From assembly GCF_001632775.1 (NCBI RefSeq), contig NZ_CP015249.1, positions 2,584,686-2,648,685 on the forward strand: a stretch of 64,000 nt of DNA, read 5' to 3'. Each line of letters starts with the position of its first letter. The first letter of the stretch is position 1. Positions 1 through 64,000 of the stretch are shown piece after piece. Source of the DNA: Dokdonella koreensis DS-123 (GTDB lineage: Bacteria > Pseudomonadota > Gammaproteobacteria > Xanthomonadales > Rhodanobacteraceae). The notes beneath the pieces were generated by a model. The model ran no database searches and had not been told where the DNA came from. It worked only from the letters and a program-made list of their open reading frames with translations. Made by a program: the position numbers and the translations under genes.

Positions 1-696
1 GACTGGATCAAGGCGATCCTGGTCCACTCCGAAGACCCCGCACGGCGGGCCGATCCGAAGACCTTCGGCTACAACGGACTTGCGCCCGAGCTGCTCGCCC
101 CGCTGGTTGCACGCGCGCATGCGGACGGCCTGCGCGTCGCCGTGCACACCGACTCGGCCGCCGACTTCGAGACCGCGGTACGCGCCGGCGCCGACATCAT
201 CGCCCACCTGCCCGGCTACGCGATCCGTCCCGGCAAGCAAGCCGGTGACTACCGCCTCGGCGATGCGGCCCTCGCCGAGGCGGCCCGGCGCGGTACCGTG
301 GTGATCGCCACCGCCAGCATCGCGGCCTTCATCGCCGGGAAAGACGCCGACGCCCTGCGAAAGATCCAGGTCGTCCAGAAGGACAACCTGCGCCGCTTGC
401 GCGCCGCCGGAGTACCGATCGCCATGGGCAGCGACCGCTTCACCGGCACCTCGCTGGCCGAGTACGACTACCTCGCCGGCTTCGGGCTGTTCACGCCGGC
501 GGAACTGCTGCGCATGCTGAGCATGGATACGCCGAAACTGCTGTTCCCCAACGAGCGCATCGGCTGCCTGGAGGACGGCTGCCGCGCCGACTTCCTGGTG
601 CTCGACGCCGATCCGCTGGTCGACGGCCAGGCCGTGCATCGCATCGTCCGCCGTGTCATGGGCGGTGCCGAGCTGCCGCCGCCGGCATCGCCCTAG
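1..696 (+). CDS. Amidohydrolase-family protein, 3' end only
   Basis: The reading frame is open from the first base of the window, so the 5' end lies outside; 231 residues are visible. The visible part looks like the C-terminal half of a metal-dependent amidohydrolase (imidazolonepropionase/prolidase-like TIM barrel). It shows a His-containing strand (RVAVHTDSAADFE), a second metal-ligand-like motif (DIIAHLPG) and a conserved Asp in AMGSDRF. It closes with the typical C-terminal beta-sandwich segment IGCLEDGCRADFLVLDADPL. The substrate cannot be told. It converges with the secreted beta-propeller gene. The ATG at 142 is internal, not the true start. Confidence 0.85.
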   Translation, partial: DWIKAILVHSEDPARRADPKTFGYNGLAPELLAPLVARAHADGLRVAVHTDSAADFETAVRAGADIIAHLPGYAIRPGKQAGDYRLGDAALAEAARRGTVVIATASIAAFIAGKDADALRKIQVVQKDNLRRLRAAGVPIAMGSDRFTGTSLAEYDYLAGFGLFTPAELLRMLSMDTPKLLFPNERIGCLEDGCRADFLVLDADPLVDGQAVHRIVRRVMGGAELPPPASP

Positions 697-699
697 GCG

Positions 700-735
700 G
701 CGCACGGACGCCTCTGCATTGGACGTCCGCTGCGC
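700..735. terminator. GC-rich hairpin between convergent genes
   Basis: The stem pairs 700-710 with 724-735 (core CGGACG/CGTCCG plus GCGCA/TGCGC with one bulged C) around a 13-nt loop. It lies just after the amidohydrolase stop and before the convergent gene's stop. There is no T-tract, so a terminator role is inferred from position. Confidence 0.4.
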
Positions 736-763
736 GCGGCGAAGGCGCCGCTGTCGCGATGCT

Positions 764-2131
764 TCAACGACCGGCGGCGACCGTTTCGAAACCGTCGACG
801 AAGACCGTGTCGCTTTCCGTGCACGTCCCGTCGGCGTCGTAGCGCCGCACGACGGCGTCGTTGAGGTTCTCGCTCGGGCCGAGCACGGTCCAGCCATCGG
901 GACTGGCCGTCACCGCGACGGTGCCGAACATCGCCAGGTCCTCGCTGCGCCGGCAGGGCCTGCCGCCGGCATCGAACTCGACGACGCGGCTGGTGACACG
1001 CCCCACGCCGGCAAGGGCGAATCCGCCCACCAGCACGCGACCGTTCGCGGCGACGCCCAGCGTGGACGGCGAGAAGCCGGCCGGTGGATCGACGTTCCAC
1101 ACGACCGCGCCGCTGGCGCCGTCCAGGCGAAGCAGGTGGAAGTTCTTTTCGTTCCCGAAGTCGGCCATGACCACCAGCACGTCGCCATCGGCCGCCGGCG
1201 CGAGCGCACTGATCGCATTGGAGCCGGGCGAGGCGTCCGGAAGCACCCGCGTCCAGAGGCGGCGCCCGTCGGCGGCGAGCTTCCACACCTGCGATTGCGT
1301 CTCCCCGAACAGCGACTCGGGCGCCGCCGCGGCGGCGATCGTGCCGTCGGCATAGGACACCAGGCGCGCCGGGCCTTGCGCAGCGCCCGATTCGCCGAAC
1401 TCGACGTCGCTGAAGACCACCCGGCCCGCCGCGTCGAACCGCACGGTGACCTGCCCTCTGCGCCCGTCCCCGGCGACTCCCTCGCTGGTGACGGCCGCTC
1501 CGCCATCGGGCAAGGCGACGATCTCGCCGAGCCCGCTGATGGCGTCGCTGGCGGACACGACGGAACGCCATTCCGGCAGCGCGTTGCCGGCCGCGTCGTA
1601 GCGAAAGACGATGACCTCGCGACCCCCGCCGTATGCACGCACCAGCAGGTCCCCGTTCGCGCCGACGACCGCGTGGCGCCGGCCCGAATGGACCGCGCCG
1701 ATCGTTCCCGGGCCCGTCTGGCGCTCCCAGAGCAGATCGCCATTGGCGGCATCGTAGACACGGACGGTGACGGCGAGCGCGCTTCCCGTGCCGACCGTCT
1801 GGCCGACCAGCGCGACACGCCCGCCGGGCAACAGCTCGATGCCGACCTCGCCGTCCACCGCGAACTCGCGCGCCCAGGCGAAACCGCCGCCGCTTCCGAA
1901 ATGCAGCAAGGCGGCATGCGAACGATTGTGGTGGATCACGTCGGCGATGCCGAACACCCCGCCGTCACCGGCAACGCGGATGCCGACCGGCGTGACCCTG
2001 CGGACCGGTTCGTCGTAGGTCCAGATGCCGATCCACTCCGGCAGCCATCGGGCGACCGCCGGCGACGCCGACAGGGCGAGCGTGAGCAGTGCCGACGCTC
2101 TGAAGAGCACTGACGTTCCGGCGACGGGCAT
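764..2131 (-). CDS. Secreted beta-propeller-like protein with C-terminal DGFE tail
   Basis: 455 residues. I chose the ATG at 2131 because AAGAGG lies 6 bases upstream and the product then begins with a Sec signal peptide (about residues 1-27, ending ASPAVA). The longer frame upstream has no signal. The body contains repeated PQQ/beta-propeller-like blades such as VYDAANGDLLWERQTG, KLAADGRRLWTRVLP and LRLDGASGAVVWNVDPP, suggesting a periplasmic or exported propeller. No enzyme active site was recognised. The last residues, TVFVDGFETVAAGR, match the tails of two other secreted proteins in this window (ending at 6348 and 7953). Function is unknown. Confidence 0.8.
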   Translation of the reverse strand: MPVAGTSVLFRASALLTLALSASPAVARWLPEWIGIWTYDEPVRRVTPVGIRVAGDGGVFGIADVIHHNRSHAALLHFGSGGGFAWAREFAVDGEVGIELLPGGRVALVGQTVGTGSALAVTVRVYDAANGDLLWERQTGPGTIGAVHSGRRHAVVGANGDLLVRAYGGGREVIVFRYDAAGNALPEWRSVVSASDAISGLGEIVALPDGGAAVTSEGVAGDGRRGQVTVRFDAAGRVVFSDVEFGESGAAQGPARLVSYADGTIAAAAAPESLFGETQSQVWKLAADGRRLWTRVLPDASPGSNAISALAPAADGDVLVVMADFGNEKNFHLLRLDGASGAVVWNVDPPAGFSPSTLGVAANGRVLVGGFALAGVGRVTSRVVEFDAGGRPCRRSEDLAMFGTVAVTASPDGWTVLGPSENLNDAVVRRYDADGTCTESDTVFVDGFETVAAGR

Positions 2132-2419
2132 GCAGGCCTCTTGTTCGCGTTGAACCTCGAGCGGGAACCCCACCTCGCGCGGACGCCCTCGGCCTGTCCC
2201 GGCGGCGGTCAGGCCGCCATCGGGCAGCCCACGCCTGTGGATCGAAACCGCGGCCGGCATCCCGGTGACGCGCGAGCCTTGCTTCGCCGGCCGGCGCTTC
2301 CGGACGCGCCGCTCGATGATACCCGACAGGTGACGAACGCGAAGAGGCGCGTCTGCGCGGGCGGACGGGCCGGCCCGCGCCGGCCACGCAGCACCGCCGG
2401 CCACGGCGCCGATACCCGG

Positions 2420-4885
2420 CTATCGAGGCGCCGGCGCCGCCTGCCCCTCGTCATCGTGGTCGTCCTTCTCCAAGCGCACCCGCACCTGCTGGTTCGGGAC
2501 GCCGAGCCCGACGCCGGCTTCGCGGAAACGGCGGATCACGCCCAGCAGCAGCTCGCTGCGAATCCCGTAGGCCTCGCGCGGACCGCTCACGTAGGCGAAG
2601 CAGTTGAACATCACCCGGCCGTTGTCGATGGCGTCGACGAAGACCGACGGTGCGGGCGTCTCGCGCACGCCGGGCTGGGCCAGGAGGGTCTCGCGCAGGA
2701 GCCCGCGTGCCGCGTCCAGATCCTCGTCGAGCGACACCGAGAACTTGAGCTGTACCCGCCCCAGCGGGTTGGCCTTGGTCATGTTCTGCACGGTCTTGGT
2801 GATCAGCTCGGAATTGGGGACGATCAGCGTGGACCGGTCGCCGATCTGGATCTCGGTCGAACGGACGTTGATGCGGCGGATGTCGCCTTCCTGGTCACCG
2901 AGCCTGACCCAGTCGCCGATCCGCACGGGCCGCTCGACCAGCAGGATCAGGCCCGACACGAAGTTCTGGGTGATCGCCTGCAGGCCGAAACCGATGCCGA
3001 CCGAGAGGGCGCTGATCAGGATGGCGAGCTTCTCCATCCCGATGCCGAGCGCCGCCAGCGCCCAGACGACCGCGACCGCGAGCCCGAGGTAACCGACGAT
3101 CGTCACCACCGAACTGCGCGCGTCGGGCTCCAGGCTGGTGGTGGGCAGGTAGCTGTTCGCCAGCCAATGGGCGACGCCGCGCAGCAGCGCCCAGACGACG
3201 AAGAACACCAGCACCGCGCGGGCGAACGCCTGCACCGAAAGCGTGGCGCCGCCGATCTGGACGCCTTCGCCGAACATCTTGAACAGGTCGAAGAACGAGG
3301 TGAAGCCGGTTCCGAACGGCACGAACAGAGCGCCGAACGCGAACACGATCAGGACCACGCGCAGCACCGCCGACAACACCACGCCCAACTGGTCGAGCGT
3401 GCGGTCCGGGACACCGAACCGCGCACGCGCGGACTGGCCCCAGCGGGCCTTGCCGGACAGCACGCCCCGACACAGATCGTCCACCAGTGCCATCAGCAGG
3501 TAGAGCGTGGCCGTCACCGCCGCGCCCCAGACGATCCATTGCGAGATCCGTATCGCGAACGCGAGATAGCCGGCCAGCGCCGCGATGAACATCCCGACGA
3601 CGCCGACCCAGCCGAACACCAGGCCGATCCCGACCAGCACGCTGCGCAGCGACTCGGACGCGGCGCCGGCGGCACTTCGCTGCGCGGCGCGCGCCCGGCC
3701 CACGATCATGAGTCCGAGCGCGAGCGCGCCGACGTTCGCCACCGCCAGCAGCGCCTCCACCGCGGTGACCGTGGCCACGCTCAATCCCGCGCCGGTGGTG
3801 ACCCGCATCACCAGGGCCGTGGTCACCAGGACGGCGGCGAACAACCACGGCAGCGGCCGGACGATCGTGGCCGCGGCCGTATCCAGCCGCAACAGGCGCC
3901 ACGCCGGCACCCGCACCAGCAGCAGCGCGTAACCGGCGGCCACCACGTAGGCCGCCGCACCCAGCGTGTTGCGCACGGCATCCAGCAGCGGCACGCCGGC
4001 ATCGGTCACCAGGCCGGAGCGCTTGAGCGCCGCCGCCAGCACGACCAAGGCGATGACCGGCAGGGCCGTTTCGGTCACCAGCAGCCAGGCCGCGAACACC
4101 GAACGCTGCAACCGCGCCGCGCCGGTGGTGTTGCGGGCGGCATGGCGCATGCCGCGCTCGTGCAGCCAGCGCCGCACCGGCCACAGCACCAGCAGCGCGA
4201 TCAGCAGCGCCGAGCCCAGCACGGCCACCACGCGCGCGGTGTAGCCACCGGCCGGCCGCGCGCCGATGCTGCCGATGAACGCGAGCAGCCGTTCCGCGTC
4301 GGAACCGGCCTGCGCGCCCGCCGCCGTCCAGAACGCGGCCGACAGCGGCGATGCCGATCGCTCGGCCAGCTCCTGGCTGACAGCCTGCACCTGCGCGGCC
4401 GCGAGCGACTCACGCGACTGGTTGGCGTCCAAGGCCAGCAGCCGGGCCCGCTTCACGGCCGAATCCACCTTCGCCTGGTCGGCCGCCAGGCGCTGGCGCT
4501 GCTGCCTGACGTCGGCCGCCTCGGGCATGCCGTCCACGACCGGCCCCAGTTCGTCCAGGCGCTGCTGCAGCACGGCCTGCTCCGCGGCGAGGCCATCGGC
4601 GATCGTGCGCGCGGCGGCCGCCACGGCCGCGGCGCGCCGCTGCAGATCCAGCCGCTGGCCGCCATCGGCGACCGTCGCTGCCTGGCCGCGGATGGCCTCC
4701 AGCTCGTCCACCTGCCGCGCCAGTTCGGCCTGCGCCTCGACCAGCTTCGGCTGGCCGTCCTGGGCCTGGCCGGGAACGGCCACCGTCATCAGCCACAGCA
4801 GCATCCACACACCGGCGGTGCGCAGCAGCGTGCCGGGCAGCGAGCGCCGCGGCGGCACGGGGGAATGAAACGCAATCAGAGGCAC
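2420..4885 (-). CDS. MscS-family mechanosensitive channel with DUF3772-like periplasmic region
   Basis: About 821 residues from a GTG at 4885, chosen because GGAG lies 6 bases upstream and a signal-peptide-like segment follows (ending AVPGQAQ). An alternative GTG at 4951 has no clear ribosome site. After the signal comes an alpha-helical, coiled-coil periplasmic region (roughly residues 45-180), then about ten membrane segments. Next is the MscS pore helix motif (GIGFGLQAITQNFVSGLILL) and the cytoplasmic beta domain (ERPVRIGDWVRLGDQEGDI). The layout fits the large MscS/MscK-like channels that release solutes during hypo-osmotic shock. It lies alone between an outer-membrane protein gene and a secreted protein gene. 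Confidence 0.9.
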   Translation of the reverse strand: MPLIAFHSPVPPRRSLPGTLLRTAGVWMLLWLMTVAVPGQAQDGQPKLVEAQAELARQVDELEAIRGQAATVADGGQRLDLQRRAAAVAAAARTIADGLAAEQAVLQQRLDELGPVVDGMPEAADVRQQRQRLAADQAKVDSAVKRARLLALDANQSRESLAAAQVQAVSQELAERSASPLSAAFWTAAGAQAGSDAERLLAFIGSIGARPAGGYTARVVAVLGSALLIALLVLWPVRRWLHERGMRHAARNTTGAARLQRSVFAAWLLVTETALPVIALVVLAAALKRSGLVTDAGVPLLDAVRNTLGAAAYVVAAGYALLLVRVPAWRLLRLDTAAATIVRPLPWLFAAVLVTTALVMRVTTGAGLSVATVTAVEALLAVANVGALALGLMIVGRARAAQRSAAGAASESLRSVLVGIGLVFGWVGVVGMFIAALAGYLAFAIRISQWIVWGAAVTATLYLLMALVDDLCRGVLSGKARWGQSARARFGVPDRTLDQLGVVLSAVLRVVLIVFAFGALFVPFGTGFTSFFDLFKMFGEGVQIGGATLSVQAFARAVLVFFVVWALLRGVAHWLANSYLPTTSLEPDARSSVVTIVGYLGLAVAVVWALAALGIGMEKLAILISALSVGIGFGLQAITQNFVSGLILLVERPVRIGDWVRLGDQEGDIRRINVRSTEIQIGDRSTLIVPNSELITKTVQNMTKANPLGRVQLKFSVSLDEDLDAARGLLRETLLAQPGVRETPAPSVFVDAIDNGRVMFNCFAYVSGPREAYGIRSELLLGVIRRFREAGVGLGVPNQQVRVRLEKDDHDDEGQAAPAPR

Positions 4886-5023
4886 GGGCGGCTCCGCGAG
4901 CGGGCCGGCAGCCCGCCCGCCGGGAATGGTCGATACGCACGAACCCGGCACGCATGCGCGCCGGCACCGGAACGGGCGGGAGCGGCGCCGCCGTTCTCCG
5001 GGCGGCCCGCCTGCCGCGCCCGC

Positions 5024-5830
5024 CTAGAATGCCAGCGTGATGCCCGCCATCGGTCCCTTGAATTCCAGGTCGATGCCGCCGCGCGCATCCCGGCCGGACT
5101 CCTCGTAGTTGATCTTGAACCAGTCGTAGCCGGCGAACACACCGAAGGCATCGGTGATGCGGTACTCGACGATCGCATTGGCACGCTTGATCTCGCCTTC
5201 GTAGTCGAAATTGCCCCACCCCGCATCGAGGTACTGGGCCTGGACGCTGAGCAGCCACTTGTCGCTCGGCTTGCCGGTCAGCCGCAGGCCCACCACCGGG
5301 GCCACGCCCTTCTCGCCGGCGGAGGCGCGGTACTGGTTCTCGCCGGCTTCGGCACGCAGCCGGCCGTCGACCTTGGCCCATTCGGCGCCGATCTGCAGGC
5401 CGGCCGAGAACCGCGGACTGTCGACGACCGAGAAGTCGTAGATCAGGCTGGCGAGCTGGAACTCCGCGTTGTACCGGGCGAAGCTGCCGGCCGGCAGCGT
5501 GACGTCGCCGTACGTAAGATCGCGCCCGAGCGTGGCGTTGTTGTCCTTCTTGAATCGAAAGTAGTCGAAGATCAGGCGATTGCGGTCACTGAAGCGGAAC
5601 ACGCCGTCGATGCGCGGCGAGATCTCCTTGCCGCCGAGATCGAACGCCTCGCGAAACGAGGCGTCGACGCCCGCCGCACTGCCGTCGCCATAGAGTTCTC
5701 CACTGCCATCCGCATGCATCGCGCCGAGCCGCAGCGTGAACCGGTCGTCGCTCGGATCGGCGCAGGCCGTGGTGGCGGCGAACAGGCTCAGGAACGCCAC
5801 CGCACTGCTGTAGGGGTATCGGGTCGTCAT
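5024..5830 (-). CDS. Outer-membrane beta-barrel protein
   Basis: 268 residues from the ATG at 5830, which has GAGGAT 6-7 bases upstream and gives a Sec signal peptide ending TTACA. The mature part is made of alternating amphipathic strands rich in aromatic residues (NRLIFDYFRFKK, QLASLIYDFSVV). It ends in Phe (GITLAF), the classic terminal residue recognised by the BAM insertion machinery. Size and strand count suggest an 8- to 12-stranded barrel of the OmpW/OmpA-like kind. No ligand can be assigned. It is transcribed alone; a possible promoter lies at 5938-5967. Confidence 0.85.
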   Translation of the reverse strand: MTTRYPYSSAVAFLSLFAATTACADPSDDRFTLRLGAMHADGSGELYGDGSAAGVDASFREAFDLGGKEISPRIDGVFRFSDRNRLIFDYFRFKKDNNATLGRDLTYGDVTLPAGSFARYNAEFQLASLIYDFSVVDSPRFSAGLQIGAEWAKVDGRLRAEAGENQYRASAGEKGVAPVVGLRLTGKPSDKWLLSVQAQYLDAGWGNFDYEGEIKRANAIVEYRITDAFGVFAGYDWFKINYEESGRDARGGIDLEFKGPMAGITLAF

Positions 5831-5937
5831 TGCTTGATCCTCGTTTGTGGGGCGGCGCAACGCGTACACGTCCGAGTCGGCTGGACCGGCCCGAGGTATT
5901 CCACAACCCGCCGCCCGGTAGAAGGCCACGCCCCGCT

Positions 5938-5967
5938 ACTCTAGTCAGAGGACGATCCGCACAACAA
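5938..5967 (-). promoter_or_regulatory. Possible sigma-70-like promoter of the outer-membrane protein gene
   Basis: On the minus strand a TTGTTG box (5962-5967) is followed after 18 bases by TAGAGT (5938-5943), about 107 bases before the ATG. Matches to consensus are partial. In the rest of the 5831-6347 gap (517 bases) I see no gene, repeat or RNA. Confidence 0.3.
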
Positions 5968-6347
5968 CACGCCGGCGATCATCCGGCATGCCCCGGTTCA
6001 GCGAAACCGCTTGGGCACCCTCATGTCGGGAAGCCGCTGGACCCGCCTCGGTGGCGGTCACGCGGCGCAGGTACCGATCCGGACGGCCGCCCGAACGGTC
6101 GCATGGCCGGCATGCAACGGCGGATCGAACGCGCGATCGAGCGCCCGCTCGTGGACAGGCGGTGCCGTGGATCTCCGGCGGCGCGCGCCGGCGCGTCCCG
6201 ACGATCCGCACGCGATCACCCGTCCCCTGCGTCCTGCCGGCCGGATCCGGCGGCAGCGCCCGTTCCAGACGCCATCGGGAACGCGGTCGCCGAGGCGCGC
6301 CGGACCGCCTTGCGTCCCGTGCGCGCCGCAGACGCGATGCGAGAGGA

Positions 6348-7919
6348 CTAGTCCGATTCGAAACCGTCGCAGAAGATCGTCTCCTCGTCGGCCGGCTGGC
6401 GCTCGATCGCACCGATGTCGGTGGCGGCGCCGGAGGTGCGCGCGTAGGCACCACCACGTTGATCCGAAACGAGCCCGTCGGGATTGACGCCGGCATCGAT
6501 CGCGCAGGAGCCGTCACCGAGCCGGTGCGTCATCGTCGCGCCACCGTTTGTGGCCAGCGGCAACAGCAACGGATCGCAGCGCAGCGTATCGGCCGGGAAC
6601 ACCGCGGTGTTCGACGCGGCGCCGATCAGATTGTGGCTACCGGTGATCCGGACCGATCCGATCTCGCCGGTGGGATCGAACAAGCCGACCTCGGCGTCGG
6701 CGGCAGCTTCGTTGCCGAACACCAGGCTGCTGTCGAGCCTGACGACGACCGAAGGGTCGGCGGCGAACACGAGCAAACCCCCACCGATCGACTGGCCGGC
6801 CCTGTTGCCGAACACCGTGGTGTTGCGGATGCTCGAGTCCAACAGCACGACAAGGCCGCCCCCCGCGGATTGCTCGCCCAGGGTTGCATTGCCCGAGATC
6901 GTGCTGTTCGAGACGTCCGCGGCCACTGTCATGACACCGCCCGCATAGGAGGCATAGCCCAGGGTCGAGTTGCCCGACAGCGTGCTTCCGCTGGCGCGCA
7001 TGACGTATGCATAGCCGCCGCCGCCCCAGGCGGCGCCGCCCTCGGTCGAATTGCCCGACACCGTCGAATCGGTCAGCGTGATCGTCGCGACGGGAACGTG
7101 GAAGCCGCCACCGAACGAATTGTCGCCGCTGGTCCAGTTGTCGACGATCGCGCTCTGGATCGCTACGGCATCGACCAGGCGCGTCGCGATGCCGCCGCCG
7201 GGCGATGCGGTCCCGAGCGTCGCGTTGCCGGCTACGATGCTGCGCGTCAGCGACAGGGGCTGGTACGAATAGATGCCGCCCCCGGGCGAGGAGGCCCCGG
7301 TGGTTGCGTTCCCGGAGACGACGCTGTCGACCAGTTCCAATCCTGCATGGGCGAGAACACCGGCACCGTAGCCTTGCAGCTTGTTCGTCAGGTTCGACGA
7401 GATTTCGCTGCGATCCACGGTCAGATCGGCTCTGGCCAGGACTCCGGCTCCGCCGCGGTCCATGTCCTTCTCGTCCAGACGCCCGCCGCTGATCTTCATC
7501 CAGCGCAGGACCAACGGTGCCGTCTCGAGGGTCTCGATGATCCGGAAGGTCGTATCGTCCGCCTCTCGTCGCACGGTGACCAGGCGATCCTGCCCGTCGA
7601 GGTCGAGCGCGCTGGTCACGAGCAGCGAACCGCCGTCCGCCGCGGTCAGCGTGATCGAGGAGACCCCCGGCGCGAACCGGATCGTGTCGGCGCCGCTGCC
7701 GGCCGGACAGCCGGAGATGGCGGCGTCCGTATTCGCCGCGGCCACGGCGTCGCGCAGCGTGCACCGGTCGGCGACCGAGCCGTCGGCGTCGCTGTCGACG
7801 AGAATGGTCGCCGCTTGCGCCGCCGGCAGACCGAGCAGCACCAGCAGGGCGGCGCTCAGCGGGCGCAAGCGCCCGGCCGGCCGTACCAAGGAAGGATGCG
7901 ATAAGCGATGAAAGAGCAT
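6348..7919 (-). CDS. Secreted parallel beta-helix protein (choice-of-anchor-Q type) with DGFES tail
   Basis: 523 residues, with GGAG 6-7 bases before the ATG and a Sec signal peptide ending PAAQA. The mature start, ATILVDSDADGS followed by CTLRDAVAAAN, is the usual N-cap of 'CSLREAI' right-handed beta-helix proteins. The body has many degenerate repeats with SxVSGNxTxG-like turns and paired GGG(I/L) motifs, as in pectate-lyase-fold and polymorphic outer-membrane-like proteins. The segment NLIGAASN ... DPLLLPLATNGGATMTHRLGDGSCAIDAG is the choice-of-anchor-Q region. It ends TIFCDGFESD, the tail shared with two other secreted proteins here. It starts 33 bases after the upstream choice-of-anchor-J gene, so they are probably co-transcribed. 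Confidence 0.9.
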   Translation of the reverse strand: MLFHRLSHPSLVRPAGRLRPLSAALLVLLGLPAAQAATILVDSDADGSVADRCTLRDAVAAANTDAAISGCPAGSGADTIRFAPGVSSITLTAADGGSLLVTSALDLDGQDRLVTVRREADDTTFRIIETLETAPLVLRWMKISGGRLDEKDMDRGGAGVLARADLTVDRSEISSNLTNKLQGYGAGVLAHAGLELVDSVVSGNATTGASSPGGGIYSYQPLSLTRSIVAGNATLGTASPGGGIATRLVDAVAIQSAIVDNWTSGDNSFGGGFHVPVATITLTDSTVSGNSTEGGAAWGGGGYAYVMRASGSTLSGNSTLGYASYAGGVMTVAADVSNSTISGNATLGEQSAGGGLVVLLDSSIRNTTVFGNRAGQSIGGGLLVFAADPSVVVRLDSSLVFGNEAAADAEVGLFDPTGEIGSVRITGSHNLIGAASNTAVFPADTLRCDPLLLPLATNGGATMTHRLGDGSCAIDAGVNPDGLVSDQRGGAYARTSGAATDIGAIERQPADEETIFCDGFESD

Positions 7920-7952
7920 GGATTTCTCCGCAGTGCGGCCGCCAGGCGGCCG

Positions 7953-10799
7953 CTAGTGATTCGACTCGAAGCCGTCGGCGAACAGGGAATCGGGGCCGAG
8001 GAACAGACGCACCGGCAGCGTCAGCCGGCGCCGCAGGGGGTCGTTGCTGTACAGGCAGAGGTTCGCGCTGTGCCAACCGTCCGCCAAGGCCGCGCCGTCG
8101 AAATCGATGTTCAGTACCTGAGGGGCGGCGCCGGCGGCGATGGAGCCGCCGGGTGGCGACAGCGACAGCCACGGCACTTCTTCCGGCGCGGTGCAGGCGT
8201 TCGTCCGTCGCGCAATCGCCAGCGACTGCCACATCGCACCCGACTTGATTCCGAAGACTTCGGAGATGAAGGTGGTCGCTCCACTGGCGGCATCGATCGA
8301 CCAGAAAGCCCCGCTGCCGTTCACCGACAAGGGACGCGACGACAGCAGATGGAACGACCCGCTCGAAGCGTCGTAATCGAGAGCCAGTGCACCGCGTGCG
8401 TTGGGATCGAGCGAACCGAGGGCGATCGCCTCGGTGGTGTGCTTGTCGATCATCAGCAGTGCACCCAGCGTCTCATCCACGCCGTAGAGCTGCCCCTGCA
8501 CGTCGAACGCGATGTCCGCGACCTGCGGCGCATTGGCGATCGCACCGACCGGATGCACCGCCGCCGTGGCCAGGTCGAGCGTCCATAGCGCACTGCCCGC
8601 CCCCTCGGTGGCGGTGCTCAGGTACATCGTGCCGGTGGTCGGATCCTGGCGCAGGCCGGTGATCCGGTTCAGCGGCAGCGGGACGGTCCCGACGATTTCG
8701 TAGTGCGGTGCAGGAAACGGTCGGTCGAGATCGACCCAGCGCATCAGTTCATGCGTCGCGTCGTCGATCGCGTAGAGCGTCCTGAAGTCGTCGTCGGCGA
8801 ACGCGATCGCGCGGATCTGGCGTCCGTCGAGATTGGCGATGCCGTTCGCTCCGCCCGGCGGCGCATAGCTGGTACGCGCCGGATCGAAGCGGATCAGCGA
8901 GCCATAGCCGATTCCCGACCAGTCGTTGTACAGGTCGAAGGTGTGGAACGCCGCCGGCGTGCCGGCCGCAGCGGCCGGCAGCACGTCCCGCACCGCACGC
9001 GCTGACGCGCTCGGCGGGAACAGGTCGAAGCTGGCCGGTGCGCTCGCGCCCGACCAGTCGAGCCGCCCTTCTCCGGCATTGCCGATGCCGACCTGGACGC
9101 GGCCGCTGCCGTGCGAGGGCACGATGGCGCTGATGGTCTCGGCGCCGCTGACCAGCCCGGGCGCCAACCCGACGATCTGCAGTGCCCGCGAGTCGACGTG
9201 GATCGAGGGCGTGGTCGGCGTCCAGACGATCCGGCGCACCGACCTCAGACTCGGCGTCTGGTACGAGTAGCCGATCCCATGCAGATCCTTCTGCAGGCCG
9301 ATGCTCGCGTTGCCGCCGTCGTCGTCCTGCGCCAGTGCGCCGAAGCGCGTGTTGCGGTACTGGTACTCGATCCGGTTCGAGCCTTCGTGGAGGATCAGCT
9401 CGGCATCCAGCCCACGGCTCGGATCGACCTGCCCCGGCGGGATCGCCGCCGGCACCTTCTGATGCCACTGGATGACCAGCCGCCGGTTCGGCGCCGTGCC
9501 GACCAGCTTGCGGTGGATCGCTCCGTAGCGCGTCCAGAACTTCGCCGCGTACACCGCCGCGAACGGGCTGTTCTCGATGTAGTCCGAGGCGCCGCTCGGA
9601 AGAGCGCCGACGACGGCATTGTCCGGGCATCTTCCATTCAGGACCGCGGCGAACACGCCGTCGTTGGACACGCAGTAGCGGTCCACCGACGTCCGGTAGA
9701 AACGGAAATCGAACGGCATCGTCGCGATCGCGCCCGGCGTCACGACCTCGCCGTCGGTCGCGTCGAGGTAGTCGGCCGGCTGGCTGTCGTCGAGGTGGTA
9801 GTCCTGCGCCTGGGTCTGCGAGGTCGCCGTGGCCGAGAGCGTCTCGGAGCGGCCGACCGTGATCACGCGGTTGTAGCGGTAGCTCGCGCCGGGCGCCAGG
9901 TCGTGCACGTCGGCACTGAGGATCGTGCCGACGCGGTCGTCGCGCAGCCAGTGATGGCGCAAGGTCTCGGGCGACGTATTGGTGACCTCGTAGCAGAGGT
10001 TGATGCGGTCGCCGAGCGTGGCCTCGATGCGGTCGGAGCCATCGCAGGCGTCAGGCGTCGACGGATCGTAGGCCGTGGCTGTCAGCGCCAGGTTAAGCCC
10101 CGCGCTGCCGTTCGGATCGGTGCCGATCGTGACCCGATCCAGGCCCAGCCGGCCGGAAGCCCGATGCGCCGGTGTCTGTCGCACGTAGTAGCGGAACGCG
10201 ATGCGCCCGACACCGCTGGTCGGCACCGCCCCGCCCGGACCGATCGTGTACCGCGTCCATTCGCTCGGAACGCCGTCGTCTTCCTCGTCGGGATTGATGT
10301 CCAGCAGCAGGTCGCCGAATTCGCCGACGTCTTCGGCGGCCGTGCCGACGTCGGTACAGGCGCCGCTGCGGCAGAGTCGGACCTGTAGCCGATCGACTGC
10401 CGGGCCAAGTTCGGGAAGGCTCAGGCTGCGCGCCTGGAAGGTCAGCGAGAACGATCCGCCGAAGGCGACCGGCGGACTGAGCAGCCAGACGCTGACGACG
10501 CCGCCCTCCGGAACCTGCTGGGGATTGAGCGGGACGAGGTAGGCTCGCGGCGGCGCGTCATAGCCGTCATACAACCACGGCGATTGCTGATGCCAGCCGT
10601 GGCCCTGCGCTCCGTGGCGCAGCGGCTGCTCGCTGTTGTCCTGGCGCATCCAGCCGTTGGCATAGATGCCGACACCCGGTGTTGCGAACTGCTCGAAGCC
10701 CTCGTCCACGGCCAGCGGCAGCGATCCGGCGCCGGCGGCTCCCGCAGCGGCGACCAACCCCATCAGGCAGGCCGCCGGCCCGCCCCAGTATCTCGACAT
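7953..10799 (-). CDS. Secreted choice-of-anchor-J protein with propeller-like region and DGFES tail
   Basis: 948 residues from the ATG at 10799, which is preceded by GAGGA and gives a signal peptide ending GAAGA. The N-terminal part (about 25-230), beginning DEGFEQFATPG, is a choice-of-anchor-J/cleaved-adhesin-like beta-sandwich. A CARDB/DUF11-like segment with a Cys pair follows, then a region with the motif FDFRFY and a propeller-like stretch (RTLYAIDDATHELMRW, GQLYGVDETLGALLMID). It closes with an Ig-like domain (WLSLSPPGGSIAAG ... LCLYSNDP). The last residues are DSLFADGFESNH. It is first gene of a two-gene operon with the beta-helix gene. Adhesion or surface scaffolding is plausible but unproven. 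Confidence 0.88.
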   Translation of the reverse strand: MSRYWGGPAACLMGLVAAAGAAGAGSLPLAVDEGFEQFATPGVGIYANGWMRQDNSEQPLRHGAQGHGWHQQSPWLYDGYDAPPRAYLVPLNPQQVPEGGVVSVWLLSPPVAFGGSFSLTFQARSLSLPELGPAVDRLQVRLCRSGACTDVGTAAEDVGEFGDLLLDINPDEEDDGVPSEWTRYTIGPGGAVPTSGVGRIAFRYYVRQTPAHRASGRLGLDRVTIGTDPNGSAGLNLALTATAYDPSTPDACDGSDRIEATLGDRINLCYEVTNTSPETLRHHWLRDDRVGTILSADVHDLAPGASYRYNRVITVGRSETLSATATSQTQAQDYHLDDSQPADYLDATDGEVVTPGAIATMPFDFRFYRTSVDRYCVSNDGVFAAVLNGRCPDNAVVGALPSGASDYIENSPFAAVYAAKFWTRYGAIHRKLVGTAPNRRLVIQWHQKVPAAIPPGQVDPSRGLDAELILHEGSNRIEYQYRNTRFGALAQDDDGGNASIGLQKDLHGIGYSYQTPSLRSVRRIVWTPTTPSIHVDSRALQIVGLAPGLVSGAETISAIVPSHGSGRVQVGIGNAGEGRLDWSGASAPASFDLFPPSASARAVRDVLPAAAAGTPAAFHTFDLYNDWSGIGYGSLIRFDPARTSYAPPGGANGIANLDGRQIRAIAFADDDFRTLYAIDDATHELMRWVDLDRPFPAPHYEIVGTVPLPLNRITGLRQDPTTGTMYLSTATEGAGSALWTLDLATAAVHPVGAIANAPQVADIAFDVQGQLYGVDETLGALLMIDKHTTEAIALGSLDPNARGALALDYDASSGSFHLLSSRPLSVNGSGAFWSIDAASGATTFISEVFGIKSGAMWQSLAIARRTNACTAPEEVPWLSLSPPGGSIAAGAAPQVLNIDFDGAALADGWHSANLCLYSNDPLRRRLTLPVRLFLGPDSLFADGFESNH

Positions 10800-10921
10800 A
10801 CGATTTGTCCTCGTTGCGGCGGGCGCAGCCCGCTGACCCCGTACTGATGACACCGCACCCGCAGGGGGTGCGTTGCGACTGTCCGGCAACGCTAGGGCAT
10901 CGGCGACGGGGGCGGATGACG

Positions 10922-10945
10922 GAATCGTCTCCGAACCGTCTCCCT
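10922..10945. promoter_or_regulatory. Tandem direct repeat, possible winged-helix regulator site
   Basis: CGTCTCC occurs twice, at 10926-10932 and 10937-10943, so the repeats are exactly 11 bases apart. They lie in the 226-base gap between the CadC-like regulator gene and the choice-of-anchor-J gene. OmpR/CadC-type winged helices bind direct half-sites at about one helical turn. The link to this regulator is inference. Confidence 0.3.
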
Positions 10946-11025
10946 TGCATCAAAACGCGGTGGCGCGCAGTCAGGGCGCCACGAGCGCGTCTTGCGCAGA
11001 TCGTAAGGAGAACCCGCGATTGCGT

Positions 11026-13425
11026 TCAGAGCGGTCCGTGCGGATCGCGCTCGCCGGCCAGCGCGGCGGCGCTGACGTCCGCCGCCGCGGCCAGGGCCGG
11101 TTCGCCGAGCGCCCGGTACAGGACCGCCGCTGCACGCGCGGCGCGGAAGTCGCGCTCGACCAACGGCGCGAGCCGGCCGGCCAGCATCGTCATCGTCTCG
11201 TGATCGCCGCCGTGCTGCAGCTGTCGCGCCCAGGCCAGGCCGACCGTCACCAGCGCATCGGGGTAAGGGCCGCGATCGGCCTCGGTCAGCGCCATCGAGA
11301 AATGCGTGCCGGCCGCCGCATCGCCCCTGACGGCCAGAATCTTCGCCTCGACAAGGGCCAGCGCCAACGGCCGCAACGTGTCGCCGCTGTCGGCCGCGCC
11401 ACGACGCAGGTGCTCGAGCAGGCGTTCGGCGAGCGCGACGTCGTTGCCGTCCAGCGCACTGCTTGCCAGCACCATGACGGCACCGCCCAAGCTGGTGCGG
11501 AAGGTTGGCTCGACCGGGTGCTCGATGCGGTCGAGCAGGAGGTCGGCCTGCCGCGAGGTGATGCCGGGCCGGTGCCGGGCCGCATCGAGCTGGACGCGCA
11601 GCAGCAGCAGATCCGGCATCGCTTCGGCGCTGGCCGGATCGGCGATCGGCCCCAGTTGTTGCAACAGGGCCTCGGCCGCGCCGAGCTGGCCGTTCGCGAG
11701 CAAGGCGTAGCCACGTACGAGGGCCAGATAGTTGACCAGGATGCGGCTCTCGATCGAGCCGGCCAGCTGCCAGGCACGCTCGCTCAAGACCAGCGCGCGC
11801 GCATGGTCGAGCAAGGCCAGCCGCACGCCAACCGCCCCGATCAGGGCGGCTGCCAGACGGTCGTTCATGTTGAAGCGGTCGAGGACGACGATTGCCCGAT
11901 CGAAGGCTGCCGCCGCTTCGCCGTAGCGACCGCGCGCACGTTCGGCAAGTCCGATTGCGCTATCGAGATTCGCCAGCATCGGCTGGTCGCCGGCACGCGT
12001 CATCGCAAGACGCGCTCGGCCGAAGTCCGCCAGAGAACGGTCGGTCTGGCCGAGATAGCCTTCGGCCAAGCCGCGCATCATGTACGCCTGCCCGACCGAG
12101 GCCGGGTCTCCGCGCTCGCCGAGCAGGCCGATCGCTTCGCCGTAGCGCACAACCGCTTCCCCGTAGCGCTGTCGACGCTCGGCGATCGCGGCGAGCCCCA
12201 TCGTCGCCACGGCGCGCAGCTCGTCGGACAGGCCGGTCGATGACCCGGTCAGCGGTTCGAAAACGGCGGCGGCTTCGTCGAGCCGGCCGCTGTGGAAATC
12301 GATCTGGGCGGTCTTCAGCCGCAACCGCGGATCGGTGCGCAGATCGACCGGTGCGGATTCGGCCAGTTCGCGCGCGCGCGCGTGATCGCCCGCGAGGCTG
12401 GCCGCGTCGATGCGCTGCAGCAGCTCGCTCAACCGGTCCGGGCGGACGTCGAGCGACCTCGTTTCGATGCCGGCCGCGCGCAGCACGCGTTCGACTGCGC
12501 CATTGGCCGCGTCGAGCGGACTGGCCGCCTCCGCCTCGACCGTCTGCACGGCCTCGTTGCCATGCATGGCCAGCGTGATCTTCCAGCCGCCGTCATGGCG
12601 CGTGGCGCGCGGCACGACGACGTACGACGCCCCCGTGACCAGCCGGACCTGCTCCAGTTGCGCCGGATCGCCGACATCGAAATGCGGTTGCTGGCTCAGC
12701 AGGGCGACCACGCGATCACTCGGCGTCACCTGCACGCCGCCGCTTTCGCGCAGGCGCGCACCCAGGTAGTCCATCACGCCGAGTCGGACCCAGGCGCCGT
12801 CACCGGCTTCCGCATCGAGCGTCACCGGCAGCACGAGAAACCGTCCGCCGTCGATCGCAGCCGGCTCTGCGGCGGGTGGCGGTGGCGGTGTGCTGCGCCC
12901 GAGCCAGATCACCCCTGCGCCGGCCACGACGAGAATCGCGGCAAGGACCGATGCCGGCAGGCGCCAGCGCCGGGAGGTGCCGGGAACGGGCGACGACGTG
13001 ACGGGCACCGGTACGGCCGACGGCGAAGGTGGGTCCTGCACCTGCGATGCCTGCGACGGCGATGGTTGGGCCGGCAGCGGCGCGGCATCGATCAGCTCCA
13101 CCGGCGCCACCCACTGGTAGCCGAAGCGCGAGACGGTACGCACGAGTTGCGTGTCCGCCCGCGTCTCGCCAAGTGCCCGGCGGGCCTTCCACAGGGTTTG
13201 CGCGAGTACGGCGTAGCCGACGTCGGTACGGCCCCATACCGCCGAGATCAGCTCGTCGCGGCCGACCGCGCGATCGCGGTGCTCGAGCAGGTACGCCAGG
13301 CATTCCAGCGACTTCGGTGGAATCGCGACGGGCTCGTCACCGCGCAGCACGATGCGTGCACGCGGATCGAAACGGAACCCGGCGAACGAGTAGCTGCGCA
13401 TGAAATGCGTTGGGTTGTCCGCCAT
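11026..13425 (-). CDS. CadC-like membrane regulator: winged helix, one TM, TPR repeats
   Basis: 799 residues if translation starts at the ATG at 13425; another ATG at 13401 is possible and neither has a strong ribosome site. Residues about 10-108 are an OmpR-type winged helix with the usual PPKSLECLAYLLEHRDRAVGR and RTVSRFGYQW motifs. A Pro/Ser-rich linker, one membrane helix (about 156-176) and a Pro-rich stretch follow. The large C-terminal part is rich in Ala/Leu/Arg helical repeats of TPR type. This is the architecture of membrane-anchored one-component regulators common in Lysobacterales. The signal and targets are unknown; the adjacent secreted-protein operon is a candidate target. Confidence 0.88.
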   Translation of the reverse strand: MADNPTHFMRSYSFAGFRFDPRARIVLRGDEPVAIPPKSLECLAYLLEHRDRAVGRDELISAVWGRTDVGYAVLAQTLWKARRALGETRADTQLVRTVSRFGYQWVAPVELIDAAPLPAQPSPSQASQVQDPPSPSAVPVPVTSSPVPGTSRRWRLPASVLAAILVVAGAGVIWLGRSTPPPPPAAEPAAIDGGRFLVLPVTLDAEAGDGAWVRLGVMDYLGARLRESGGVQVTPSDRVVALLSQQPHFDVGDPAQLEQVRLVTGASYVVVPRATRHDGGWKITLAMHGNEAVQTVEAEAASPLDAANGAVERVLRAAGIETRSLDVRPDRLSELLQRIDAASLAGDHARARELAESAPVDLRTDPRLRLKTAQIDFHSGRLDEAAAVFEPLTGSSTGLSDELRAVATMGLAAIAERRQRYGEAVVRYGEAIGLLGERGDPASVGQAYMMRGLAEGYLGQTDRSLADFGRARLAMTRAGDQPMLANLDSAIGLAERARGRYGEAAAAFDRAIVVLDRFNMNDRLAAALIGAVGVRLALLDHARALVLSERAWQLAGSIESRILVNYLALVRGYALLANGQLGAAEALLQQLGPIADPASAEAMPDLLLLRVQLDAARHRPGITSRQADLLLDRIEHPVEPTFRTSLGGAVMVLASSALDGNDVALAERLLEHLRRGAADSGDTLRPLALALVEAKILAVRGDAAAGTHFSMALTEADRGPYPDALVTVGLAWARQLQHGGDHETMTMLAGRLAPLVERDFRAARAAAVLYRALGEPALAAAADVSAAALAGERDPHGPL

Positions 13426-13753
13426 GAATGCTCGTGCTCGCACAGCCCCAGGGACGCCGTCCGGCCCGGCCAGTGGGCGTTCGTGAGAGCCGGCTCGTCC
13501 CTCAGTGGCGCCCAAGCCCGGCTCGATAAGAGGCTCTTTGCGAGGTCAGACTGCCCTGTGTGCGGACAGCCTGCCGAAGTAGACCTGATCGAAGGGCCGG
13601 CGATCAAGGTTCGAGTGCGTCGCCGCGTGCCGTGGAACAGGTCCGTGGACCGTCCCTCTGAGCAGCCAGGACGGGGGCGCCGTGTCTGCGGCTGCCCGGT
13701 GGCTCACCGGACGCGCCGCGCCGGCCGCTCTACCGGGACACGCCGGCACGCAT

Positions 13754-13780
13754 AAAAAAACCCCGCTGTTACGCGGGGTT
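13754..13780 (-). terminator. Rho-independent terminator after tRNA-Gln
   Basis: An 8-bp perfect stem (13759-13766 with 13773-13780, AACCCCGC/GCGGGGTT) has a 6-nt loop, followed on the minus strand by a run of seven Ts. It lies 46 bases beyond the tRNA 3' end. The remainder of the 13426-13825 gap holds nothing else I recognise. Confidence 0.9.
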
Positions 13781-13825
13781 ATGAGCGTTCGCAGGTCTCT
13801 TGCGAGATACCGTGCGACGACGAAG

Positions 13826-13899
13826 TGGCTGGGAGACTAGGATTCGAACCTAGATAAACGGAGTCAGAGTCCGTTGTCCTACCATTAGACGATCTCCCA
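13826..13899 (-). tRNA. tRNA-Gln (anticodon CTG)
   Basis: The 74 bases fold into a full cloverleaf. The acceptor arms are TGGGAGA/TCTCCCA, the T-arm contains GGTTCGAATCC, and the anticodon loop CTCTGAC gives anticodon CTG, reading CAG. The discriminator base is G and the CCA end is encoded. It lies downstream of rpsI on the same strand. Confidence 0.96.
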
Positions 13900-13913
13900 A
13901 AATCGGCTGGCCA

Positions 13914-13934
13914 CGAGGGAGGATCGCTCCCTCG
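13914..13934 (-). terminator. Possible weak terminator after rpsI
   Basis: An 8-bp perfect stem (13914-13921 with 13927-13934, CGAGGGAG/CTCCCTCG) has a 5-nt loop. It lies between the rpsI stop and tRNA-Gln. The nearest T-run on the minus strand is about 10 bases further on, so termination may be partial and the tRNA may be read through. Confidence 0.45.
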
Positions 13935-13985
13935 GCTGACGGCCTTCGGCGCATCCCCGGATGATACCGGAGGATGCGTCCGGGA

Positions 13986-14378
13986 TTAACGCTTGGAGTA
14001 CTGGGTCGCGCGGCGGGCCTTGTGCAGGCCGACCTTCTTGCGCTCGACTTCGCGGGCGTCACGGGTCATGAACCCGGCCTTGCGCAGCGGCGACTTCAGC
14101 GTCTCGTCGTACTCGACCAGCGCGCGGGCGATGCCCAGGCGGATCGCACCGGCCTGGCCGGTCGTGCCGCCGCCGGCCACGGTGACGAGCACGTCGAACT
14201 TGTCGCCGGCCTGCACCAGCTCGAGCGGCTGGCGCACGATCATGCGCGCGGTCTCGCGGCCGAAGAACTGGTCGAGCGTCTTGCCGTTGACGACGATGCT
14301 GCCCGAGCCCTTGCGCAGGAACACGCGGGCGGCGGAGGACTTGCGACGGCCGGTGCCGTAATTCTGAGTGATTGCCAT
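13986..14378 (-). CDS. rpsI: 30S ribosomal protein S9
   Basis: 130 residues, the normal length for bacterial S9. The N-terminal [14 protein letters not shown] and the basic C-terminal tail [11 protein letters not shown], which reaches the ribosomal P site, are diagnostic. It follows rplM by 58 bases in the conserved rplM-rpsI operon. An AAGAG sequence precedes the ATG. Confidence 0.98.
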
Positions 14379-14436
14379 GGTCTGCTCTTTTGAAAAGCCC
14401 GCGCGGGGTGCGCGGACTCTTGCTGAGGAATGCGCG

Positions 14437-14865
<429 letters not shown>

Positions 14866-15108
14866 CGGGAACACCTTGATCGCCCGAACGCGGGCTGGTC
14901 AGAAATAAAGACGCGGGAGTATAGGGGTAAAAGCCATGCTGCGCAAGATAATCGTGCGCTGGCAGCCGCCCCGTCCCGGCGGGGGCGGCATTCTCGCACA
15001 ACTCGCACAAAAGGCACAGCACGTGAGAAACGCCGGCGGCCCGCTCCGCCGGCACGTCGGCCCGGCGGGGTTAAACTGGGCCATCCCCTTCTACATCCGG
15101 AGTCGCCC

Positions 15109-15750
15109 ATGGGCGCCGACCTGTCCGTGACCGACCGCCTGCTGGTGGCGCTGGAACGAACGCTCTCGACGGTGTTCGAGCCGGAACCGGCGGCGGCACG
15201 CCCCTCGCCCGCCGCGGCCATCCCCGAAGCGGACCTGGAACCGCACGAACGCCGCCACGCGGCCGGCCTGATGCGCATCAACCATGTCGGGGAGGTCTGC
15301 GCGCAGGCCCTGTACGTCGGGCAGGCCGCGGTGGCCCGGACCGAAGCGCTGCGCCACCACCTGATGGAGGCCGCGTCCGAGGAAACCGACCACCTGGCCT
15401 GGTGCGGCGCGCGCCTGCGCGAGCTGGACAGCCGGCCGAGCCTGCTGAACCCGCTCTGGTACGGCGGTGCCTGGACGATCGGCGCGGCCGCCGGCCTGAT
15501 CGGCGATCGCCTGAGCCTGGGCTTCGTGGTCGAGACCGAGCGCCAGGTGGAGGCGCACCTGGAAGCGCACCTGGACGCCCTGCCCGCCGCCGATGCGCGC
15601 AGCCGCGCCGTGGTCGACCAGATGAAGCGCGACGAAGCGCGCCACGCCGAACGCGCCGAAGCCGCCGGCGCGGCGCCGCTGCCGCCGCCGATTCCCCTGC
15701 TGATGCGCGCGGCCGCGCAGGTCATGCGCACGGTGGCCTACCGGCTGTAG
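15109..15750 (+). CDS. coq7: Demethoxyubiquinone hydroxylase Coq7
   Basis: 213 residues; CCGGAG lies 7 bases before the ATG at 15109. Coq7/Clk-1 is a membrane-associated di-iron monooxygenase that makes the last ring hydroxylation of ubiquinone. The di-iron ligand pattern is present: E62 in NHVGEV, E92 and H95 in [10 protein letters not shown]144, and E176 with H179 in [10 protein letters not shown] hydrophobic hairpin (about 113-140) fits its interfacial membrane binding. It is divergent from rplM and convergent with speD. Confidence 0.95.
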
Positions 15751-15760
15751 CCGGCCGCGG

Positions 15761-15783
15761 CCGGCGGGCCGGGCACCCGCCGG
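15761..15783 (+). terminator. Possible hairpin after coq7
   Basis: An 8-bp stem (CCGGCGGG 15761-15768 with CCCGCCGG 15776-15783) and 7-nt loop lie 10 bases after the coq7 stop. There is no T-tract and the surrounding sequence is all GC-rich, so support is weak. Confidence 0.3.
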
Positions 15784-15853
15784 GCCGCCGGGCCTGCCCG
15801 CCCCTGCCGGCCGGATGTCGTGCGGACAGGCCGGACGGTCGCCGGAAAACAAA

Positions 15854-15877
15854 AAGGCCCGCCGATGGGCGGGCCTT
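15854..15877 (-). terminator. Rho-independent terminator of speD
   Basis: A perfect 10-bp stem (15854-15863 with 15868-15877, AAGGCCCGCC/GGCGGGCCTT) and 4-nt loop lie 22 bases after the speD stop, with a T-run on the minus strand. Confidence 0.88.
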
Positions 15878-15899
15878 CGAAGCCGACGGGCCGGATGCG

Positions 15900-16691
15900 T
15901 CAGACCAGGTTGCGGCCGTGGAACAGTTCCTCGATCTCGCGCTTGAGCAGCGACTCGATGCGCTGGCGCTCCTTGAACGACAGGTCGTCGGCGGTAGCCT
16001 CGAACAGGTAGGTATCCAGGTCGAAGTCCTTGATGTGCATCTTCGTGTGGAAGATGTTCTCCTGGTAGACGTTCACGTCGAACATCTCGTACTTGTGGCG
16101 GATGTGCCGCGCCAGGTACTCCTGCACCGAGTTGATCTTGTGATCGATGAAGTGCTTGCGCCCCTTGACGTCGCGGGTGAAGCCACGCACCCGGTAGTCC
16201 ATGATGACGAGGTCCGACTCGAAGCTGTCGATCAGGTAGTTCAGCGCCTTCAGCGGCGAGATCACGCCACACGTCGCCACGTCGATGTCGGCGCGGAAGG
16301 TCGCGATGCCGTTGTGCGGATGCGTTTCCGGATAGGTGTGGACGGTGATGTGGCTCTTGTCCAGGTGCGCCACCACCGCGTCGGAAATGACGTCCTTGCC
16401 GAGCTTCTCGACGATCGGGTGCTCGGAGATCAGGATCGTCACGCTGGCGCCCTGGGGATCGTAGTCCTGGCGGGCGACGTTCAAGATGTTCGCGCCGATG
16501 ATGTCGGCGACGTTGGTGAGGATCTTGGTCAGACGATCGGCGTCGTAGGCCTCATCGATGTACTCGATGTAGCGCTGGCGCTGGTCTTCGGACACCGCGT
16601 AGCAGATGTCGTAGATGTTGAAGCTGAGCGCCTTGGTCAGGTTGTTGAAACCCTGCAGCCGCAGCCTGGGAATGGGCTTGACCACTACCAT
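15900..16691 (-). CDS. speD: S-adenosylmethionine decarboxylase proenzyme
   Basis: 263 residues from the ATG at 16691. GAGG is only 2 bases away, and the following GTG codons have better spacing, so the start may be one or two codons later. The enzyme makes decarboxylated SAM for spermidine synthesis. It is the E. coli-type proenzyme. The self-cleavage site is visible as [13 protein letters not shown] (Lys112-Ser113), the Ser becoming the pyruvoyl group. Family stretches [16 protein letters not shown]-like, [24 protein letters not shown] and [13 protein letters not shown] are all present. It is divergent from the Clp regulator. Confidence 0.95.
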
Positions 16692-16871
16692 CACCTCGTC
16701 ATGGGCGCGGCTGCCGGCCGGCGGCACGCGCGGGAACAGAACCTTTCGGGCAGCGGCACAACGTCGCTGCCCCTCCTCGATCCGACCGCAGGCCGCCCGG
16801 CGCGGACGCCTGTCGGCCCTCGTCTTCCCCGCGCGGCGTCGACCGTCGGATCGCGTCGGCAAGGGCGGCGG

Positions 16872-16958
16872 ATTATGTCCCAATCGGTTCGAAGGCGAAA
16901 CTACGACAACATGAATTATGAGCGACGGCTGCCACAATGGGTTTCCTCCATGTAAGAT
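16872..16958. promoter_or_regulatory. Shared divergent control region of speD and the Clp gene
   Basis: The 367-base gap 16692-17058 holds no gene. Its most AT-rich part contains CATAAT on the minus strand (16872-16877, toward speD). On the plus strand CTGCCA (16929-16934), 18 bases and TAAGAT (16953-16958) point toward clp. Both are partial matches to sigma-70 boxes. I see no clear TGTGA-N6-TCACA site for Clp itself. Confidence 0.35.
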
Positions 16959-17058
16959 GAGCTCGCACGGTGCTGTGGCGTAACTCGCAGACGCGTGGGG
17001 AACCATGCGTCACGTCGCAGTGATGCAGCCGGATGCCATGTGCAGGGGAGAACAACAC

Positions 17059-17760
17059 GTGAACGCCGCCGACTTCAAATACAACCTCCAGCGCAACGTC
17101 TCCAGGGTCCAGGCCCCGCCGTTCCTCACCCCCGATCGCGCGGCGATGGAGCGCTTCCTCAGCGCCTGCCATCGTCGGCGCTATCCGAGCAAGACCGTCA
17201 TCGTACGGCCCGGCGACACCGCAAACATCCTGTACTACATCATCGAAGGCTCGCTGACGATTTCGTCCGAGGACGAGGAAGGCCGCGAGCTGATCCTGGC
17301 CTACCTCAACCGCGGCGAGTTCATCGGCGAAATGGGCCTGTTCGTCGAGACGCCCCGCCGCGAGGTCCTGGTCCGGACGCGCACGCCCTGCGAGTTCGCC
17401 GAGATCGGCTACGAGCGGATGTTCAGCCTGTTCGAGGGCCCGCTGCGCGAGGAATGCCCGAAGATCCTGTTCGCGATCGGCTCGCAGCTGACCAACCGCC
17501 TGCTGCACACCAATCGCAAGGTCAGCCGCCTGGCCTTCATGGACGTGACAGGGCGCGTCGCCAAGACCCTGATCGACCTCACCGACGAGCCGGACGCGAT
17601 GACGCACCCGCAAGGCACGCAGATCCGTATCTCGCGCCAGGAGATCAGCCGGATCGTGGGCTGCTCGCGCGAGATGGTCGGCCGCGTCCTCAAGCAGCTC
17701 GAGGAACAGGGCATGATCTCCGTGTCCGGCAAGACGATCGTGGTGCTCGGCACACGCTGA
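17059..17760 (+). CDS. clp: Clp: CRP-family global regulator (c-di-GMP-type of Xanthomonads)
   Basis: 233 residues from the GTG at 17059, chosen because GGGGAG lies 7 bases upstream; an ATG at 17038 would add seven residues. An N-terminal cyclic-nucleotide-binding fold (RRRYPSKTVIVRPGD, GEFIGEMGLFVETPRREVLVRTRT) is followed by a helix-turn-helix (ISRQEISRIVGCSREMVGRVLKQLEEQG). Its sequence and position beside speD match Clp of Xanthomonas, where c-di-GMP inhibits DNA binding and Clp drives exoenzyme and virulence genes. That regulation is family knowledge, not shown here. It is convergent with the GNAT gene. Confidence 0.92.
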   Translation: MNAADFKYNLQRNVSRVQAPPFLTPDRAAMERFLSACHRRRYPSKTVIVRPGDTANILYYIIEGSLTISSEDEEGRELILAYLNRGEFIGEMGLFVETPRREVLVRTRTPCEFAEIGYERMFSLFEGPLREECPKILFAIGSQLTNRLLHTNRKVSRLAFMDVTGRVAKTLIDLTDEPDAMTHPQGTQIRISRQEISRIVGCSREMVGRVLKQLEEQGMISVSGKTIVVLGTR

Positions 17761-17778
17761 GCACCCCCGCTCAGCGTG
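17753..17778. terminator. Bidirectional hairpin spanning both convergent stop codons
   Basis: A 10-bp perfect stem (CACGCTGAGC 17753-17762 with GCTCAGCGTG 17769-17778) and 6-nt loop cover the clp stop on one arm and the GNAT stop on the other. There is no T-tract. Confidence 0.55.
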
Positions 17779-18274
17779 ACGCGGGATCCTTCCAGATCAT
17801 GTAGACGTCGGCCCGCCGGTAGTGCGAGCCGGGGCGCAGCTGCGGCTGCAGCATGAAGCCGACGCTCTCGTAGAGCCGCAGGGCCGGCTGCAGCCGGCTG
17901 CTCGACTCGAGAAACAGCTCGCGCCCACCGCGGCGGCGGAATGCGTCGAGCGCCGCCTCGATCAGCAAGCGGCCGATCCCCTGCCCGCGGCGATCTTCCT
18001 CCACGCTCATCTTGGACAGCTCGAAGGCCCCGTCGCCGGCGTGCAGCAGCGCGCAGGTGCCGACGATGGCGTCGCCCGCGGCCGCGAACAGGATCTCGCC
18101 GCCCGGGTCCAGCACCTTGCCCACCGGATCGTCCAGCAGCTCGCGGTCCAGCGGTTCGACCGTGAAGTGGCGCTCGAGCCATTGCAGGTTCAGGCGGCGG
18201 AACTCGGCCGCCCGGTCCGGCCGGAACGGCACGATCCGGACGTCCCCGGCGGCCTGGCCCGAGCCGGCGTTCAT
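17771..18274 (-). CDS. GNAT-family N-acetyltransferase
   Basis: 167 residues. The acetyl-CoA-binding motif A is clear ([24 protein letters not shown]), followed by [20 protein letters not shown], which contains the usual motif B Tyr. Its ATG overlaps the trpC stop (ATGA), so it is translationally coupled to the trp genes. The substrate is unknown and no link to tryptophan synthesis is evident from the sequence. The C-terminal [13 protein letters not shown] is typical of small-molecule acetyltransferases. Confidence 0.92.
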
Positions 18275-19065
18275 TCCAGCGAGAACAGGCGCGCCAGCTC
18301 GTCGCCGGGATCGACGGCGCGCATGAAGCTCTCGCCGACCAGGAACGCATCGATGCCGGCGTCGCGCAGCCGGGCGACGTCGTCCAGCGTGCGGATGCCG
18401 CTCTCGGCGACCAGCAGCCGGTCGTAGGGCACCAGGTCGCGCAGGTCCACCGAGGTGCTGAGCGAGACCTCGAACGTGCGCAGGTTGCGGTTGTTGATGC
18501 CGATCAGCGGTGCCGGAACGCCGAGCGCGCGCTCCAGTTCCTCGCCGTCGTGGACCTCCACCAGGACGTCGAGGTCGAGCTCGGCGGCCAGCAGGCTGAG
18601 CTCGAGCAGGCTCGCATCGTCGAGCGCCGCGGCGATCAGCAGGATGCAGTCGGCGCCGATCGCGCGCGCCTCGTACACCTGGTAGGCGTCGATCGTGAAG
18701 TCCTTGCGCAGGACCGGCAGCTCGCAGGCGGCGCGTGCCTGCTGCAGATAGGTCTCGCTGCCGTGAAAGAAATCGGCGTCGGTCAGCACCGACAGGCAGG
18801 TGGCGCCGCCCGCCGCATAGCTGCGCGCGATCGCCGCCGGGTCGAAATCGGGACGGATCACGCCCTGGCTGGGGCTGGCCTTCTTGACCTCGGCGATGAC
18901 CGCCGGCCGGCCGGCCTCGATCGCCGATTCGATCGCGGTGGCGAAGCCGCGCGTATCGGGCAGGTCGCCGATCCGGGCCGACAGCTCGGCCAGCGGCACG
19001 CGGGTACTGCGCTCGGCGATCTCCTCGGCCTTGCGAGCGAGGATGCGCTGCAGGATGTCACTCAT
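18271..19065 (-). CDS. trpC: Indole-3-glycerol phosphate synthase
   Basis: 264 residues, a stand-alone TrpC not fused to TrpF. This TIM-barrel enzyme closes the indole ring of CdRP in tryptophan synthesis. Family motifs are [38 protein letters not shown] (catalytic Lys), [12 protein letters not shown] and VAESGI. The ATG follows the trpD stop directly (TGAATG), and a strong ribosome site (AAAGGAGGT) lies inside the end of trpD, so the two are coupled. Confidence 0.97.
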
Positions 19066-20103
19066 TCAACCTCCTTTCGCAATGCGTTGGGTCGTCGATA
19101 CGAACGCGTCCAGGCGTGCCCGCGCCGCACCGCTCGCCAGTGCCTCGCGTGCGCGGATTATGCCTGCGCCGATCGAATCGACCACGTCGGCCGCGTAGAG
19201 CGCGGCGCCGGCATTCAAGGCAACGATGTCGCGAGCCGCGCCCGGCGTGTCGGCAAGCGCCTCGAGCACGCGCTCGCGCGACTCGACGGCGTCCGCCACG
19301 CGCAACTGGCGGCCCGAGGCCATCGCGAAGCCGAACTCCTCCGGATGGATCTCGTACTCGTGCACGACGCCGTCGCGCAGTTCGCCGACCTGGGTCGCGC
19401 CGCCGAGGGAAATCTCGTCCATGCCGTCCTTGCCCCAGACGACCAGGGCATGGCGCGCCCCCAGGCGCTCGAGCACGCGCACCTGGATGCCGACCAGGTC
19501 CGGGTGGAACACGCCCATCAGGATGTTCGGCGCGGACGCCGGATTGGTCAGCGGCCCGAGGATGTTGAAGAGGGTGCGCACGCCCATCTCGCGACGCACC
19601 CCGGCGACGGCCTTCATCGCCGGATGGTGGTTGGGCGCGAACATGAAGCCGATCCCGACCTGGGCGATGCACTCGGCCACCTGCGGCGGCGCGAGATCGA
19701 TCACCGCGCCGAGCGCCTCGAGCACGTCGGCGCTGCCGGACTTCGACGAGACGCTGCGGTTGCCGTGCTTGGCCACGCGCGCGCCGGCCGCGGCCGCGAC
19801 GAACATCGCCGCCGTCGAGATGTTGAAGCTGTGGCCGCCGTCGCCGCCGGTCCCGACGATGTCGACGAAGTTCGGCCCCGCCTCTATCGCGACCGGTGCC
19901 GCCAGCTCGCGCATGACGCGGGCGGCCGCGGCGATCTCGCCGACCGTTTCCTTCTTGACGCGCAGGCCGGTCAGGATCGCCGCGGTCATCGTCGCGGAGA
20001 CCTCGCCACGCATGATCTGCCGCATCAGGTCGATCATCTCGTCGTGGAAGATCTCGCGGTGCTCGATCGCGCGCTGGAGGGCCTGCTGGGGAGTGATGGG
20101 CAT
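19066..20103 (-). CDS. trpD: Anthranilate phosphoribosyltransferase
   Basis: 345 residues from the ATG at 20103; the longer upstream frame is not needed. It transfers phosphoribose from PRPP to anthranilate. The glycine-rich PRPP loop is seen as [19 protein letters not shown], followed by [40 protein letters not shown] and the metal-binding DEIS are also present. It lies in the order trpG-trpD-trpC. The 162-base gap after trpG contains a strong hairpin. Confidence 0.97.
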
Positions 20104-20227
20104 CGACGATTCCGGGAAACGCACCTGGGGACAGGAGGGAAACCTACCATCTTGTCGCGACGACACAAGCCCGCTGCGCGGACCGATCGATATGGACGTC
20201 CGTTCCGGCGGCGTCGCAGCCCCTGCC

Positions 20228-20257
20228 CGGCGGCGCGAGGGTCGCCTCGCGCCGCCG
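20228..20257 (-). terminator. 13-bp hairpin between trpG and trpD
   Basis: A perfect 13-bp stem (20228-20240 with 20245-20257, CGGCGGCGCGAGG/CCTCGCGCCGCCG) and 4-nt loop begin 8 bases after the trpG stop. No T-run follows, so it may slow transcription or protect the RNA end rather than fully stop it. Confidence 0.5.
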
Positions 20258-20265
20258 CGAAACGA

Positions 20266-20847
20266 TCAGGCGGTCAGGAAATTGCCCAGCAGCGCGTGGC
20301 CGTGCTGGGTCAGGATCGACTCCGGATGGAACTGGACCCCCTCGACGGCGAGCTGGCGATGGCGCAGACCCATGATCTCGTCGAGATTGCCGTCCGCATC
20401 CTCGGTCCACGCGGTGATTTCCAGGCAGTCGGGCAGCGAGGTCTTTTCCACCACCAGCGAATGGTAGCGCGTCGCCTCGAACGGATCGGGCAGGCCGCGG
20501 AACACGCCCTTGCCGGCGTGGCGGATCATCGAGGTCTTGCCGTGCATGATCTGGCGCGCCCGCACCACGGTGCCGCCGAAGGCCTGGCCGATCGACTGGT
20601 GGCCGAGGCAGACGCCGAAGATCGGCACGCGGCCGGACAGCACGCGCAGCACCTCGAGCGATACGCCCGCTTCGTTGGGCGTGCACGGACCGGGCGAGAT
20701 GACGATCGCCGTCGGCTGCAGGGCCGCGATCGCCTCGACATCGAGCTCGTCGTTGCGCACCACCTTGACCGTCTGGCCGAGCTCGCCGAAATACTGCACG
20801 AGGTTGAAGGTGAAGCTGTCGTAGTTGTCGATCATCAGAAGCGACAT
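20266..20847 (-). CDS. trpG: Anthranilate synthase glutamine amidotransferase subunit (TrpG/PabA)
   Basis: 193 residues from the ATG at 20847; an ATG four codons later is possible. A class I glutamine amidotransferase, it supplies ammonia to TrpE or PabB. The catalytic Cys is C80 in FGVCLGHQ, the oxyanion motif is [11 protein letters not shown], and the His-Glu pair is in FHPES. No trpE lies upstream inside the window, and pabB is elsewhere here (33613-34962) without its own pabA. This subunit could serve both enzymes. Confidence 0.95.
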
Positions 20848-21011
20848 CGATCTGGCCTGCTGGTCGTGTACGTTCGGCGCCGTGCCCGGGCGCACGTTAT
20901 ACACAGGCTGTCGCGCGTTGGCGATCGAAAGGAATGGACGGCCGTACGGCCATCGAGCGACGGACCGGCCCGACCGCACGCACGGCCTGCCCCGGGAACG
21001 GATGACAGGCC

Positions 21012-21164
21012 CTAGCCGTTGCCGCGCCCGGGCTTGCGCCGCGGGACGTTCTGCGGCTCGTCCGGCCGCCCCTCGCCGGGCGCTTTCGGCGGCGTGCGCC
21101 GGGGTGTCGGGTTCTCGCCCGGATAACCGGGTGCCGGGGTACGCCGCGGGTCGCGTGCGCTCAT
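21012..21164 (-). CDS. Small Pro/Arg-rich disordered protein, unknown
   Basis: 50 residues ([20 protein letters not shown] at the N-terminus). A GGAGG ribosome site lies 8 bases before the ATG at 21164, which is why I keep it despite its size. The product is very rich in Pro, Arg and Gly with no hydrophobic core, signal or membrane segment, so it is probably intrinsically disordered and basic. It lies upstream of trpG on the same strand. I do not recognise a family. Confidence 0.5.
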
Positions 21165-21342
21165 GGGCAGTGCCTCCGTCGGGTTTCGCGTGCGACATCC
21201 ACGCGCTCGCATCGATCGTCCGGAGCGACGGCTGAATCGGGCGAGAATCGGCAATGGGCACCGACCGGGCGGCTGTCCCGGGTATCAGGCGACACCCGGC
21301 CGGCCCGAACGCGGCCCGCCGGCCGAGACGCGTATCGCCGGT

Positions 21343-23124
21343 TCAGGCCGCCTGCGGACTGGTCGGCGCGGCGTCAGGCGGCTCGTCGCTGTTGGCGGCA
21401 CGCAGGCGCGGCGTCAGGCGAATCAGCGATTCCACCGAGTCGCACATGCTGCGCGCGATCTCGCTCTCGCCCATGATCGTCGCGTCGGCGCCGGCCTTGA
21501 GCAGGTAGGCGACCTCGTCGTCCGAATGCGCGCGCGCCAGGATCGCCAGCGTCGGGTTGACCTCGCGCGCCTGGCGGATGATCGGGCCGGCCTCCAGCGT
21601 CTGCGGGATGGCCACCAGCAGCACCAGCGCGGTCGAGAGATTCGCGTCGGCCAGTACCTGCGGGGCGACGGCATTGCCGAGGATGCACGGGATGCCGAGG
21701 CTGCGGGCGGCGATGCAGTCGTCGCGATCCGATTCGATCAGCACCAGCGGGATGTCGCGCGCGTGCAGCGCCTTGCCGACGCGCGAGCCGACCCGGCCGA
21801 AGCCGATCAGGATGATGTGGTTGCCCGCGGGGATCAGCGCGCGGTCCGGCAGGAAGTCGTCGTCGGTCGCCGGCGGCACGCCTTCGGCCGCCTCGGCTTC
21901 GGCGGCCTTGGTGCTCTTCTCGGCGTCGCGCCGGGCATTCCAGCGGTCCAGCGCGACGAACAGCATCGGGTTGACGATGATCGACAGCAGCGCGCTGGCC
22001 AGGATCAGGTTGCGGCCGTCCTCGCTGAGCAGGCCCAGGCTGACGCCCAGCGCGGCCAGGATGAACGAGAATTCGCCGATCTGCGCCAGCGCCGTGGCGA
22101 TCGTCAGGCTGGTCTGCATCGGATGGCCGAACGCGCGCACGATGAACAGCGCGCCGACCGACTTGCCGACGGTGATGATCAGAAACGTCGCCAGCACCGC
22201 CACCGGCTGCTCGATCAGGATCTTCGGGTCGAACAGCATGCCGACCGAGACGAAGAACAGCACCGCGAAGGCGTCGCGCATCGGCAGCGAGTCGTTGGCC
22301 GCCTCGTGGCTGAGCTTGGATTCGTTGAGGACGACGCCGGCCAGGAACGCGCCGAGTGCGAAGGAGACGTCGAACAGCGCCGAGGACATGTAGGCGACGC
22401 CGAGCGAGATCGCCAGGATCGCCAGTGTGAACAGCTCGCGCGAGCCGATCGCGGCCGTCCGCTCCAGCGCCCAGGGAATCACGCGGCGGCCGACCGCGAA
22501 CATCAGCACGATGAACAGCGTGACCTTGGCCATCGTCCAGCCGAGCGCGGCGAGGATGCTGGCGGTGTCGCCGGCGACGCCCTCCTCCATCTTGCCGCCC
22601 AGCAGGCCCGAGAGCGCCGGCAGCATCACCAGCACCAGCACCGTCACCAGGTCCTCGACGATCAGCCAGCCGATCGCGATGCGGCCGCGCATCGTCTCCA
22701 GCAGGCGCCGTTCCTCGAGCGCGCGCAGCAGCACCACCGTACTGGCCACCGACAGGCTGATGCCGAAGATCAGGCCGGCGCCCCAGGTCCAGCCGAGCGT
22801 CCAGGCCAGCAGCATGCCCAGGCCGGTCGCGATCGTGATCTGCACGACGGCGCCGGGAATCGCGATCTTGCGGACCGAGAGAAGATCGCCGAGCGAAAAG
22901 TGCAGGCCGACGCCGAACATCAGCAGGATGACGCCGATTTCCGACAGTTCGTGCGCCAGGCCGGCGTCGGCGACGAAGCCGGGCGTGAACGGGCCGACGC
23001 AGACACCGGCGACCAGATAGCCGAAGAGAGGTGACAGCCGCAGCCGCTGCGCGACCATGCCGAACGCGAACGCCAGGACGATGCCGGCGACGATCGTGGC
23101 GATCAGCGGCGTGTGGTGAGGCAT
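21343..23124 (-). CDS. CPA2-family cation:proton antiporter with TrkA-N domain (YbaL/RosB type)
   Basis: 593 residues, with GGGAGA before the ATG. The N-terminal 380 residues are a Na+/H+-exchanger fold of about 12 membrane helices (GYLVAGVCVGPFTPGF, LLMFGVGLHFSLGDLL, VSVGMLFDP). After a charged linker comes a Rossmann TrkA-N domain (about 425-545) with NHIILIGFGRVGSRVG. The order and length fit YbaL rather than KefB/KefC, and no ancillary KefF/G flavoprotein is adjacent. It probably exchanges K+ or H+ across the inner membrane under NAD(H)-sensing control. Confidence 0.92.
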   Translation of the reverse strand: MPHHTPLIATIVAGIVLAFAFGMVAQRLRLSPLFGYLVAGVCVGPFTPGFVADAGLAHELSEIGVILLMFGVGLHFSLGDLLSVRKIAIPGAVVQITIATGLGMLLAWTLGWTWGAGLIFGISLSVASTVVLLRALEERRLLETMRGRIAIGWLIVEDLVTVLVLVMLPALSGLLGGKMEEGVAGDTASILAALGWTMAKVTLFIVLMFAVGRRVIPWALERTAAIGSRELFTLAILAISLGVAYMSSALFDVSFALGAFLAGVVLNESKLSHEAANDSLPMRDAFAVLFFVSVGMLFDPKILIEQPVAVLATFLIITVGKSVGALFIVRAFGHPMQTSLTIATALAQIGEFSFILAALGVSLGLLSEDGRNLILASALLSIIVNPMLFVALDRWNARRDAEKSTKAAEAEAAEGVPPATDDDFLPDRALIPAGNHIILIGFGRVGSRVGKALHARDIPLVLIESDRDDCIAARSLGIPCILGNAVAPQVLADANLSTALVLLVAIPQTLEAGPIIRQAREVNPTLAILARAHSDDEVAYLLKAGADATIMGESEIARSMCDSVESLIRLTPRLRAANSDEPPDAAPTSPQAA

Positions 23125-23453
23125 AGGCTCTCCCTGATTGAGTCAAGACGCTCGGCGCGCGCGCCCGCCGTTCCGGCGACGCAGGGCGGGGCGACGGCAG
23201 GCGTCATCCGCGGCGATCGTCAGAGTATGCGGACGATCGATGAAAATCCAAGCGAAATCGCGCACACGAATGGCCGTCGCATTCGCCGGCCCCGCGTGTG
23301 CCGCCTGCAGCGCGCTAGAGCGGCGGCACCCTGCCGACCGTGCCGATAGAATGCGCCGACACGGACCGGTCAACCGACCGTGCCGGTTCCACGCCGGATC
23401 TCGGCATCCGGGCCGGCGAGGCGAGGCCCATGCCGATGTCGAGGAGACCTGCG

Positions 23454-23912
23454 ATGCGCCGATGGCTGATGCTGAGCGTTCCCTTCCTGATCGGCGGCCT
23501 GGCCGGCTGCGGCCAGGAAGAACCCGCGCGCCTGGCGGGCGAACCCGCGGCACCGGCCGCGGAGGTAGCGGCAGCCGACTGGCTCGCTCCGGGCGAAACG
23601 CCGTCGCCGGCACGCTGGCTCGCCGACCGGATCGCCGGTGCCGATGTCGACGCGACGGCGGCGCTGCTCGCCGCTGCGGCCGAGCGCTACCGTGAAAGCC
23701 CGCGGATGATCGCCAACCGTGCCGTGCAGCTGCAGGCGATGCTGGCCGAACAGGGCGTCGGCGAGAACGCGATCGCGCTGATCGGATGGCTGGGCGGGCT
23801 GCCGGCGCAGGGACGCGTGAGCTTCTCGGCCGACTGCCAGCACTATTTCAATCTGCGCGTGCAGGGCCTGGACCGCGAGCAGGCGCTGGCGCGGCTGTCC
23901 GCGCCACCGTGA
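23454..23912 (+). CDS. Small lipoprotein, unknown function
   Basis: 152 residues from the ATG at 23454, chosen because GAGGAGA lies 6-7 bases upstream. The signal peptide ends in a lipobox, GGLAGC, with the lipidated Cys at about residue 19. The residue after it is Gly, so outer-membrane sorting is expected. The mature part begins with an Ala/Pro-rich linker and then a helical region. No family was recognised. It is convergent with rhlE across a hairpin. The gap 23125-23453 holds no other feature I can support. Confidence 0.75.
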   Translation: MRRWLMLSVPFLIGGLAGCGQEEPARLAGEPAAPAAEVAAADWLAPGETPSPARWLADRIAGADVDATAALLAAAAERYRESPRMIANRAVQLQAMLAEQGVGENAIALIGWLGGLPAQGRVSFSADCQHYFNLRVQGLDREQALARLSAPP

Positions 23913-23913
23913 T

Positions 23914-23940
23914 CGGTCCGCCGGCAGGGCCGGCGGACCG
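23914..23940. terminator. Perfect 12-bp hairpin between convergent genes
   Basis: CGGTCCGCCGGC (23914-23925) pairs fully with GCCGGCGGACCG (23929-23940) around a 3-nt loop. It fills the gap between the lipoprotein and rhlE stops. No T-tract; bidirectional use is inferred. Confidence 0.5.
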
Positions 23941-23948
23941 ACGAGCCA

Positions 23949-25271
23949 TCAGCGGCCGCCGCTGCCGCGACGCGAACCGTCGCTACGCTGGGCGCCGTGC
24001 TTCTTCGCGCCGGCATGGGCTTGCGGCTTGCCGCCCTGCCCACCGCCGCGCGAGCGCCGCGAGCGCTTCTTCGGCGCCTGCCGCTGGCCGGCCGGACGGC
24101 CGGCCGCCGGCGCATGACCGGTCAGGTCGAGCGCGCGGCTCGGGGCATACCCCTCGGCCTCTACGATCTCCAGCTCGTTCTTCAGCAGCCGGCGGATCGC
24201 GCGCAGCAGCTCGGACTCGTCCGGTGCCACCAGCGAGATCGCCTCGCCGGTCGCGCCGGCGCGACCGGTGCGGCCGATGCGGTGCACGTAGTCCTCGGCG
24301 ACCATCGGCAGGTCGAAGTTGATCACCAGCGGCAGCTGCGGAATGTCCAGGCCGCGGGCGGCCACGTCGGTGGCGACCATGACGCGCGCCTTGCCGGACT
24401 TGAAGTCGCGCAGGGCCTTGAGGCGCTGCGCCTGGCTCTTGTTGCCGTGGATCGCGACCGACTCGATGCCGGCCTTCTCCAACTGCTCGGCCAGGCGGTT
24501 GCAGCCGTGCTTGGTGCGGCCGAACACCAGCACCTGCTCCTGCCAGCGCTTGGAGAGGATGTCGACCAGCAGGTCGCGCTTGCGCACCGCGTCCACCGGA
24601 TGCACGCGATGGGCGACCGTGCTCGCCACGGTGTTGCGCGTGGAGACCTGTACCTCGCGCGGGTCGCGCAGGAACTCCATCGCGAGCTTCTTGATCGCGT
24701 CCTCGAACGTCGCCGAGAACAGCAGCGTCTGGCGGTTGGCCGGCAGCTTGCCGAGGATGCGCTTGATCGCGGCCAGGAAGCCCATGTCGAGCATGCGGTC
24801 GGCTTCGTCCAGCACCAGCACCTGGACCTGCGAAAGATCGACGCTGCGACGCTCCATGTGGTCGATCAGGCGGCCCGGCGTGGCGACCAGGATGTCCACG
24901 CCGCGGCGCAGCGCGTCGATCTGCGGCTGCATGCCGGCGCCGCCGTAGACGGTGGTGCTCGCCAGGCGCAGGTACTTGCCGTAGGCGCGCAGGCTGTCGT
25001 GCACCTGCACCGCCAGTTCGCGGGTGGGGGTCAGCACCAGCGCGCGCGGGCGGCGCGGGCCGCCGGCAGGCGGGGTCTGCGCGATCCGCTGCAGCAGCGG
25101 CAGCGCGAAGGCCGCGGTCTTGCCGGTACCGGTCTGGGCGCCGCCCATGAGGTCGTGCCCGGCCAGCGCCAGCGGGATCGCTTCGGACTGGATCGGGGTC
25201 GGTTGTGCGTAGCCCAGTTCGGCAAGCGCACGGTTGAGCTCGGGCGCGAGCCCAAGGCTTTCGAAAGACAT
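23949..25271 (-). CDS. rhlE: DEAD-box RNA helicase RhlE
   Basis: 440 residues, with GGAG 7 bases before the ATG. All core motifs are present: Q motif ([16 protein letters not shown]), Walker A AQTGTGKT (45-52), [13 protein letters not shown] in [18 protein letters not shown] in LLFSATF, and the C-terminal [13 protein letters not shown] and [10 protein letters not shown]. The tail is short, basic and Gly/Arg-rich, as in RhlE, which remodels ribosomal and other structured RNAs. It is transcribed alone. Confidence 0.95.
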
Positions 25272-25531
25272 AGTGATGCTCCGTCGTATAGACCCGGAGC
25301 GTTCCCATCAAACCGCGCTGCGAGTGTGTTCTTGTTGTCGGGCGAGCCAGGCTGGCCTGCCGGGTTTGCGCAGCGAAAGACGTGCGGAGTGGGGCCGTGT
25401 CAGGCGGATCGAGGACGACTCGCAGCCTGGAAAGGCGGGCGTACCGGGGGAAAACGGGCAGCCGGTGCAGCAAACGCCGCGCAGTCTACGCGCAAAGCCC
25501 GCGCTGCGCCAGTTGGCGCCGCGCCTTCCGT

Positions 25532-27832
25532 TCAGGCGCGATTGCCTGCCAGCGCCTCGCGTACCGCGTCCGGACGGATCGGCAGGTGGCGCACGCGCGC
25601 ACCGACGGCCGCGAACACGGCATTGCCGATCGCCGGCCCGACCACGGTGGTGGCCGGCTCGCCGAGGCCGACCGCCGCCTCGGTGCTGGCGACGAACTCG
25701 ATGTCCATCTCCGGCACGTCGCCGATGCGCAGCGGCGTGTAGGTGTCCAGGTTGGTGTCCTGCACCTGGCCGTCGACGAAGCGCGTACCTTCGTGCAGCG
25801 CCATGCTCGCTCCCCACAACGCGGCGCCTTCGGTCTGCGCCAGCGCGCCGTCGGGATGGACGATCGTGCCGGCGTCGACCACCAGCGTCAGCTTCTCCAG
25901 CGCGACGGCGCCGCTGGCCCGGTCCACGCGCACGCGGGCGACGCAGGCGATCCAGGTCGGCATGTCGCGCTCCTGGCCGAAGGTGGCGGCGATGCCCAGC
26001 CCCGTGCCTTTCGGCAGCGGGCCGCCCCAACCGGCCTTCTCGGCCGCGCGCCTGACCACGGCGGCCAGGCGCGCCGCACCGCCGACGGCATTGGGTGCAC
26101 TGCCGGCATTGCGGCCCTTGCCGTCGAGCAGGCGCAGGCGGAACGCGACCGGGTCGACGCCGCGGGCGTGCGCCGCCTCGTCGATGAAGCACTCCGATGC
26201 CCAGTTGGTCCAGCCGGGCCCGACCGACCGCAGCCAACCGGGCCGGAATGCGCGATTGGCCAGGTCGTTGGACAGCGCGCGCACCCGCTGCGCGCCGACC
26301 GTGTACCAGCTGTCGGCACCGGCGATCGCGAACGGGTCGTAGGCGGCGCCGTTGCGGCCCTTCGGCATGAAGGCCGGCACCATCACCTGGGTCGGCCAGC
26401 CGGCCGAGGCGTCGTGCTGCATCGCCGTCACGGCGCCGTCCGGGTCGAAGGCCATCCGCACGCGCTGGATCGACGGCGAGCGGAACGAATCGAAGCGCGC
26501 GTCGTCGGCGCGCGTCAGCACCATCTTGACTGGACGCCCCAGCGCCTTGGCCGCCAGTGCCGCCGGCACCGCGTAGTCGCCGTTGAGGCGCCGGCCGAAG
26601 CCGCCGCCGAGCAGGTAGGTGCGCATGATGACGCGGTCCTCGCCGACACCCAGCGCCTTGGCCAGCGTCGGCAGGATCAGCGACTGCCACTGGTTGCCGG
26701 TATGGATCTCCCAGCGGCCGTCCTTCTCGAACGCGAGCGCATTGACCGGCTCGAGCTGGAAGTGCAGCACGCTGGCGGTCGTGTAGGTCCGCTCCAGCAC
26801 GCTGTCGGCCGCCGCGAAGGCGGCGTCGACGCCCTCGTCGTCGAACACCGTCGCGCCGGCCGCCGGATCGGCGATCTGCTGCGCGCCGTGGTCGAGGATG
26901 TCCTGCTCGGAGACCTGCGCCGTGTCGTCGCTGTGCCATTCCACGCGTACGCGGTCGGCAGCGCGGCTGGCCGCGGCGAACGAGTCGGCGAACACCATGA
27001 CCCAGCCGGGCACCGTTCCGGACGGGTCTTCCAGCGCCAGGCTGCTGCGGTAGCCGGGGACCGCCTTGGCCGCGCTGTCGTCGATCGATACCACCTTCGA
27101 CCCGTTGCGTGTCGGCGGGATCTTCGGGCGCGCAAAGACCATGTCCGGGACCTTGGCGTCGATGCCGTAGATCGCCGTGCCGTCGGTCTTGGCGGGAACG
27201 TCGATCGCCTGCGTATCGACGCCGACCAGGCGCCGTTCCGCTGCCGGCTTGAGCGGCAGCGCCTTCAATTCGTCGGCGCTGTAGCTGCGCGCGAGGTTGC
27301 CGCGGCGGACGATCTCGGCGTAGCCGATCGAGCGGCCGCCGGCGCTGACCGTGCTGGCGCGCGCGCGGCACGCGGACGGCGCGACGCCGAGCAGCTTGGC
27401 GCCTTCCTCGATCAGCGCGATGCGTCCGGCCGCGCCGGCCTGGCTCAGCAGCGGGAAGCTCTGCCAGACCGACCAGCTGCCGCCGGTCGCCATCAGCCCC
27501 CACTTCGGGTCGGTGTCCACGTGCGCGATGCGCACGTCGGCCCAGTCGGCCTCCAGCTCGTCGGCCAGGATGCGCGCCAGCGCCGTACCGACGTGCTGGC
27601 CCATCTCGGCACGGATGATGTTGACGGTGACGATGCCGTCGGCGTCGATGCGGCACCACAGGCTCGGCTCGTAGGCACGGGCAGCGACGGCGGCGGCCGG
27701 ATCGGCCAGCAGCGCGCCCGGCCGCGCGAACGCGAGCACGAAGCCGGCGCCGGCGGCACCGATCAGGAAGCCGCGCCGCGCCGGCGAGGCCGGTGCGGCA
27801 GCGGAAGGGTCCGGCCCGCGCAGGCTAGCCAT
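25532..27832 (-). CDS. Molybdopterin-binding subunit of a xanthine-dehydrogenase-family oxidoreductase (IorB-like), Tat-exported
   Basis: 766 residues from the ATG at 27832, which overlaps the end of the [2Fe-2S] subunit gene by 8 bases. The N-terminus has a twin-arginine signal ([14 protein letters not shown]), so the folded enzyme is exported to the periplasm. The body matches the isoquinoline 1-oxidoreductase beta subunit/aldehyde dehydrogenase-like family: [41 protein letters not shown], and the cofactor-proximal [24 protein letters not shown], with the catalytic Glu in GEPA. Electrons would pass to the [2Fe-2S] subunit and the triheme cytochrome of the same operon. The substrate (aldehyde or N-heterocycle) is not clear. 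Confidence 0.9.
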
Positions 27833-28295
27833 CGTGGTGCTCCCCGATCTGCGCGGCGGCGAGCTTGATCGCCTTGCGGATGCGCACATAGGCCATGCAG
27901 CGGCACAGGTTGCCGCCCATGACGGCGTCGATGTCGCGATCGCTCGGGTCCGGAAAATCCTTGAGCAGCGTGGCCGCCTGCATGATCTGGCCCGACTGGC
28001 AGTAGCCGCATTGCGGCGCCTGGGTTTCTACCCAGGCCTTCTGCAGCGGATGCGCGCCCGCCGGATCGAGTCCCTCGATCGTGGTCACGCGCGCGCCGGC
28101 CACGGCCGCGACCGGCGTGATGCACGAGCGGATCGCCCGTCCGTCGACGTGGACGGTGCAGGCGCCGCACAGGCCGATGCCGCAGCCGAACTTGGTGCCG
28201 GTCAGGCCCAGCTCGTCGCGGATCACCCACAGCAGCGGGGTGTCCTCGCCGCTGGCGACCGTCACGTCGCGATCGTTGATGGTCAGGCGCGTCAT
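27825..28295 (-). CDS. [2Fe-2S] subunit of the molybdenum hydroxylase (IorA-like)
   Basis: 156 residues. Two [2Fe-2S] clusters are clear: the plant-type ferredoxin set C38, C43, C46 and C58, and the helical set C96, C99, C131 and C133 ([18 protein letters not shown]). This small subunit carries electrons from the Mo centre. It has no signal of its own and probably travels with the Tat-tagged large subunit. It starts 35 bases after the cytochrome gene stop. Confidence 0.95.
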
Positions 28296-28330
28296 CGATG
28301 GCAGCTCCCGTGGACAGTCGAAACGGCGAT

Positions 28331-29623
28331 TCAGGTGCCGGTGTCGAGGCGGCGGACCTCGGCGACCTTGGCCTCCAGGTCCGGCCACGGCGCGCGGCCG
28401 GTGCGGGTCCGTCGCAGGTAGGCCGCCAGCGACGCGATCTCCGCATCGCCCAGGTGCGCGAACGGCGGCATCATCGCGCCCGGGATCCCGTCGTCCGTAC
28501 CGACGCCGTGCAGCACGACGCGGATCAGGTTGGTCGGGTCGTCGCCGACCAGCGCGCTGTTGAGCGCCAGTTCCGGCCGCGCCAGCAACGGCGCCGGCGC
28601 GCGGTTGTAGTGGCAGGCCGCGCAGGCCGCCAGGTACAGGCCGGCACCGCGATCGGTCTCCTGGCGGGTGCCTTCGCCGGATGCCGCCAGCGCGCCGGCC
28701 AGCACGGTGCGTTCGTCCCCGCTGCGCGCGGCGGCGCGGCCGACATCGGCGAAGTAGACCGCCAGCGCGCGGATGTCGGCATCGGGCAGCTTCGACAGGC
28801 CGTGGACGACCTCGGCCATCGAGCCGACGGCACTGCCGTGTTCGGCCGTCGCGCCGCTGCGCAGGTAGGCGTAGAGCGCCTCCTCGGTCCACGCCAGCGG
28901 CGCGGGATTGGCATCGGTCAGTGCCGGCGCCTGCCAGCCGTCGATCAGCGCGCCGGCGTAGGCGGCGTCGCGTCGCTCGGCGCCGACGGCATTGCGCGGC
29001 GTGTGACAGGCGCCGCAATGACTCACGCCTTCGGCGAGATAGGCACCGCGGTTCCAGGCCTCGTCACGCGTCCGGTCCGGCGTGAACGGGCCCTGGCGCA
29101 GGAACAGCAGCTTCCAGCCGGCCTGCAGCGCCCGGACGTTCAGCGGGAACGGCACCGTGTTCGGCTTCGGCGCCGCCGCCGAAGGTTCGCGCGACATCAG
29201 GTACGCATACAGATCACCCAGGTCCTGGTCGGTGATCCGGGTGAAGTGGTCGAACGGGAACGCCGGGAACAAATGCGAGCCGTCACGCGCGACGCCGCTG
29301 CGCATCGCGCGCACGAAGGCGGCCTCGGACCAGCGGCCGATGCCGGTCTGCGGATCGGGCGTGATGTTGGTCGAATGGATCGTGCCGAAGGCGGTGCGCA
29401 TCGCGTAGCCGCCGGCGTAGCGGACACCGCCCGGTACGGTGTGGCAGGTCGCGCAGTAGCCGGCGCCGGCGAGGACCTCGCCGCGGGCGATGCGATCGGC
29501 GGCGAACGCACCGGGCGCCGGGGGATCGATCGGCGCGATCGCCGGCCGCCACGCGATCGCGAACAGACCGGCGACGCCGAGGACCAGCAACCCGAGAACG
29601 GCCAGCAGCACACGTCTGAACAC
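28331..29623 (-). CDS. Membrane-anchored triheme cytochrome c
   Basis: 430 residues if the GTG at 29623 is used, which has GGAGG 6 bases upstream; an ATG six codons earlier (29641) lacks a good site. One N-terminal membrane helix (about 4-26) anchors three cytochrome c domains with heme motifs CATCH (57-61), CGACH (203-207) and CAACH (334-338). Such triheme subunits accept electrons from periplasmic molybdenum or quinoprotein dehydrogenases and pass them to the respiratory chain. Its place as first gene before the two hydroxylase subunits supports that role. Confidence 0.92.
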
Positions 29624-29768
29624 GATCGGCCTCCGCGTCATCCGTACTGGAGTCGGTTCGGCGGCGTCCCGGACGGACCGGTCGCCTCCGCGCCGCCACT
29701 ATACGCCCGGCGCCGGCATTTGCGTGACGGGCAAGACCGGGCGAACCGGAACGGCTGCGGGCGACGCC

Positions 29769-30134
29769 CTACATCGTGTGGGTCGGCCGTTCCTGGGTCA
29801 GGATGCCGGCCAGGATCGTCTCGATCTTCGTGCGCACGGTCTCGCCGTCGCTCGAATCGCTGAACTGCACGCCGATGCCGGCGGCGCGATTGCCCTGGGC
29901 TCCCGGCGGCGTGATCCAGACGACCTTGCCGGCCACCGGCAGGCGGTCCGGATCGTCCATCAGCGAGAGCAGGATGAACACCTCGTCGCCGAGGCTGTAG
30001 CGCTTGGTGGTCGGCACGAACAGGCCGCCGCCCTTCACGAACGGCATGTACGCGTTGTACAGCGCGCCCTTGTCCTTGATCGCCAGCGACAGGATGCCCT
30101 GGCGCGGCATGCCGCCGGATAGCGGAGTCGACAT
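29769..30134 (-). CDS. pilZ: PilZ-domain protein of type IV pilus assembly
   Basis: 121 residues, with AGGAG 8 bases before the ATG. It is a minimal PilZ domain (AYMPFVKGGGLFVPT, GDEVFILLSLMDD, VAGKVVWITPPGAQGNRAAGIGVQF). The RxxxR and D/NxSxxG c-di-GMP-binding motifs are not evident. That agrees with true PilZ, which works with PilB and FimX rather than binding the nucleotide alone. It directly follows holB, the same tmk-holB-pilZ order known from Pseudomonas and Xanthomonas. Confidence 0.93.
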   Translation of the reverse strand: MSTPLSGGMPRQGILSLAIKDKGALYNAYMPFVKGGGLFVPTTKRYSLGDEVFILLSLMDDPDRLPVAGKVVWITPPGAQGNRAAGIGVQFSDSSDGETVRTKIETILAGILTQERPTHTM

Positions 30135-30136
30135 CG

Positions 30137-31117
30137 TCAGCTTCTCCTGGTGCCCTGCCCGGTCGCCGGCCAGGCGCGCAACACGTCCAGCAGCACCAGC
30201 TCCGGACGCAGCGGCGTGTCGAGCAGCCGGCGCGCCTGGTTGGCCTTGGCGAACCACGCGGCTAGCTTCGGGATTTCGTCCACGGCGGTCAAGCCGAACC
30301 GGCCGCGTTCGCCGGCAGCCAGCCGCTGCGCTTCCTCGTCGGCCAGCACCGCGGCGAACCAGAGCCGGTCGGCCGGGCGATCGGCGGCCCAGCGCTCGGC
30401 CACCTCGCCGGCCGACGAACGGCCGCCGGCCAATGCCACCAGGTCCCCCGCGCAGGCGGCGCCGAGCTCGACACGGCCGTCCTTCGACCAGGCCAGCGCC
30501 TGGCCCGGATTGCCGGCGCTGGCGGCCAGCGCCTCTCGCGCCGGCGCATCGGCCAGGCCCTGCTCGCGCAGCCAGGCCAGCGCCTGCGCCGGCGGCGGCA
30601 GGCCGACGTCGATGCGCTGGCAGCGGCTGCGGATCGTCGCCGGCAGCCGCGCCGGCTGGTCGGCGACCAGGATCATGATCGTGTCGGTGGCCGGCTCCTC
30701 CAGTGTCTTCAGCAGCGCGTTGGCGGCGCTGACGTTCATCGCCTCGGCCGGCTCGACGATCGCCAGTTGCAGGCCGCCGAACTGGCTCGACAGCGCGAGC
30801 CGCGCCGACAGCGCGCGGATCTGGTCGATCGTCAGCTCGCTGCGCAGCTTGCCGTCGTCGCGCTCGACGAAGCCGACGCGGACGCGGTCCGGATGGGTGC
30901 CCGCCGCCATCAGCTGGCAGGCGCGGCAGCGCCCGCAGGCACCCGCCGCGCCCGGCTGCTCGCACAAGGCCACGGCGACCAGTGCCTCGGCCAGGGCCCG
31001 CTTGCCGAGACCGGCGGGGCCGGCGATCAGCAGCGCATGGTGCAGCCGGCCGGCGGCCAGCGCGCCACGCAGGCGCTGCCAGGCGGCATCCAGCCAGGGC
31101 GCGATCGTGCCGTTCAT
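30137..31117 (-). CDS. holB: DNA polymerase III delta' subunit
   Basis: 326 residues. It has the AAA+ clamp-loader fold with the P-loop-like GPAGLGKRALAEAL, a zinc motif (CEQPGAAGACGRCRACQLM), and the conserved VSAANALLKTLEEP with the SRC sensor in RSRCQRI. As in other delta' subunits it belongs to the clamp loader of the replicative polymerase. Its ATG overlaps the tmk stop (ATGA), and pilZ starts 2 bases after its stop. Confidence 0.94.
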   Translation of the reverse strand: MNGTIAPWLDAAWQRLRGALAAGRLHHALLIAGPAGLGKRALAEALVAVALCEQPGAAGACGRCRACQLMAAGTHPDRVRVGFVERDDGKLRSELTIDQIRALSARLALSSQFGGLQLAIVEPAEAMNVSAANALLKTLEEPATDTIMILVADQPARLPATIRSRCQRIDVGLPPPAQALAWLREQGLADAPAREALAASAGNPGQALAWSKDGRVELGAACAGDLVALAGGRSSAGEVAERWAADRPADRLWFAAVLADEEAQRLAAGERGRFGLTAVDEIPKLAAWFAKANQARRLLDTPLRPELVLLDVLRAWPATGQGTRRS

Positions 31118-31746
31118 CGCCGGTCCGCCACGGCCACGAACGCATCGACGGCCGCACCGACCGCGGCGCGCACGGCGTCCAGTTCGGCGCTGGCGTCGAT
31201 CAGGCGGAATCGCTGCGGCTCGGCCGCGGCACGTGCGCGATAGGCGGCACGCACGCGCTCGAAGAACGCCTCCTGCTCGGATTCGATGCGATCGGCCGCC
31301 GCGCGGCTGCCGGCGCGTGCCAGCCCTTGCGCCACCGGCAGGTCGAGCAGCAGCGTCAGGTCCGGCCGCAGGCCGGCGGCCCAGTCTTCCAGCGCGGCGA
31401 TGCGCTGCAGCGGCTGGCCACGGCCGCCGCCCTGGTAGGCATAGCTGGCATCGGTGAAGCGATCGGTCAGCACCCAGCGCCCGGCCGCGAGCGCCGGCCG
31501 CACCACCTCGCGCACCAGCTGGGCACGGGCCGCGAACATCAGCAGCAGCTCGCTCTCCGGGCAGACCGGCGCCAGCGCCGGGTCGAGCACCAGGGCGCGC
31601 ACCGCCTCGCCGAGCGGCGTGCCGCCCGGTTCGCGGGTGACGACGACGTCGATGCCGTGCGCTTCCAAACGCGCGCGCGCCGCGGCCAGCACCGTGCTCT
31701 TGCCGGCGCCTTCGCCGCCTTCCAGCGAGATCAGCCGGCCACTCAT
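31114..31746 (-). CDS. tmk: Thymidylate kinase
   Basis: 210 residues. It phosphorylates dTMP to dTDP. The P-loop is LEGGEGAGKST, followed by VVTREPGGTPLGE (dTMP binding), DRFTDASYAYQGGGR and a lid with RAGSRAAADRIE. It overlaps mltG and holB by four bases on either side, so translation is probably coupled along the operon. Confidence 0.96.
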   Translation of the reverse strand: MSGRLISLEGGEGAGKSTVLAAARARLEAHGIDVVVTREPGGTPLGEAVRALVLDPALAPVCPESELLLMFAARAQLVREVVRPALAAGRWVLTDRFTDASYAYQGGGRGQPLQRIAALEDWAAGLRPDLTLLLDLPVAQGLARAGSRAAADRIESEQEAFFERVRAAYRARAAAEPQRFRLIDASAELDAVRAAVGAAVDAFVAVADRR

Positions 31747-32798
31747 CGGCGCATGCGCTCCAGATAGCGCGCGACGGCACGGTTGTGCTCGGCCAGTGTC
31801 GCGGAGAATTCGTGCCGGCCGCTGCCGTCGCCGTAGGCGACGAAATACAGCGCATCGCCGGGCGCCGGTGCCAGCGTCGCGGCGATCGCCGCGCGTCCCG
31901 GCAGCGCGATCGGCGTCGGCGGCAGGCCGCCGCGCGTGTAGGTGTTGTACGGCGTGTCGCCGTCGAGGTCGCGGCGGCGCAAGCGGCCGGTGTAGTCCTC
32001 GCCGAGGCCGTAGATGACGGTGGGATCGGTCTGCAGGCGCATGCCGATGCGCAGGCGCCGCACGAACACGCCGGCCACCTGGGCCCGCTCGCCGGCGATG
32101 CCGGTCTCCTTCTCGACGATCGAGGCGAGGATCAGCGCCTCGTAGGGTGTCTTCAGCGGCAGGTCCGGCACACGCGCCGCCCACAACTCGTCGAGCGTCT
32201 TGCGCATGGCCGCAGCGGCGCGACGCAGCACGTCCAGATCCGACTCGCCCTTGATCCAGGCATAGGTCTCCGGTAGGCAGCAGCCCTCGAAACCGGCCTC
32301 GGCGAGGCCGAGCCGGGCGGCGATCTCGGCATCGCTGGCGGTGGTCAGCGTCTGGCGCAGACCGGTCTCCTGCGCGAGCGCGAGGCGCAGCTGGCGGAAG
32401 GTCCAGCCGTCGACGATCGTGAAGTGATGCTGCACCACCTCGCCGCTGGCCATCTTCGCCAGCAGCGTCCGCGGCGTGATGCCGACCGGCAGCGCGTACT
32501 CGCCGGCGTGCAGGCGCCCGGAGACCTTCATCTCGCGGTCGAGCAGGCGCCAGTAGAACGGCGCCGCGCGCGTGTAGCCGGTACGCCGCAGGGTGCGCAC
32601 GACCTCGCGGTAGGACGTGCCGCGGGCGATGTCGAGCGTGGCGTCCGCGGCCAGCGGCAGCGGCGTGTCGGCGAACCGCCGGTAGTCGGTCCAGAGCCAG
32701 GTGGCGAGCGCGACCGCGGCGACCAGCGCCGCCAGCACGAACAGGCCCAGCAGCCGCGCCACACGCGTGCGGCCGGCCATCGCGGCCGCCGCCGTCAT
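31743..32798 (-). CDS. mltG: Endolytic murein transglycosylase MltG
   Basis: 351 residues. A single N-terminal membrane helix (about 15-36) places the enzyme on the periplasmic face. A LysM-like segment (GTSYREVVRTLRRTGY) is followed by the YceG catalytic domain with LILASIVEKETG (catalytic Glu at about E229) and DPTVIYGLG ... YNTYTRGGLPPTPIALPG. It cuts nascent glycan strands and is thought to end their polymerisation. It sits between pabC and tmk, as in many gammaproteobacteria. Confidence 0.95.
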   Translation of the reverse strand: MTAAAAMAGRTRVARLLGLFVLAALVAAVALATWLWTDYRRFADTPLPLAADATLDIARGTSYREVVRTLRRTGYTRAAPFYWRLLDREMKVSGRLHAGEYALPVGITPRTLLAKMASGEVVQHHFTIVDGWTFRQLRLALAQETGLRQTLTTASDAEIAARLGLAEAGFEGCCLPETYAWIKGESDLDVLRRAAAAMRKTLDELWAARVPDLPLKTPYEALILASIVEKETGIAGERAQVAGVFVRRLRIGMRLQTDPTVIYGLGEDYTGRLRRRDLDGDTPYNTYTRGGLPPTPIALPGRAAIAATLAPAPGDALYFVAYGDGSGRHEFSATLAEHNRAVARYLERMRR

Positions 32799-33616
32799 GC
32801 CGCCGCTCCGAAACCGAGCGTGTGCAGGTCGGCGACCAGCCGCGAGCCGACCGGCCCCGGCTTCCACAGCCGCCCGCCCAGCTCGGTGACCAGCAGCACG
32901 CCGCGCACCGCGTTGCTCAGGAAGATCTCGTCGGCCTGCATCAGCTCGTCCACGTCGATGTCGCCCTGCCGCACCTCGCCGAGCCGGTCGAGCAGTTCGG
33001 CGCGCATCACGCCGGCGACACCGCAGCGATCGACGCGCGGCGTCGACACGCAGCCGTCGCGGACCAGGAACAGATTCGCAGCGGTCGCGCCGACGACGCG
33101 CCCTTCGGTATCGAACACGATGCCCTCGGCGATGGCAGGGTCGTCCCACTCGGCCCGCGCCAGGACCTGCTCCAGACGGTTCAGGTGCTTGATGCCGGCC
33201 AGCAGCGGCTGGACGGCCAGGCGGGTTTCGCAGAAGCGTACCCGGATTCCCTGCCAGTACCAATGCCGCGGCAGCGGCGCCTCGGCGGCCGCGGCGACGA
33301 TGCGCAATGGCTGCAGCGGCGCCGGCTGCGCATAGCCGCGCGGGCCGCTGCCGCGGGTCAGCGTGATCCGCACCACCGCCCGCGGCAGGCCGGCCGTCAC
33401 CGCCGCGCAGTCCGCCGCCAGGGCGGCGGCGTCGGGCGCCGGCAGGCGCAGCCGCGCGCAGCCGAGCGCGAGCCGTGCCAGGTGGCGCCGCCACAGCGGG
33501 GCCCGGCCGTCGACGAACAACACGGTCTCGAACAGCCCGTCGCCGTAGGCCAGCCCGCGGTCACCGGCGTCCACGACCGTGGCCGGCGCACCGTCGATGC
33601 GGATGCGCGCGCTCAT
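32795..33616 (-). CDS. pabC: 4-amino-4-deoxychorismate lyase
   Basis: 273 residues. This PLP fold type IV enzyme releases pyruvate from aminodeoxychorismate to give p-aminobenzoate for folate. The Schiff-base Lys is K143 in GIKHLNRLEQVL. Also visible are DRGLAYGDGLFET near the N-terminus and the phosphate-binding ATAANLFLV and SNAVRGVLLV. It overlaps both pabB and mltG by four bases. Confidence 0.94.
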   Translation of the reverse strand: MSARIRIDGAPATVVDAGDRGLAYGDGLFETVLFVDGRAPLWRRHLARLALGCARLRLPAPDAAALAADCAAVTAGLPRAVVRITLTRGSGPRGYAQPAPLQPLRIVAAAAEAPLPRHWYWQGIRVRFCETRLAVQPLLAGIKHLNRLEQVLARAEWDDPAIAEGIVFDTEGRVVGATAANLFLVRDGCVSTPRVDRCGVAGVMRAELLDRLGEVRQGDIDVDELMQADEIFLSNAVRGVLLVTELGGRLWKPGPVGSRLVADLHTLGFGAAA

Positions 33617-34962
33617 CCGTCGATCCCCAGCGCGCGCAGCAGGCCGCGTGCCTTGGCGCGCGTCTCCTCGAGCTCTGCGCTGGCCCGCGAATCGAACACG
33701 ATGCCGGCCCCGGCACGCCAGCGCACGTCGGAACCGGACGCCACCAGGGTGCGGATGAGGATGTTGAAGTCCATCGCGCCGCTGCGGTCGAGATAGCCGA
33801 TCGACCCGGTATAGGCGCCGCGGCCGACCCCTTCCAGCTCGGCGATGATCTCCATGCAGCGGACCTTCGGGCAGCCGGTGATGGTGCCGCCGGGAAACAC
33901 CGCGCGCAGCACCTGGCCCGGCGTGCTGCCGGCACGCAGGCGGCCGCCGACGTTGGAGACGATGTGGTGCACGTGCGCATAGCTCTCGACCGTCATCAGC
34001 TCGTCGACGACGACGCTGCCCGGCTCGCAGACGCGACCGAGGTCGTTGCGCTCCAGGTCGATCAGCATGATGTGCTCGGCGCGCTCCTTCGGATGGCCCA
34101 CCAGCTCGCGCACGCGGCCGGCCTCGTCCTCGCCCGCCAGGCGCGGCCGGGTGCCGGCGATCGGCCGGGTCTGCACGCGGTCGCCGCGGACCTCGACCAG
34201 CCGCTCGGGCGACGAGCTCGCCACTGCGCCGCCGCGCCATTGCAGCAGCGCGGCATAGGGTGCCGGGTTGGCGCGCCGCAGGGCCGCGTGCAAGGCCGCC
34301 GGCGCCACCGCCTCGGCGAAGCGGGCGCGCCATTCACGCGACAGGTTGACCTGGAACACGTCACCGGCCCGCAGGTAGTCGCCGATCCGCTCGACCCCGT
34401 CGGTGAAGCGCTCCGGCGGGTCCTCCTCCACCGCCAGCACCGGCGGCAGCGGTGCGTCGAACGGCGGGGCCGCCGCCAGGTCGGCGGCCATCGCCTCGAC
34501 CAGGCCGGCATGCGCCGGCTCGGCGACCAGCCAGGTGCAGTCGGCGGCGTGATCGACCACGATCGCCGCCGGGCAGCGCAGGGCGAGCGCGGTCGGCAGC
34601 GCCGCGTCCGCGGCCGGCAGCCGCAGCCGCGGCTCGATCCGCTGGGCGAACTCGTAGCCGAGATAGACCAGCCAGCCGCCGGTGAAGGGCAGCGCGTCGG
34701 CCGGGCCGGTGGCGCGCGCGGCGGCGAACCGCGCGTCGAGCAGGTCGAGGAAATCGCCGTCGAGCCTGCGCCCGTCCGCGTCGCGGACGTACCCGTCGGC
34801 GGCCAGCCACACGGCATCGCGCGGATACGCGAACAGGATGTCGTAGCGCGCCTGCCCGCCGCGCGCCGCGCTTTCGAGCAGGCCCGGGTAGCGCGCCGGG
34901 AACGCCGCCGCCAGCGCGAGCAGGTCGCGCCGGCCGGGCAGGCTGCGGTGGATGCGGGTCAA
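33613..34962 (-). CDS. pabB: Aminodeoxychorismate synthase component I
   Basis: 449 residues starting at a TTG whose TTGA overlaps the fabF stop; no ATG or better start exists nearby, so a rare start and translational coupling are likely. It makes 4-amino-4-deoxychorismate from chorismate with ammonia from a PabA-type subunit. Chorismate-enzyme motifs are present: [59 protein letters not shown] and the closing AGAGIVFDS. The PIAGT motif is usual for PabB. trpG at 20266-20847 could supply the amidotransferase. Confidence 0.93.
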
Positions 34963-36197
34963 ACGCGCCGGAACGCCAGGGTGCCGTTGGTACCGCCGAA
35001 TCCGAACGAGTTGGACAGCACGAAGTCGAGTCCGTGCTCGCGCGCGGTGTGCGGCACGAAGTCCAGGTCGCAGCCCTCGTCGGGATTGTCGAGGTTGATC
35101 GTCGGCGGCACCACGCCGTCGCGCAGCGCGAGGATCGAGAAGATCGCCTCGACGCCGCCGGCGGCGCCGAGCAGATGGCCGGTCATCGACTTGGTCGAGC
35201 TGACCATCAGCTTGCCGGCGTGGTCGCCGAAGCAGGCCTTGATCGCGGCGACCTCGGCGACGTCGCCGACGCCGGTCGAGGTGGCGTGCGCGTTGATGTA
35301 CTGGACCTGGTCCGGATTGGCACCGGCGTCGGCGATCGCGATCTGCATCGAGCGGCGCGCGCCGTTGCCGTCCTCGGGCGGCGAGGTCATGTGGTAGGCG
35401 TCACCGCTCATGCCGTAGCCGGCCAGCTCGCAATAGATCCGCGCGCCGCGCTTCTTGGCGTGCTCGTAGTCCTCGATCACGAGGATGCCGGCGCCGTCGG
35501 ACAGCACGAAGCCGTCGCGGTCGCGGTCCCAGGGACGGCTGGCACGGGCCGGCTCCTCGTTGCGCGTGGACATCGCGCGCGCCGAGCAGAAGCCGCCGAC
35601 GGCGGTGCCGGTGGTGGCGTACTCGGCGCCGCCGGCGATCATCACGTCGGCGTCGCCGTACTGGATCATGCGCATCGCCAGGCCGATGTTGTGCGTCGCC
35701 GTGGTGCAGGCGGTGACGCAGGCGATGTTCGGGCCCTTGAGGCCGAGCATGATCGACAACTGGCCGGAGGCCATGTTCACGATCGAGCTCGGCACGAAGA
35801 ACGGCGAGATCTTGCGCTGGCCGCTCTCGTGATAGGTGATCGAGGTCTTCTCGATCGTGTGGATGCCGCCGATGCCGGCGCCGATCGCCACGCCGATGCG
35901 CTCGGCGTCGTGCTCGTGCGGCGCGAGGCCGGCGTCGGCCAGCGCCTGCAGCGAGGCGGCCACGCCGTAGTGGATGAACGGATCCATCTTCTTGACGTCT
36001 TTCGGCGGGATGTACACCGCCGGATCGAAGTCGCGGATCTCGCCGGCGATCCGCGTCGGGAACGTGCTCGCATCGAAATGCGTGATCGGACCGATGCCGC
36101 TCCTGCCGGCCAGCACGTTGCTCCATGCGGTGGCCACGTCGTTGCCGACGGGGCTGAGTAGTCCGAGTCCGGTGACGACGACGCGACGCTTGGTCAT
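34959..36197 (-). CDS. fabF: 3-oxoacyl-ACP synthase II
   Basis: 412 residues, the usual size. It elongates acyl-ACP with malonyl-ACP and is needed for unsaturated fatty acids. The catalytic Cys is C164 in [10 protein letters not shown]; the two His are in NAHATST and [13 protein letters not shown]; the C-terminal [11 protein letters not shown] is diagnostic. It follows acpP after a terminator-like hairpin, so part of its expression may come from partial read-through. Confidence 0.96.
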
Positions 36198-36264
36198 GCG
36201 ATTACCTGTTCAATGGCGGACGCAACCATACGCGAGCGTAGCGTTTGCTGTCCTCAAAACGAAA

Positions 36265-36285
36265 GCTGCGCCTCGCGGGCGCAGC
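36265..36285 (-). terminator. Intrinsic terminator or attenuator between acpP and fabF
   Basis: An 8-bp perfect stem (GCTGCGCC 36265-36272 with GGCGCAGC 36278-36285) and 5-nt loop are followed on the minus strand by TTTCGTTTT. It lies 24 bases after the acpP stop and 67 bases before fabF. It could reduce fabF relative to the abundant ACP transcript. Confidence 0.75.
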
Positions 36286-36309
36286 CTTTTCGACACCTGT
36301 GAGACCCGA

Positions 36310-36549
36310 TCAGGCCTTGACGTGCGCCTTCACGTAGTCGACCGCCTGCTGCACGGTCGTGATCTTCTCGGCTTCCTCGTCCGGGATCTCGCATTCGAAT
36401 TCTTCCTCGAGCGCCATCACCAGTTCCACGGTATCGAGCGAATCGGCGCCGAGATCGTCAACGAACGACGCGTTCGGCGTGACCTCGTCTTCCTTCACAC
36501 CCAGCTGTTCGACAACGATCTTCTTGACGCGCTCTTCGATAGTGCTCAT
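36310..36549 (-). CDS. acpP: Acyl carrier protein
   Basis: 79 residues, very acidic. The phosphopantetheine attachment site is S37 in [21 protein letters not shown] strong site (GGGAGGAAG) precedes the ATG. It carries acyl chains for the fab enzymes encoded on both sides and has its own terminator. Confidence 0.98.
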
Positions 36550-36737
36550 GGGGTCTCTTCCTCCCGGTGGGATTCTTGCGGTTTGCCCGACCGCCGTGCC
36601 GGGTGGCGCAGCGTGGCTCGTAAGTCGGGCGCATTGTAGTGGAACGTCCGTAGGGTCGCCAGCAACCGGCCGACCGGCCGCCGCGGGGTTTTCGGTGGCG
36701 CCGCAAACCCCGCTTTTCAAGCGGCCGCCCTTCCGGC

Positions 36738-37481
36738 CTAGGGCATGTACATGCCGCCGTTGACGTGCAGGGTCTCGCCGGTGATGTAGGCGGCGGCCGG
36801 CGAGGCCAGGAACGCCACCGCGCGGGCGATGTCGGCCGGCTCGCCGAGCCGGCCGAGCGCGATCTGGCCGACCAGGGCCTTCTTCTGCTCGTCCGGCAGC
36901 ACGCGCGTCATGTCGGTGTCGATGAAGCCCGGCGCGACGACGTTGACGGTGATGCCGCGCGAGCCGATCTCGCGCGCCAGGGACTTGGAGAACGCGATGA
37001 TGCCGGCCTTGGCCGCCGCGTAGTTGGCCTGCCCCGGGTTGCCGGTCAGGCCGATCACCGACGCGATCGAGATGATGCGGCCCTTGCGCGCCTTCATCAT
37101 GCCGCGCAGCACGGCGCGCGAGGTCCTGAACACCGAGCTGAGATTGGTGTCGATGATCGCCTGCCAGTCCTCGTCGCGCATGCGCATCAGCAGCTGGTCG
37201 CGGGTGATGCCGGCGTTGTTGACGAGGATCGACGGCGCGCCGAAGGTCTTGCCGATCTCCTCGACCAGCGCATCGACCGCGGCCGCATCGGTGACGTCGA
37301 GCACGCGGCCGGCACCGCCGCGCGCGGCGAGGCGTTCGCCGATCGCCTGCGCACCGGCTTCGCTGGTGGCCGTGCCGACGACGACGGCGCCGAGTCCGGC
37401 CAGTTCGTCGGCGATCGCGGCGCCGATGCCGCGGCTGGCGCCGGTGACCAGGGCGATCTCGCCCTCGAGGATTGCGCTCAT
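36738..37481 (-). CDS. fabG: 3-oxoacyl-ACP reductase
   Basis: 247 residues. A classical short-chain dehydrogenase, it reduces beta-ketoacyl-ACP with NADPH. The glycine-rich TGASRGIG is at 13-20, NNAG at 88-91, and the catalytic residues are S141, Y154 and K158 (YAAAK). The C-terminal [15 protein letters not shown] is typical of FabG. It follows fabD by 43 bases. Confidence 0.97.
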
Positions 37482-37524
37482 GCTGTGTCTCGCTGCAAAG
37501 GATGAAGGAGGCGGGGCCGGACCG

Positions 37525-38472
37525 TCAGGCCCAGGCCTCGCGCGCGGATTCGAACTCGCCCGGCGTGCCGAGCGTGCGGATGTCGAGCGACTTGTCGATG
37601 CGCTTGACCAGGCCGGCCAGCACCTTGCCGGGCCCGCATTCGGCCACGCGCGCGGTGCCGCCGGCGACCAGCGCCTGCACGCAGTCGGTCCAGCGGACCG
37701 GCAGGTACAGCTGGCGCACCAGCGCTTCACGGATGTCGGCCAGACCGGCGTGCACACGGGCGTCCACGTTCTGCACGACCGGGATCGACGGCGCGCTCCA
37801 GGCATAGGCGCCGATCGCCTCGGCGAGGCGGTTGGCGGCCTCGCGCATCAGCGGCGTGTGCGAGGGGACGCTGACGGCGAGCTTCACTGCCTTGCGCACG
37901 CCCTGCTCGGCCAGCCTGGCCAGGGCCGCGTCGACCGCGGCGACATGGCCGCCGATGACGATCTGGCCGGGCGCGTTGTAGTTGGCCGGCACCACCACCT
38001 CGCTGCCGGACACCGTGCGGCAGACCTCCTCGACCAGCGCATCGTCGGCGCCGAGCACCGCCGCCATCGCGCCGGCCCCGGCCGGCGCGGCCGCCTGCAT
38101 GGCCTGTCCGCGGATGCGCACCAGGTGCGCGGCGTCACGCAGGCCGATCGCACCGGCGGCGACCAGCGCCGTGTATTCGCCGAGGCTGTGGCCGGCCAGC
38201 CGCGCCGGGCGGGCGCCGCCGACGGCCAGCCAGAGGCGCCAGACGGCGACGCCGGCGGCCAGCAGGGCCGGCTGGGTGTACTCGGTGCGGTTGAGCATCT
38301 CTTCCGGCCCGCCCTGCGACAACGCCCACAGGTCGACGCCGGCGCCCTCGGACGCCTCGGCGAAGGTCTGCCGCACGTCCGCGTGCAGTTCGGCCAGCTC
38401 GGCCAGCATGCCGAGCGCTTGCGAGCCCTGGCCGGGAAACACGAATGCCACGTCGGTGGGGGATGCGGTCAT
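37525..38472 (-). CDS. fabD: Malonyl-CoA:ACP transacylase
   Basis: 315 residues. It loads malonyl groups onto ACP. The nucleophile is S96 in AGHSLGEYTALVAAG; FVFPGQGSQ, the Arg in RIRGQAMQ and the catalytic His in SVPSHTPLM are also present. Its ATG overlaps the stop of the kinase-like gene (ATGA). Confidence 0.96.
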   Translation of the reverse strand: MTASPTDVAFVFPGQGSQALGMLAELAELHADVRQTFAEASEGAGVDLWALSQGGPEEMLNRTEYTQPALLAAGVAVWRLWLAVGGARPARLAGHSLGEYTALVAAGAIGLRDAAHLVRIRGQAMQAAAPAGAGAMAAVLGADDALVEEVCRTVSGSEVVVPANYNAPGQIVIGGHVAAVDAALARLAEQGVRKAVKLAVSVPSHTPLMREAANRLAEAIGAYAWSAPSIPVVQNVDARVHAGLADIREALVRQLYLPVRWTDCVQALVAGGTARVAECGPGKVLAGLVKRIDKSLDIRTLGTPGEFESAREAWA

Positions 38473-39278
38473 GTCAGATAGTCGATCAGGAAGGACAGGC
38501 CGAACAGGTCGAAATCACGGTCCGGCAGGTAGTCGGCCAGCAAGGTGAAGGCCAGCAGCGCAAGGAAGCCGAGCGCCTCGCGCAAGGCGGCGACCGCCCG
38601 GCCGAGCGCACGGGCACGCTCGCCGAACGGGCGGGTCGCCCGTTCGAGGAAGCGCAGCCGCCCGGCCGCATGATCGAGGCGGGCGACCACGGGCGCGCGG
38701 GCCTGGGCCAGCCCGGCCGCCAGCACGCCGGCCAGCGCGCGGTGGTCGCGGCCCTGGTAGCGGCGGGCGACGCCGGAAGCGAACAGCAGCCAGTCGCGCG
38801 CCTGCGCGCTGTCCAGCGGCATCACGCGGCCCGGATCCTCCTCGAAATCGAGGAAGCCGAAGCCGTCCGGGCTGACCGTGAGATTGCGCGGCAGCGGCTG
38901 GCCGAGATAGACGCCGCGCCGGTGGGTTTCGGCGATCGCCAGCGCGGCGCCGCCGACCAGGAGGTCGACCGCCTCGGCGCTGCCGGCCACCTCACGCAGG
39001 CGCAGCGACAGCGAGGACCCCACGTCGCTCAGCAGCAGCACGTCACGGCCGTCGGCGAGCACGCGCGGCACGCGCACGCCCTGCCCGGCCAGCTCGCCGA
39101 GACGGCGCGATTCGATGCACTTGGCCTCTTCGGGCGAATCGACCGGGTCCGGGCGCAGCGGCTCGATGCCGAGCTGGCGGGCGGCGAAGTCCAGGGCGTG
39201 GTGCGCCAGCCGACGGCGGCGGTGCGCATAGCGCTTGAGCCAGACCGCGCGGCCGTCGAGCAACAGGCGTTGAGCCAT
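38469..39278 (-). CDS. Kinase-like (Bud32/Kdo-kinase-related) protein inside the fab cluster
   Basis: 269 residues, with a strong AAGGAGG before the ATG. The fold pattern is that of a small eukaryotic-like/LPS-kinase-type phosphotransferase. It has an N-lobe Lys (K15 in AVWLKRY), Glu in SPEEAKCIESRRL, a hinge-like VLLLSDVG, a catalytic-loop equivalent ETHRRGVYLGQPLPRN (119-132), and a DFG-equivalent FLDFEED (142-148). The usual HxD is replaced by LGQ, so the mechanism may differ or activity may be lost. The C-terminus (about 235-268) is strongly hydrophobic and probably membrane-inserted. Its place between fabH and fabD, with overlap to fabD, suggests a lipid-linked role. Confidence 0.7.
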   Translation of the reverse strand: MAQRLLLDGRAVWLKRYAHRRRRLAHHALDFAARQLGIEPLRPDPVDSPEEAKCIESRRLGELAGQGVRVPRVLADGRDVLLLSDVGSSLSLRLREVAGSAEAVDLLVGGAALAIAETHRRGVYLGQPLPRNLTVSPDGFGFLDFEEDPGRVMPLDSAQARDWLLFASGVARRYQGRDHRALAGVLAAGLAQARAPVVARLDHAAGRLRFLERATRPFGERARALGRAVAALREALGFLALLAFTLLADYLPDRDFDLFGLSFLIDYLT

Positions 39279-39302
39279 GATGGTCCTCCTTCGAGGGGCC
39301 GC

Positions 39303-40280
39303 TCAGTAGCGGATCAGCGCCGACCCCCAGGTGAAGCCGCCGCCGAATGCCTCGAGCAGCAGCAACTGGCCGCGCTGGACCTTGCCGGAGCGTACCGCGT
39401 AGTCCAGCGCCAGCGGCACCGAGCCCGACGAGGTGTTGCCGTGCCGGTCGACGGTGACGATGACGCGGTCCATCGGCATGTCCAGCCGCTTGGCCGTCGC
39501 CTGGATAATGCGCAGGTTCGCCTGGTGCGGGATCAGCCAGTCGATCGCGCTCTTGTCGAGCTGGTTGGCTTCGAGCGTCTCGTCGACGACGCGGTCGAGC
39601 GTCTTGACCGCGACCTTGAACACCTCGTTGCCGCTCATGCGGATCGTGACGCCGCAATTGGGTTCGTCGGCGCGGAAGCCGGTGGAAACGCCGACCGGCC
39701 CGTAGAGCAGGTCCTTGTGACCGCCGTCGGCGTGCAGGTGCGTGGAGAGGATGCCGGGCTCGTCCGAGGCCTTGAGCACGACCGCGCCGGCGCCGTCGCC
39801 GAACAGCACGCAGGTCTGGCGGTCGCTCCAGTCGGTCATGCGCGACAGCGTCTCCGAACCGACCACGAGCGCGGTCCGGACGGAGCCGGACCGGATGAAC
39901 TTGTCGGCGATGCCGAGCGCATACATGAAGCCGCTGCAGGCCGCGTTCACGTCGAACGCCATGCAGCCGTTGGCACCCAGCCGATGCTGGAGCAGGCAGG
40001 CGGTGGACGGGAAGACCAGGTCCGGCGTCGTCGTGCCGAGCACCAGCAGGTCGATCTCCGAGGCCTGGACACCGGCCGCCTCGAGCGCGCGGCGCGCCGC
40101 CTGCAGGGCCAGGTCGCCGGTGGTCTCTCCGTCGGCAGCGATGTGCCGCTCGCGGATGCCCGTACGCGAGACGATCCATTCGTCGGTGGTTTCGACGAGC
40201 TTCTCGAGATCCGCGTTGGTCAGGACCTTCTCGGGCAGATAGCTGCCGGTACCCGCGATGCGTGAGTGGATCAGAGTCAA
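39303..40280 (-). CDS. fabH: 3-oxoacyl-ACP synthase III
   Basis: 325 residues from a TTG at 40280; an in-frame stop lies only four codons upstream and there is no earlier ATG or GTG, so the rare start is well supported. It starts fatty-acid synthesis by condensing acetyl-CoA with malonyl-ACP. The triad is visible: C115 in [11 protein letters not shown], His in [10 protein letters not shown] and Asn in HGNTSSGS. It follows rpmF after a strong terminator; no plsX lies between, unlike the E. coli cluster. Confidence 0.95.
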
Positions 40281-40355
40281 CCCCTTCTGCAGCTAGCTAC
40301 GTGGCGTCGGCGACCGCCGGGTGGTGCCCGGAACGCCGCCCACCGGCAAAAACGC

Positions 40356-40382
40356 GAAGCCGGCCCGAAGCGGGCCGGCTTC
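40356..40382 (-). terminator. Strong terminator between rpmF and fabH
   Basis: A perfect 12-bp stem (GAAGCCGGCCCG 40356-40367 with CGGGCCGGCTTC 40371-40382) and 3-nt loop are followed on the minus strand by GCGTTTTTG. It separates the yceD-rpmF unit from the fab genes. Confidence 0.85.
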
Positions 40383-40441
40383 CGAACACATCGCCGACGC
40401 GCCGGCGCGGACGGGCCGCGGCCAGCCGCCGGCAAGGATCG

Positions 40442-40636
40442 TCAGTCCTCGACCCGCACCGAGGCGCGCGTGTCGATGACCTTCTTGCCGCGGTAGTAGC
40501 CATCCTTGGTCACGTGGTGACGGATGTGCACCTCACCCGAGGTCGGGTCGGTCGCCAACTGCTTGGCGGTGAGCGAATCGTGGGCGCGACGCATGCCGCG
40601 GCGCGACGGGGTTTTGCGACTCTTGGCAACTGCCAT
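40442..40636 (-). CDS. rpmF: 50S ribosomal protein L32
   Basis: 64 residues. The N-terminal [21 protein letters not shown] is diagnostic for bacterial L32. The zinc-binding Cys residues found in some L32 proteins are absent, as in most gammaproteobacteria. It lies 29 bases after yceD in the usual yceD-rpmF order. Confidence 0.97.
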
Positions 40637-40665
40637 GACACTTCTCCGATGAAATCTGCGTGTTG

Positions 40666-41175
40666 CTAATCCTGCCTGAGCCGGGCGAGCACCGCGAACG
40701 GATTCTCGCGCGCCTCCTCTGCTTCGGCCGGCTCCTCGATACCGGTGGTGAACTCGAGCGGTGCGCCCGGGCTCACCGGGACGACCGGCAGCGTCAATAT
40801 CAATTCGTCCTCGATCACGTCCGCCGGCGCCAACTGGCCGTCGGCGATCAGCAGCGGTTCGTAACCTTCGGGCAATCCCGCCTCGTCCTGCTCCTTGCCT
40901 ATCAGCCCCAGCCGCTGGTCGATCGTCACCGGCTGCACGAAACGCTCGAGCGTGCGCTGGCAGATCAGCGGCAAGCCGGCATCCACGTGCAGCCGCAGGA
41001 AAGCGATCCCGAACGCATCACGACCGAACTCCAGGTCGTAGACGACATCACCGACCGTATCCGCCAGACTGCCGGAAAGCCGCTGCAGGCCCGACAACGG
41101 CAGCCGTCCCTGAAACGCGCGCTGCCCTTGCACCATGCGCCAGGCGTCGACACTCTCGGGCAGGGCGGCTGACAT
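40666..41175 (-). CDS. yceD: YceD/DUF177 family 23S rRNA accumulation protein
   Basis: 169 residues. The family core is recognised from [37 protein letters not shown] and the C-terminal acidic [19 protein letters not shown]. YceD proteins affect 23S rRNA levels and are almost always encoded before rpmF, as here. The paired Cys zinc motif of some homologues is reduced to a single Cys. The start at 41175 lacks a clear ribosome site. Confidence 0.9.
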
Positions 41176-41301
41176 AGGGCGCGCGATAGTAGGTGCCACC
41201 CCCTCCAAAGTCAACTTTGCACGCTGCCGGGAACGCCCGAAATTGCCGGACCCGGCCTGCTCGGGCAGACTGTGTGATTCCGTCCGGCGCACCGCAACCG
41301 C

Positions 41302-41739
41302 ATGAATCTCCTGACGATCGCCGCGCTCGCGGCCGCCGCCTCGGTGCTGGCCGCCGCATGGGTCGGGCAGCGCCACGCGCGGCGCGCACGCGTGCTGCGC
41401 AGCATCCTCGACCGCGCCGATGCGTTCGAGCAGGCACTGCACGACTGCCGGCAGCGCCTGCTCGACGTGCCCGCCCTGCTCGCCCCGGTGGCCGGCCCGT
41501 CCGGCCCGGCGGGCGGCACCCCGGATGCGGCCATCGAGGCGGCCCTGCGCGACCTGCTCGCGCACCGCCTGTGGCTGAAGGACAGGGCCGACAGCGCACC
41601 CCAGGCCGACCTCGAAGCCGCCGACACCGCCCTCGCCCGCTCGCTGGCGGACCTGCAGCGGCAGATCGGCCAGCTCGACCAGGCGCAGGCGCAGCTGCGG
41701 CAGGCGATCGACGCCACCGCCACGGACCGCCCCGCATGA
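41302..41739 (+). CDS. Small membrane-anchored coiled-coil protein, unknown
   Basis: 145 residues. One N-terminal membrane helix (about 3-22) is followed by a basic stop-transfer segment (RHARRARVLR) and two long Ala/Leu/Gln-rich helices likely to form coiled coils (about 27-60 and 95-140). It overlaps the maf gene by four bases (ATGA), so the two are coupled. No family recognised, and no good ribosome site is seen before the ATG. Confidence 0.65.
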   Translation: MNLLTIAALAAAASVLAAAWVGQRHARRARVLRSILDRADAFEQALHDCRQRLLDVPALLAPVAGPSGPAGGTPDAAIEAALRDLLAHRLWLKDRADSAPQADLEAADTALARSLADLQRQIGQLDQAQAQLRQAIDATATDRPA

Positions 41740-42332
41740 AGCTGGCCGACGTCGACCTCGTGCTGGCCTCCACCTCGCGCTACCGGCGCGAGCTGCTGCA
41801 GCGCCTGACGCCCCGGGTACGCGCACTGCCGCCGGAGACCGACGAGGCGCGCCGGCCCGGCGAGGCGCCGGCCGCGCTGGCGCGGCGCCTGGCGGCGGCC
41901 AAGGCGCAGGCAGTCGCCGGACAGGCGGCCGGTGCCCTCGTCATCGGCTCGGACCAGGTCGCCGACCGCGACGGCCGGGTGCTCGGCAAGCCGGGCGACG
42001 AAGCGACGGCCCGCGCCCAGCTGGCGGCCTGCTCCGGCGCCGTCGTCGTGTTCCACACCGCCGTCTGCCTGCTGGACCTGCGCGGCGATGTCCCGGTCGC
42101 ATACACGGCAGCCGACCTGACCGAGGTGTTCTTCCGGCCGCTGGCCGCCGACGAGATCGCGCGCTACGTGGCACGCGAGCGTCCCCTCGACTGCGCCGGC
42201 AGCTTCAAGTGCGAGGGCCTGGGCATCGGCCTGTTCGAGCGGATCGCCAGCGACGACCCGACCGCCCTGGTCGGCCTGCCGCTGATCGCGGTCTGCCGCC
42301 TGCTGCGCGAGGCCGGCGTCGAGGTGCTGTAG
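41736..42332 (+). CDS. Maf/YceF-type nucleotide pyrophosphatase (7-methyl-GTP)
   Basis: 198 residues. It is a house-cleaning pyrophosphatase of the Maf family. The signature LASTSRYRRELLQRL, the catalytic GSDQVAD and the C-terminal CAGSFKCEGLGIGLFERIASDDPTALVGLPLIAVCRLLREAG follow E. coli YceF very closely. That subgroup acts on 7-methyl-GTP rather than on dTTP/UTP. E. coli yceF also borders yceD-rpmF, which supports the assignment. Confidence 0.93.
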   Translation: MKLADVDLVLASTSRYRRELLQRLTPRVRALPPETDEARRPGEAPAALARRLAAAKAQAVAGQAAGALVIGSDQVADRDGRVLGKPGDEATARAQLAACSGAVVVFHTAVCLLDLRGDVPVAYTAADLTEVFFRPLAADEIARYVARERPLDCAGSFKCEGLGIGLFERIASDDPTALVGLPLIAVCRLLREAGVEVL

Positions 42333-42464
42333 CGGGTCGGCCGCCGTGGCAATGGCCGATTGTGCGCACGGTTGCGGCCGATTGATTCCCGCCGCTGCGC
42401 GGTCGGCCGGGGGGAGCCACTGTTAAACTTTCCGCGCCCCCTAGCCGCCTGCCAGGTCCGCCCC

Positions 42465-45400
42465 ATGTCCGTTCCCGCGCCGAACGTCGATCGCGAGTAC
42501 ACGCTCGACCACAAGTACACGCGTAGCGAAGGCCGCATCTATCTATCCGGCGTCCAGGCGCTGGTGCGCCTGCCGTTGATGCAGCAGATGCGCGACCGGG
42601 CCGCCGGCGTCAACACGGCCGGCTTCATCTCCGGCTATCGCGGGTCGCCGCTCGGCGGCTTCGACCTGGAGCTGTGGAAGGCCAGGAAGCACCTGAAGGC
42701 GTCCGCCATCGAGTTCACGCCGGGCCTCAACGAGGACCTCGGCGCGACGATGGTCTGGGGCACGCAGCAGACCAACCTGTTTCCCGGCGCCAAGGTCGAT
42801 GGCGTGTTCGCGATGTGGTACGGCAAGGGCCCCGGCGTCGACCGCTGCGGCGACGTGTTCAAGCACGGCAACGCGGCGGGCACGTCCCGCCACGGCGGCG
42901 TCCTCGCGCTGGCCGCCGACGACCACGCCTGCCGCTCCTCGACCCTGCCGCACGGCTCGGAGCTGGAGTTCGTCTCGGCGATGATGCCGATCCTCAACCC
43001 GGCTGGCGTGCAGGACATCCTCGACATGGGCCTGCTCGGCTGGGCGATGTCGCGCTTCACCGGCCGCTGGGTCGGCTTCAAGACGATCGCCGAGACGGTG
43101 GAGTCCAGCGCCAGCGTCAACGTCAATCCGCACCAGCTCGACATCGTCCTGCCCGAGGACTTCGCGCTGCCGCCCGGCGGGCTCAACATCCGCTGGCCGG
43201 ACCCGCCGCTCGACCAGGAAATGCGCCTGCACCGGTACGCGGTGCAGGCGGCGACCGCGTTCGCGCGCGCCAACCGCATCGACCGCATCGTGCTCGATTC
43301 GCCGAAGGCGCGCCTGGGCATCGTCACCACCGGCAAGAGCTACCTGGACGTGCTGCAGGCGCTGGAGTACCTCGGCATCAGCGAACGTGACGCGCGCGAG
43401 ATCGGCATCCGCGTCTACAAGATCGGCATGACCTGGCCGCTCGAGCCGGTCGGCATCCGCCAGTTCGCCGACGGCCTGGAGGACGTCATCGTCGTCGAGG
43501 AGAAGCGCTCGTTCATCGAGTCGCAGATGAAGGAGTACATGTACAACTGGCCGACGCGTCCCAGCGTGGTCGGCAAGTACGACGAGGACGGCAACTGGGT
43601 GCTGCCCTCGACCAACGAGCTGACGCCGGCGATGATCGCCCTGGTCATCGCCAGGCGCCTTTCGCGCTTCTTCAGCAGCGAGGCGATCCGCGCGCGCGTG
43701 GCGTGGATCGAGGCCAAGGAGCAGGAGCTGACGCTGCCGCGCGCGAACTTCCCGCGCGCCGCGCACTATTGCTCGGGCTGCCCGCACAACACCTCCACGG
43801 CCGTGCCCGAAGGCTCGCGCGCCCAGGGTGGCATCGGCTGCCACTACATGGTCACCTGGATGGACCGCCGCACCGACACCTTCTCGCACATGGGCGGCGA
43901 AGGCGTGACCTGGTGCGGGCAGGCACCGTTCACCGAGACCGAGCACGTGTTCCAGAACCTCGGCGACGGCACCTATTTCCATTCCGGCTCGCTGGCGATC
44001 CGCCAGGCGATCGCCGCCAAGGTCAACATCACCTACAAGATCCTCTACAACGACGCGGTCGCGATGACCGGCGGCCAGCCGGTCGACGGCACGCTGACGG
44101 TGCCGGACATCGCGCACCAGATGCGCGCCGAGGGCGTGCAGGCGATCATCGTCGTCTCCGACGACATCGCCAAGTGGTCGCGGCCGGAGATCTTCCCGAG
44201 CGGCGTGGAGTTCGTCCATCGCGACGAGCTGGACGCCGTGCAGAAGCGGATGCGCCAGATCAAGGGCGTGTCGATCCTGATCTACGACCAGACCTGCGCG
44301 ACCGAGAAGCGCCGCCGCCGCAAGCGCGGCAAGCTGGAGGACCCGAAGAAGCGCGTCTTCATCAATTCGCTGGTCTGCGAAGGCTGCGGCGACTGCGGCG
44401 CGAAGTCGTTCTGTGTCTCGGTGCTGCCGAAGGAGACCGAGTACGGGCGCAAGCGCGAGATCGACCAGTCCGGCTGCAACAAGGACTACTCCTGCGTGAA
44501 GGGCTTCTGCCCGAGCTTCGTCACCGTGCACGGCGGCGGGCTGCGCAAGAAGAAGGGCAGCGGCGGCGCGGTCGATTTCGGCGCATTGCCGATGCCGGTC
44601 TTCGCGACCGCGCTGGACCAGCCCTGGAACATCCTGGTGACCGGCATCGGCGGCACCGGCGTCGTCACGATCGGCGCGCTGATCGGCATGGCCGCGCACC
44701 TGGAAGGCAAGGGCAGCACCGTGCTCGACCAGACCGGCCTGGCCCAGAAGGGCGGCGCCGTGACCTGCCACCTGCGCATCGCGAAGTCGCCGGCCGACAT
44801 CCACGCCGTGCGGATCGCCGCCGGCGAGGCCGATCTGGTGCTCGGCTGCGACATGGTCGTCGTCAACGACTACTGGGCGCTGTCGAAGATCCGCGCCGGC
44901 CGCTCCAACGTCGTCCTCAACTCCTACGAGGCGATGCCGGGCACGTTCACGACCAAGCCCGACCTGGTCTTCCCGGCCCAGAAGATCATCGATTCGGTCA
45001 AGCTGGCGCTCGACGGCCGCGCGCCTGAACTGGTCGACGCGACCGAACTGGCCACCGCCCTGCTCGGCGACACGATCGCGGCCAACCTGTTCATGCTCGG
45101 CTACGCCTGGCAGAAGGGCTGGGTGCCGCTCTCGCTCGATGCGCTGATGCGCGCGATCGAGCTCAACGGCGCGGCGATCGAGATGAACACCGCCGCGTTC
45201 AACTGGGGCCGCCTGGGTGCGCACGACATCGGCCAGGTGCGTGCGGCCGCCGGCATCAAGCCGCACCTGCCCTCGGGCGCGATCCCGCTGGCGCTGCCGA
45301 TCCGTCCCGCAGCCGGCGCAGCGGTGCCCTCGCCGGCCGCGGCCGGTGCCGACGCGCTCGACGACGTCGCGCTGAGCGTCGATCTCGACGAGGCGATCGC

Positions 45401-46034
45401 GCGGCGCCGCACGTTCCTGACCGACTACCAGAACGCCGCCTATGCCGGACGCTATGCCGCCCTGGTCGAGCGCGTCCGCGCGGCCGAACAGCAGGCCGCT
45501 CCCGGCACGAAGGCGCTGACCGAGGCGGTCGCGCGCTATGCATTCAAGCTGATGGCCTACAAGGACGAGTACGAGGTCGCCCGCCTGTACACCCGCGGCG
45601 ATTTCGAGCAGCGCATCCGCGAGACGTTCGAGGGCGACTACACGATCCACTTCCACCTGGCGCCGCCGCTGCTGGCCCGGAAGGACGCCGAAGGCCACCT
45701 GCGCAAGGCCGAGTACGGCCCCTGGGTGTTCACCGCGTTCCGCGTCCTGGCCCGCCTCAAGGGGCTGCGCGGCACGCCGCTGGACCTGTTCGGCTACACC
45801 GCCGAGCGCAAGATGGAACGCCGCCTGATCGAGGACTACTTCCGCCAGGTCGAGGAACTGCTGGCCGGGCTGGACCGCGACAACCACGCGCTGGCCGTGG
45901 ACATCGCCAGCGTGCCGGAACTGATCCGCGGCTACGGCCACGTCAAGGAACGCCACCTGGCCGATGCGATGAAGCGCCAGGACGACCTGCTCGCCGCCTG
46001 GCGCAATCCGGCCGGCGCACGCGCCGCCGCCTGA
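42465..46034 (+). CDS. Fused indolepyruvate:ferredoxin oxidoreductase
   Basis: 1189 residues from the ATG at 42465. It joins, in one chain, the parts that are separate alpha and beta subunits in archaea. The N-terminal pyrimidine-type domain (GVNTAGFISGYRGSPLGGFD) precedes the TPP-binding domain (CSGCPHNTSTAVPEG, MGGEGVTWCGQAPF). A ferredoxin-like cysteine region (CEGCGDCG, SCVKGFCP) follows, then the gamma-type domain (NILVTGIGGTGVVTIGALIG) and a C-terminal domain. It oxidises aryl- or branched-chain 2-oxoacids to acyl-CoA. It is transcribed alone, and the electron acceptor is not encoded nearby. Confidence 0.93.
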   Translation: MSVPAPNVDREYTLDHKYTRSEGRIYLSGVQALVRLPLMQQMRDRAAGVNTAGFISGYRGSPLGGFDLELWKARKHLKASAIEFTPGLNEDLGATMVWGTQQTNLFPGAKVDGVFAMWYGKGPGVDRCGDVFKHGNAAGTSRHGGVLALAADDHACRSSTLPHGSELEFVSAMMPILNPAGVQDILDMGLLGWAMSRFTGRWVGFKTIAETVESSASVNVNPHQLDIVLPEDFALPPGGLNIRWPDPPLDQEMRLHRYAVQAATAFARANRIDRIVLDSPKARLGIVTTGKSYLDVLQALEYLGISERDAREIGIRVYKIGMTWPLEPVGIRQFADGLEDVIVVEEKRSFIESQMKEYMYNWPTRPSVVGKYDEDGNWVLPSTNELTPAMIALVIARRLSRFFSSEAIRARVAWIEAKEQELTLPRANFPRAAHYCSGCPHNTSTAVPEGSRAQGGIGCHYMVTWMDRRTDTFSHMGGEGVTWCGQAPFTETEHVFQNLGDGTYFHSGSLAIRQAIAAKVNITYKILYNDAVAMTGGQPVDGTLTVPDIAHQMRAEGVQAIIVVSDDIAKWSRPEIFPSGVEFVHRDELDAVQKRMRQIKGVSILIYDQTCATEKRRRRKRGKLEDPKKRVFINSLVCEGCGDCGAKSFCVSVLPKETEYGRKREIDQSGCNKDYSCVKGFCPSFVTVHGGGLRKKKGSGGAVDFGALPMPVFATALDQPWNILVTGIGGTGVVTIGALIGMAAHLEGKGSTVLDQTGLAQKGGAVTCHLRIAKSPADIHAVRIAAGEADLVLGCDMVVVNDYWALSKIRAGRSNVVLNSYEAMPGTFTTKPDLVFPAQKIIDSVKLALDGRAPELVDATELATALLGDTIAANLFMLGYAWQKGWVPLSLDALMRAIELNGAAIEMNTAAFNWGRLGAHDIGQVRAAAGIKPHLPSGAIPLALPIRPAAGAAVPSPAAAGADALDDVALSVDLDEAIARRRTFLTDYQNAAYAGRYAALVERVRAAEQQAAPGTKALTEAVARYAFKLMAYKDEYEVARLYTRGDFEQRIRETFEGDYTIHFHLAPPLLARKDAEGHLRKAEYGPWVFTAFRVLARLKGLRGTPLDLFGYTAERKMERRLIEDYFRQVEELLAGLDRDNHALAVDIASVPELIRGYGHVKERHLADAMKRQDDLLAAWRNPAGARAAA

Positions 46035-46037
46035 CCC

Positions 46038-46060
46038 GGCGGCGCCCGTGCGGCGCCGCC
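46038..46060. terminator. Hairpin filling the gap between convergent genes
   Basis: GGCGGCGCC (46038-46046) pairs with GGCGCCGCC (46052-46060) around a 5-nt loop, occupying most of the 28 bases between the oxidoreductase and trhO stops. No T-tract. Confidence 0.5.
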
Positions 46061-46062
46061 CG

Positions 46063-46809
46063 TCACCGTGCCGAGGTGTCCTCGGCCAGGGGCGCCAGCT
46101 GCGGATCGAGCGCGACGCGCTCGTCGAAGACGAAGCAGCGCCCGGCATAGCCGTAGCCGCCGACCTGCTCGAAGTAGCCGAGGATGCCGCCGTCCAGCTG
46201 CAGCACGTTGTCCCAGCCTTCCGCGCGCATCCACAGCGCCGCCTTCTCGCAGCGGATGCCGCCGGTGCAGAAGCTGACGACGGTCGCATCCGCCAGCGCC
46301 TCGCGCTGGGCGGTGACCGCCGCCGGAAAGTCGGTGAAGCGCTCGATCGGCAAGGTCAGCGCACCGGTGAAGCTGCCGTAGGCGATCTCCTGGCGGTTGC
46401 GCGTGTCGAGCAGCACCAGCCGGCGGCCGCGATCGTCGTGCCCTTGCGCGATCCACTGCGCGAGCACCGCGGGCGCGACGGCCGGCGCGCGTCCGCCGGA
46501 CGGCACGACACCCTCCCGGCGGAAGCTGATGATCTCCGGCTTGACCTTGACCCGCAGCCGCGCGAACGGCTGCGTGCGGCTGCGGCTGAACTTCGCCGTG
46601 ATCCCGGCGAAATGCGGGGCGGCGCGCAGCCACGCCAGGAAGGCGTGCACCTGGGTTTCCTCGCCGGCGAGGAACAGGTTGATCCCCTCGTCCGCGACCA
46701 GGATCGTCCCGCGCAGCGCGCCCGCTTCGGCGGCTTCACGCGCCTGCGCCGCCAGTGCATCCGGATCGGCGACAGGAGCGAACTGGTAGGCGGCCAGATT
46801 GAGGATCAT
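46063..46809 (-). CDS. trhO: tRNA uridine(34) hydroxylase TrhO (rhodanese-like, YceA family)
   Basis: 248 residues from the ATG at 46809. An N-terminal ferredoxin-like acylphosphatase fold (GTILVADEGINLFLAGEETQVHAFLAWL) precedes a rhodanese domain with the active-site Cys in FCTGGIRCEKAALWM. TrhO makes 5-hydroxyuridine at the wobble position of tRNA using oxygen. It is close to hslO on the same strand, 37 bases after the latter's stop. Confidence 0.92.
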   Translation of the reverse strand: MILNLAAYQFAPVADPDALAAQAREAAEAGALRGTILVADEGINLFLAGEETQVHAFLAWLRAAPHFAGITAKFSRSRTQPFARLRVKVKPEIISFRREGVVPSGGRAPAVAPAVLAQWIAQGHDDRGRRLVLLDTRNRQEIAYGSFTGALTLPIERFTDFPAAVTAQREALADATVVSFCTGGIRCEKAALWMRAEGWDNVLQLDGGILGYFEQVGGYGYAGRCFVFDERVALDPQLAPLAEDTSAR

Positions 46810-46846
46810 CGCCTGGTCTGCGCTACGTGCCGGCACCGATGCCGCG

Positions 46847-47725
46847 CTATTGCGCGGTGACCGGTCCGGCCATCGGCGGCGTGCTCGCGAACAGGCCGGC
46901 GATGTCGACCCGGTCGAGCCGGTAGTTGCGATTGCAGAACTCGCAGGTAACGCCGACCTGGCCGTCGGCGGCGATCGCCGCCTCGCACTCGTCACGGCCG
47001 AGCGAGCGCAGCATCGTTTCCACGCGCGACCGCGAGCAGCTGCAGGCGAACGCCAGCGGACGCGGCGCGAACACGCGCACGCCTTCCTCGTGGAACAGGC
47101 GGGTCAGCAGCTCCTCCGCGGACAGGTTGACCAGTTCGTCGGTCATCGCGGTCGCCATCAGGTAGCCGACCCGGTTCCAGGCGTCGGGATCCCCGAGCGA
47201 AATGCCGCCGCCATCGGCGATCGGCTGCAGCAGCAGGCCGGCGCAACGCCCGCCGTGCTCGACCAGCAGCATGCGTGTGGGAAGCTGCTCGGACTGCTCG
47301 AAGTAGCGCTCGAACGCGCCGGTCAGGTCGTTGCCTTCGCAGGCGACCAACGCCTGCTGGCGCAGGTCACGATCGGGCTGCTCGATCGTCACCGCGAGAA
47401 TCGCGCCCTCGCCGAGCTCGGCGGTGCCCTCCGCCTCCTCGTCCCAGCGCGCCAGCCCGCGCAGGCCGCCGCTGTCGGTGCATTCGGCGAACAGCAGCCT
47501 GAGCGCGCCTTCGGAGCGGAACTGGATCGAAAGCCGGCCGCGGAACTTGATCGTGCCGGTCAGCAGCGCGCTGGCCGCCAGCGTCCGGCCGAGCAGCGAA
47601 GCCAGCGGCTTGGGATAGTCCGTATGCGAGCGCACGTCGCGCCAGGTCTTGTCGAGGCGGACGAACGCGCCGTGCACCCCGGCCTGTTCGAGCAGGAATC
47701 GTTGCAGGAAATCGTGCGTCGCCAT
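46847..47725 (-). CDS. hslO: Redox-regulated chaperone Hsp33
   Basis: 292 residues. The C-terminal redox switch has the zinc-binding pattern FACSCSRSR followed, about 30 residues on, by CEFCNRNY, which is the CxC...CxxC signature. Under oxidation the Cys form disulfides and the protein becomes a holdase. The N-terminal core (TLAASALLTGTIKFRGRLSIQFRSEG, LLVEHGG) is typical. No strong ribosome site precedes the ATG at 47725. The gap 47726-47995 shows nothing else I can support. Confidence 0.95.
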   Translation of the reverse strand: MATHDFLQRFLLEQAGVHGAFVRLDKTWRDVRSHTDYPKPLASLLGRTLAASALLTGTIKFRGRLSIQFRSEGALRLLFAECTDSGGLRGLARWDEEAEGTAELGEGAILAVTIEQPDRDLRQQALVACEGNDLTGAFERYFEQSEQLPTRMLLVEHGGRCAGLLLQPIADGGGISLGDPDAWNRVGYLMATAMTDELVNLSAEELLTRLFHEEGVRVFAPRPLAFACSCSRSRVETMLRSLGRDECEAAIAADGQVGVTCEFCNRNYRLDRVDIAGLFASTPPMAGPVTAQ

Positions 47726-47995
47726 CGAATGCCCGGCCGTGAAGATCTCCGCCGTGGCGGATGAACGAATGGAAGATGGGCACCCTGCCCGTCCGCACCG
47801 CGGCCTGGCTGGCCCGGAACGGGCTTGTCGGGCATACGGCGCAGCCGCCAAGAATACCAGAGCCGCCCGAGCGGCTCCATGCAGTCCGGCGCGAAGCGCA
47901 CCGACACGCGGCCGCAGCCACGCACGACCGGCACGCACCGCGCCGCGACCGGCCACGCCTCGCAACGAAGACGGCGCGCCGGCCCGGAAACGAAA

Positions 47996-48019
47996 AAAGC
48001 CCTGCGTGAGCAGGGCTTT
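47996..48019 (-). terminator. Rho-independent terminator of tRNA-Ser
   Basis: A perfect 10-bp stem (47996-48005 with 48010-48019, AAAGCCCTGC/GCAGGGCTTT) and 4-nt loop are followed by a T-run on the minus strand, 6 bases after the tRNA 3' end. Confidence 0.92.
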
Positions 48020-48025
48020 CTCGAC

Positions 48026-48118
48026 TGGCGGAGAGAGAGGGATTCGAACCCTCGATAGAGCTTTTGACCCTATACTCCCTTAGCAGGGGAGCCCCTTCGG
48101 CCTCTCGGGCATCTCTCC
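48026..48118 (-). tRNA. tRNA-Ser (anticodon GCT)
   Basis: 93 bases with the long variable arm typical of serine tRNAs. The acceptor stem begins GGAGAGA and ends TCTCTCC with discriminator G and an encoded CCA. The anticodon loop CTGCTAA gives GCT, reading AGC/AGT. It lies just downstream of csrA on the same strand, an arrangement common in gammaproteobacteria. Confidence 0.97.
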
Positions 48119-48226
48119 GGGAAATCACTCGTGCCGCCCGGCGGCAGAGCCGCCGTCCCCGCGCCGGAAGCGGGCGAGGTCGCGTACGAGGGGCGCAGGA
48201 TAGCCGCAGCGCAGCGGATCGTAAAG

Positions 48227-48439
48227 TCAGCCTTCGTGATGGCTATCGGCCCCGGCGTCTTCCGCTCCGGGATTCTGCTCGCGCTTGATGCGCTGGTAGA
48301 TTTCCTCGCGATGCACGGCGACGTCCTTCGGCGCATTGATGCCGATGCGCACCTGGTTGCCTTTCACGCCCAGCACGGTGACGGTGACCTCGTCGCCGAT
48401 CATGAGGGTTTCGCCGATACGGCGGGTGAGAATCAGCAT
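48227..48439 (-). CDS. csrA: Carbon storage regulator CsrA
   Basis: 70 residues. This dimeric RNA-binding protein represses or activates translation at GGA-containing leaders. The family signature [34 protein letters not shown] is almost unchanged; the conserved basic R44-like region is [14 protein letters not shown]. It ends in an acidic/His tail longer than in E. coli. AGGAGA lies 8 bases before the ATG and is itself a GGA site, so autoregulation is possible. It follows alaS by 277 bases. Confidence 0.97.
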
Positions 48440-48716
48440 TTCTTCATTCTCCTACGATGCTTATGGTCGGTCCGATGTCTCACGCTGCCGGCGCTCACTC
48501 CGAACAACGGACACATCAGGGGACCGGATCAGCCTCCCTAGCTGATCACGTGACCCTTCCCCTGTTTCAAGAAACCGGCCCGTGAACGGGGCCCTGGAAG
48601 AAGCCATCGGTGAATGGATGGCCGAAACAATCGTATAAAACTGTTGCGATGGTAACCTCAGCAATCCTGCCTGCGCAATCGAGATCGCGCAAGGACTTGC
48701 GCGCTTTCTCCACCCA

Positions 48717-51353
48717 TCAGGCAAGGCGTTCGGCTAGCCATTTCGGCACATGCGCCAGTGCCTGATCCAGTGCTGGGGAGTCGACGCCGCCGCCCTGGGC
48801 GAGGTCCGGACGGCCGCCGCCCTTGCCGCCGATCTGCGCGGCCACATGCGCGACGACCTCGCCGGCCTTGACCTTGCCGAGCGCGGCGCCACCGACGCCG
48901 CCGACCAGGGCGACCTTGCCCTCCGCCGCTGCCGCCAGCAGCACGACGCAGTCGCCGAGCTGCTGCTTGAGCGAGTCCACGCCTTCGCGCAGCGCCTTCG
49001 CATCGAGACCGTCCACGCGCGCGGCGACGACGCGGATGCCACCGACATCACCCGCCTGCGCCGCCAGATCCTGCGTCGCGGAACTGGCGGCCTTGGCCTT
49101 GAACGATTCCAGCTCGCGCTCGAGCTTGCGCTGGCGATCGAACAGCTGGCGCAGCTTGTCGACGACGTCGGCCGGCCCGACCGAGAGCAGGTCGGCGACG
49201 GCACCGAGCCGGCGCTCCTCGTCGACGACGAAGGCGACCGCCGCGGCGCCGGTCAGCGCCTCGATGCGGCGCACGCCCGATGCGACGCCACTCTCGGCGA
49301 CGATCTTGAACAGGCCGATGTCACCGGTGCGCGAGACGTGCGTGCCGCCGCACAGCTCGGTCGAGAACTCGCCCATCTTCAGCACGCGCACCTGATCGCC
49401 GTACTTCTCGCCGAACAGCGCCATCGCGCCGAAATCGATCGCTTCCTCGTAGCCCATCGTGTGGACTTCGGCGGCGACGTTGCGGCGGATCTCGGCGTTG
49501 ACCAGATCCTCGATACGGCGCAGCTCCGTGCCGTCGACCGCCTGGAAGTGCGCGAAGTCGAAGCGCAGGCGGTCGGGCGCGACCAGCGAACCCTTCTGCG
49601 TCACGTGCGTGCCGAGCACGCTGCGCAAGGCGGCGTGCAGCAGGTGGGTGGCCGAATGATTGAGGATCGTCGCCTGGCGCCGCTCGCCGTCGACGGCAGC
49701 GGCCAGGCGCGCACCGCGCTGCAGTGGGTGGGCGCCCTGCCAGCGACCGACGTGACCGTGGAACGCACCGGCCAGCTTCTGCGTGTCGCCGACCGCCAGC
49801 GCACCACCGGTGCCGGTGAGCACGCCGACATCGCCGACCTGTCCGCCGGATTCGGCGTAGAACGGCGTGCGGTCGAGAATGACGATGCCTTCCTCGCCGT
49901 CCGCCAGCGCGTCCACCGCACGGCCGCCGCGCAGGATCGCCAGCACCTCGCCGCCTTCGCCCTGCAGCGTGTCGTAGCCGAGGAACTGCGTCGGCGGCAG
50001 GCTGGCCGCGAGCTCCGCCGGCAGCTGCCCCTTGGACTCGAACTGGCTGGCCGCCCGCGCCCGTTCGCGCTGCTGCTCCATCGCCTGCTCGAAGCCGGCC
50101 ATGTCCACCGTCAGCCCGCGTTCGCGCGCGATGTCGGCAGTGAGGTCGACCGGAAAACCGTAGGTGTCGTAGAGCCGGAACGCATCGGCACCGGGAATGG
50201 TCGTGCCCGCGCGGGCCGCCACCTCGGCGAACAGCTTCATGCCCTGCTCGAGCGTCTCGCCGAAGCGTTCCTCCTCGACCTTGAGCGCGCGCTCGACCAC
50301 GTCGCGCTTGGCCGGCAGCTCCGGATACGCCTCGCCCATGACGTCGATCAGCGGCGCGACCATCTTCCAGAAGAAGTCGCCGCGCACGCCGAGCATCCAG
50401 CCATGGCGCAGGGCGCGGCGGATGATCCGGCGCAGCACGTAGCCGCGTCCTTCGTTCGACGGCAATACACCATCGACGATCAGGAAAGAACAGGCACGGA
50501 TGTGGTCGGCGATCACGCGCAGCGAGGTGTTGCCGAGATCGGCCGTGCCGGTCAGCGCGCCGGCGGCGCGGATCAGGTGCTGGAACGTGTCGATCTCGTA
50601 GTTGGTGTGCACGTGCTGCAGCACGGCCGCCAGCCGCTCCAGGCCCATGCCGGTATCCACGCAGGGCGCCGGCAGCGGCGTCAGCGTGCCGTCGGCGGCG
50701 CGGTCGAACTGCATGAACACCAGGTTCCAGATCTCGATGAAGCGGTCGCCGTCCTCGTCGGGCGAACCGGGCGGCCCGCCGGCGATGTGGGCGCCGTGGT
50801 CGTAGAAGATCTCGGTGCACGGGCCGCACGGGCCGGTATCGGCCATCTGCCAGAAATTGTCCGAGGCGAACGGCGCGCCCTTGTTGTCGCCGATGCGCAC
50901 GATGCGCTCGGCCGGCACGCCGACCTGCGCGTTCCAGATCGCGTAGGCCTCCTCGTCGGTGTGGTAGACCGTGACCAGCAGGCGCTCGGGCGGCAGCTTC
51001 CAGACCTCGGTCAGCAGCTCCCAGGCCCAGAGGATGGCGTCGCGCTTGAAGTAGTCGCCGAACGACCAGTTGCCGAGCATCTCGAAGAACGTGTGGTGGC
51101 GCGCGGTGTAGCCGACCGAATCGAGGTCGTTGTGCTTGCCGCCAGCGCGCAGGCAGCGCTGCACGTCGGCCACGCGCGGGCCCGGCGGCTTCTCGCTGCC
51201 GAGAAAGGCGTTCTTGAACTGCACCATGCCCGAGTTCGTGAACAGCAGCGTCGGATCGTTGGCCGGCACCAGCGGCGCCGACGGCACGATGACGTGCCCC
51301 TTGGAGCGGAAGAACTCGAGAAACGTGGAGCGGATTTCGGCGCTGGTCGTCAT
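48717..51353 (-). CDS. alaS: Alanine--tRNA ligase
   Basis: 878 residues from the ATG at 51353 (another ATG two codons earlier is possible), close to the 876 of E. coli. The class II catalytic core is seen as [16 protein letters not shown]-like N-terminus, [15 protein letters not shown] and [16 protein letters not shown]. The editing domain has the zinc ligands HSATH and CGGTH. A C-terminal coiled coil and C-Ala domain ([15 protein letters not shown]) follow. It lies between recX and csrA, the common recA-recX-alaS-csrA order. Confidence 0.96.
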
Positions 51354-51512
51354 GGGCATCTGGCAAGCCGTCAAGGGAATCCTGGTGAAATGCAGCATTC
51401 CGCCGTCACGCCCCGGTCGGGGCGCGCCCGGTTCCGGGCGGATCGGAGGACGCTTCGGACCGGCGGCCGGCACCGGCCACACCCGGCCGGGACAGCACGG
51501 CGGGACGGCGTT

Positions 51513-52007
51513 TCAATCGAAGGAATCGTCGTCGCTGCCGGCGTCGGCGCGCGTCAGGGCGCCCACTGTGGGGCCATCGAAGCCTCGGCGCAAGAGAAAG
51601 GCGGCCCGGCGCGCGCGCTCCTGGGCCGAGCGCGCCGGCGTGCGTCCGTACTGGCGCTGGAGCTGCCGGCGGGCCGAGGCCAGCCAGTCGACGTCGACCT
51701 CGGCCAGCGCATCACGGACGGCGGCATCGGCGATACCGTGCGAACGCAACTCGGCGACGATGCGCCGCGGGCCGTAGCCCTGCCCGGCGCGCGATCGCGC
51801 CAGCGCCCCGGCGAAGCGGGCATCGCTCTGCAGCGCACCGGCTTCCAGGGCTTCCAGGGCGGCGGCGGCCTCGTCGGCGGCATGGCCACCCCGCGCGAGC
51901 TTCGTGCGCAGTTCCGAACGGGAATGCTCGCGCCGGGCCAGCCAGCCGAGCGCCCGGTCATAGGCGGCGGGCTTGTCTGCGGGCGTTCGTGGCGGACGGG
52001 ACGTCAT
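51513..52007 (-). CDS. recX: Regulatory protein RecX
   Basis: 164 residues from the ATG at 52007. The three-helix RecX repeats are visible (AYDRALGWLARREHSRSELRTKLARGG, ALQSDARFAGALARSRAGQGYGPRRIVAELRSHGI). RecX binds RecA filaments and limits their activity. It is separated from recA by an unrelated small secreted-protein gene, which is unusual for this otherwise adjacent pair. Confidence 0.9.
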   Translation of the reverse strand: MTSRPPRTPADKPAAYDRALGWLARREHSRSELRTKLARGGHAADEAAAALEALEAGALQSDARFAGALARSRAGQGYGPRRIVAELRSHGIADAAVRDALAEVDVDWLASARRQLQRQYGRTPARSAQERARRAAFLLRRGFDGPTVGALTRADAGSDDDSFD

Positions 52008-52088
52008 GATCGGCGCACCGGAGTGGCGCGGCGGCCGGCCGGCGGCCGTCGACACCGCGAGGACGGCCGGAGGATGCGGCTGCGGTCG

Positions 52089-52487
52089 TCAGTTGGGCGC
52101 GATCCGCTTGGCATCCGGCTGGGTGCCGAGCAGCTCGAACTCTTCCAGTGCGCCCACCAGGGTCGAGCCGTCGACCTTACGCGCCCCGATCCGGCTACCG
52201 TCCACGCCACGCTCGGCCTGCACGACGACGACGACGGTCTTGACGCCCTCGTCCACGAACAGCGCGTACTGCGGGACGTCGATCGCGAGCGGCGATCCGG
52301 TGGAAACCGCCCCGTCGCCGATCACGAACACCGCGTTGCCGGCGTCGACGTCGGCCTGGGTGGCCGGCCGGCCGGCGACGAACCCGCTGGCGGTCGGCAG
52401 CGGCGGCAGGGACGTCAGTTCGGCGGCATGGAGACTGCCGGTACCGAGCGCGAACAGCACGATGCTGGCGAAGACGATGCGATGCAT
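52089..52487 (-). CDS. Small secreted protein of unknown function between recA and recX
   Basis: 132 residues, with AAGGAT 6 bases before the ATG and a Sec signal peptide ending SLHAA. The mature part has the pattern of a beta-rich domain ([43 protein letters not shown]) and no Cys. No family or active site was recognised. It is inserted between recA and recX in the same orientation and may be co-transcribed with either. Confidence 0.75.
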
Positions 52488-52620
52488 GGCTCTATCCTTC
52501 CCGAATCGGCACGGCGGCCGGCGGACGGCCCCTCGATGCCGCAGCACCTTAGCGAGGCCCCCACGGTGCGTCCAGCCGGCAGCCGACCGACGGTCGGGCC
52601 GGCGGACCGGCGGACCGGAC

Positions 52621-52659
52621 CCGGCCCGGCCACCGGTCGCCACGGCACGGCCGGGCCGG
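52621..52659 (-). terminator. Possible terminator hairpin after recA
   Basis: CCGGCCCGGCC (52621-52631) pairs with GGCCGGGCCGG (52649-52659) around a 17-nt loop, 46 bases after the recA stop. There is no T-tract and the sequence is uniformly GC-rich. Confidence 0.35.
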
Positions 52660-52705
52660 CGCCTGCCGGACCGGCCTGCGCGCCGTACGCCCGGACCGGC
52701 CGCGA

Positions 52706-53737
<1,032 letters not shown>

Positions 53738-53867
53738 CGGGCGGTACCTCTGTGTGTTTGATCGGCGCGGAGGATGCCGCGCCCGCATCTCAGCGATTGA
53801 GACGGCGCGGCGGGAGTGCCCGGCATTATTCCACAGCGCCCGGGACGGAACAGGGGCGGACGGCGCG

Positions 53868-54377
53868 TCAGCTCGTAAGAATCCGGCGCAGGCCGTCGAG
53901 CGCGGCGGCAACGGTGCTGCGCCGTACCGCCTCGCGGTCGCCGGGAAAATGGAACAGTTCAGCTTTCGCGTAACCGCCGCGCCGTTTCCAGCCGATCCAG
54001 ACCGTGCCGACCGGCTTGCCGGGCGTGGCGCCGCCAGGGCCGGCAATGCCGGTGACCGCCACCGCGACGCTGGCGCCGTAGCGCGCCAGCGCGCCGGAGA
54101 CCATCTCCACGACGGTTTCCTGACTGACGGCGCCGGTGCGTTCCAGGGTCTGCGGCTGAACGCCGAGCAGGGCTTCCTTGGCCTCGTAGCTGTAGGCGAC
54201 GACGCCGCACTCGAACCAGGTCGAGCTGCCGGCGATGTCGGTCAGCACCTTGGCGATCCAGCCGCCGGTGCACGATTCGGCGGTGACCATGCTCATCCCG
54301 CGCGCGACCAGGAGCTCGGCGACCGACTGGCCGAGCAGCGCCAGATCGGCGTCGTCGTGAACGTGGGGGGCGGACAT
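53868..54377 (-). CDS. pncC: CinA-family nicotinamide-nucleotide amidohydrolase (PncC)
   Basis: 169 residues; CGGAG precedes the ATG. This is the stand-alone C-terminal CinA domain, lacking the N-terminal MoCF-like part. The catalytic Ser lies in [21 protein letters not shown], followed by [15 protein letters not shown] and [19 protein letters not shown]. It deamidates NMN for NAD recycling. Its place just upstream of recA is shared by many gammaproteobacteria. Confidence 0.94.
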
Positions 54378-54552
54378 GGTCCGGCTCCGCGGAAGCCAGG
54401 GGCGATGCGCGGGGACGGTAGCCGATCCGCGCGCGGGCGTCGAGTGCGCTCCCGGCCGGCCCGGCACGTGCGAGCCGGCGCACCCGGCGGAAGCATCGCC
54501 GCGCGATCTCGCGCATGATGCCGCTGCGTCGGGCCCGGCAGGTAACGAACCC

Positions 54553-55770
54553 ATGGACCTCAAGAGCGGCTATCCCTTCTGGGCGATCAGGAACGGACTG
54601 ATGCACGCGTTTCCCGCACTCGAGCGGGACCTGCGCTGCGACGTCGCCATCGTCGGCGGCGGCATCAGCGGCGCGCTGATCGCCGATGCCCTGGCCGGCG
54701 CCGGCCACGACGTCGCCGTGATCGAGCAGCGCGACATCGGCTGGGGCAGCACTGCCGCCAGCACGGCGCTGCTGCAGTACGAGATCGATACCCACCTGGT
54801 GGACCTGGCCCAGCGCTACGGCGAGGCCGCCGCAGTGCTGGCCTACCGCAGCTGCGCGGAGGCGATCGGCCAGCTGCAGGCCAAGGCGGGCGAGGTGCGC
54901 GACGTCGGCTTCGCACGCAACCGGAGCCTCTACTACGCCAGCAGGCGGCGCCATCGGTCGGCCCTGCTGGAGGAGGCGGCGCTGCGCGCGCGGCACGGCT
55001 TCGCCGTCGAATGGCTGGAGCCCGCCGCCCTGCGCGAACGCTACGGCTTCTCGGCACCGGGCGCGATCCTGAGCGCGCTCGCCGCGCGCGTCGACCCGTA
55101 CCGCATGACCTACCGCCTGCTGACGCGCCTGGCCCGGCGCGGTACCGCGGTGTTCGATCGCACCGCGGTCGCGGCGATCGACACCACCAGCCGCGGCGTG
55201 GCGCTGCGCACCCGGCAGGGCGCGACCATCCGCGCGCGCCATGCGGTGCTGGCGGCCGGCTACGCCTGCCAGCAGTGGATCGACCAGCGCGTCGCCCGCA
55301 ACCGCAGCAGCTATGCCTTCGTCACCGACCCGCTCGCCGCGGCGGCGCTCGGGCCGCTGGCCGACACGCTGGTCTGGGAATCGGCCCGCCCATATCTCTA
55401 CCTGCGGGCCACGGCCGATGGCCGCCTGCTCGTCGGCGGCGACGACGATGCCGTGGACATCCCGGCCCGGCGCGACACCCGGGTCGAGCGCAAGGCCACG
55501 CGGCTCTCGCGGAAGGTACGCAAGCTGTTCCCCCACCTGGCGGCGGAGCCGACGTTCTCGTGGGCCGGCACGTTCGCCGAGACCCGCGACGGCCTGCCGT
55601 TCTTCGGGCCGCACCGGCAGTTGGGACCGCGGGTGCTGTTCGCGATGGCCTACGGCGGCAACGGGATCACCTACTCGATGCTCGGCGCCGAGCTGATCCG
55701 CGCACGGATCGAGCGGCGGCCGCATCCGCTTGCCGCGCTGTTCGCGTTCGACCGGCTCGAACGCGCCTGA
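54553..55770 (+). CDS. FAD-dependent oxidoreductase (DAO/glycine oxidase-like)
   Basis: 405 residues from the ATG at 54553. The N-terminal dinucleotide motif is VAIVGGGISGALIADALAGAGHDVAVIE. The C-terminal FAD segment (TFSWAGTFAETRDGLPFFGPH ... YGGNGITYSMLGAELIRARI) is typical of the DAO superfamily (D-amino acid, glycine and sarcosine oxidases). No signal peptide is seen; the substrate cannot be told. It is divergent from pncC and followed after 69 bases by an NAD(P)-binding protein gene. Confidence 0.88.
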   Translation: MDLKSGYPFWAIRNGLMHAFPALERDLRCDVAIVGGGISGALIADALAGAGHDVAVIEQRDIGWGSTAASTALLQYEIDTHLVDLAQRYGEAAAVLAYRSCAEAIGQLQAKAGEVRDVGFARNRSLYYASRRRHRSALLEEAALRARHGFAVEWLEPAALRERYGFSAPGAILSALAARVDPYRMTYRLLTRLARRGTAVFDRTAVAAIDTTSRGVALRTRQGATIRARHAVLAAGYACQQWIDQRVARNRSSYAFVTDPLAAAALGPLADTLVWESARPYLYLRATADGRLLVGGDDDAVDIPARRDTRVERKATRLSRKVRKLFPHLAAEPTFSWAGTFAETRDGLPFFGPHRQLGPRVLFAMAYGGNGITYSMLGAELIRARIERRPHPLAALFAFDRLERA

Positions 55771-55839
55771 CCGCCGCCGCTTGCCTGGCCCTGGCATCGG
55801 CGCGATGCTGGCTGCTCCAAGGCCGGCCGGAATCCCGCC

Positions 55840-56475
55840 ATGAAGATCGCCCTCGTCGCCGCCACCGGAAAGATCGGGCGCCAGATCGCCCGGACCGCAC
55901 TTGATCGCGGCCATGCCGTCACGGCCGTGGCCCGCCGCGACGGCGCCCTGCCGGAGGAACTGGCCGGCGCCCGTGCCGTCGTCGCCGCCCTGGACGATCC
56001 ACCGGCCCTGGCAGCGGCCGTCCGCGGCCACGACGTCCTGGCCAGCGCATTCGGCCCGGACGGCCCGGACGTCGCCGCGCTGGCGCGAACGGCCGCCGCA
56101 CTGGTCGACGCCGCGCGCGCGGCCGGCATCCGGCGCCTGATCGTGGTCGGCGGCGCCGGCAGTCTCGAGGTCGCGCCGGGCGTCCAACTGGTCGATACGC
56201 CTGGATTCCCGGACGCCTACCGCCCCGCGGCGCTCGCCCACCGCGAGGCGCTGGCGGTCTACCGCGCGGCGCCGGACCTGGACTGGACGTTCTACGCACC
56301 GGCCGCGGAGATCGGGCCCGGGCCGCGGCTGGGACACTACCGCAGCCAGGCACGCACGCTGCGGGTGGACGAGACCGGCCACAGCCGGATCGCGTATCCG
56401 GACTACGCCGATGCCTTCGTCGACGAGATCGAGCACCCGCGCTACCTGCGCGAGATCGCCACCGCCGCCTACTGA
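55840..56475 (+). CDS. NAD(P)-binding oxidoreductase (NmrA/YwnB-like SDR)
   Basis: 211 residues. The N-terminal ALVAATGKIGRQIARTALDRGHAVTAVAR is the Rossmann GxxGxxG of atypical short-chain dehydrogenases. RRLIVVGGAGSLEVAPG and LDWTFYAPAAEIGPG match the YwnB/NmrA-like group. The YxxxK catalytic pair is absent, usual for this group, so it may act as a redox sensor or flavin reductase. The C-terminus (ISYPDYADAFVDEIEHPRYLREIATAAY-like) is typical. It lies upstream of the redox sensor kinase. Confidence 0.88.
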   Translation: MKIALVAATGKIGRQIARTALDRGHAVTAVARRDGALPEELAGARAVVAALDDPPALAAAVRGHDVLASAFGPDGPDVAALARTAAALVDAARAAGIRRLIVVGGAGSLEVAPGVQLVDTPGFPDAYRPAALAHREALAVYRAAPDLDWTFYAPAAEIGPGPRLGHYRSQARTLRVDETGHSRIAYPDYADAFVDEIEHPRYLREIATAAY

Positions 56476-56564
56476 ACCGCGGAGCGGTACGGCCGGGCGC
56501 CGGTCCGGCAGCCTGCGACCGCCGGTCGCGCCCCGGCACCGGCGCGAGGGCCGATAATCGCGCG

Positions 56565-57806
56565 ATGCGGACGCCCCCGGCCTCGTTTCTCGGCACCCTG
56601 TGCACGCTGCGCTGGCTGGCGATCGCCGGCCAGGCGGCGGCCGTGCTGATCGCAACCGGCCCGCTGGGCCTGGCACTGCCGCCGATGCCGCTGTGGCTGG
56701 CGATCGCCGCGCTGGCCGCCTTCAACGTCTACGCGAGCTGGCGCGTGCGCCGGGGCGACGCCGGCCCGGCCGAGACCTTCGCGCACATCGCCGTCGACGT
56801 GGCGGCGCTGGCCTGGCTGGTCGGCTGGAGCGGGGGCGTCACCAATCCGTTCACGTCGCTGTTCCTGCTGCCGATCGCGTTCGCCGCGCTGGCGCTGCCG
56901 CTGCCGTGGATCCACGCCACCGCGGCGATCTGCGGCATCGGCTATGCGGCCGCGGCCTGGTTCGGGCAGCCGCTGCCGCACCTGCACGGACTGGCGATCG
57001 ACGGCTTCGACCTGCACCTGGTCGGCATGGCGGTGAACTTCCTGATCTCCGCCGGCGTCGTGCTCTACTTCTTCTCGCGCCTGGCGATCGCGCTGCGCCG
57101 GCGCGAGCACGAGCTGTCGCTGCTGCGCGAGCGCTTCGCGCGCAACGAGGGCATCGTCGCGCTGGCCACGCATGCCGCCTCGGTCGCGCACGAGCTCAAC
57201 ACGCCGCTGGCCACGCTGACGCTGATGCTCGACGACCTGCTCGAGCGGCCGGCACCGGCGGACATGCACGAGGACCACGCGACGATGCGCGAGCTGGTGG
57301 ACGTGTGCCGCGACCGTGTCCGCGAGCTGGCCACGCCGGCGGAAGCGACCACCGCCGGCGCACCGCCACTCGAGGTCGACCTGGAACAGGTGATCGCGCG
57401 CTGGCAGCTGGTGCGGCCAACGATCGAGCTGCGGCGCAGCGGCGCGATCGGCCGCCACGCGGCCGTCGATCCCGCCGTGGGCCACCTGCTGCAGGCCCTG
57501 CTCAACAACGCCGCCGATGCCGGCACGCAGGCCGGCACGCCACGGGTGGACCTGCACCTGGACGCCGACGAGACCGGACTGCGCGGCCAGATCCGCGACT
57601 ACGGCGCCGGCTTCGACGCTGCCCGGCCATTCCTGCCCGGGACGCTGTTCGGCAGCAGCAAGCCCGACGGCCTCGGCGTCGGCCTGGCGCTTTCGCACGC
57701 CACCGTCGAACGGCTGGGCGGCGAGCTGTCGATGCAGGCCAGCGACGGCCGCGGCGTCTGCGTGCGCTTCCACCTGCCGGCCGGACGCAAGGAACGGACC
57801 CGATGA
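56565..57806 (+). CDS. RegB/PrrB-type redox sensor histidine kinase
   Basis: 413 residues. Six or so N-terminal membrane helices (about 10-175) contain GGVTNPF at 90-96, the heptapeptide that senses quinone in RegB. The H-box is SVAHELNTPLATL with the phospho-acceptor H209. A Cys at 248 (VDVCRDRV) sits where RegB carries its redox-active Cys. The ATPase part has LLNNAADAG, DYGAGF and DGLGVGLALSHATVERLGG. It would phosphorylate the response regulator encoded next, overlapping by four bases. In relatives the pair controls respiratory and redox genes. Confidence 0.93.
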   Translation: MRTPPASFLGTLCTLRWLAIAGQAAAVLIATGPLGLALPPMPLWLAIAALAAFNVYASWRVRRGDAGPAETFAHIAVDVAALAWLVGWSGGVTNPFTSLFLLPIAFAALALPLPWIHATAAICGIGYAAAAWFGQPLPHLHGLAIDGFDLHLVGMAVNFLISAGVVLYFFSRLAIALRRREHELSLLRERFARNEGIVALATHAASVAHELNTPLATLTLMLDDLLERPAPADMHEDHATMRELVDVCRDRVRELATPAEATTAGAPPLEVDLEQVIARWQLVRPTIELRRSGAIGRHAAVDPAVGHLLQALLNNAADAGTQAGTPRVDLHLDADETGLRGQIRDYGAGFDAARPFLPGTLFGSSKPDGLGVGLALSHATVERLGGELSMQASDGRGVCVRFHLPAGRKERTR

Positions 57807-58351
57807 AGCGAGGCCTGCTGGTCGACGACGATGCACTGTACCTGCGCGCGCTGCAGCGCTCGCTCGAGCGCCGCGGCCTGGAGGTCGCCGTCGCCACCAC
57901 CGGCGTGGCGGCGCTGGCCTGCGCGCGGCGGCTGCAGCCCGATTTCGCCCTGGTCGACCTCAAGCTGGACGGCGAGACCGGGCTGGACCTGATCGCCCCG
58001 TTGCGCGCGCTGCGCAGCGACATGCGCGTGATCCTGGTGACCGGCTACGCCAGCGTGGCGACGGCGGTCGAGGCGATCAAGCGCGGGGCCGACAACTACC
58101 TGCCGAAGCCGGCCACGGTGCCGATGATCCTGCGCGTACTGCGCGGCGAGCCGCTGCCGGCGCCGGAGGTCGGCGTGCAGATGACGCCGCTCAATCGCCT
58201 GGAGTGGGAGCACATCCAGCAGGCGCTGGCGAGCACCGCCGGCAACATCTCGGCCGCGGCACGCATGCTCGGCATGCACCGGCGCTCGCTGCAGCGCAAG
58301 CTCGCCAAGCGGCCGGCGCGGGAACGCACGCCGGCCGACGAACTGGACTAG
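57803..58351 (+). CDS. RegA/PrrA/ActR-type response regulator
   Basis: 182 residues. The receiver domain has the acidic pair in LLVDDDALYL, the phospho-acceptor D52 in ALVDLKLDGETG and the Lys in NYLPKPA. A short linker leads to a Fis-type helix-turn-helix (GNISAAARMLGMHRRSLQRKL), nearly identical in kind to RegA. Its ATG overlaps the kinase stop (ATGA). Its TAG stop codon (58349-58351) lies within the left end of a 271-bp repeat element, so the C-terminal end may have been set by that insertion. Confidence 0.94.
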   Translation: MKRGLLVDDDALYLRALQRSLERRGLEVAVATTGVAALACARRLQPDFALVDLKLDGETGLDLIAPLRALRSDMRVILVTGYASVATAVEAIKRGADNYLPKPATVPMILRVLRGEPLPAPEVGVQMTPLNRLEWEHIQQALASTAGNISAAARMLGMHRRSLQRKLAKRPARERTPADELD

Positions 58352-58618
58352 GGCGTGTCATCAATCCCCCGGCAGGTCGCGTTGGCCCTGGAAAGTCGTC
58401 AGGGGGTGGTGTGTGGCGCCGCGCCTGACTGGCCGTCAGGTCAAGCCGCGCAACGCACGCTGGCGGCTTTCCAGGGCCAACCCGTAGGGCCGCTCTTGCG
58501 TGCGCCCGGGACTGCGTCATCGCTCGGGCGTGGACCGACGTCCACGTCCTCCCTCTTCCTTGGCCCGGACGCACGCAAGAACGGCGCGGCCTACCGAGGG
58601 ATTGATGACACGCCCTAG
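58348..58618. mobile_element. 271-bp non-autonomous element made of nested inverted repeats (MITE-like)
   Basis: The ends are perfect 21-bp inverted repeats (58348-58368 and 58598-58618), beginning CTAGGGCGTGTCATCAATCC, with a palindromic CTAG at the very edges that could be target duplication. Inside are two further hairpin arms. Arm A pairs 58381-58395 (GTTGGCCCTGGAAAG) with 58467-58481 perfectly and contains a 6-bp hairpin at 58424-58440. Arm B pairs 58489-58510 with 58564-58585 at 20 of 22 positions and contains a 7-bp hairpin at 58529-58546. No transposase frame is present. The rest of the gap (58619-58783) shows nothing I recognise. Confidence 0.85.
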
Positions 58619-58783
58619 AGCCTGGTTGAACCGGCACCGCCGGGCGCCCATGTCCCGGCGTGTCACGGCCGCTCTGGCATCGGACGCCGGCGCTGCCGCG
58701 CCCACCCCGGGCTCTGGCATTCCACGGCGTCACCTGCGTTCAATTCACATGCGCACGATAGATGCGCATGCCGCGAGGCGATC

Positions 58784-59602
58784 ATGGGAGAACGACTCAT
58801 CGAACCCCTGGGCAGGCGTATCGCCCGGTTCCTCACGCAGCGGTCGCCCGGCTACCGGCCGACGACCCCGAGCGACGCGCAGGCGCTGCGGCACGCCCTG
58901 CACCCGACCGATATCCTGCTGGTCGAGGGCGACACGCGCGTTTCGGCGATCATCAAGTACCTCACCCAGTCCACCTGGTCGCACGCCGCCCTCCACGTCG
59001 GCCCGATCGCCGGCCGCAACGAGCCGGACGGCGAGCCGCACGTGCTGGTGGAGGCCCTGCTGGACCAAGGCGTCGTCTCCGCGCCGCTGTCCAAGTACCG
59101 CGATTTCCATACCCGGATCTGCCGGCCGGTCGGCCTCACGCCGGAAGACCGGGACACGGTGCGCCGGTTCGCGATCGACCGCATCGGCCTGGAGTACGAC
59201 ATGAAGAACCTCCTGGACCTGATGCGCTACCTGGTACCGATACCGGTTCCGGTGCGCTGGCGGCGGCGCATGATCGCCCTGGGGTCGGGCGACCCGACGC
59301 GCGCCATCTGCTCGACGCTGATCGCGCAGGCGTTCGAGTCGGTTCGCTACCCGATCCTGCCGAAGATCGAGCAGGTGGCGCCGCAGGGCGAGCAGCGCGC
59401 CCGCGGCCGGCACGCGCAGCGCGAAGTGCTGCACATCCGTCACCACTCGCTCTACGCGCCACGCGACTTCGACCTGTCGCCGTATTTCGCAATCGTCAAG
59501 CCGACGATCCAGCACGGCTTCGAGTACAAGAAGCTGCTGTGGGGCGACCCGGAGCCGGCTGCCGGCCCGGCGCTGTCTGCCGCCGGCGCACGGCAGGCTT
59601 GA
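58784..59602 (+). CDS. YiiX/YebB-like NlpC/P60-type cysteine hydrolase
   Basis: 272 residues; GAGG precedes the ATG by 5 bases. The papain-like core is circularly permuted as in YiiX: the His comes first (H67 in [11 protein letters not shown]), then a Glu (E90 in HVLVEAL), then the Cys (C176 in [12 protein letters not shown]). Proteins of this type cleave peptide or lipid amide/ester bonds. There is no Sec signal, so it may act in the cytoplasm or at the membrane. It lies alone after the repeat element. The following 277 bases before mutS hold no clear feature. Confidence 0.85.
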
Positions 59603-59879
59603 GCGATCGCGCCGGCGCGGGGCCGGGCACCGCGCGCACCGGCGCACCTTGCGCAGGGGCGGATCGCCACGCCCCGGCCCTGCCCAGCGGCCGCCGCGAA
59701 CCCGGGGACGAGACCTGCGCCCCCGTTCCTTTCCGCCGGACCGGCCGCCGCGCCTTTCCTTTCGACCGAAGGTCGTGGAAACATGCACGCCGCATCGCAT
59801 CCGCGGACACTGGATGAAGCCGGATCGCCGCCCATCGGCCCGGCCCCCTCCAAGAACCGCCACCGCCCTGGTCGACCGA

Positions 59880-62480
59880 ATGTCCCGAGCCACCGATTCA
59901 TCCGAAAGCACCAGGAGCGCCAAGGGCCTGGAGCAGCACACGCCCTTGATGCGCCAGTACTTCGCAGCCAAGGCCGAGCACCCGGACGTGCTGCTGTTCT
60001 TCCGCATGGGGGACTTCTACGAGCTGTTCTACGACGATGCGCGCAAGGCCGCGCGCCTGCTCGACATCACGCTGACCCAGCGCGGCGCCTCGGGCGGCGC
60101 GCCGATCCCGATGGCCGGCGTGCCGTACCACGCCGCCGAAGGCTACCTGGCCAAGCTGGTCAAGCTCGGCGAGTCGGTCGCGATCTGCGAGCAGATCGGC
60201 GACCCGGCACTGGCCAAGGGCCTGGTCGAGCGCAAGGTCGTGCGCATCGTCACGCCCGGCACCGTGACCGACGAGGCCCTGCTGGAGGAACGGCGCGACA
60301 ACCTGCTGCTGGCGATCGCCGCCGGCAGGACCGGCTATGGCCTGGCCTGGGTCGACCTGACCGCCGGCCGCTTCCTGCTGGCGGAGGTGGCCGATGCCGA
60401 GGCCCTGGCGTCGGAGCTGGCGCGGCTGCAACCGGTGGAGACGCTGGTGGGCGAGGACGTGGCCTGGCCGACGTTCGTGACCGCCCTGCCCGGCCTGCGC
60501 AAGCGCGCGCCGTGGCACTTCGATGCCGAGACGGCCCGCCGCGAGCTGTGCCGGTTCTTCGGTACGCGCGACCTGTCGGGGTTCGGCGCCGATCGCCTGT
60601 CGCTGGCGGTCGGCGCCGCCGGCGGCCTGCTCGGCTACGTGGAGGAAACGCAGAAGGCCGCCTTGCCACACCTGACGGGCCTGGCGACCGAAAGCGCGAG
60701 CGAGACGATCGCGCTCGATGCCGCCACGCGGCGCAACCTGGAACTGGACTGGCACGCCTCCGGCAATCGCGAGGCGACCCTGCTCGGTGTGCTCGACACC
60801 ACGGTGACCCCGATGGGGGCCCGCGCGCTGCACCGCTGGCTCAACCGCCCGCTGCGCGACCGCACGACGCTGGAGCGCCGCTACCACGCCGTCGGCCTGC
60901 TGCTCGACGGCGCCGCCGAACGCCTGCGCGACGAACTGCGCGGCATCGGCGACCTCGAGCGGATCCTCGCCCGTGTCGCGCTGCGCTCGGCCCGCCCGCG
61001 CGACCTCTCCACGCTGCGCGACGGCCTGGCGCGCACGCCGGTGCTGCGCGAGCGCCTGGCCGGCATCGACAGTCCGCTGCTGGCGGACCTGCTGGACCGC
61101 CTCGGCGAGCATGCGGGAACCGCGGCCCACCTCGCCGTGGCGATCGTCGAGCAGCCACCGGCGCTGCAGCGCGACGGTGGCGTGATCCGCGCCGGCTTCG
61201 ACGCCGAGCTGGACGAACTGCGCGCGCTGGCGACCAATGCCGACCAGTTCCTGATCGACCTCGAGGAGCGCGAGAAGGCCGCCACCGGCATCGCGACGCT
61301 CAAGGTCGGCTACAACCGCGTGCACGGCTACTACATCGAGATCAGCAAGGGCCAGGCCGACAAGGCGCCGACCCACTACACGCGACGGCAGACAATCAAG
61401 GGCGCCGAACGCTACATCACCGAGGAACTCAAGGGATTCGAGGACAAGGTGCTGTCCGCGCGCGAACGCTCGCTGATGCGCGAGCGCGCATTGTACGAAG
61501 CCCTGCTCGATCGCCTGGCCGAGCAACTGGCCGCGCTGAAGTCGGCCGCCGCCGCGGTGGCCGAGCTGGACGTGCTGGCCGCGCTGGCCGAGCGCGCCGA
61601 TGCGCTCGACTGGAACCCGCCCGAACTGGTCGACGAACCGGGCATCCACATCGAGCGCGGCCGGCATCCGGTCGTCGAGCAGGTCCGCGACGAGCCGTTC
61701 GAGCCGAACGACCTTCGCTTCGACGATGCCCGCCGGATGCTGATCGTGACCGGCCCGAACATGGGCGGCAAGTCCACCTACATGCGGCAGAACGCGCTGA
61801 TCGTCCTGCTCGCCCACATCGGCAGCCACGTGCCGGCGGCACGCGCGGCGATCGGTCCGATCGACCGCATCTTCACGCGCATCGGCGCCGGCGACGATCT
61901 CTCGCGCGGCCAGTCGACCTTCATGGTCGAGATGAGCGAGACCGCCAACATCCTGCACAACGCCACCGCGCACAGCCTGGTGCTGATGGACGAGATCGGC
62001 CGAGGCACCAGCACCTACGACGGCCTCGCGCTGGCGCAGGCCTGCGCGACCCACCTGGCGACCGTCAACCGCGCCTTCACGCTGTTCGCGACCCACTACT
62101 TCGAGCTGACCCAGCTTCCGGCGCAGCACGAGGCGATCGCCAACGTCCACCTCGACGCGGTCGAGTACGGCGAGCAGCTGGTCTTCATGCACGCCGTCAA
62201 GGAGGGGCCCGCCAACCGCAGCTTCGGCCTGCAGGTGGCGGCACTGGCCGGCCTGCCGAAGGCCGTCATCGCCGACGCGCGGCGCGTGCTGCTCGGCCTG
62301 GAGGCGGGCGGCCACCCGGCGCCGGCCGCCATCCCGGCACAGGCGGCGGCGTCGCAGCTGGGCCTGTTCGCCCCGCCGCTGCCGTCGCCGATCGAGGAGA
62401 CGCTGCGCGCGGTCGACGCCGACGAGCTGACGCCGCGTGCGGCACTCGACCTGGTCTACCGCCTGCGCAAGATGCTCTGA
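59880..62480 (+). CDS. mutS: DNA mismatch repair protein MutS
   Basis: 866 residues from the ATG at 59880; no strong ribosome site is visible, and an in-frame open stretch continues upstream. The mismatch-reading Phe-x-Glu is F46 and E48 in [15 protein letters not shown]. The ATPase has the Walker [15 protein letters not shown] and [18 protein letters not shown]. The C-terminal [18 protein letters not shown] tetramer segment is present. It scans new DNA for mispairs and recruits MutL, which is not in the window. Confidence 0.96.
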
Positions 62481-62481
62481 C

Positions 62482-63756
62482 ATGACCGCGCAGAGCGAGC
62501 GCGTGGCCGCCGCCCTGGCGGCCAAGGACAGCCGGCGGCTCGACGGCGTGGACCTGCTGCGCGGGCTGTCGATCCTGCTGGTCGTCGTCCATCACCTGGC
62601 GCTGCGCATTCCGCTGCGCGACGGCTGGCTCGAGACGGTCCTGCCGCGACGCTTCCTCGGCACGCTGATGTACAACGGCTACGAGGGCGTGTTCGTGTTC
62701 TTCGTGATCTCCGGCTTCCTGATCGCCGGCAATGCGATCGCGCGCTGGGGCAGCCTCGCGCGCATCGATCCGGGAACGTTCTACGCCCTGCGCGCCGCGC
62801 GCATCCTGCCTTCGCTGGTGCTGGTGGTGGCGGTCCTGAGCGTGCTGCACCTGGCGGGCGTGCCGTTCCACGTCATCGACCGCGAGGGGCAGTCGCTCGG
62901 CCGCGCGATCCTCGCCGTGGCGGGCCTGCACCTGAACTGGTACGAAGGCCGCACCGGCTATCTTCCCGGCGGCTGGGACGTGCTGTGGTCGCTGTCGATC
63001 GAGGAGGCGTTCTACCTCGCTTTTCCGGTGGTCTGCCTGCTGCTGCGCCGGCAAGCGTTGCTGGTCGCGGTGCTGGCGGTGCTGGCACTGTCGCTACCCT
63101 GGACGCGTGCCGCACTGGTCGGCAACGAGATCTGGCAGGAAAAGGCCTACCTGCCGGGCATGGCGGCGATCGCGGCGGGCGTCCTCGCCGCGCTGGCCGC
63201 GGCCCGCTGGCCGCGGGTGCCGCGGGCGCTGATGATCGCGCTGGCCCTGCTCGGCAGCGTGGGACTGGCTGCCACGCTGCTGTTCGGCTACCTGCTCTGG
63301 CCGCTGCTGCGGGACGGCACCGTGCTGGTGCTGACGCTCTCGACCGCGAGCCTGGTGCTGGCGCTTTCCTGGGAGGCACGCACCGGCGGCGCGCGGCCCC
63401 CGCGCGGGCTCGGCTGGCTGCGGGCGATGGGCCGGCGCAGCTACGAGATCTACCTCACCCACATGTTCGTCGTGTTCGGCGTGGTCGCCGTATTCCAGGC
63501 GACCGGTGCCGGGACGTACTGGGGCTTCCTGTGGCACCTGCCGACCTTGCTGCTGGCCTGGGCGCTGGGCGAGCTACTGGCATGCGCCTGGTCCGATCCG
63601 CTCAACACGCTGCTGCGGGCGCGCTGGCGGGCACGCAACGCCACCGGGGTGCCGGGCCCGGCGGCCACCGGCGAAGCGGCAGCTGGAAGCGGACCGAGCA
63701 GTAATGGGATCATCGCCGCTTCGCCCGTTCCGGAACCCGCAGGCCCCCGCGCATGA
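62482..63756 (+). CDS. Acyltransferase-3 family membrane protein (OafA/YrhL-like)
   Basis: 424 residues, starting 1 base after the mutS stop. About ten membrane helices follow the signature RRLDGVDLLRGLSILLVVVHHLAL, where the conserved Arg and His are needed for acyl transfer in the family. Typical later motifs are VFVFFVISGFLIAGN, LRAARILPSLVLV and the SLSIEEAFYLAFPV segment. Such proteins O-acylate surface polysaccharides or lipids at the inner membrane. A second related gene starts about 100 bases downstream. Confidence 0.92.
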   Translation: MTAQSERVAAALAAKDSRRLDGVDLLRGLSILLVVVHHLALRIPLRDGWLETVLPRRFLGTLMYNGYEGVFVFFVISGFLIAGNAIARWGSLARIDPGTFYALRAARILPSLVLVVAVLSVLHLAGVPFHVIDREGQSLGRAILAVAGLHLNWYEGRTGYLPGGWDVLWSLSIEEAFYLAFPVVCLLLRRQALLVAVLAVLALSLPWTRAALVGNEIWQEKAYLPGMAAIAAGVLAALAAARWPRVPRALMIALALLGSVGLAATLLFGYLLWPLLRDGTVLVLTLSTASLVLALSWEARTGGARPPRGLGWLRAMGRRSYEIYLTHMFVVFGVVAVFQATGAGTYWGFLWHLPTLLLAWALGELLACAWSDPLNTLLRARWRARNATGVPGPAATGEAAAGSGPSSNGIIAASPVPEPAGPRA

Positions 63757-63852
63757 CCCTACGCGATACCCACAGCCCGGCCATCGGGAAGAGGCCGCGC
63801 CGGCCGATCGGGCTCCCCGTCCGCGCCCCGTCTCCCGTGCAGGGCCTCTGAC

Positions 63853-64000
63853 GTGCGTGCCGACATCCTGGCTTCCGCACCGGCATCGTCTCACCGCTCG
63901 GAAATAGGCTCGGCCTACATTCCGCACATCGACGGCCTGCGTGCGGTCGCCGTGCTCAGCGTCATCGTCTACCACCTGCAGAAGACATGGCTGCCCGGCG
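63853..64000 (+). CDS. Second acyltransferase-3 family protein, 5' end only
   Basis: 49 codons are visible from a GTG at 63853 and the frame runs off the window end, so the start is tentative. The segment YIPHIDGLRAVAVLSVIVYHL is the N-terminal signature of OafA/YrhL-type O-acyltransferases (R and H conserved). It follows the acyltransferase gene at 62482-63756, giving a tandem pair that may modify the same surface polymer. Confidence 0.8.
   Translation, partial: MRADILASAPASSHRSEIGSAYIPHIDGLRAVAVLSVIVYHLQKTWLPG

Follow-up and report, generated by a model that had tools for sequence, protein, structure and literature searches.

A short peptide tag with the consensus [DE]-x-[ILV]-F-x-D-G-F-E was found chiefly at the C-termini of many otherwise unrelated Sec-exported proteins of the Lysobacterales, and its abundance in a genome was associated with the presence of a second type II secretion system (T2SS), here called type B. 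No named family, model or paper was found for the tag, which is apparently part of an undescribed, large protein-targeting tag system. The tag itself is strongly supported, and its connection with the type B machine is a correlation only.

In the window, the whole 64-kb stretch of DNA that was analysed, three minus-strand open reading frames (ORFs) were confirmed to carry the tails described in the sequence-only reading, namely TVFVDGFETVAAGR (stop at 764), TIFCDGFESD (stop at 6348) and SLFADGFESNH (stop at 7953), each followed directly by the stop codon (Table 1). Matches to a PQQ-type propeller, a beta-helix with choice-of-anchor Q and choice-of-anchor J agreed with the claim that the three proteins are otherwise unrelated, and a Sec signal peptide was present on each, as had also been stated. 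In the window, the DNA pattern for F-x-D-G-F-E (TTYNNNGAYGGNTTYGAR) had exactly 3 matches where shuffling predicted 0.01, and each of them was one of the tails. None of the Pfam and NCBIfam models searched with the window proteins matched the tag, in line with the earlier remark that its author knew of no named domain for it, and a literature search for the motif, or for a tag in Dokdonella, yielded no paper naming it. An AlphaFold model of window protein 2 gave a fine beta-helix, with the last 150 residues unresolved and uninformative for the tag.

Table 1. Positions of the tagged window proteins, their tags, proteins tagged behind the signal peptide, and the type B secretin of the window's genome.
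Feature	Position	Strand	Remarks
Protein 1: PQQ/BamB-like propeller, tag at end	764..2131	(-)	455 aa from ATG 2131; Sec signal MPVAGTSVLFRASALLTLALSASPAVA
Tag DTVFVDGFE, protein 1	785..811	(-)	6 residues before stop
Protein 2: right-handed beta-helix, CSLREA-like N-terminus and choice-of-anchor Q, tag at end	6348..7919	(-)	523 aa; Sec signal
Tag ETIFCDGFE, protein 2	6357..6383	(-)	2 residues before stop
Protein 3: choice-of-anchor J and DUF4394/DUF6923-like region, tag at end	7953..10799	(-)	948 aa from ATG 10799; Sec signal
Tag DSLFADGFE, protein 3	7965..7991	(-)	3 residues before stop
Tag behind signal peptide	L087:9919-11904		C-terminus untagged
Tag behind signal peptide	L100:9924-14423		C-terminus untagged
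Tag behind signal peptide	L139:854-3163		C-terminus untagged
Tag behind signal peptide	L179:1970-7759		C-terminus untagged
Tag behind signal peptide	L186:2208-4625		C-terminus untagged
Tag behind signal peptide	L258:165-1586		C-terminus untagged
Type B secretin, window's genome	G000:C1:698859-700676		

Across the window's genome (a single contig of 4.45 Mb), 34 matches to F-x-D-G-F-E were counted against 0 for a reversed-pattern control. Twenty-eight of the 34 stood 16 or fewer residues from a stop codon, and the other six comprised one just behind a signal peptide (L007/L258) and five within proteins. A looser stop-ending pattern was matched at 15 places in this genome, and by context reading about 14 further genes carried close C-terminal variants, such as FADGFD, FEDDFE, FTNGFD, FASGFD and FDSGFE directly before the stop. 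The count per genome within the order that had been proposed in the sequence-only reading was made on 300 evenly sampled Lysobacterales genomes and ran from 0 to 77, with control columns near zero. For context reading, 190 distinct sites were collected from about 45 Lysobacterales genomes; 166 of these were C-terminal, i.e. 30 or fewer residues from the stop, on proteins with Sec signals, and 49 stopped exactly at the final FE of the motif. The number of residues after the motif ranged from 0 to about 20, most commonly 0 to 4, so the earlier description of a tail at or within 6 residues of the stop holds for the window trio and is too narrow elsewhere. Because this length varies, what is conserved is only the motif, in which D or E is preferred three residues before the first F (in 65%); with its variants the motif widens to [DE]-x-[ILV]-F-x-[DN]-[G/S/D]-F-[ED].

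Six strict cases had the tag right behind the signal peptide (e.g. LSAQPIFADGFEQ and VFAESIFRDGFEP), and internal copies of the motif sat between domains. Degenerate tags behind the signal peptide (GDLVFRQTFE and SRTIFESGFDE) were also seen in DUF1800-like proteins at L190:2198-3941 (-) and L096:12137-13937 (-), both of whose genes adjoin DUF1501-like genes; another DUF1501-like gene (L187:934-2329) had the C-terminal variant tag FQNGFESPA. Tandem copies of the motif or a variant were observed at G025:C58:4510-4566, G010:C70:17873-17929, L049 and L052, the matches standing 39 bases apart in two of them.

Among Pseudomonadota outside the Lysobacterales, a single stop-coupled match was found in 4 of about 290 genomes. 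Other Gammaproteobacteria showed no enrichment of the tag, and most of their inspected matches were one conserved stretch of ProA (NASTRFADGFEYGLGAE). A GTDB contig scan returned Dokdonella, Tahibacter, Rudaea, Chiayiivirga, Pseudofulvimonas and Marinicella together with Lysobacterales or unclassified MAGs, and its named matches outside the order were rejected as spurious short ORFs. By these searches the tag is confined to the Lysobacterales.

A recognisable Sec signal was seen at the start of nearly all full-length tagged ORFs, by a heuristic and by eye; the heuristic, which was our own, scored 85 of 105 tagged proteins and 443 of 751 controls and discriminated too little, so the statement draws on the signals visible by eye. 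Fifty-five of the full-length tagged ORFs matched more than 60 Pfam/NCBIfam families, many of them unrelated, including FG-GAP, subtilase, beta-helix, Kelch, NHL, GSDH, M28 and nuclease-like families, to which the tagged set of the window's genome added M14 and esterases. The subtilase, M14, M28, esterase and nuclease-like families correspond to Sec/Tat-exported, folded exoproteins, the kind of protein that qualifies as a T2SS substrate. Some tagged proteins matched the rhombotarget A, ScyF, LPXTG-type, M36 and ExeM/NucH models as well as choice-of-anchor Q and J; in several of these models the members known so far have a PEP-CTERM, GlyGly-CTERM, MYXO-CTERM or LPXTG anchor, whose place is occupied here by the tag.

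The presence and absence of the tag on one enzyme was followed in aligned M14 carboxypeptidase homologues, which were about 43-57% identical. In tag-rich genera these finished in AVFLDVLAPNDTIFRDGFEPPAQE, the tag standing a few residues past the last conserved strand, and the tagged ends included DTLFADDFETQ, DTIFRDGFEPPAQE, DNIFYDGFQ and DTIFEDGFDSPPAR. The homologue in genus g3 (G179, tag-poor and lacking a type B secretin in the surveys, and G865, outside those surveys) stopped at AVYFTVQ, exactly ahead of the tag position, and homologues with added domains bore the tag at the new C-terminus. An AlphaFold model of M14 (16 sequences, pTM 0.75) gave a confident Ig-like domain to residue 565 and placed the tag just beyond it, at residues 570-578, with a pLDDT of about 40. 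This pattern of presence and absence, together with the low pLDDT, indicates that the tag is a movable appendix outside the fold and is probably disordered. Four further M14 relatives (L292, L293, L297 and L299) had another terminal domain instead of the tag, possibly a proprotein-convertase P-domain, as if this domain and the tag were alternatives.

Tag-rich genomes, defined as those with 6 or more matches, carried two full T2SS secretins (GspD), and tag-poor genomes of the same families mostly carried one. The universal secretin was of the Xps type, and the second, type B, belonged to a gspC-gspD-gspE cluster that frequently also included gspF and occasionally ftsE/ftsX; identity to the type B GspD query from G005 was at least 42% for type B and about 24-32% for the Xps type. 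All nine type B clusters inspected (L304, L306, L308, L310, L312, L314, L316, L318 and L322) contained gspC, gspD and gspE, with gspF in 6 of the 9, and in G016 the models TIGR01713, TIGR02517, TIGR02533 and TIGR02120 scored above their cut-offs, marking homologues of GspC, GspD, GspE and GspF, respectively. No genes for the pseudopilins GspG-K or for GspL/M were seen beside the gspC-F clusters within the fetched cluster stretches, so the type B pseudopilin genes would lie elsewhere or be shared with Xps. A T2SSC domain and a PDZ-like region were found in all nine GspC_B proteins examined, the PDZ regions of most GspC proteins being below the Pfam cut-off, and in a small test T2SSC/PDZ was not found among the Xps-cluster ORFs of one tag-poor genome.

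The same 300 Lysobacterales genomes were searched for type B GspD, with Xcs-like partial GspD matches in family f2 (mainly genus g34) scored negative. Of the 87 tag-rich genomes 78 were positive for type B GspD, and of the 213 tag-poor ones 40; the corresponding figures were 11/11 versus 3/66 within family f1 and 2/2 versus 1/76 within f2. On shuffling of genera within families, the observed agreement was reached in 1 of 20,000 trials. The association was not significant within f8, f9 or f10 taken singly, and that within families rests mainly on two of them; in f1, and likewise in f2, the tag-rich genera may form one clade, in which case few independent events are represented. In a smaller panel, type B GspD was found in 23/24 tag-rich versus 4/22 tag-poor genomes, exosortase in 13/24 versus 6/22, and any GspD above cut-off in all 24 tag-rich genomes. 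The check for co-occurrence with secretion or protease genes that had been suggested from the sequence alone brought out a second T2SS, not named at that time, that tracks the tag with real exceptions.

Two of these exceptions show the correlation between tag and type B T2SS to be strong and not strict. In genus g31 (family f10; 30 genomes in the survey), about 90% of the genomes kept the type B T2SS and strict or variant tags were essentially missing, the PDZ region of GspC being intact in G058; the genus has either lost the tag or uses the system for other cargo. Conversely, G097 (98% complete) had genuine tags (e.g. L343, L349 and L352), and searches for type B GspD and GspE in it found neither; G063 may be a further tagged genome of this kind. 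The presence of GspE_B in G118 shows that some other mismatches are gaps in MAGs.

To the reading that the tag is a modular, flexible targeting tag for the type B T2SS on Sec-exported Lysobacterales proteins we give close to an even chance. The tag stands at a terminus of the mature protein, in nearly all cases the C-terminal one; after Sec export the cargo would fold in the periplasm, and the disordered tag would then be bound by the type B (gspC-D-E(-F)) T2SS, most plausibly by the PDZ domain of GspC or by another periplasmic part of the system, so that the folded cargo would be selected to leave by the secretin GspD_B and reach the cell surface or medium. We infer both the reading of the tag by the type B T2SS and the role of the GspC PDZ domain as reader. 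That the export address of a dedicated T2SS is one short linear peptide, common to dozens of unrelated cargos and read by the GspC PDZ domain or the secretin, is put forward more tentatively.

T2SS substrates are described as lacking a common sequence, and how their cargo is recognised is unresolved, with signals in flexible regions favoured (PMC10128026). Secretion of an Ig-domain protease depends on the PDZ domain of a GspC, and the Ig-fold of this protease carries and transfers secretion information (PMC12369372); for Xanthomonas, the equivalent periplasmic region of XpsC is the assumed binding site of cargo (PMC11981180). The proposed mechanism fits this literature. It resembles the pairs of the PelI Fn3 loop with the OutC PDZ domain and of the VesB Ig-fold with the EpsC PDZ domain, in which flexible or Ig-domain-associated information is read by a GspC PDZ domain; those recognition elements, however, are particular to single substrates, whereas the tag is common to many proteins. 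The signal of type IX secretion is likewise C-terminal and targets folded proteins, exported by Sec, for transfer over the outer membrane; it belongs to Bacteroidota and comprises a whole folded domain, about 80 residues long, whereas the tag has 7-9 residues and belongs to the Lysobacterales. Against reading by the type B T2SS stand g31, which keeps the system without tags, and the tagged G097; moreover, a handful of gene families were profiled, and others may fit as well or better. PDZ domains normally prefer the extreme C-terminus, and the variable number of residues after the motif also speaks against such a reader.

If the tag were a linear T2SS address, it would be a transferable signal readable from sequence, without counterpart in the T2SS literature searched. 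With a tag that related genera carry or lack on one and the same enzyme, the way in which the T2SS chooses its cargo could be tested by deletion and grafting. A pattern search on the tag would catalogue the whole surface and secreted proteome, and the tag could serve as a compact export tag in engineered secretion. Even if the T2SS is not the reader, the tag amounts to a large protein-targeting system of a single bacterial order that is apparently undescribed.

The main rival, which we consider unlikely but take seriously, is a surface docking tag comparable to a dockerin or an encapsulation peptide: the protein would be exported by any route, such as Xps, and then be retained on the cell by non-covalent binding to an outer-membrane or surface receptor. 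Docking peptides can likewise stand at either terminus and sometimes between domains, the choice-of-anchor architectures suggest surface display, tandem tag copies occur, and G097 is tagged in spite of lacking a type B T2SS. No receptor candidate came forward, however: clustering of about 1,200 ORFs in the neighbourhoods of tags showed no conserved partner or receptor gene, and docking by itself leaves the type B T2SS association unexplained. All that this clustering gave were apparent multicopy families, named from sequence by eye: a ser/thr kinase with an ECF sigma factor and DUF1501/DUF1800. Genes for ECF-type sigma factors and serine/threonine kinase-like proteins were repeatedly noted near tagged genes of several genomes (L097, L151, L158, L160 and L176); they may be regulators or simply abundant families.

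A cleaved sorting signal, at which a membrane or periplasmic protease or transpeptidase would cut, coupling the protein to a lipid or a component of the cell wall in the style of PEP-CTERM, GlyGly-CTERM and MYXO-CTERM, is improbable, in spite of the C-terminal site, the many substrates per genome and the choice-of-anchor domains. The tagged tails finish at or shortly after DGFE and contain no PEP-type motif, Gly-rich motif, transmembrane helix or basic end, and the earlier exclusion of PEP-CTERM, GlyGly-CTERM and LPXTG signals is upheld. Like GlyGly-CTERM with rhombosortase (TIGR03902; Vibrio T2SS substrates), the tag is C-terminal on many unrelated Sec-exported proteins and is associated with a T2SS with a PDZ-containing GspC, but it lacks the glycine-rich motif, helix and basic end and also occurs N-terminally. 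It shares with PEP-CTERM and exosortase the dozens of tagged proteins per genome, the same kinds of protein and the place at the very end, without the PEP motif or the helix. MYXO-CTERM with myxosortase and LPXTG with sortase also use a short C-terminal signature on choice-of-anchor-type proteins; in both, the motif has to be followed by a hydrophobic helix and basic residues, whereas the proteins here often end with the motif itself. As candidate enzymes for the tag, exosortase (PF09721) and rhombosortase were rejected by their distribution: the former was absent from 11/24 tag-rich panel genomes, and the latter was above cut-off in only three of 47 genomes (G013, G046 and G097) and in 0/24 of the tag-rich panel. 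Cutting behind the signal peptide would, furthermore, release rather than anchor a protein (L087, L100, L139, L179, L186 and L258), so the tag is probably not a cleaved sortase signal, whereas a bound peptide can work at that place. Of the suggestion of a new sorting, export or anchoring tag, the order-specific tag on secreted proteins is supported, and a usual anchoring or processing signal is not.

It is very improbable that the motif is a structural element, i.e. a leftover first jelly-roll strand or a domain cap spread by domain shuffling with no targeting role. The motif does resemble the starts of jelly-rolls (e.g. VLWADGMENGAAGWT; choice-of-anchor J/MAM-like domains begin F-x-D-x-x-E..GW), and its internal copies lie between domains; but it follows more than 60 unrelated protein families, is predicted to be disordered in the M14 model, and is missing from homologues that end cleanly; it is also lineage-bound and hugely over-represented at stops, features that a cap would not need. 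That the motif is due to chance, or is a repeat in the DNA translated in a single frame where genes end, for which nothing speaks beyond the first three examples, was rejected with near certainty on the 34 matches against 0 in the control and on free synonymous codon use. The outcomes named beforehand as refuting a signal, namely few matches, random positions or cytoplasmic proteins, did not occur. Every fixed position of the motif used all of its synonymous codons and the amino acids were kept in AT-rich and GC-rich genomes alike, from which it follows that selection acts on the protein and not on the DNA.

Follow-up and report, generated by a model that had tools for sequence, protein, structure and literature searches.

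What is the role of a kinase-like gene in the middle of a bacterial fatty-acid synthesis cluster? The question is raised by an ORF of 269 amino acids with an ATG start (X in the following), found in a 64,000-nucleotide stretch of Dokdonella koreensis DS-123 (contig NZ_CP015249.1, positions 2,584,686 to 2,648,685; the window). The order of the cluster is yceD, rpmF-like, fabH, X, fabD, fabG, acpP, fabF and pabB, with rpmF and acpP named by eye; feature coordinates are given in Table 1. No description of the gene was found in the open-licence PMC literature, and the accessible parts of a paper on Xanthomonas FabH (PMC5011732) do not mention it.

Table 1. Features of the X locus (positions in the window)
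Feature	Position	Strand	Evidence
rpmF-like ORF (L32)	40442..40636	-	named by eye; no room for plsX before fabH
Terminator-like hairpin, rpmF/fabH gap	40356..40382	-	1 in the stretch against a mean of 1.2 in shuffles (weak)
fabH, upstream neighbour of X	39303..40280	-	TIGR00747 (453 bits) / NF006829 (466 bits), over cut-off
Ribosome binding site AGGAGG, 6 nt 5' of the X ATG	39285..39290	-	read directly from the sequence
X, kinase-like protein with a predicted tail anchor and Gln for the HRD Asp	38469..39278	-	ORF, AF2 model (pLDDT 89.5), fold matches, orthologues
Loop LGQPLPRN, codons 125-132; Gln127 at the HRD Asp position	38883..38906	-	alignments; Q in 113/117 rows, A in 4
DFE motif (DFG equivalent), codons 144-146	38841..38849	-	Asp and Glu invariant in alignments A1, A2, A3
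Predicted membrane anchor at the C-terminus (hydrophobic helix, then acidic tail; residues ~228-258)	38505..38597	-	hydropathy, charge, AF2 model
fabD, ATGA overlap with X	37525..38472	-	TIGR00128 (321 bits), over cut-off
fabG, exact start unsettled	36765..37505	-	PF13561/PF00106 (frame scan)
fabF	34959..36197	-	PF00109/PF02801

The original prediction, confirmed as an observation and supported in part as an interpretation, had located X between fabH and fabD, with a strong ribosome binding site and stop-start coupling to fabD. The first two points were borne out by the model matches of the neighbours and by the AGGAGG sequence (Table 1). The coupling is likewise present in the window, where the TGA stop of X (38471-38469) and the ATG start of fabD (38472-38470) share bases in an ATGA sequence. 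Elsewhere a 4-nt overlap was seen in 3 of 75 fab-linked loci (L051, L052 and L054), and the median distance from X to fabD in these 75 loci was 114 nt (the L078 value is implausible because of start choice). The coupling is restricted to a few genomes and is not conserved. The spacing between fabH and X had a median of 75 nt in the fab-linked loci.

Relatives of X were found in Xanthomonas, Stenotrophomonas, Lysobacter, Luteimonas and related genera, the closest one (78% identity in the best segment) in a Dokdonella MAG. Over 992 non-independent pairs of relatives the median dN/dS was ~0.23, compared to 0.14 for fabH; X is under purifying selection. Because of the homologues in other genera, the low dN/dS and the confidently predicted fold (see below), X must be a real gene, and the possibilities of a chance ORF or a decaying gene were ruled out.

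An AlphaFold2 model built from 36 aligned sequences had a pLDDT of 89.5 and a pTM of 0.85. The top PDB match in Foldseek was a chain of the KEOPS complex (8k20_B, E 4.4e-6). VIA-align ranked PRPK/Bud32 first (6wqx_C, Z 14.7, 185 residues, 3.5 A); Rio1 (Z 13.8), APH(3') (Z 12.1) and the WaaP-ACP complex (6dfl_A, Z 11.4, 174 residues, 4.2 A) were also matched. These comparisons rest on model residues 1-213, and the residues after ~213 were barely probed by the matches. SelO was absent among the 50 VIA-align entries listed, which has no bearing on relatedness. The model and both searches agree on a kinase-like protein, and the structural check suggested with the original prediction returned Bud32 as well as WaaP. 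We are confident that the modelled protein has a two-lobed protein-kinase-like fold, including the C-lobe whose lack would have refuted the original prediction, and by this predicted fold X would be placed in the protein-kinase-like (PKL/ELK) superfamily.

The active-site residues read in the original prediction, a Lys and a DFE motif with LGQ in place of HxD, are all present (K15, LGQPLPRN and DFE). In alignments of X relatives the residues K15, E56, P71, H119, R131, N132, D144, E146 and D162 were invariant or nearly so; K15, E56, N132, D144, E146 and D148 were invariant in alignment A2, and D144 and E146 in A3. The alignment of orthologues at the LGQPLPRN loop, which had been proposed as a check, revealed that the HRD Asp is missing family-wide: Asp was found at position 127 in none of 117 rows (80 best loci plus 37 from a 200-genome set, some genomes being counted twice), nor in any row of a broad set of 21, where the position was occupied by Q (16), R (2), G (2) or A (1). 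As the pattern behind the 117-row count requires an R and an N following the loop, conservation of R131 and N132 was assessed on the alignments. The accessible part of PMC1821047 lists ten residues as key to the kinase-like superfamily (G52, K72, E91, P104, H158, H164, D166, N171, D184 and D220 in PKA numbering). Seven of them are kept in X by alignment mapping (as K15, E56, P71, H119, N132, D144 and D162), H164 and D166 are replaced, and no space was seen for the G52 loop.

Because Lys, Glu, Asn and Asp are kept, X is suggested to bind a nucleotide; the suggestion is a cautious one because there seems to be no place for a canonical glycine-rich loop ahead of K15. The missing catalytic Asp, whose absence sets X apart from active canonical kinases, argues against canonical phosphotransfer and makes the label 'phosphotransferase' given in the original prediction doubtful. 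However, a protein that has lost the Asp is not necessarily inactive: SelO, a kinase fold without the HRD Asp, is argued in the accessible part of PMC3281104 to retain activity.

X had no Pfam match at E<=1 and only sub-threshold NCBIfam matches. For arch_bud32 it scored 12.1 bits, compared to a cut-off of 125, which places it outside the Bud32 family; weak matches to this model were seen in 18 of 25 X relatives (best 4e-8). The Kdo/WaaP model PF06293 (gathering cut-off 21.3 bits) did not match X at E<=1 and hit 11 places in the genome, none of them at X, and among the 25 relatives nine matched it at E<=0.1 (best 3.1e-6). The relative L042 scored 23.1 bits. When the profile was aligned directly to E. 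coli WaaP, the match was weak and not significant (probability 1.3%, E 0.041), so direct WaaP homology by profile was rejected. The ACP-binding arginines of WaaP could not be placed on X, nor the conserved basic residues of X on WaaP.

The nearest Asp-bearing sequences found for X were KdkA-like Kdo kinases, whose motif is HADLN. Profile comparison of a KdkA-like set gave E 2.9e-8 with 36 Lysobacterales X rows and E 2.7e-11 with the broad X family, aligning the QPLPRN/QAFxRN loop over DLNARN (HADLNARN). X itself, with its LGQPLPRN loop, did not match the KdkA model NF002475 (equivalog cut-off 142 bits) at E<=1. A separate, intact, Asp-bearing KdkA is encoded in the same genome (NF002475, 249.8 bits), which makes X an additional relative without the Asp. 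In a wider proteobacterial set (L219, L220, L221, L222 and L223) the loops read WHGGAQxRN, WHGAAQxRN or HGRPAxRD, without a catalytic Asp, and these proteins have no family model of their own in Pfam or NCBIfam. X is a member of an undescribed, Asp-less proteobacterial branch of the known eukaryotic-like kinase fold. What makes the branch worth attention is a kinase-fold family uniformly devoid of the catalytic Asp, for which neither database holds a model.

It is against this background that the activity of X has to be weighed. X could be catalytically active in an atypical way, as a kinase, an AMPylator or an ATPase in which another acid (E146, D148) stands in for the HRD Asp, as argued for SelO, and would then act on a membrane-located lipid or lipid-A precursor. 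The invariance of the remaining active-site residues in A2 and A3 (see above) would fit such an enzyme, as would the fact that its nearest profile is that of a lipid-A sugar kinase. In contrast, members of the family vary at the Asp position, where Q, A, G and R all occur, and the canonical KdkA of the same genome already covers that reaction. On balance we consider an active enzyme somewhat unlikely.

The hydrophobic C-terminus, from which membrane contact had been predicted, was also confirmed. The maximum of the 19-residue Kyte-Doolittle average was 1.91 at residues 229-247; the segment is short, and pLDDT falls to ~61 at the C-terminal end. Among the 76 fab-linked rows in the best 80 of 227 loci, an 18-residue hydropathy of at least 1.5 was found at the C-terminus in 73, the exceptions being L051 (truncated), L110 and L126, and the mean net charge in the fab-linked rows was +3.0 in the 15 residues before the segment and -3.6 after it, a pattern suited to the predicted anchor. 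Hydropathy and charge suggest that X is tail-anchored and that its kinase-like domain, on the positive side of the helix, faces the cytosol; the protein is probably membrane-anchored. In the 200-genome set the tail was present in 18 of 22 fab-linked rows and in 1 of 15 unlinked rows; in Luteibacter, where X is unlinked, it was found in four of four. Because the tail tracks related genomes, it provides no independent evidence for a role in fatty-acid synthesis.

Searching 200 Lysobacterales genomes gave 43 X matches at E<=0.001, 41 of them strong (E<1e-16). The context was determined for 37 of the strong matches (all except G036, G093, G152 and G182): 22 had the order fabH-X-fabD and 15 lay elsewhere. 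Among the best 80 (Lysobacterales) of 227 confirmed loci, which over-represent close relatives, 75 had fabH-X-fabD; in one, fabH-X lay at the end of a contig, and in four, all from Luteibacter, X was elsewhere. One locus of the collection (L098) is titled Bacillus subtilis SK7B5 and has a Stenotrophomonas-like fab cluster with X; the assembly is probably contaminated or mislabelled. The survey proposed with the original prediction thus shows that X does not always lie between fabH and fabD: it does so in the great majority of these best loci, but 15 relatives are located elsewhere and many genomes lack X. A scattered distribution unlinked to fab genes, which had been named beforehand as evidence against the prediction, is found in part, for the same two reasons.

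Another 60 fab regions were taken from genomes in which no fab-linked match had been obtained, and X was found in none of them. fabH was seen in 57 of these regions, with a gap to fabD of no more than 600 nt in 54, and no X remnants were detected in the fabH-fabD gaps at E 0.01. Absence of X outside the fab cluster is uncertain, as in GC-rich genomes only some of the first-look candidates were scored (7 of 43 in G013). Direct neighbourhood of fabH and fabD, with X missing, is seen in many Lysobacterales. The longer fabH-fabD gaps of L186 and L203 contain unrelated ORFs, so the junction accepts inserts; by eye, the junction ORFs of the X-less L186, L203 and L162 are homocysteine S-methyltransferase-like and glutathione S-transferase-like. 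No shared neighbour was found across all groups of unlinked X relatives. Genes resembling those of biotin synthesis (bioB, bioF, bioH and bioC by eye) were seen near X relatives in one group only (f9; L039, L041 and neighbours).

A tree of X, computed with a quick method with SH-aLRT support only from 36 representative rows minus L051 (truncated) and four Luteibacter rows (no fab genes), plus the window, broadly followed the FabD+FabH tree. Recent transfer of X into the cluster is thus unsupported. Agreement of the trees demonstrates only descent, and gene order, too, can persist by descent within one order. By its distribution X is an old passenger or accessory gene of the fab cluster that has often been lost, and because it is lost in many relatives, it has no core function in fatty-acid synthesis.

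These observations raise the possibility that X is functionally unconnected with fatty-acid synthesis, being a pseudokinase for another envelope process, which settled at the permissive fabH-fabD junction in a Lysobacterales ancestor and was carried along by descent. The relatives outside the cluster, Luteibacter included, the other ORFs at the junction, the absence of X from the 60 fab regions and the common tree all speak for such a history, whereas the occurrence of X at one junction in the same orientation across two families, its purifying selection and its close spacing to fabH speak against it. We regard this explanation as possible rather than probable, and a role unrelated to fatty acids is about equally likely as an acyl-ACP-type role.

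A different link to lipid synthesis was suggested by the position of X. The usual site of plsX is between rpmF and fabH. No plsX was found there in the window (40280-40660), nor was a PlsX match obtained in the whole one-contig 4.45-Mb genome or in any of eight X-bearing genomes checked. X, being encoded in the same cluster, might therefore replace the missing PlsX, passing acyl groups to glycerol-phosphate acylation by a kinase-type step. However, PlsY, the acyltransferase that uses acyl-phosphate, was also not found in the genome of the window, whereas PlsB is present (954 bits). PlsX occurred in 92 of the 200 genomes, all in families f5, f7, f8, f9 and f10 and none in f1 or f2, and the fab-linked X rows of this set come from f1, f2 and f3, where PlsX is gone. 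The apparent link between X and PlsX loss is confounded by descent, because most f1 genomes also lack X: neither PlsX nor a strong X match was found in 30 of 34 f1 and 16 of 35 f2 genomes (the weak matches in G174 and G106 being counted as absent). The absence of PlsY, the presence of PlsB and the many genomes with neither gene largely refute X as a PlsX substitute, and we regard it as very improbable.

Our preferred reading, held tentatively, is that X is a tail-anchored, cytosol-facing pseudokinase or atypical kinase, nearest to KdkA by profile and to Bud32/PRPK by fold, which binds a nucleotide, does not perform canonical phosphotransfer and acts by binding a partner, possibly one linked to acyl-ACP. 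X keeps the residues that hold ATP-Mg, the catalytic Asp having been lost, and nucleotide binding would change how firmly it holds a partner located at the inner membrane. The likeliest partner would be acyl-ACP or an acyl-ACP-using enzyme, because X is co-encoded with FabH, FabD and AcpP and because its fold-mate WaaP binds acyl-ACP tightly: according to the accessible part of PMC6147952, the solubility of WaaP depends on acyl-ACP, which is bound through a basic surface of the C-lobe, with the acyl chain lying in a hydrophobic tunnel of that lobe. X would then serve as a reporter or a buffer of acyl-ACP in the synthesis of phospholipids (PlsB) or of lipid A. Control of FabH/FabD or sensing of a lipid precursor, as offered in the original prediction, are putative roles. 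Nucleotide binding, membrane topology and non-catalytic action are what we infer for X, and acyl-ACP as the partner is a guess by analogy. The most attractive mechanism would be gating of the lipid supply at the membrane by an acyl-ACP-binding protein of the WaaP/KdkA type, encoded beside acpP. Against a fab-tied X counts that the relatives elsewhere share no neighbour and mostly have no tail.

A more far-reaching version, which we consider improbable, would make X the first of a class of membrane-tethered acyl-ACP-sensing pseudokinases: in bacteria that have lost PlsX and PlsY, a relative of the Kdo kinase would have given up phosphotransfer, kept the binding of ATP and acyl-ACP and come to link the supply of fatty acids to the choice between making phospholipid and making lipid A. 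Should X read acyl-ACP, it would regulate the supply of membrane lipids in PlsB-only bacteria and illustrate how an enzyme fold can become a sensor. Even if the link to the fab genes is merely positional, X offers a testable bacterial pseudokinase.

Among known systems, WaaP/RfaP (6dfl) shares the fold of X and is an example of a kinase fold tied to lipid substrates. WaaP differs in that it retains the HRD motif and is catalytically active (PMC6147952, accessible part), and binding of acyl-ACP by X would be an analogy to it. SelO resembles X in keeping the Lys, the Glu and the metal-binding residues with the catalytic Asp replaced (PMC3281104, accessible part); it belongs to another sequence family, and the likeness is one of residue logic alone. 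Bud32/PRPK of the KEOPS complex and the Rio kinases are the best fold matches. Both retain the catalytic Asp; X falls far below the Bud32 cut-off (see above) and has no Kae1/TsaD gene beside it in the window. KdkA is the nearest by sequence profile; X shares with it an E...L...G.PVP, H..G, RN and IDF pattern and, in most of the set, an Arg four residues after the Asp position (+4). The two differ at that position itself, which is Asp in KdkA (HADLN) and Gln in X; X lies below all thresholds and has an added hydrophobic tail.
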